A DNA stretch of 16,848 nt, from the NCBI GenBank assembly GCA_016284975.1, contig JAEEPV010000207.1, positions 1 to 16,848 on the forward strand, given 5' to 3'. This DNA comes from Solobacterium sp. (GTDB lineage Bacteria > Bacillota_I > Bacilli_A > Erysipelotrichales > Erysipelotrichaceae). Below the pieces are notes generated by a model that was not told where the DNA came from, searched no databases, and saw only the letters and a program-made list of their open reading frames with translations. Positions 1-16,848 of the stretch are shown piece by piece. Position 1 is the first letter of the stretch. Every line of letters begins with the position of its first letter. Made by a program: the position numbers and the translations under genes.

Positions 1-2
1 CG

Positions 3-89
3 GAGAATGAATTAAAGAAAGAAAAACTCTCAGAAGCTGAGAGTGTTACCAAAGTTCGTTCCAACAACATTCGCAATCGCCGCGTTTAA
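3..89 (+). CDS. C-terminal end of a gene that starts upstream of the window (partial)
   Basis: An open frame enters from the left edge and stops at TAA (87-89). It encodes 28 residues that are strongly charged (an ENELKKEK-type start, then basic RNNIRNRRV at the very end). Such a Lys/Arg/Glu-rich tail is typical of the cytoplasmic end of a membrane protein or a flexible C terminus, but too little is visible to name a family. Codon use resembles the neighbouring genes and the stop is followed by a hairpin region, which supports a real gene end. The 3' end of this frame contains a perfect 8-bp inverted repeat that may act as a terminator for the opposite strand. A chance open frame cannot be excluded over so short a stretch. 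Confidence 0.45.
   Translation, partial: ENELKKEKLSEAESVTKVRSNNIRNRRV
15..44 (-). terminator. Intrinsic terminator on the minus strand, inside the end of the convergent gene
   Basis: ACTCTCAG (26-33) and CTGAGAGT (37-44) form a perfect 8-bp stem with a 3-nt loop. Read on the minus strand the stem is followed immediately by a T-rich tract (TTTTTCTTTC). It would stop transcripts from the lipase-like gene, whose stop codon is about 150 nt upstream on that strand. On the plus strand no T-tract follows, so it is not a terminator for the left-edge gene. Confidence 0.55.
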
Positions 90-121
90 AAAAATCAGCC
101 TCTGAAATACCGTAAAACAAA

Positions 122-186
122 AAGTGGTATCTGCAGTCTTTTCGGATCAGTCAATCATCCGAAGCCAGTTACCACTTGTTTTTTAT
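122..186. terminator. Bidirectional terminator between convergent genes
   Basis: Outer arms AAGTGGTA (122-129) and TACCACTT (170-177) enclose a second perfect stem, TTCGGAT (141-147) with ATCCGAA (157-163). On the plus strand the outer stem is followed by GTTTTTTATTG. On the minus strand it is followed by TTTGTTTT. Its place between two convergent stop codons (89 and 197) fits a shared terminator. The 40-nt space between the outer arms is large, so the inner stem may be needed to bring them together. Confidence 0.55.
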
Positions 187-196
187 TGTCTGCCTC

Positions 197-2818
197 TCAG
201 GCAGCAGGCGCTTCTGCAGGCGGTTCCGCCGGGACTTCCTTTTTTATTTTCTTTTTCCGCCATGGTTTCTGCAGACCTGCAATAAGGTAAGCAATACCGG
301 TCAGATACAGCAGACCGCACAGCCAATACTGGAAATTCGTTGCACCAGTGAGGTAGAAACTGAGAACAACAAAGGTATGTAGAAATAACAGCAGTGTTCC
401 GGTGCGGAACCGGCGCGGCATCAGAAAGCTTAATACAGTAGCAGATAGTGAAGACAGATAGTAAAGACAGAAATAGAAGAAAATGAGCGGTTTTGGATGA
501 TAATACAACAGTACAAACAGAATCATTGATACTCCAAGGACAGCGGTTATCAGAATCTGCCACAACAGAGGCTTCTGCTTCTGCAGATACCCCCAGGCCA
601 AGAACAGGAATCCTACCGACTCCACAAGGGGTGCGATACTTTCGAATTCCATCTGCATCACAATTCCAACACTCAAAATCACAATACCCGCAAACACCCG
701 GTCACGTAAATCAGAACGGCAGTTTTTCAGATAGATCCACGCAGAAAGTGAAGTAAGCACTGTAATCACACTTCCACAAACCAGATTCCAGTTCAGATTA
801 GTACTGACAGAATTAACAATTGGATAGTATACATAAAGTGCAAATGCCAGAACCATGAACAGCACCGGAAGGAAGATGAACGGTTCTGACTTCGGAAGGA
901 AGCCTTCCTGAATACCTACTTTGATGTGGTTACGGCAAACCAGAACGGTTATTCCGAGTATAACTGCAGCCGCAACCAGTATTACCTCTGCAGTAATAAG
1001 GAGAACAACCCTTTTCCACGGCATGCTGCGGAACATTCCCTGCTCAAAATTAACAGAGGTATCGCCTTCTTCATTATGACGGGCATTCCGAATGTCAGTC
1101 GTATTTTCCACTTTATAATCCGGTTTGATTCCGCTTTCAATTGCGCCGGAATCATACTGAGAATAATCCAGCGATAATGATTCACCGGCTTTCATGGACT
1201 CAGTTTGGCTGTAATATGAATTTGCCTTAAGCTCTTCCGTCTTAAAACTGATTTCGAGCAGTGATACTTCCTGATCTTTTTCAGAAACGACTTCCAGACG
1301 ATAAGCACGATCTCTCGGCAGAATGATTACTGTCTGCCCGGAGAACTTTTTTGCAAAAATAAACAGGTTATCATCGTAGTATTCCTGACTTCCGTCATTA
1401 TGAAGGGTTTGAAGCAGCGCTCCGTTTTCTCCGTCATAAAGATTTAAGCTGATATCACCATGCATGGTAAGACGCGTATATGCGGTTTTCGTGCTGAAGA
1501 TCTTTTCCGGATCATCCGTAGAATAGATCCACGCAATATAAATCTCCGGATGGTGTTCACGAATCAGATTCAAAATCGCAGGAGGCTCATCCTCCAGAGA
1601 ACGGAACCCTCCGCTTTGCAGGATATAGTCAGCCCCCATGCCCATGATAAAATCCATCAGATCATTCGCATCTGCCCGATTATCATCGTTGATCAGCTCT
1701 TTGTTTTCCGAGATATCCTTTACCTGCTTCAGCAGATTCGTCAGAGAAGGATTTTCCCATATGGAAATCAGCGGTTCCTGCAGATATTTGGCGTATATTT
1801 CATTGGTTGGACAGATTCCATACAGGTATTCCATAATCAGCCGAATCCTGGCATTCATTTCCGGAATACTGGTGTATTCGGTTCCAGTCAGGTCCCAGTA
1901 CACATCACTGACATCTATTGCCTGCCGGTACCAGGAAGAATCCGTTTCCTGTGCCAACGTATAGAATGTAGTTCCGTAACGACTGTAACCCCAGTCCCGG
2001 AACGGAACCATCGGTACTGGATCTGTACTTCCTACAATATTGAAGATATTTGGGTATTGTCCTTTTTTCGGATCCTTTGTTGTTCGCGGTGTCGCAAAGG
2101 TATAAACATATACATCATCTGTTGTAAACCGATCGGATTCGGTCAGACGCGCACCCAGCACATTGGAAATGGCAGCAGCACGAGAGAATCCGGTAATCCA
2201 GACTTTCATGCGTCCTGACAGATGATGATCTTCCACATAAGCCAGAAAATGTTCATAAACTTTCTGACAGGAATCAGCGAAGCCTTCATGGACTGTATCT
2301 GTACCAATGTCAAAATTGGATTCCCATTCATTGGTATAGCCATGTCCGTCAATCCCAATCGCTATCAGTTCAAACGGGCCATTCTCATCCGTAATCGTCT
2401 TATGAGAAATCGTGTTGGCAATTGTATAACGCCCATCCGTTTTGTCATAGTCATAAGTGACAATGTCGGAAAAACCGCTGTCCTCCAGAAACTGTCTGGC
2501 ATTGGAATCCAGCGCACGATCCTCGGCGTTGTAAAGCAAACGGGTGGAACTGGCCATCAGTCCAAGTGAAGCTTTACAAAGCTGATGATTATATTCTGAA
2601 GCGGGCGTACAGAAAAACGAATCCGAGAACGGTGTCTTCAGAGTAAGTGTCTGCGGAGTCATTTTCGAGTCAAATACCGCGTCGATCATCTGAATCTGAT
2701 CCGGATCCGATTCACTTTCAGACGGTTCTTCTGCACGAACCGGAAGAATCAGATTCACACATACAAACAGTACTGAAACCACTGCCAGCAAACCGGATTT
2801 CCAGTTTTTACATTTCAT
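197..2818 (-). CDS. Secreted class-3-lipase-like domain fused to a polytopic membrane domain
   Basis: 873 residues. Residues 1-29 form a signal peptide (short basic start, hydrophobic core, end near PVRA). The extracytoplasmic part carries an alpha/beta-hydrolase of the lipase class 3 type: GHGY near 158-161, the nucleophile elbow GFSRA with Ser212, and IVGSTDPVPMVPF holding the likely acid Asp266. The His may lie in the EHHPEIYIAW stretch near 421-430; this assignment is inference. A beta-rich segment (about 445-530) follows, then about eight hydrophobic helices from residue 603 to 849 and a basic tail ending in a Pro/Ala/Glu repeat. Likely role: hydrolysis of an ester or lipid outside the cell; substrate unknown. 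It is a single-gene unit, read divergently from the DUF1295 gene. The ribosome binding site upstream of the ATG is weak (A-rich). MKCKNWKS is the best start because the signal peptide follows directly. Confidence 0.85.
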   Translation of the reverse strand: MKCKNWKSGLLAVVSVLFVCVNLILPVRAEEPSESESDPDQIQMIDAVFDSKMTPQTLTLKTPFSDSFFCTPASEYNHQLCKASLGLMASSTRLLYNAEDRALDSNARQFLEDSGFSDIVTYDYDKTDGRYTIANTISHKTITDENGPFELIAIGIDGHGYTNEWESNFDIGTDTVHEGFADSCQKVYEHFLAYVEDHHLSGRMKVWITGFSRAAAISNVLGARLTESDRFTTDDVYVYTFATPRTTKDPKKGQYPNIFNIVGSTDPVPMVPFRDWGYSRYGTTFYTLAQETDSSWYRQAIDVSDVYWDLTGTEYTSIPEMNARIRLIMEYLYGICPTNEIYAKYLQEPLISIWENPSLTNLLKQVKDISENKELINDDNRADANDLMDFIMGMGADYILQSGGFRSLEDEPPAILNLIREHHPEIYIAWIYSTDDPEKIFSTKTAYTRLTMHGDISLNLYDGENGALLQTLHNDGSQEYYDDNLFIFAKKFSGQTVIILPRDRAYRLEVVSEKDQEVSLLEISFKTEELKANSYYSQTESMKAGESLSLDYSQYDSGAIESGIKPDYKVENTTDIRNARHNEEGDTSVNFEQGMFRSMPWKRVVLLITAEVILVAAAVILGITVLVCRNHIKVGIQEGFLPKSEPFIFLPVLFMVLAFALYVYYPIVNSVSTNLNWNLVCGSVITVLTSLSAWIYLKNCRSDLRDRVFAGIVILSVGIVMQMEFESIAPLVESVGFLFLAWGYLQKQKPLLWQILITAVLGVSMILFVLLYYHPKPLIFFYFCLYYLSSLSATVLSFLMPRRFRTGTLLLFLHTFVVLSFYLTGATNFQYWLCGLLYLTGIAYLIAGLQKPWRKKKIKKEVPAEPPAEAPAA

Positions 2819-2993
2819 ATTTTTTATTATATGGGATTATCTTCGGTATGATATATAAAAACTGAATTGTACATTTCTGTCACACCATTTGCAGGCATGG
2901 ATGAAAACCTGTTATTTTGTATATATTCACGTTTCAGAATCATATTCGCTGATTTGCGATTACATTTCATAAAGGAAAAAAAGGAAGTTTACT
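2819..2993. promoter_or_regulatory. Divergent intergenic region with unassigned promoters
   Basis: AT-rich gap between the divergent lipase-like and DUF1295 genes. For the lipase-like gene, a perfect TATAAT lies on the minus strand at 2831-2826, only 7 nt from the ATG, so if used it would give an almost leaderless mRNA. A second possibility on that strand is GTGACA (2884-2879) with TTTTAT (2860-2855) at 18 nt. For the plus gene, TTGCAG followed 17 nt later by TTATTT is weak. None of these is convincing; the region must hold both promoters unless the genes depend on distant ones. Confidence 0.3.
2982..2993 (+). promoter_or_regulatory. Ribosome binding site that points to an ATT start
   Basis: AGGAAG (2982-2987) is followed 6 nt later by ATT (2994). 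The frame is closed by TAA at 2970-2972. No ATG or TTG exists in this frame between that stop and the first GTG at 3039, and that GTG has no purine-rich tract before it. Confidence 0.5.
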
Positions 2994-3857
2994 ATTAGCA
3001 GTAAAACAAAAAGTCTGTGGTTTAATCTGGCAGTATATGTGATAGCCTTCGCGATCGCTCTGATTCTATTCTGGAATACCGATAACCTGTTTTACGCGGC
3101 CGCGTTATTCATGGCTGTCTCAACTCTGGTCATATTCGTAATCGGAAGTATTATCAAAGATACTTCTCTGTTTGATCCTTATTGGAGTGCTGCCCCTCCT
3201 GTGCTCCTACTTGCCGCAATGGTGAAACATCATTATTACAGTATGAACGCATGGGTCCTCTTCGGAGCAATTCTGATCTGGGCAACGCGTCTTACTGTCA
3301 ATTGGGCAGTTGCGTATAAAGGGGTCGGACACGAAGACTGGCGTTATGCGGATCTGCGAAAGAAACTGCCTGCGCCCTTGTTTTTTCTGGTGAATCTGTT
3401 TGGCCTGATGGGATTCCCGTCACTTCTTATCTATTTGGGTTTGATTGGGGCCCTGTTTGTGATTCAGGTGGAAGGATTCGATCCCAAGATCCTCCCCGGC
3501 ATATTCATGATTCTTGCCGGAACACTGCTGGAACATGTGGCAGATTCTGCAGTTCATAAATTTCTCAAAGAGACTGATAAACCGGGGACGACCTGCTGTG
3601 AATCTGTCTGGAAGTATTCCCGGCATCCGAATTATCTTGGTGAAATGATGGTCTGGACAGGCATATTTCTCTCGTTTGTAATGCTGCGCCCGGATATCTG
3701 GTATTACGGACTGGGTGTTATTGGAATCTGGATTCTGTTTCCGTTTATCTCCATTCCGATGATGGAAAAACATAACCTCTCCCGTCGAATTGATTATCAG
3801 GATTATCAGAAAACAACTTCAAAGCTGTTTCTGATGCCGCAGAAAAAACAGAAGTAA
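2994..3857 (+). CDS. DUF1295 / steroid 5-alpha-reductase-like membrane protein, probable AUU start
   Basis: Polytopic membrane protein of about 287 residues if translation starts at ATT 2994, or 272 from GTG 3039. The C-terminal part holds the family signature WKYSRHPNYLGEMMVW, a loop and helix that in the steroid 5-alpha-reductase / isoprenylcysteine methyltransferase superfamily binds the nucleotide or S-adenosylmethionine cofactor. Upstream lie an SLFDPYWSAAPP segment and a GHEDWRYADLR loop, both typical of DUF1295 proteins. Likely role: reduction or modification of a lipid-like substrate in the membrane; the actual reaction is unknown. The residues read from ATT (SSKTKSLWFNLAVYVIAF) complete the first membrane helix and its basic N-terminal flank, which the GTG start would cut. 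The gene appears monocistronic and ends in TAATGA followed by a hairpin. Confidence 0.85.
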   Translation: MSSKTKSLWFNLAVYVIAFAIALILFWNTDNLFYAAALFMAVSTLVIFVIGSIIKDTSLFDPYWSAAPPVLLLAAMVKHHYYSMNAWVLFGAILIWATRLTVNWAVAYKGVGHEDWRYADLRKKLPAPLFFLVNLFGLMGFPSLLIYLGLIGALFVIQVEGFDPKILPGIFMILAGTLLEHVADSAVHKFLKETDKPGTTCCESVWKYSRHPNYLGEMMVWTGIFLSFVMLRPDIWYYGLGVIGIWILFPFISIPMMEKHNLSRRIDYQDYQKTTSKLFLMPQKKQK

Positions 3858-3861
3858 TGAA

Positions 3862-3902
3862 AGCTTCAAAAAGAGCGACCAGATTAACTCCGGCCGCTCT
3901 TT
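3862..3902. terminator. Terminator shared by convergent genes
   Basis: AAAGAGCG (3870-3877) pairs perfectly with CGCTCTTT (3895-3902), with two further pairs inside after a mismatch. On the minus strand the stem runs into a TTTTT tract, a good intrinsic terminator for the five-gene operon ending at 3946. On the plus strand it lies just after the DUF1295 stop, with a weaker T-run. Confidence 0.75.
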
Positions 3903-3945
3903 CGTAATGTGACAATTCTGAATAGCAGTAATGAATGCATTGCCG

Positions 3946-6333
3946 TTACGCGTTCTGAGCGTTCTTTTTCTTCCCATAAAGGAAAATCAACACAGCAGCA
4001 ACAGCATAAATTACAGCACCTATCAGCATCGGCGAAAACAAACCCCGATCCGGAAGAAGCATCAGTTCCGCAATCATCGGTGCAAATGTCAGCAGTATAT
4101 AAGACAACACGATTGAAATGATAAGTGCGGTCGATTCATCTACCGAATTTTTGACCACATTAAGTCCCATAAACTGATCGGTACACATCGGTGTGCCAAA
4201 ACCATCCAGGAATCCAAGTATCATGCTGGTTATCACAATCATCATGATCAGCGGTGGTACACGCAGAATGAAGATACTTACTGCTGTCAGGATGAAAGCA
4301 AAAGCAATGGAAATCGGGACCCCAAAATACCGCTTCGCGGAACCGACCAGAGCAGGACCAACATAGATGCCGGCAAGACCGTTTGCAATGTAGCAGTAAC
4401 TCAGCATAACGGAGGAAATTCCATGTGTCTGACAAATCGCCGGAATCAGTGTTACGCAAAGCATGACACCAATATTCAGCGGAATACCGATCACCAGAAC
4501 ATAGAACAGCATCTCTGAAGAGAATACTACCTTTCTGATATCGCTTAACCGAACAGGTTTTATTTCTTCTATTGCTGATTCTGTTTTCTGCTCCAATGCT
4601 TTCCACGGAAGCAGGAAGAAGGTAGCCGCCAGATAGAGGACAAACAGGCAGGCCGAGAAGATAAAGGTCATGGCATAACTTGTATTGGCTGAAAGAATCG
4701 CACCGAGACCCGCTCCACAGGTAGCACCAGCCAGAAGGCCTGCATTATCCTGAGAAATATTCTCACTTCTTCCGGCTTCAGTCTCATAACCCTTTGTAAT
4801 CAGATAATTGGAAATCTGCTTAAAGCCTGCATATGCGATACCCGCACCGGCTCTGCAAATAATAATGGTAAGCGCTCCGCCAATGGTGAACGCTGTTACA
4901 TTACAGAAAATCATCAGTACCGTTGAGAAAAGCAGGATTCCCATCACATGATATTTCTTCACATAACGTGGAAGAATCATCATTGCTACCATCTGCATCA
5001 GACCTTCCAGGGTCAGAGGTAAAGCGGCTGTCATACCGACGGACAGACCGAACAGCGCTTCTCCGCTTTCTCGTATCAGCATAGCCGCATATGGTACACA
5101 CATGTATTCTGCGGTAGAACACAGAAATCCTGTAAACCGCAGCGCTATACCAACCTGTTTCTCTGAGAAGCCGACTTTTTTATTGCCTGATCTCTCCATC
5201 TTCTTAACAAACAGTTCAATCAGATTATTCATTTCAAAGACGAAGATCATCAGGATAATCATCGTTGAGAGCAGAACCAGCAGAATATTCCTCATTTCTT
5301 TCTGGGCCGCCTCCGTTGAAAGCTCTGCTTCAAGTATCAGCCGGGTTCCTTCCTCTTCATCAATATCAATGATATAAGAGATCAGTTCCGATTCCTCATC
5401 CTTCCGGGTAAAAGACGAGATATGATCCATTACACGAACCGAACGGACCACTGACAAAGAAGAAACTCTGTCTTCAATATACTTTTCAAGACCTTTTACT
5501 TTCCGAAGATCTACACCCTGATTCTGAACATGGCGGATTGTATCCTCCAGATTAACCATGGAGACTTCAATTGAGTCTTCCATCTTCTGCATGTAATCCT
5601 CTTGGAACTTGTTGATCGTCAGTCCGGCAAGCAAAACAATCGAAATACCCATGATAATCAGGATGAGTACCTTTTCAAAGACACGGTCCGAATTACGCCG
5701 GTGATTGGCTTTCCACTGATCATCTTTTGTGACTCTGACAAATATCGCCAGCATCAGACCTTCCAACAACGCGACTATCAGTGCGAGATTAATGATTTTT
5801 TGCCTTATGCTATGGAAGCTTTCATCGAAAATGCGAACCGAATAGAGAGAACCAAAATAGCCAATGATACTGTCATCCTGATGAATCGGTGTCAGAATCA
5901 TTCTCATCTTGTCTTTTTTCGCAATTCCGTCTTCTTTTTCTGACAGTTCCGAAAAGAGTCTTCCAAACTCTCTGGTACTCAGGAACTTCTCAATCTCACT
6001 TTTTGCTTCCTCGTTATTTGAGGAATCATAGTACATCAGTTTGCCGTCCGCCCCCAGAATAAATGGGATGGTGCCGTGAATCTGATTGTTGAATGAAGCA
6101 AAGACTTCCTCCATTCCATAGTAGTTCTCAAAGCTTTTACCAAATCCGATGGCAGTTTCCAGATCCGTTACCGAATCCTTTTCAATTTTAGAGACAACCT
6201 GTTCTTCCAGTTCCAGAGCAGATGTCCGGTAGTTCAAATAACCCATTACGGAAATAAAAATCACAGACAGCCCTGCTACCAGCAGCAAAGTCAGCAGATA
6301 AACCCAGGATTCTTTTCTACTATTCTTCTTCAT
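3946..6333 (-). CDS. MFS-like transporter protein with two N-terminal extracytoplasmic sensor-like modules
   Basis: 795 residues, about twice a normal MFS protein. Order: TM1 (11-32); extracytoplasmic segment 33-177 with Cache-like features (FILGADGKLMYYDSS, then TPIHQDDSIIGYFGSLY); TM2 (178-200); short basic cytoplasmic loop; TM3 (220-241); second extracytoplasmic segment 242-346; TM4 (349-369); then an MFS-type domain from about 388 to the end with some 12 hydrophobic helices. The usual MFS motif A between helices 2 and 3 is degenerate (ILPRYVKKYHVMGIL), so transport by the classic mechanism is not certain. Last gene of the five-gene operon; its ATG overlaps the previous stop by 4 nt (ATGA), with GGGAG 9 nt before the start. 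It may be a sensor-gated transporter or a transporter-like receptor. The substrate cannot be read from the sequence. Confidence 0.8.
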   Translation of the reverse strand: MKKNSRKESWVYLLTLLLVAGLSVIFISVMGYLNYRTSALELEEQVVSKIEKDSVTDLETAIGFGKSFENYYGMEEVFASFNNQIHGTIPFILGADGKLMYYDSSNNEEAKSEIEKFLSTREFGRLFSELSEKEDGIAKKDKMRMILTPIHQDDSIIGYFGSLYSVRIFDESFHSIRQKIINLALIVALLEGLMLAIFVRVTKDDQWKANHRRNSDRVFEKVLILIIMGISIVLLAGLTINKFQEDYMQKMEDSIEVSMVNLEDTIRHVQNQGVDLRKVKGLEKYIEDRVSSLSVVRSVRVMDHISSFTRKDEESELISYIIDIDEEEGTRLILEAELSTEAAQKEMRNILLVLLSTMIILMIFVFEMNNLIELFVKKMERSGNKKVGFSEKQVGIALRFTGFLCSTAEYMCVPYAAMLIRESGEALFGLSVGMTAALPLTLEGLMQMVAMMILPRYVKKYHVMGILLFSTVLMIFCNVTAFTIGGALTIIICRAGAGIAYAGFKQISNYLITKGYETEAGRSENISQDNAGLLAGATCGAGLGAILSANTSYAMTFIFSACLFVLYLAATFFLLPWKALEQKTESAIEEIKPVRLSDIRKVVFSSEMLFYVLVIGIPLNIGVMLCVTLIPAICQTHGISSVMLSYCYIANGLAGIYVGPALVGSAKRYFGVPISIAFAFILTAVSIFILRVPPLIMMIVITSMILGFLDGFGTPMCTDQFMGLNVVKNSVDESTALIISIVLSYILLTFAPMIAELMLLPDRGLFSPMLIGAVIYAVAAVLIFLYGKKKNAQNA

Positions 6334-7550
6334 GACTGCTTACTCCCTGCTGTAAAAATCTGATCGCATACTGCCAGAAACCCAAACGATAAAGGATACT
6401 TAATATCCATGGCAACATCATAATTTACATAAATACTGGGAGCACTCGTATAAACACAGGGAAGACTTCCTGCCTCGGCTCCATTCAGAGTTTTACCAAT
6501 TACATCTGCCACAAAGCGCCCGACGTTCTCCATATCATTTGCTGAGATCAGCATCAGTGCACCTGCTTCTACAACAGACACATCATCCATCAGATATACC
6601 GGAATCCGTTTTTCGTAGAAATAAGAAAGCAGCGGCATCAGGTATTCCATGTCATTGATCAGGTCGACCGTGAGGAAGAAGGCGTCAATGTTTTCCCCGG
6701 CCATCTCCTGGACCTTCTCTTCTACCAGTTTGTAATATGCTTCTTTATCTTCAGCGGTTTCACGCGGCTGTTCATCAATGTTGTATTTAACCAGTGAGAA
6801 CCCGATTTCTTCCGCGGATTGTTTGATATCAGGAACACCGGAAATGGTCTCATCTCCGTAAATAATCACACCCAGACGATAAAATGGTTTGATCGAATGA
6901 TAATACTTCAGCTGACGCAGAGGGAGGGACGGTTCCACCTGAGCCCAAACATAGGGATTCCCGCTTCCTTCTGTCGCAGAATCAATAATTCCGGAGGCAA
7001 CCGGATCGGTCGCAGAGAAGTCAATCATCGGAACTTTCAGATCCAGGTCTTTTACAAAAACACCTGCACTGGTACCTGTTGTAATAATCAGATCGATATC
7101 CCCTTCGCTCGCTCTTTTCTTAAGGTCTTCCGCGATTTCATTTTCATCCTCATAAGCGAGGTAATAGCAGGCCCCTGGTGAGAATTCAATGTATGGACCG
7201 AGATCTGTTTTCTCCAGAATCTCATACATCTCATCGACATACGTTTTTTCTCTCTCAATTCCCTCGGCGGTAAACGGAACGCTGCCCTCTTTGATCCACC
7301 CATTCTCCTCAAGTCCGGCCAGGATGTAGTAAAGCTGACGGCTGAAAGGAATGTATTCGTCATAAGACACAACGCATAACCGCTTCTTGGGATCACCCGA
7401 TTTCATATTCGGAGCTGTTTCGTTTGTTTCAGACTCCGGCTGATTTTCCTCAGCCTGTACAGCACAGCCGGAAAAAACCGGCAGCAGAAACAGAATTGCT
7501 GCAAGGAGCACTGCAATCCCTGTCATTTTTTGTCTCTTACCAACTCTCAT
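6330..7550 (-). CDS. ABC-type substrate-binding lipoprotein (ABC_sub_bind / TrpX-like), orphan
   Basis: 406 residues. N-terminal lipoprotein signal with a lipobox ending FSGC (Cys29); the Phe at -3 is less usual than Leu/Val. After an acidic linker, the mature part matches the ABC_sub_bind family (PF04392, which includes TrpX): KKRLCVVSYDEYIPFSRQ as first strand, a TTGTSAGVFV turn, PMIDFSATDPVASGII in the hinge region, and RLGVIIYGDE opening the second lobe. Family members bind amino acids or related small molecules outside the membrane and pass them to a permease. No permease or ATPase gene is in the window; the downstream neighbour is an MFS-like sensor protein, so this binding protein may serve sensing, or an unusual partner. 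It overlaps both neighbours by 4 nt, and AAGGTG lies about 7 nt before its ATG. Confidence 0.88.
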   Translation of the reverse strand: MRVGKRQKMTGIAVLLAAILFLLPVFSGCAVQAEENQPESETNETAPNMKSGDPKKRLCVVSYDEYIPFSRQLYYILAGLEENGWIKEGSVPFTAEGIEREKTYVDEMYEILEKTDLGPYIEFSPGACYYLAYEDENEIAEDLKKRASEGDIDLIITTGTSAGVFVKDLDLKVPMIDFSATDPVASGIIDSATEGSGNPYVWAQVEPSLPLRQLKYYHSIKPFYRLGVIIYGDETISGVPDIKQSAEEIGFSLVKYNIDEQPRETAEDKEAYYKLVEEKVQEMAGENIDAFFLTVDLINDMEYLMPLLSYFYEKRIPVYLMDDVSVVEAGALMLISANDMENVGRFVADVIGKTLNGAEAGSLPCVYTSAPSIYVNYDVAMDIKYPLSFGFLAVCDQIFTAGSKQS

Positions 7551-8680
7551 ACATACACCTTTTCCAATCTTTCGGCCGTCATACTTAACCAGTCAGAATG
7601 AACGTATTCCATGTCATTTCTGATGACAATCTGTTCATCGGTTACGCCCGGTTCCCCCAGTAAAACAGCTGTATCACCGACAGCCACGTCTTTGCAGCCT
7701 GTCACATCAATGCAGAGGTTGTCCATGCAGATCTCATCAGCCAGAGGAAATATCCTGCCTCTGATCTTAACCCGCACATCCTTTTGTGTCAGCAGCAATG
7801 GACAGTCACAGTATCCGATCATAGCCCGGGCAATTCTCCGTTTACGGGTACTGCTGTCTGTATGCTGATAAGACAAAGGAGTATCTGCATCAATCTCCCG
7901 GACATCAAAGATTCGGGCACATATCTTCATGACCGGCTTCAGACACCCGCCGTCGCCGCACATCAGTCCATACATGGCTGTTCCTGCCCGAACCATATCA
8001 TAGGAGTATTCCGGAAAACTGAATATCATGGAAGAGTTCATGACATGGACAATTATCTTCTTCCGATGATCTTCACGAATACTGTTTACCAGACGGTCAA
8101 ATTCCAGCAGTTCTTTTCTGGTTTCTTCCCGGTTCTCATTATAGTATGCAGAATACAGATGCGCGTAGAGGCCGCATATATCAATACCTTCCGCCTGGAA
8201 CAGTTTTTCTTCATTCTGCTGAAACTGCTTAAAGCCCATTCCCATTCCGGAATCCCAGATATCTACCCGGATATGGACACGAATCTTTTTTTTGCGTTTA
8301 ATCCCCAGAGCATTCAGTTTGTGAAAGTGTTCGAGACTATAAACCGAAAAAACTGCTCTGGAATCTGTATCTTTAGCCCTCTGCAGCAGAGACTCTATTT
8401 CTTTGACATCCGCCATTCCAAGGAGAAGGACATCACATCCATCATCCGGAGTCTTTCTCAGGATACGCAGCAGCTCACTGCTTTTCCCGACTGCCGTCAT
8501 TTCAACAAGCCCTTTCTCCGTTAAGAGATTTTTGACGCCGGTCAGTCCGTGTCCATATGCATTACCCTTGATCACCGCACAAATTCGGGTTCCTTCTTTT
8601 ACCCTGCTTCGTATGGTTTCCAGATTATATGCAAGAGCATCCCCGGATATTTCCACCCATGCCGCTTTATTTACTTTCAT
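7547..8680 (-). CDS. Divergent alanine-racemase-fold protein with altered active-site motif
   Basis: 377 residues from ATG 8680; that start (MKVNKAAWVEISGDALAYN) matches the usual racemase N terminus, while a longer frame to 8725 adds 15 unlike residues and runs further into the upstream gene. PLP-binding lysine Lys38 sits in AVIKGNAYGHG. Also kept: HVMNSS (212-217), VRAGTAMYGL with Arg231, the second-base Tyr271 in PLSYQHT, IGY (288-290), and CMD (318-320). Changed: the usual KVDTGMxRxG is RVDIWDSGMGMGF (138-150). The carbamylated Lys position is Arg, two or three residues are inserted, and the Arg that contacts the substrate carboxylate is missing. GYADG is GYCDC. It therefore probably binds PLP, but may act on another substrate or lack racemase activity. 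It overlaps the upstream gene by 14 nt and the downstream gene by 4 nt. A plain housekeeping alr is unlikely in this operon. Confidence 0.82.
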   Translation of the reverse strand: MKVNKAAWVEISGDALAYNLETIRSRVKEGTRICAVIKGNAYGHGLTGVKNLLTEKGLVEMTAVGKSSELLRILRKTPDDGCDVLLLGMADVKEIESLLQRAKDTDSRAVFSVYSLEHFHKLNALGIKRKKKIRVHIRVDIWDSGMGMGFKQFQQNEEKLFQAEGIDICGLYAHLYSAYYNENREETRKELLEFDRLVNSIREDHRKKIIVHVMNSSMIFSFPEYSYDMVRAGTAMYGLMCGDGGCLKPVMKICARIFDVREIDADTPLSYQHTDSSTRKRRIARAMIGYCDCPLLLTQKDVRVKIRGRIFPLADEICMDNLCIDVTGCKDVAVGDTAVLLGEPGVTDEQIVIRNDMEYVHSDWLSMTAERLEKVYV

Positions 8681-10127
8681 TTGCCACCACATTCTCCGGA
8701 TAAGCACGGAATAATTCTTCCGCAATCTTCCGATACCAGTCCGGTTCTCGTTCTTCTCTTACGGTGAGGTCGAAATACATCTCCGACAAACCGATCATAT
8801 GTCCATCCCAAAGCGATGTCTGTTTTGCCAGCTGACGTATCGTTTCAAATGAAACTGGATTTCGCCACAGTTCAACAGGACCTGCTGTTGTCGCAAACTG
8901 ATCTCCCTGATAAAGCATCAGCATTGGTCCGCAGATATATCCGGTGCAGTCATACGCACGGATGAGATCCGCCTGTTCACTGCAGCCGGATTCTTCCAAT
9001 ACTGCGCACAGAGCACTCTGCCACTGAGGAAGATACGATGCCTGGAACATTCCACCCATCCAGGTGATTCCTCTTTCAAAGAACAGAAGCATAGTCTCGG
9101 TAAACACACCGGGGAATATTTTCTTTTCCTGAAGCAAAGATGTCAGTTCAGCAGGACTCGTTCCATAGCTTACCGGTTCTTTTCGCCAGTCCGTGCCCGT
9201 GAGACGTCCTTCTTCCGTCAGACTGAGCATTACTTTACGTCCTTTTTCATCTGCCGCACGGAACAGGAGATCACCAAGAGACAACCCATCCGGCAGTTTT
9301 TTCCGGACGATTCTTTCTCTCATATCTTTGTCATATAAAAACCTGTAAATAAACGAAGTCTCATCAGACAGTTCCTTCAGTAAGAGAGAAAGTACGATCG
9401 ACTCCATTTCCAGATATACAATCGAAGGAGCTTTCTCTGAAAACAGATGGCTTGCGAGTTTTCTTCCGAGTACCGTTGTCTGATCAGAGAAAGACTCTGC
9501 TTTTTTCAGGTCTTCTTCGCTGTAAACATCACGGCATATTTCCTCAAGCACCTGTCTCAGCGACAGATCTTCCCCTTCGGCAACAAAGCGCTTGCGGAAC
9601 CGGTCAATCATTTCCGGTGAAACAAGATCCGCGTGTGAAGCAAGCTGTACACTAAACTTTGCCGGAAACAGCGGCAGAAACTGTTTATTATCTCTGGAAA
9701 AATAAGCACTGATACCTCTTGAATAAGTGGAATTTTCCAGTTCCACCTGTCCGGCAGCCAGAACCGGAACATAGTTGTTCCGGTTTCCCAGCTTTTCCAG
9801 AATCAGAGCAAGCAGGATATTTCCCTGCAGAAACTGCGAGCAGTAAAGAGAGCCATGATGGTCTGCTGTACCGATTACTTTTTCTTTCAAAACTTCCCGG
9901 ATCCCCGCCGCATCTTCTTCTCCAAGCAGCTTGCGGGTTAAAGCTTCGGCAGCTTCTTCAAAATCTTTTGAATCGCGAAGAGAACCGACCTGCTGGTTAT
10001 GTTTTACTTTCTGTGCCTGTACTTCCGCAAAGAAATCAAGACTCATCCCGCCAAATGCATAACTAGCCATAACAGTGTCGTTGCGCTGCCTGCACAGTTC
10101 TGCCATTCGGCTCGCACAGTTCGTCAT
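8667..10127 (-). CDS. Unrecognised 486-residue soluble protein, second gene of the phosphatase operon
   Basis: I do not recognise the family. The protein has no signal peptide and no membrane helix, so it is probably cytoplasmic. Visible features: TADHHGSLYCSQFLQGN at 88-104, a possible functional motif with paired His; AAGQVELENSTYSRG (124-138); a charged alpha-helical middle; and a late aromatic stretch ITWMGGMFQASYLPQW followed by AYDCTGYICGP. The pattern of conserved-looking Gly/His/Trp motifs suggests an enzyme rather than a scaffold; this is inference. The ATG overlaps the phosphatase stop by 4 nt (ATGA), and the 3' end overlaps the racemase-like gene by 14 nt, so translation of the three is likely coupled. 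Position suggests a substrate or partner of the phosphatase, or an enzyme acting on the same small molecule as the racemase-like protein. Confidence 0.8.
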   Translation of the reverse strand: MTNCASRMAELCRQRNDTVMASYAFGGMSLDFFAEVQAQKVKHNQQVGSLRDSKDFEEAAEALTRKLLGEEDAAGIREVLKEKVIGTADHHGSLYCSQFLQGNILLALILEKLGNRNNYVPVLAAGQVELENSTYSRGISAYFSRDNKQFLPLFPAKFSVQLASHADLVSPEMIDRFRKRFVAEGEDLSLRQVLEEICRDVYSEEDLKKAESFSDQTTVLGRKLASHLFSEKAPSIVYLEMESIVLSLLLKELSDETSFIYRFLYDKDMRERIVRKKLPDGLSLGDLLFRAADEKGRKVMLSLTEEGRLTGTDWRKEPVSYGTSPAELTSLLQEKKIFPGVFTETMLLFFERGITWMGGMFQASYLPQWQSALCAVLEESGCSEQADLIRAYDCTGYICGPMLMLYQGDQFATTAGPVELWRNPVSFETIRQLAKQTSLWDGHMIGLSEMYFDLTVREEREPDWYRKIAEELFRAYPENVVANESK

Positions 10128-11914
10128 TCTTTATCAGCCTTTCCGTAATAGATGAAACTAAGCATGGTAATATCATCAAACTGCGGTGCATCACCGACAA
10201 ATTCATCAATTTCCTTTTTCACGCTCGGCAGCAGCTTGGCAGGTAATGCGTCCGGATCTCTGTTGAGAGCTGCCATCATCCGCTCTTCACCAAACAGTTC
10301 GTTGTCTGCGTTTGTAGCTTCCATTACGCCGTCCGTATAGACAAAGAGTCTGTCTCCCGGATCCAGATGAATTTCACTCTGACGGTACTTCATGCCTTCC
10401 ATCGCCGCAACTGCCATCGAATGCTTGGACTTGATCAGTTTATAAGGCCGGTTTCCTCTGCGGATCGCAGGATATTCATGTCCGGCGTTCACCTCATAAC
10501 CATCACCTGTTTCGAGGTCAATTACCGCCAGCCATACCGTTACGAAGAACTGTGACTCATTTCCTTCGCAGAGCTGGTTGTTTACGTTCGTAACAGCTTC
10601 TGCAGGAGATTCGCCGGTCTGGAGCCGGTTCTTGATCAGAGTCTTGGCGATGACCATGAACAGCGCAGCCGGAACACCCTTTCCGGATACATCCGCGATT
10701 ACAAGAGCAAGATGTGTATCATCAACCAGGAAGAAGTCATAGAAGTCACCACCAACTTCCTTCGCCGGTGTCATGGATGCAAAGATACCAACTTCTTTTT
10801 TGTCCGGGAATGCCGGGAAAATCTTCGGCAGCATATCTGCCTGAATCTGAGTAGCAATATTCAGATCCGCATCAATACGTTCTTTCTCCGCCGTGATCCG
10901 CTGGAGATTATTCATGTAATTCTCCAGTTCGAGAATCATATTTCCAAAGCTTTTTGCCAGAACACCGATTTCATCCTGCGGACCGGCGTTTGCGATAATC
11001 TCATTTGCGATCGTGGGATCCTTCTTTTCAGAGTAATCCTTGACCTCACGTTCAATCTGTACGATACGGTTCAGGATCTCTTTACGCAGCAGGAAATAGA
11101 GGATGGCAGTGACTACGATCAATACAAGGGCAGTTACAAGTTCCTGTTTAATAACACCCTGCATGATCTCCTCATTGACATAATCAACACTGATCTCAGA
11201 GCACATAAGACCTACCTTCTCTCCGTTGATTAACACCGGCATGCAGTAGGTGTATACATGGCCAAACTCATTATTCAGAGTATCAAATCCGTTCTGGACT
11301 TCGCCTGTATTCCAGGCTTCCCACATATACTTATGGATTTCGGGATCTTCATAAACAACATCTCCGAGTTTGAGGATCTCTTTTCCGTCTTCCGTCGTTA
11401 TCGTCTCCATGGTCGGATCGAACATGTAATTCATCTTCAGATCCTCTTCACTTTCAGGATAGATAAAATAGACGTAGCTCAGATCAAAATCCTCACATGC
11501 ATCAAAAAAGGTAGTAAACCAGTAATCAAAAGAATAATTTACAAAAAGGCGCTGACCTTCCAAATCCAGATCATCAAAGCTGATATCCGTTCCATAGGCT
11601 TTTCCGGGATAATTATCCGCAACATAGCGGGTAAAAGCTTTCTCAGCTTCCGGCAGAGCCGCACGGAAATCTACCGGAACCTGTACCAGATCCTGATGTT
11701 CCTTAAACCACTTTTTCAGGTGAACAAATTCTTCCCCTTCACCCTGAATCTGTCCGGTCAGATTTGTTGTCAGTCTTCTCAGATCCGTCACACATTCTTC
11801 ATGGTAGGCGGAATTCTGAGCGGCATACGTCATCGTTCCGTTGATGATGATCGTTATTACTGCAAACAGAATAAAGACAAGCGCAAATAATTTCGTTAAA
11901 CTTCTTTTTTTCAT
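10124..11914 (-). CDS. Cache-HAMP-PP2C (RsbU/SpoIIE-type) membrane serine phosphatase
   Basis: 596 residues. TM1 (9-29); extracytoplasmic Cache-like sensor about 30-257 (SYVYFIYPESEED at 146-158, then YTYCMPVLINGEKVGLMCSEI at its end); TM2 (258-276); HAMP-type linker (277-335) with DEIGVLAKSFGNM; coiled coil; PPM/SpoIIE phosphatase domain about 350-590. Metal-binding motifs are complete: GGDFYDFF (Asp390), ADVSGKG (Asp408), VNAGHEYP, YTDGVMEA (Asp528) and FDDITML (Asp580/581). Family members dephosphorylate Ser/Thr on STAS anti-anti-sigma proteins and so release sigma factors; here no STAS or RsbW gene is nearby, so the target must be elsewhere or different. It is the first gene of the five-gene operon. 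The start at MKKRS is supported by an AAGG/AGGGA ribosome binding site and by TM1 following directly; a promoter lies about 40 nt upstream. Confidence 0.92.
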   Translation of the reverse strand: MKKRSLTKLFALVFILFAVITIIINGTMTYAAQNSAYHEECVTDLRRLTTNLTGQIQGEGEEFVHLKKWFKEHQDLVQVPVDFRAALPEAEKAFTRYVADNYPGKAYGTDISFDDLDLEGQRLFVNYSFDYWFTTFFDACEDFDLSYVYFIYPESEEDLKMNYMFDPTMETITTEDGKEILKLGDVVYEDPEIHKYMWEAWNTGEVQNGFDTLNNEFGHVYTYCMPVLINGEKVGLMCSEISVDYVNEEIMQGVIKQELVTALVLIVVTAILYFLLRKEILNRIVQIEREVKDYSEKKDPTIANEIIANAGPQDEIGVLAKSFGNMILELENYMNNLQRITAEKERIDADLNIATQIQADMLPKIFPAFPDKKEVGIFASMTPAKEVGGDFYDFFLVDDTHLALVIADVSGKGVPAALFMVIAKTLIKNRLQTGESPAEAVTNVNNQLCEGNESQFFVTVWLAVIDLETGDGYEVNAGHEYPAIRRGNRPYKLIKSKHSMAVAAMEGMKYRQSEIHLDPGDRLFVYTDGVMEATNADNELFGEERMMAALNRDPDALPAKLLPSVKKEIDEFVGDAPQFDDITMLSFIYYGKADKE

Positions 11915-11955
11915 AATCCCTTACCTTTTTTTATATATATAAAATAACAAGTATC

Positions 11956-11984
11956 ATTATCGTAAATCTGCCCATCAAAATCAA
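11956..11984 (-). promoter_or_regulatory. Sigma-A-type promoter of the phosphatase operon
   Basis: On the minus strand TTGATT (11984-11979) is separated by exactly 17 nt from GATAAT (11961-11956). Transcription would start near 11949, giving a leader of about 35 nt that contains the AAGG-type ribosome binding site of the phosphatase gene. No other promoter-like pair was seen inside the operon, where the genes overlap. Confidence 0.6.
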
Positions 11985-12284
11985 GGTTTACAGATTCCAG
12001 ACCCATGGACTCAGAACAGTCACTCGCACTCGGATGCCAGGCTGCCGCCGCAAGTGTGTTTTCTCAGGAATCTTTCACTTTCCGGCAATCCTGTTTCTGA
12101 ATTTATTTTAAAAGAAAAATCCATTGTACTGGAAAAAACATTAATCGGGAAACAAGTGTTTTACCTTCTGATTCAGCAGCCGGTTTTGAAAACCGTTGTA
12201 ATATGGTTTCTGTTTCTGTGAAGCCATACATAAACATATACGTTGCAGGGCAAAAATAGCCGCAGGCGCATTTCGTTCTGAATA
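11985..12284. other. Unexplained 300-nt core of a long divergent intergenic region
   Basis: Between the two divergent promoters lies about 300 nt with no supported gene. It holds a perfect 15-nt palindrome at 12181-12195 with a nearby GGTTTC, a short GC-richer patch (12010-12055) rich in CACTCG and GCCGCC, and AT-rich stretches around 12100-12150. I found no tRNA-like fold and no open frame with a ribosome binding site. A regulatory or small-RNA role is possible but unproven. Confidence 0.4.
12181..12195. repeat. Perfect palindrome, candidate operator
   Basis: CGGTTTT-G-AAAACCG is a perfect inverted repeat with one central base. A third copy of the half-site (GGTTTC) follows at 12205-12210, so three GGTTTY elements fall within 30 nt. 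It lies about 90 nt upstream of the -35 of the GH13 gene and about 200 nt from the phosphatase promoter. It does not fit the CcpA cre consensus when aligned by eye. Confidence 0.35.
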
Positions 12285-12314
12285 TTGAACTATTTCTGCA
12301 CAGATTGATAGAAT
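12285..12314 (+). promoter_or_regulatory. Sigma-A-type promoter of the GH13 gene
   Basis: TTGAAC (12285-12290), an 18-nt spacer and TAGAAT (12309-12314). The transcript would begin near 12321 and carry a leader of about 60 nt, which includes a 6-bp hairpin at 12338-12359 and the ribosome binding site GGGGG (12370-12374). Confidence 0.5.
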
Positions 12315-12337
12315 AATTTCATGTTTTCAGAAAATCA

Positions 12338-12359
12338 CAGCCGTTTTTTTATGCGGCTG
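12338..12359 (+). other. Leader hairpin with a T-rich loop upstream of the GH13 gene
   Basis: CAGCCG (12338-12343) and CGGCTG (12354-12359) form a 6-bp GC-rich stem whose 10-nt loop is TTTTTTTATG. It ends about 10 nt before the ribosome binding site, so it would not cover it. The T-run is in the loop rather than after the stem, so it does not work as a normal terminator. It may stabilise the mRNA. Confidence 0.4.
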
Positions 12360-12382
12360 AAATACTGCAGGGGGTCAAAGCT

Positions 12383-14065
12383 ATGACATGGTACGATGAA
12401 GCAGTTTTCTACCATATTTATCCGCTCGGACTGACAGGAGCGCCAAAACAAAATGATTACAGTGAACCGGTCCATCGGCTGAACACGTTACTGCCCTGGA
12501 TTGATCACTTGAAAAAGCTTGGATTTACCGCTTTATACATCGGTCCGCTGTTTGAATCAGCCGGACACGGATATGAGACAACGGATTATAAAAAGCTCGA
12601 CAGCCGGCTCGGAGCCAATGAAGATCTGAAGGCATTTGTCAAAGCCTGTCACGACAACGGCCTGAGGGTTATTTTTGACGGTGTGTTCAATCATACGGGA
12701 AGAGATTTTTTCGCATTCAAAGACATTCAGGAAAACCGTGAAAATTCACGCTATCGTGACTGGTACTGCAATGTAAATTTTCAGGGAAATACCGAGTACA
12801 ACGACGGCTTCAGCTACGATAACTGGGGTGGATTCAATCTGCTGGTAAAACTCAATCAAAGGAATCCGGAAGTAAAGGATTATATTGCGGATGTGATTCG
12901 CTTCTGGGTCAGTGAATTTGATGTAGACGGCATTCGCCTGGATGCGGCTGATGTACTGGATTTTGACTTCATGAAAATGCTGAGATGGGTCGCCGATTCG
13001 GTCAAACCGGAATTCTGGCTTATGGGTGAAGTCATTCACGGAGATTATTCCAGGTGGGCAAACGCAAGCACACTCCACAGTGTCACAAACTATGCGGTTC
13101 ACAAAGCTCTCTACAGCAGTCATAACGACCACAACTACTTTGAACTTGCACATACGATTCGCTATACCGGCAATATGATCACTTCTGCGACCCACCTGTA
13201 CAACTTTGTTGACAACCACGACGTGGAGCGGATCTATACCAAACTTGCAAACAAGGCGCACTATTTCCCGGTTCATGTCCTTCTTTATACACTGCCGGGC
13301 ATCCCTTCCGTTTATTACGGAAGTGAGTTTGGTATTGAAGGAAAAAAAGAACGCTGGTCCGACGACTCTCTGCGCCCATACATTAATCTTGAAGATCACA
13401 AAAATGATTACACCGATAATCCATGTACTGTACTGATCGCTGCCCTTGGGGCAATCCACAGGGATTATCAGGAAGAGCTTTCTTATGGCTGCTATCAGGA
13501 GTTGACACTTACCAACCGACAGTTTGCCTATGCGCGTGGATCCCTCATCATTGCAGTAAACAACGACGACCATTCTGCAGCTTTCTCAGTTAACACACCG
13601 GATGGCACTTATCGCGGACTGCTCTCAAACACGACAGTAAGCGCATCAAACGGAACACTGGAAATCACACTGGATGCCTGCAGCGGTGAAATCTTTGCCC
13701 CAATCCGTGCAGGAAAAACCGTCACCCGGAAGGGGCCCAAAGAACAATGTTCCGCAAAGCCCGTGACTTCCGATGCTTTTGTTTCCAAAACGAACGAAAC
13801 GGCACTCCGGAAACCAGACTCTGATTTTCAAAAGACCCGTCCTTCCAGAACGAATATCAAACCGGAAAAATCAAAGGAATCAAAACCGAAAGCTTCGGTC
13901 GAGATTCCTGATATCCCGTATTCCGAGATGACCGTAGAGCAGCTTCAGGCAGTCATTCTTGCCAAGATGGCGAAAAACGGCCCGATTACCGATCAGATGC
14001 GAAAAGATGTGGAAAACAATATCTGGCACGATTCTCTGGTTAACTGGGCAAACAGTTTCCACTGA
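12383..14065 (+). CDS. Intracellular GH13 alpha-amylase-family glycoside hydrolase with C-terminal extension
   Basis: 560 residues without a signal peptide, so it acts in the cytoplasm, probably on maltodextrin-type alpha-glucans taken up by the cell. All GH13 signatures are present: DGVFNH (99-104), GIRLDAAD with nucleophile Asp187, acid/base Glu216 in LMGEVIHG, and FVDNHD with Asp280. A short beta-sheet domain C ends near 440. It is followed by a Lys/Ser/Pro-rich linker (about 445-510), probably disordered, and a roughly 50-residue helical tail (EMTVEQLQAVILAKMAKNG, ending in WANSFH) that is not part of a standard GH13 enzyme. The ATG has GGGGG 8 nt before it. It seems to be a single-gene unit with its own promoter and terminator. 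Exact specificity (alpha-amylase, cyclomaltodextrinase or other) cannot be set from the motifs alone. Confidence 0.9.
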   Translation: MTWYDEAVFYHIYPLGLTGAPKQNDYSEPVHRLNTLLPWIDHLKKLGFTALYIGPLFESAGHGYETTDYKKLDSRLGANEDLKAFVKACHDNGLRVIFDGVFNHTGRDFFAFKDIQENRENSRYRDWYCNVNFQGNTEYNDGFSYDNWGGFNLLVKLNQRNPEVKDYIADVIRFWVSEFDVDGIRLDAADVLDFDFMKMLRWVADSVKPEFWLMGEVIHGDYSRWANASTLHSVTNYAVHKALYSSHNDHNYFELAHTIRYTGNMITSATHLYNFVDNHDVERIYTKLANKAHYFPVHVLLYTLPGIPSVYYGSEFGIEGKKERWSDDSLRPYINLEDHKNDYTDNPCTVLIAALGAIHRDYQEELSYGCYQELTLTNRQFAYARGSLIIAVNNDDHSAAFSVNTPDGTYRGLLSNTTVSASNGTLEITLDACSGEIFAPIRAGKTVTRKGPKEQCSAKPVTSDAFVSKTNETALRKPDSDFQKTRPSRTNIKPEKSKESKPKASVEIPDIPYSEMTVEQLQAVILAKMAKNGPITDQMRKDVENNIWHDSLVNWANSFH

Positions 14066-14089
14066 CCTTATCATTACGTTCCATAAATC

Positions 14090-14127
14090 AGATCGTTCCT
14101 GAAGTTGTGATAGTGAACGGTCTTTTT
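14090..14127 (+). terminator. Intrinsic terminator after the GH13 gene
   Basis: AGATCGTTC (14090-14098) pairs with GAACGGTCT (14115-14123) over 9 bp with one G-U pair, and the stem leads into TTTTT (14123-14127). It lies 25 nt after the GH13 stop and separates it from the two-component genes. Confidence 0.7.
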
Positions 14128-14180
14128 GATCGATCGCAAAGCTCAACCTGTATAGTTGTGCAGTTATGTTCCATTACGTC

Positions 14181-14190
14181 ACATTCATGT
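14181..14190. repeat. Small palindrome upstream of the regulator promoter
   Basis: ACAT-TC-ATGT is a perfect inverted repeat just upstream of the -35 box at 14202. TCCATT occurs on both sides (14170-14175 and 14193-14198). The place fits an operator for the XRE-type regulator encoded next, but short palindromes are common in AT-rich DNA. Confidence 0.25.
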
Positions 14191-14201
14191 ACTCCATTTT
14201 C

Positions 14202-14230
14202 TTGTTCTGCGTTTCGTGATTCGATATGAT
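14202..14230 (+). promoter_or_regulatory. Promoter of the two-component pair
   Basis: TTGTTC (14202-14207), a 17-nt spacer and TATGAT (14225-14230). The start would be near 14237, with AAGGA at 14239-14243 as the ribosome binding site about 10 nt before the ATG, giving a very short leader. Confidence 0.45.
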
Positions 14231-14253
14231 GAATTTTAAGGAAAAAACTATCC

Positions 14254-14844
14254 ATGTCATTTGGTGAAACGTTAAAACGGCTGCGTATGGAAAAGGGACT
14301 ATCCCAGCAGCAGCTTGCAGAAATGGTATTTGTAGACCGTTCCAGCGTCACAAGATGGGAATCGGGAAACCGGCTTCCGGACGCGATGATGATCATGCGG
14401 CTTTCCGAATGCCTTGGAACTGATGTAACCGAACTTCTTAATGCGGCCAAAAACCCGGAAGGAGTACCAAATGTGATTCTCGTGGATGATGAAAAAATCA
14501 TTCTGAGAGGCGGTCTTCCGATTCTTGAAAAAGCATTTCCCAACGCAGCCGTGACCGGGTTTACCCGTCCGCATCAGGTAATTTCCTTTGCCCGGGAAAA
14601 TCGAATTGATCTTGCGTTTCTTGATATTGAAACCGGTTCTTTGAACGGGATTGAACTCTGTCGGAAACTTCTTGACATTTATCCCCGTACAAACGTCATT
14701 TTCCTGACCGCGTTTCCGGACTATTCTCTGGACGCATGGTCAACCGGCGCGTGTGGTTTTCTGATCAAGCCGCTTTCCGTCGAAGCAATACGCAGACAAC
14801 TTCCTTTCCTGCGCTATCCTGTCCGAGGCCTGGAGAATGACTGA
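14254..14844 (+). CDS. Response regulator with N-terminal XRE helix-turn-helix and C-terminal receiver
   Basis: 196 residues. Residues 4-62 form an XRE/Cro-type helix-turn-helix (LKRLRMEKGLSQQQLAEM, then SSVTRWESGNRLP). Residues 73-187 form a receiver domain with all key residues: Asp78-Asp79 in LVDDE, phospho-acceptor Asp124 in FLDIE, Thr152 in FLTAF and Lys172 in LIKPL. The order is the reverse of a classical regulator, where the receiver comes first, and replaces the LytTR domain that usually goes with a LytS-type kinase. It should control transcription in response to phosphorylation by the kinase encoded next, which it overlaps by 8 nt. Its own promoter and a small palindrome lie upstream, so autoregulation is possible (inference). 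Confidence 0.92.
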   Translation: MSFGETLKRLRMEKGLSQQQLAEMVFVDRSSVTRWESGNRLPDAMMIMRLSECLGTDVTELLNAAKNPEGVPNVILVDDEKIILRGGLPILEKAFPNAAVTGFTRPHQVISFARENRIDLAFLDIETGSLNGIELCRKLLDIYPRTNVIFLTAFPDYSLDAWSTGACGFLIKPLSVEAIRRQLPFLRYPVRGLEND

Positions 14845-16099
14845 CCTGCTGAATACAATCAATTTTTCCATTAACGTCGCTGCTCTGGTGATTGCCATGA
14901 TCAGTTTTTCTGCGTGCCTTGTCGCACGAAATATTGATTTTGAGACCCGTCGCTTTTTTACCGTCTTTTTCAGTATCCTGATTCTGTATGCTTTCTTCAG
15001 TACCGTAGGTCAAATTTCGGTATTGTTTTCCGATAATGCAAGGATTTTGAAATTCTCTGTTTTCATGCACTCCCTGTTATCTTCGCTGCTGATGCCAATG
15101 CTGACGATATACATGCTTCATACCTGTAACGAAAACTATAGAACGAGCCATGTGTTTAAAGCTGTTTTCGGACTCTGGATCATTTATATACTTCTTTTGA
15201 TCTTCACGCAGTTCACCAAACATATTTATTACATTACCCCAAACGGTGACTATTTCCGCGGTCCTTATTATCCTGTTCTTCTGATTCCCCCGGTGCTGAT
15301 CATGGTTGTAAACATCATCGCCCTGATCCGCAGAAAAGACCGGTTCCCTTCCCGTTATTTCCTTGCTTTTATGATCTACTTTCTGATCCCGATGATTTCC
15401 ATGATTATTCAGATGGTTTCTTTCGGTTTATTGACGATCACGCTCGGAACGACTTTAGGTGCTGTGCTCCTGTTTTTTTTCATTGTTTATACACAAGTCG
15501 AAAAAGCTGTCCATCAGCAGGATGAAAACTCCCGGCTTCAGGCAGCGAACACCGTACTGCAGATGCGGCCGCATTTCATTTACAATACGATGACAAGTAT
15601 TTATTACCTGATCCAGCAGAATCCTGAAAAAGCACAGCAGGTCACCCTCGATTTCACAACGTATCTGCGCAAGAATTTTGCGGCAATCGCCAAGGATACT
15701 CCAATCCCCTTCACCTCGGAACTGGAACACACCAAAGCATATCTTGCGGTGGAACAGGTCCGGTTTGAAGGAGATCTCTTTGTAACGTTTGATACACCGC
15801 ATACCTCATTTATGATTCCTCCCCTTACCCTTCAGCCGATTGTTGAGAATGCGGTTAAATATGGGGTTGATCCGGAACTTGAGCCCATGTATCTGACGAT
15901 CATCACAAGAAAAACGAACCATGCAAGTGAAATCACGGTGAAAGATACCGGACCGGGATTTCAAAATGACGAAAACGGCGAGCCGCATATTGCACTGGAG
16001 AATATTGCCAAACGCCTCCAGTCGATGTGCAAAGGCAATCTGATCATTGAATCGCAGATAGATCAGGGAACATCCGTCCGAATTGAGATTCCGGATTAA
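14837..16099 (+). CDS. LytS-type membrane sensor histidine kinase
   Basis: 420 residues. Residues 1-220 carry six or seven hydrophobic helices with short loops and no large extracellular domain, so the signal is probably sensed in or at the membrane. A short coiled linker (221-240) leads to the His_kinase domain (PF06580): LQMRPHFIYNTM with phospho-acceptor His246, N-box LQPIVENAVKYG with Asn338, and G-box VKDTGPGF (368-375). It is the partner of the XRE-receiver regulator because the ATG lies inside that gene's end (8-nt overlap). A GGAG ends just one base before the ATG, so initiation probably depends on translational coupling. The stop is TAA. The signal is unknown; the nearby GH13 gene has its own terminator and need not be a target. 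Confidence 0.92.
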   Translation: MTDLLNTINFSINVAALVIAMISFSACLVARNIDFETRRFFTVFFSILILYAFFSTVGQISVLFSDNARILKFSVFMHSLLSSLLMPMLTIYMLHTCNENYRTSHVFKAVFGLWIIYILLLIFTQFTKHIYYITPNGDYFRGPYYPVLLIPPVLIMVVNIIALIRRKDRFPSRYFLAFMIYFLIPMISMIIQMVSFGLLTITLGTTLGAVLLFFFIVYTQVEKAVHQQDENSRLQAANTVLQMRPHFIYNTMTSIYYLIQQNPEKAQQVTLDFTTYLRKNFAAIAKDTPIPFTSELEHTKAYLAVEQVRFEGDLFVTFDTPHTSFMIPPLTLQPIVENAVKYGVDPELEPMYLTIITRKTNHASEITVKDTGPGFQNDENGEPHIALENIAKRLQSMCKGNLIIESQIDQGTSVRIEIPD

Positions 16100-16388
16100 T
16101 CCTTGCATACAAAAATTTTATTGCTCAGGAAAGTTACTCCAAGTGCCTCTTTTGTAACTGAGAAAAGTATTTAATGATTTTAACGGACGCATCGTAAACC
16201 GGAATGCATTGATTCTTTTGCACACTGCGCCTGCCCCCTCAAAACTGCCCGGCATTAAGCATTCAGACAGTTTTTACGAAACCAAACATGTTAACAATCA
16301 GGACCATCTGCGGTTTGTCACATTGAAAACACAGCGGCGTGTATATTGATACTGAAGAAAACAGATTACGATTGGAGATGATCAGACT
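16100..16388. other. Intergenic region between the kinase and the right-edge sensor gene
   Basis: 289 nt with no supported gene. It contains AGTTAC (16132-16137) and GTAACT (16154-16159) as a 6-bp inverted repeat without a T-tract, and a weak terminator-like repeat at 16241-16275. TTGAAA at 16323-16328 could be a -35 element for the next gene, but no good -10 lies at the right distance. Confidence 0.35.
16241..16275. terminator. Weak terminator-like inverted repeat
   Basis: AAAACTG (16241-16247) pairs perfectly with CAGTTTT (16268-16274), followed by one more T. Only three of seven pairs are G-C and the space between arms is 20 nt, so it is a poor terminator. It may still end the two-component transcript about 140 nt after its stop. 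Confidence 0.3.
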
Positions 16389-16848
16389 GTGAAGAATTAT
16401 TACAGGCGTCTGAAAGAAGCACTAAGTCATATCGGCATAAAATCGATCGCAACAGCACTGACCGTTTTTATCATTACGGCCGGAATCGCAGGCTATGTCG
16501 GCATTCGCTATTATGAAGCAGAAAAAGAAGTTCTGCTGCTGCAGGGTGAACTGAACGCCAGAGAATCGGCAATCGAATATAACAGCTGTCTTCTGACACG
16601 CGTCAACATCGTAACACTGGTAGGCCGTGCAGTAGACGAAATGCTTTCCAACAATACAAAAGGAAAGCAGATCGAAGAGTATCTCACACAGCAGACCGAA
16701 TATGTAATCTCTACACTTGACCCGCATACCACCGGTCTTTACGGATGGATCGCCGGAGAATATCTTGATGGATCCGGATGGGTCCCGGATGCAGACTTCG
16801 TCGCGACCGAACGTCCCTGGTATATTCAGACACTGGAATCTGAAGAAG
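16389..16848 (+). CDS. Membrane signalling protein, N-terminal Cache sensor part (partial)
   Basis: The gene runs off the right edge; 153 residues are visible. A basic start (KNYYRRLKEA) precedes a single membrane helix (about 17-38) and an extracytoplasmic domain that looks like the first part of a dCache sensor: a long helix (EKEVLLLQGELNARE), a turn, LYGWIAGEYLDGSGW, then ATERPWY, the Cache motif close to the ligand pocket. The output domain (kinase, GGDEF, phosphatase or chemoreceptor) lies outside the window, so the function cannot be given. GTG at 16389 is the likely start: GGAG lies 11 nt before it, and the only earlier candidates after the in-frame stop at 16353 are ATT codons. It may be a separate unit from the two-component pair, 289 nt away. 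Confidence 0.82.
   Translation, partial: MKNYYRRLKEALSHIGIKSIATALTVFIITAGIAGYVGIRYYEAEKEVLLLQGELNARESAIEYNSCLLTRVNIVTLVGRAVDEMLSNNTKGKQIEEYLTQQTEYVISTLDPHTTGLYGWIAGEYLDGSGWVPDADFVATERPWYIQTLESEE

What the first reader, a model, noticed from the sequence alone, without database searches (positions are those of the whole stretch)
3946..11914. Five-gene, fully overlapping operon: Cache phosphatase, unknown protein, racemase-like enzyme, orphan binding protein, sensor-MFS
All four junctions overlap (4, 14, 4 and 4 nt), which strongly suggests co-translation and a common job. The set is unusual: an RsbU-type phosphatase output with its own Cache sensor, a soluble protein I cannot place, a PLP-fold enzyme with altered motifs, a TrpX-like binding protein with no ABC partner, and an MFS-like protein with two sensor modules. 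Cache and TrpX-like domains often bind amino acids, and the racemase fold handles amino acids. A system that senses and processes an amino-acid-like ligand and signals by protein dephosphorylation would explain all five. No STAS or anti-sigma gene is in the window.
Basis: partly seen in the sequence, partly recalled or inferred. Interest (0 to 1): 0.78.

Follow-up and report, generated by a model that had tools for sequence, protein, structure and literature searches.

The report
Candidate small-molecule make-export-sense operon
Five overlapping genes in a gut bacterium look like parts of one recurring kit, found in distant bacteria, in which an enzyme probably builds a small amino-acid-derived molecule, a pump with built-in sensors probably exports it, and a binding protein and a switch protein probably respond to it.

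The parts
10124..11914 (-). Gene A: membrane SpoIIE/RsbU-type PP2C phosphatase (596 aa), N-terminal extracytoplasmic region (about 30-250, inferred) and HAMP-like linker
   Evidence: PF07228 156 bits, residues 398-585; PP2C-type motifs GGDFYD, ADVSGKG, TDGV, QFDD in the translation (motif meaning recalled); dCache_2+HAMP in the Aureimonas relative
8667..10127 (-). Gene B: 486-aa BshC-fold, ligase-like enzyme; invariant residues include H90 and G92 (segment TADHHG), G138, Q216, E242, F289, P339, G353, G358-G359, Y365, E449
7547..8680 (-). Gene C: alanine-racemase-family paralogue (377 aa), PLP Lys38 kept, Arg of the DTGMxRxG motif missing
   Evidence: PF01168 126 bits, PF00842 73 bits; TIGR00492 179.2 vs cut-off 168; motif comparison; a second, canonical Alr elsewhere in the same genome
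6330..7550 (-). Gene D: orphan ABC-type substrate-binding protein (406 aa), secreted; lipobox-like FSGC in the window protein, not kept in L010
   Evidence: PF04392 41.9 bits; N-termini; distant relatives lie by a large MFS gene in 12 of 12 strong plasmid matches
3946..6333 (-). Gene E: sensor-MFS (795 aa)
5794..6246 (-). Gene E, extracytoplasmic module 1 (residues about 30-180), PAS/Cache-like order: long helix, helix, two strands, two helices, three strands, long helix
   Evidence: Model secondary structure; flanking hydrophobic segments at 11-29 and 180-198
5287..5613 (-). Gene E, extracytoplasmic module 2 (residues about 241-349), smaller, three strands, partly low confidence
   Evidence: residues 304-316 under pLDDT 50; hydrophobic segments 222-240 and 350-368
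3869..3903 (-). Intrinsic-terminator-like hairpin after gene E
11956..11984 (-). Promoter-like match TTGATT-17-GATAAT upstream of gene A (weak; similar letters in G037, not in G038)
   Evidence: promoter-like matches in the window are not above shuffles

Best explanation
The five genes are one transcription unit of a recurring make-export-sense cassette. Enzyme B (BshC-like fold) ligates an amino acid to an amine acceptor, using an amino acid supplied or tailored by the racemase paralogue C where present. E's MFS domain exports the product, possibly gated by its two extracytoplasmic sensor modules. Secreted binding protein D binds the product outside and presents it to the extracytoplasmic domains of A and/or E. 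A's PP2C domain then dephosphorylates an unlinked STAS anti-anti-sigma protein and changes gene expression. Shown: gene overlaps, conserved order, the predicted fold of B, E's predicted architecture, recurrence with swapped amide- or acyl-forming enzyme families. Inferred: one transcript, ligase activity, product, export direction, D-to-A/E contact, STAS target.
Against: No activity, ligand or transcript is known. B has no sequence-level link to BshC (no PF10079 hit for the window protein or seven relatives), and BshC's own ligation was not shown in vitro as of a 2015 review (PMC4360819, passages). Closest folds of E also include proteins that are not drug exporters (SLC37A4 first, MCT1, OCT1). 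The racemases of Azospirillum and of the window are not shown to share one origin (support 0.31 at the deciding node). A tenth plasmid relative of B, found only with P0046 as query (Rhizobium, 28% over 39%), has no MFS gene beside it. Nitratidesulfovibrio has no phosphatase or racemase beside D-E-B (a SpoIIE phosphatase lies elsewhere on the plasmids). E homologues outnumber B homologues (113 vs 47; the searches are not equally sensitive), so many E genes may have other partners. GNAT and cyclase are common families and adjacency is not proof.
Confidence: 0.48

Rival explanations
1. Sense-and-scavenge: D captures an environmental amino-acid-like compound (for example a D-amino acid or peptidoglycan fragment), E imports it, C and B modify it inside, and A reports its presence.
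For: Substrate-binding proteins usually serve uptake and PF04392 contains TrpX; an AlaDH-type gene overlaps the end of E by 4 nt in L003; racemase and dehydrogenase are typical of amino-acid catabolism.
Against: No ABC permease or ATPase gene adjoins D in the cassette loci read; B's fold is biosynthetic; the Streptomyces B relative sits in a biosynthetic-looking cluster; the MFS domain resembles antiporters NorA/SotB among others.
Confidence: 0.25
2. Chemical weapon with self-protection: B and C make an antimicrobial, E pumps it out, and D plus A form a producer-side stress or immunity response.
For: MFS fold close to drug antiporters; racemase family close to VanT (NF033131 200 bits, below its cut-off of 460); B relative in a Streptomyces natural-product-like cluster.
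Against: Sensor modules on the pump and a dedicated binding protein fit signalling better; no further tailoring enzymes in the operon; swapped small enzymes (GNAT) suggest a simple product.
Confidence: 0.12
3. Low-molecular-weight thiol system: B (BshC-like) and its Aureimonas counterpart (GCS2) are cysteine ligases making a thiol that is secreted and monitored.
For: BshC, MshC and GshA are the Cys ligases of bacillithiol, mycothiol and glutathione (PMC4360819, passages); a GCS2-family gene takes the enzyme slot in Aureimonas.
Against: No BshA/BshB-like genes in the operon; racemase and GNAT partners are unexplained; canonical BshC was not found in the own genome, which is only 70% complete; BshA/BshB were not searched in the genome.
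Confidence: 0.08
4. Ordinary local operon of unrelated functions.
For: Tight packing is common in bacteria.
Against: Same order of A-B-D-E in genomes at 27-89% protein identity, and the D+E core in other phyla.
Confidence: 0.03

Closest known systems
BshC (bacillithiol synthase, B. subtilis YllA, PDB 4wbd)
   Same: Same overall fold over 380 of 486 residues
   Different: No detectable sequence match to the BshC Pfam family; shorter (486 vs 540 residues); lies in a signalling/transport operon, not with bacillithiol genes
RsbU/SpoIIE partner-switching phosphatases (SiaA, RsbU)
   Same: Gene A has the PP2C domain and a membrane-bound N-terminal region; NF038263 SiaA is its best NCBIfam hit, far below cut-off (66 vs 700 bits)
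   Different: No linked STAS or anti-sigma gene; linked instead to enzyme, binding protein and sensor-MFS
LuxP-LuxQ type sensing (periplasmic binding protein plus membrane receptor; recalled)
   Same: An orphan binding protein encoded next to a membrane receptor with an extracytoplasmic domain
   Different: Output is a PP2C phosphatase or cyclase, not a kinase, and the cassette carries its own candidate exporter and ligase
DHA1-type MFS exporters (NorA, SotB)
   Different: About 390-590 extra N-terminal residues with two extracytoplasmic modules; in the ten sensor-MFS sequences compared the simple hydropathy scan finds four extra segments in eight, five in L037 and three in L038
TrpX-type ABC binding proteins (PF04392)
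   Same: Pfam family
   Different: 27.6 bits against the TrpX cut-off of 390; no adjoining ABC partner

Membership tests
BshC | BshC fold (Rossmann core with added helical parts) | tested here: met
BshC | Sequence family PF10079 | tested here: not met
   No hit at E<=0.1 for the window protein, at E<=5 for five relatives or at E<=0.01 for two more; so not filed as a BshC
BshC | Adds Cys to GlcN-malate | not testable with these tools
   Needs assay
Alanine racemase | Both Alr domains and PLP lysine | tested here: met
   (Lys kept in 8 of 8 cassette racemases aligned: all 4 from Bacillota, 4 of the 8 Azospirillum records)
Alanine racemase | Arginine of DTGMxRxG (carboxylate contact, role recalled) | tested here: not met
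   Absent from that alignment column in 8 of 8 cassette racemases (L027 has an Arg one column later), present in 10 of 10 other Alr-family proteins aligned (one partial row, L057, which also has it, was dropped)
SpoIIE/RsbU phosphatase | PP2C (PF07228) domain | tested here: met
   156 bits, cut-off 25
SpoIIE/RsbU phosphatase | Linked STAS and anti-sigma kinase | tested here: not met
   None among the ten window genes scanned; STAS matches on other contigs in 5 of 6 distinct genomes
TrpX ABC importer | TrpX equivalog score and ABC partners | tested here: not met
   27.6 vs 390 bits; no ABC genes among the ten window genes scanned
MFS transporter | PF07690 and MFS fold | tested here: met
MFS transporter | Direction of transport (export) | not testable with these tools
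   Nearest folds are mixed; TIGR00880 38 bits, cut-off 131
Quorum-sensing circuit | Self-made signal sensed above a threshold | not testable with these tools
   No compound known

The most novel reading that the evidence does not exclude
A cross-phylum class of cell-to-cell signalling in which a BshC-like (or GCS2, or GNAT) enzyme, often with a specialised racemase, makes an amino-acid-derived autoinducer, a sensor-fused MFS pump releases it while reading its outside level, and an orphan binding protein hands it to a PP2C phosphatase or cyclase.
Probability: 0.33. Interest if true: 0.92.

Novelty: new variant of a known kind. Interest (0 to 1): 0.74.

Why it matters
If right, it is an undescribed small-molecule signalling cassette shared by gut and rumen Bacillota, Nitratidesulfovibrio, Aureimonas and Azospirillum, with a transporter that carries its own outward-facing sensors. 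It gives a first functional context to a protein family that matches no Pfam or NCBIfam model, extends the BshC fold beyond bacillithiol, and offers Butyrivibrio, Nitratidesulfovibrio vulgaris and Azospirillum brasilense as places to look for the molecule.

Tried and rejected
Pfam and NCBIfam for the 486-aa protein: nothing; profile search of its alignment against PDB sequences: only antibody chance hits; P0046 and P0047 against PDB: nothing meaningful. Hence the BshC link is structural only. I wanted a BshC profile for a direct comparison but found no BshC in 61 genomes of the phylum, the own one included. A second protein search with an alignment reached no further than the first (46 vs 47 proteins).

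Racemase ancestry: a first tree put the cassette racemases together (0.916); adding rhizobial and Streptomyces Alr broke this (support 0.31), so I do not claim one origin. Window-type and L027 racemases do group (0.998).

Sphingomonas paeninsulae (L040): phosphatase beside an MFS-annotated gene and STAS genes, but that protein matches HEAT repeats, not MFS_1; not counted. MFS hits in Azospirillum and Vibrio (H66, H69, H72, H76) show no cassette or carry no annotation; not counted. Two weak Microvirga binding-protein hits lack the cassette. Rhizobium etli H19 is a weak partial B hit without the cassette. Gene A alone is no marker: 325 plasmid records match its phosphatase part. G740 (17 bits over 47 positions) was not followed. 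Viral contigs with E: none. Plasmids with window E as query: none; the plasmid E genes were recognised by their place beside D and by weaker protein comparison. The structure lists of E were filled by MFS folds, so the sensor fold is read from secondary structure only.

Rarity: B in 3 of 272 genomes of the own family, 1 of 395 of the class, 2 of 392 of the phylum, the second being G740, 3 of 45 of G759's genus; E at E<=1e-60 in 1 of 382 of the phylum; E at E<=1e-50 in 2 of 247 of G758's family and 1 of 148 of its class. Lachnospiraceae neighbourhoods, where many named E homologues lie, could not be fetched.
Full report
OBSERVATION. The window (G000:C269, a genome of 2.2 Mb in 378 contigs, 70% complete) carries five minus-strand genes between 11914 and 3946 with overlaps of 4, 14, 4 and 4 nt. 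A strong hairpin ending in U follows gene E (3903-3869, dG -24.3, z -5.3 against 200 shuffles, none as good). A promoter-like match lies upstream of gene A, but the window as a whole has no more such matches than shuffles (21 found, 27.7 expected). Among the loci found, the closest named one is a Solobacterium MAG from sheep duodenum, RGIG5676 (L002).

CONSERVATION IN BACILLOTA. I obtained the neighbourhood of B in seven genomes. The order A-B-D-E is complete in six (window; L002/L011, same genome; L010; L003; L005; L027), and L004, cut at both contig ends, has part of A, B, D and part of E in that order. Identities to the window range from 84-89% (L002) to 27-43% (L027). Junctions overlap or lie within 17 bases in the operons measured. 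C lies between B and D in three (window, L002, L010), upstream of A in L027, and is absent from L003, L004 and L005. Where C is absent the genome has one Alr-type gene (G758, G759, G760); where C is present there is a canonical one elsewhere (G000, G037, G038, G825; G038 also has a third, partial match below cut-off). In L003 an alanine-dehydrogenase-type gene (PF01262/PF05222) overlaps the end of E by 4 nt. The cassette is patchy: B in 3 of 272 genomes of the own family, 1 of 395 of the class; E in 2 of 247 genomes of G758's family. B and E were both found in Butyrivibrio sp. AE3004 and MC2013, whose neighbourhoods I could not read.

BEYOND BACILLOTA. tblastn of B against 72,556 plasmid records gave nine. 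In three Nitratidesulfovibrio vulgaris plasmids the order is D-E-B, with a 1012-aa E in the one analysed and no phosphatase or racemase beside it; a SpoIIE phosphatase lies elsewhere on these plasmids. In six Streptomyces plasmids a plain MFS gene adjoins or overlaps B; the two regions opened show a biosynthetic-looking cluster, which in L028 contains an L-amino-acid-ligase ATP-grasp protein, a DAP-epimerase-like protein, a PLP decarboxylase and a FemAB-like protein. A tenth relative, reached only with P0046 as query, lies in Rhizobium without MFS or cassette. With D as query, 14 plasmid records match. The 12 that cover at least 80% were all opened and all have a large MFS gene next to D or one gene away. 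The two weak ones (23% identity, Microvirga) do not. Eight of eight Azospirillum records read alanine racemase - D - E - GNAT, followed in seven by a cyclase gene, which in Sp7 carries Cache and HAMP domains. Aureimonas reads SpoIIE phosphatase (dCache_2, HAMP) - D, with E - GCS2 ligase on the opposite strand, convergent to it. The eight Azospirillum records are close relatives and count as one or two lineages, and the three Nitratidesulfovibrio records as one.

THE RACEMASE. In an alignment of 18 Alr-family proteins the eight cassette racemases (four Bacillota, four of the eight Azospirillum) keep the PLP lysine, the VRxG arginine and the tyrosine of the C-terminal domain, but none has the arginine at the DTGMxRxG position, which the other ten have; L027 has an arginine one column later. 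The Azospirillum ones also lose the D of the MD pair. This suggests a different substrate or a modified reaction. The roles of these residues are recalled. Whether the cassette racemases share one origin is unresolved.

HOW IT MOST LIKELY WORKS. What stays constant in these loci is D plus E (Streptomyces, where B stands beside a plain MFS gene, has neither). What varies is an enzyme of a family that forms amide or acyl bonds (BshC-like, GCS2 or GNAT), in several lineages with a racemase, and, except in Nitratidesulfovibrio and one Azospirillum, a membrane output protein with an extracytoplasmic sensor (PP2C phosphatase or cyclase). A cassette that makes, exports and senses an amino-acid-derived molecule explains all parts, including why a binding protein would lack an ABC importer and why a pump would carry outward-facing sensors. 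A pure uptake system would not need a ligase whose relatives sit beside MFS genes, in one case in a biosynthetic cluster. The output in the window lineage is probably a STAS protein: 3 matches in G000 and matches in 5 of 6 distinct genomes, none on the operon's contig. In G758 and G759 a STAS gene stands next to a STAS-APH-HATPase_c_2 fusion, a ready partner-switching unit.

WHAT IS NOT SHOWN. No chemistry, no ligand, no transport direction, no transcript, no contact between D and A or E. The relation of B to BshC rests on fold alone. E homologues are more numerous than B homologues (113 vs 47), and what lies beside the remaining E genes is unknown.

LITERATURE. Nine searches of the open PMC library for the combination, for BshC-like families, and for sensor-fused MFS proteins (listings only, apart from passages of PMC4360819 and PMC12719100) listed no paper describing such a cassette. 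The library lacks most subscription papers.

VERDICT. The mechanism is a good hypothesis (0.48), and its boldest form, a new signalling class, is possible (0.33).

Noticed in passing
L069:2571-4503 (G758) and L070:1097-3020 (G759): A STAS-APH-HATPase_c_2 fusion protein next to a standalone STAS stretch: an unusual fused partner-switching unit, unlinked to the operon.
   Followed up: partly
window 14254-16099: An HTH_3 plus receiver-domain fusion followed, overlapping by 8 nt, by a membrane histidine kinase of the PF06580 type; kept beside the operon in G037.
   Followed up: no
window 197-2818: Large protein with a class 3 lipase domain and a hydrophobic C-terminal part.
   Followed up: no
L028:880-15363: Streptomyces plasmid-end cluster combining DAP-epimerase-like, PLP decarboxylase, amidinotransferase, ATP-grasp amino-acid ligase, a relative of gene B and FemAB-like genes: a possible unexplored natural-product cluster.
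   Followed up: partly
L027:755-1327: A 4'-phosphopantetheinyl-transferase-like ORF (recognised by eye, not searched) on the opposite strand beside the divergent operon.
   Followed up: no
L046: Thiodictyon plasmid with STAS, ABC binding protein, SpoIIE phosphatase and HATPase genes in a row: another binding protein-phosphatase pairing.
   Followed up: no
L038, L045, L048-L052: A patatin-like phospholipase gene directly upstream of the racemase in seven of eight Azospirillum cassettes.
   Followed up: no
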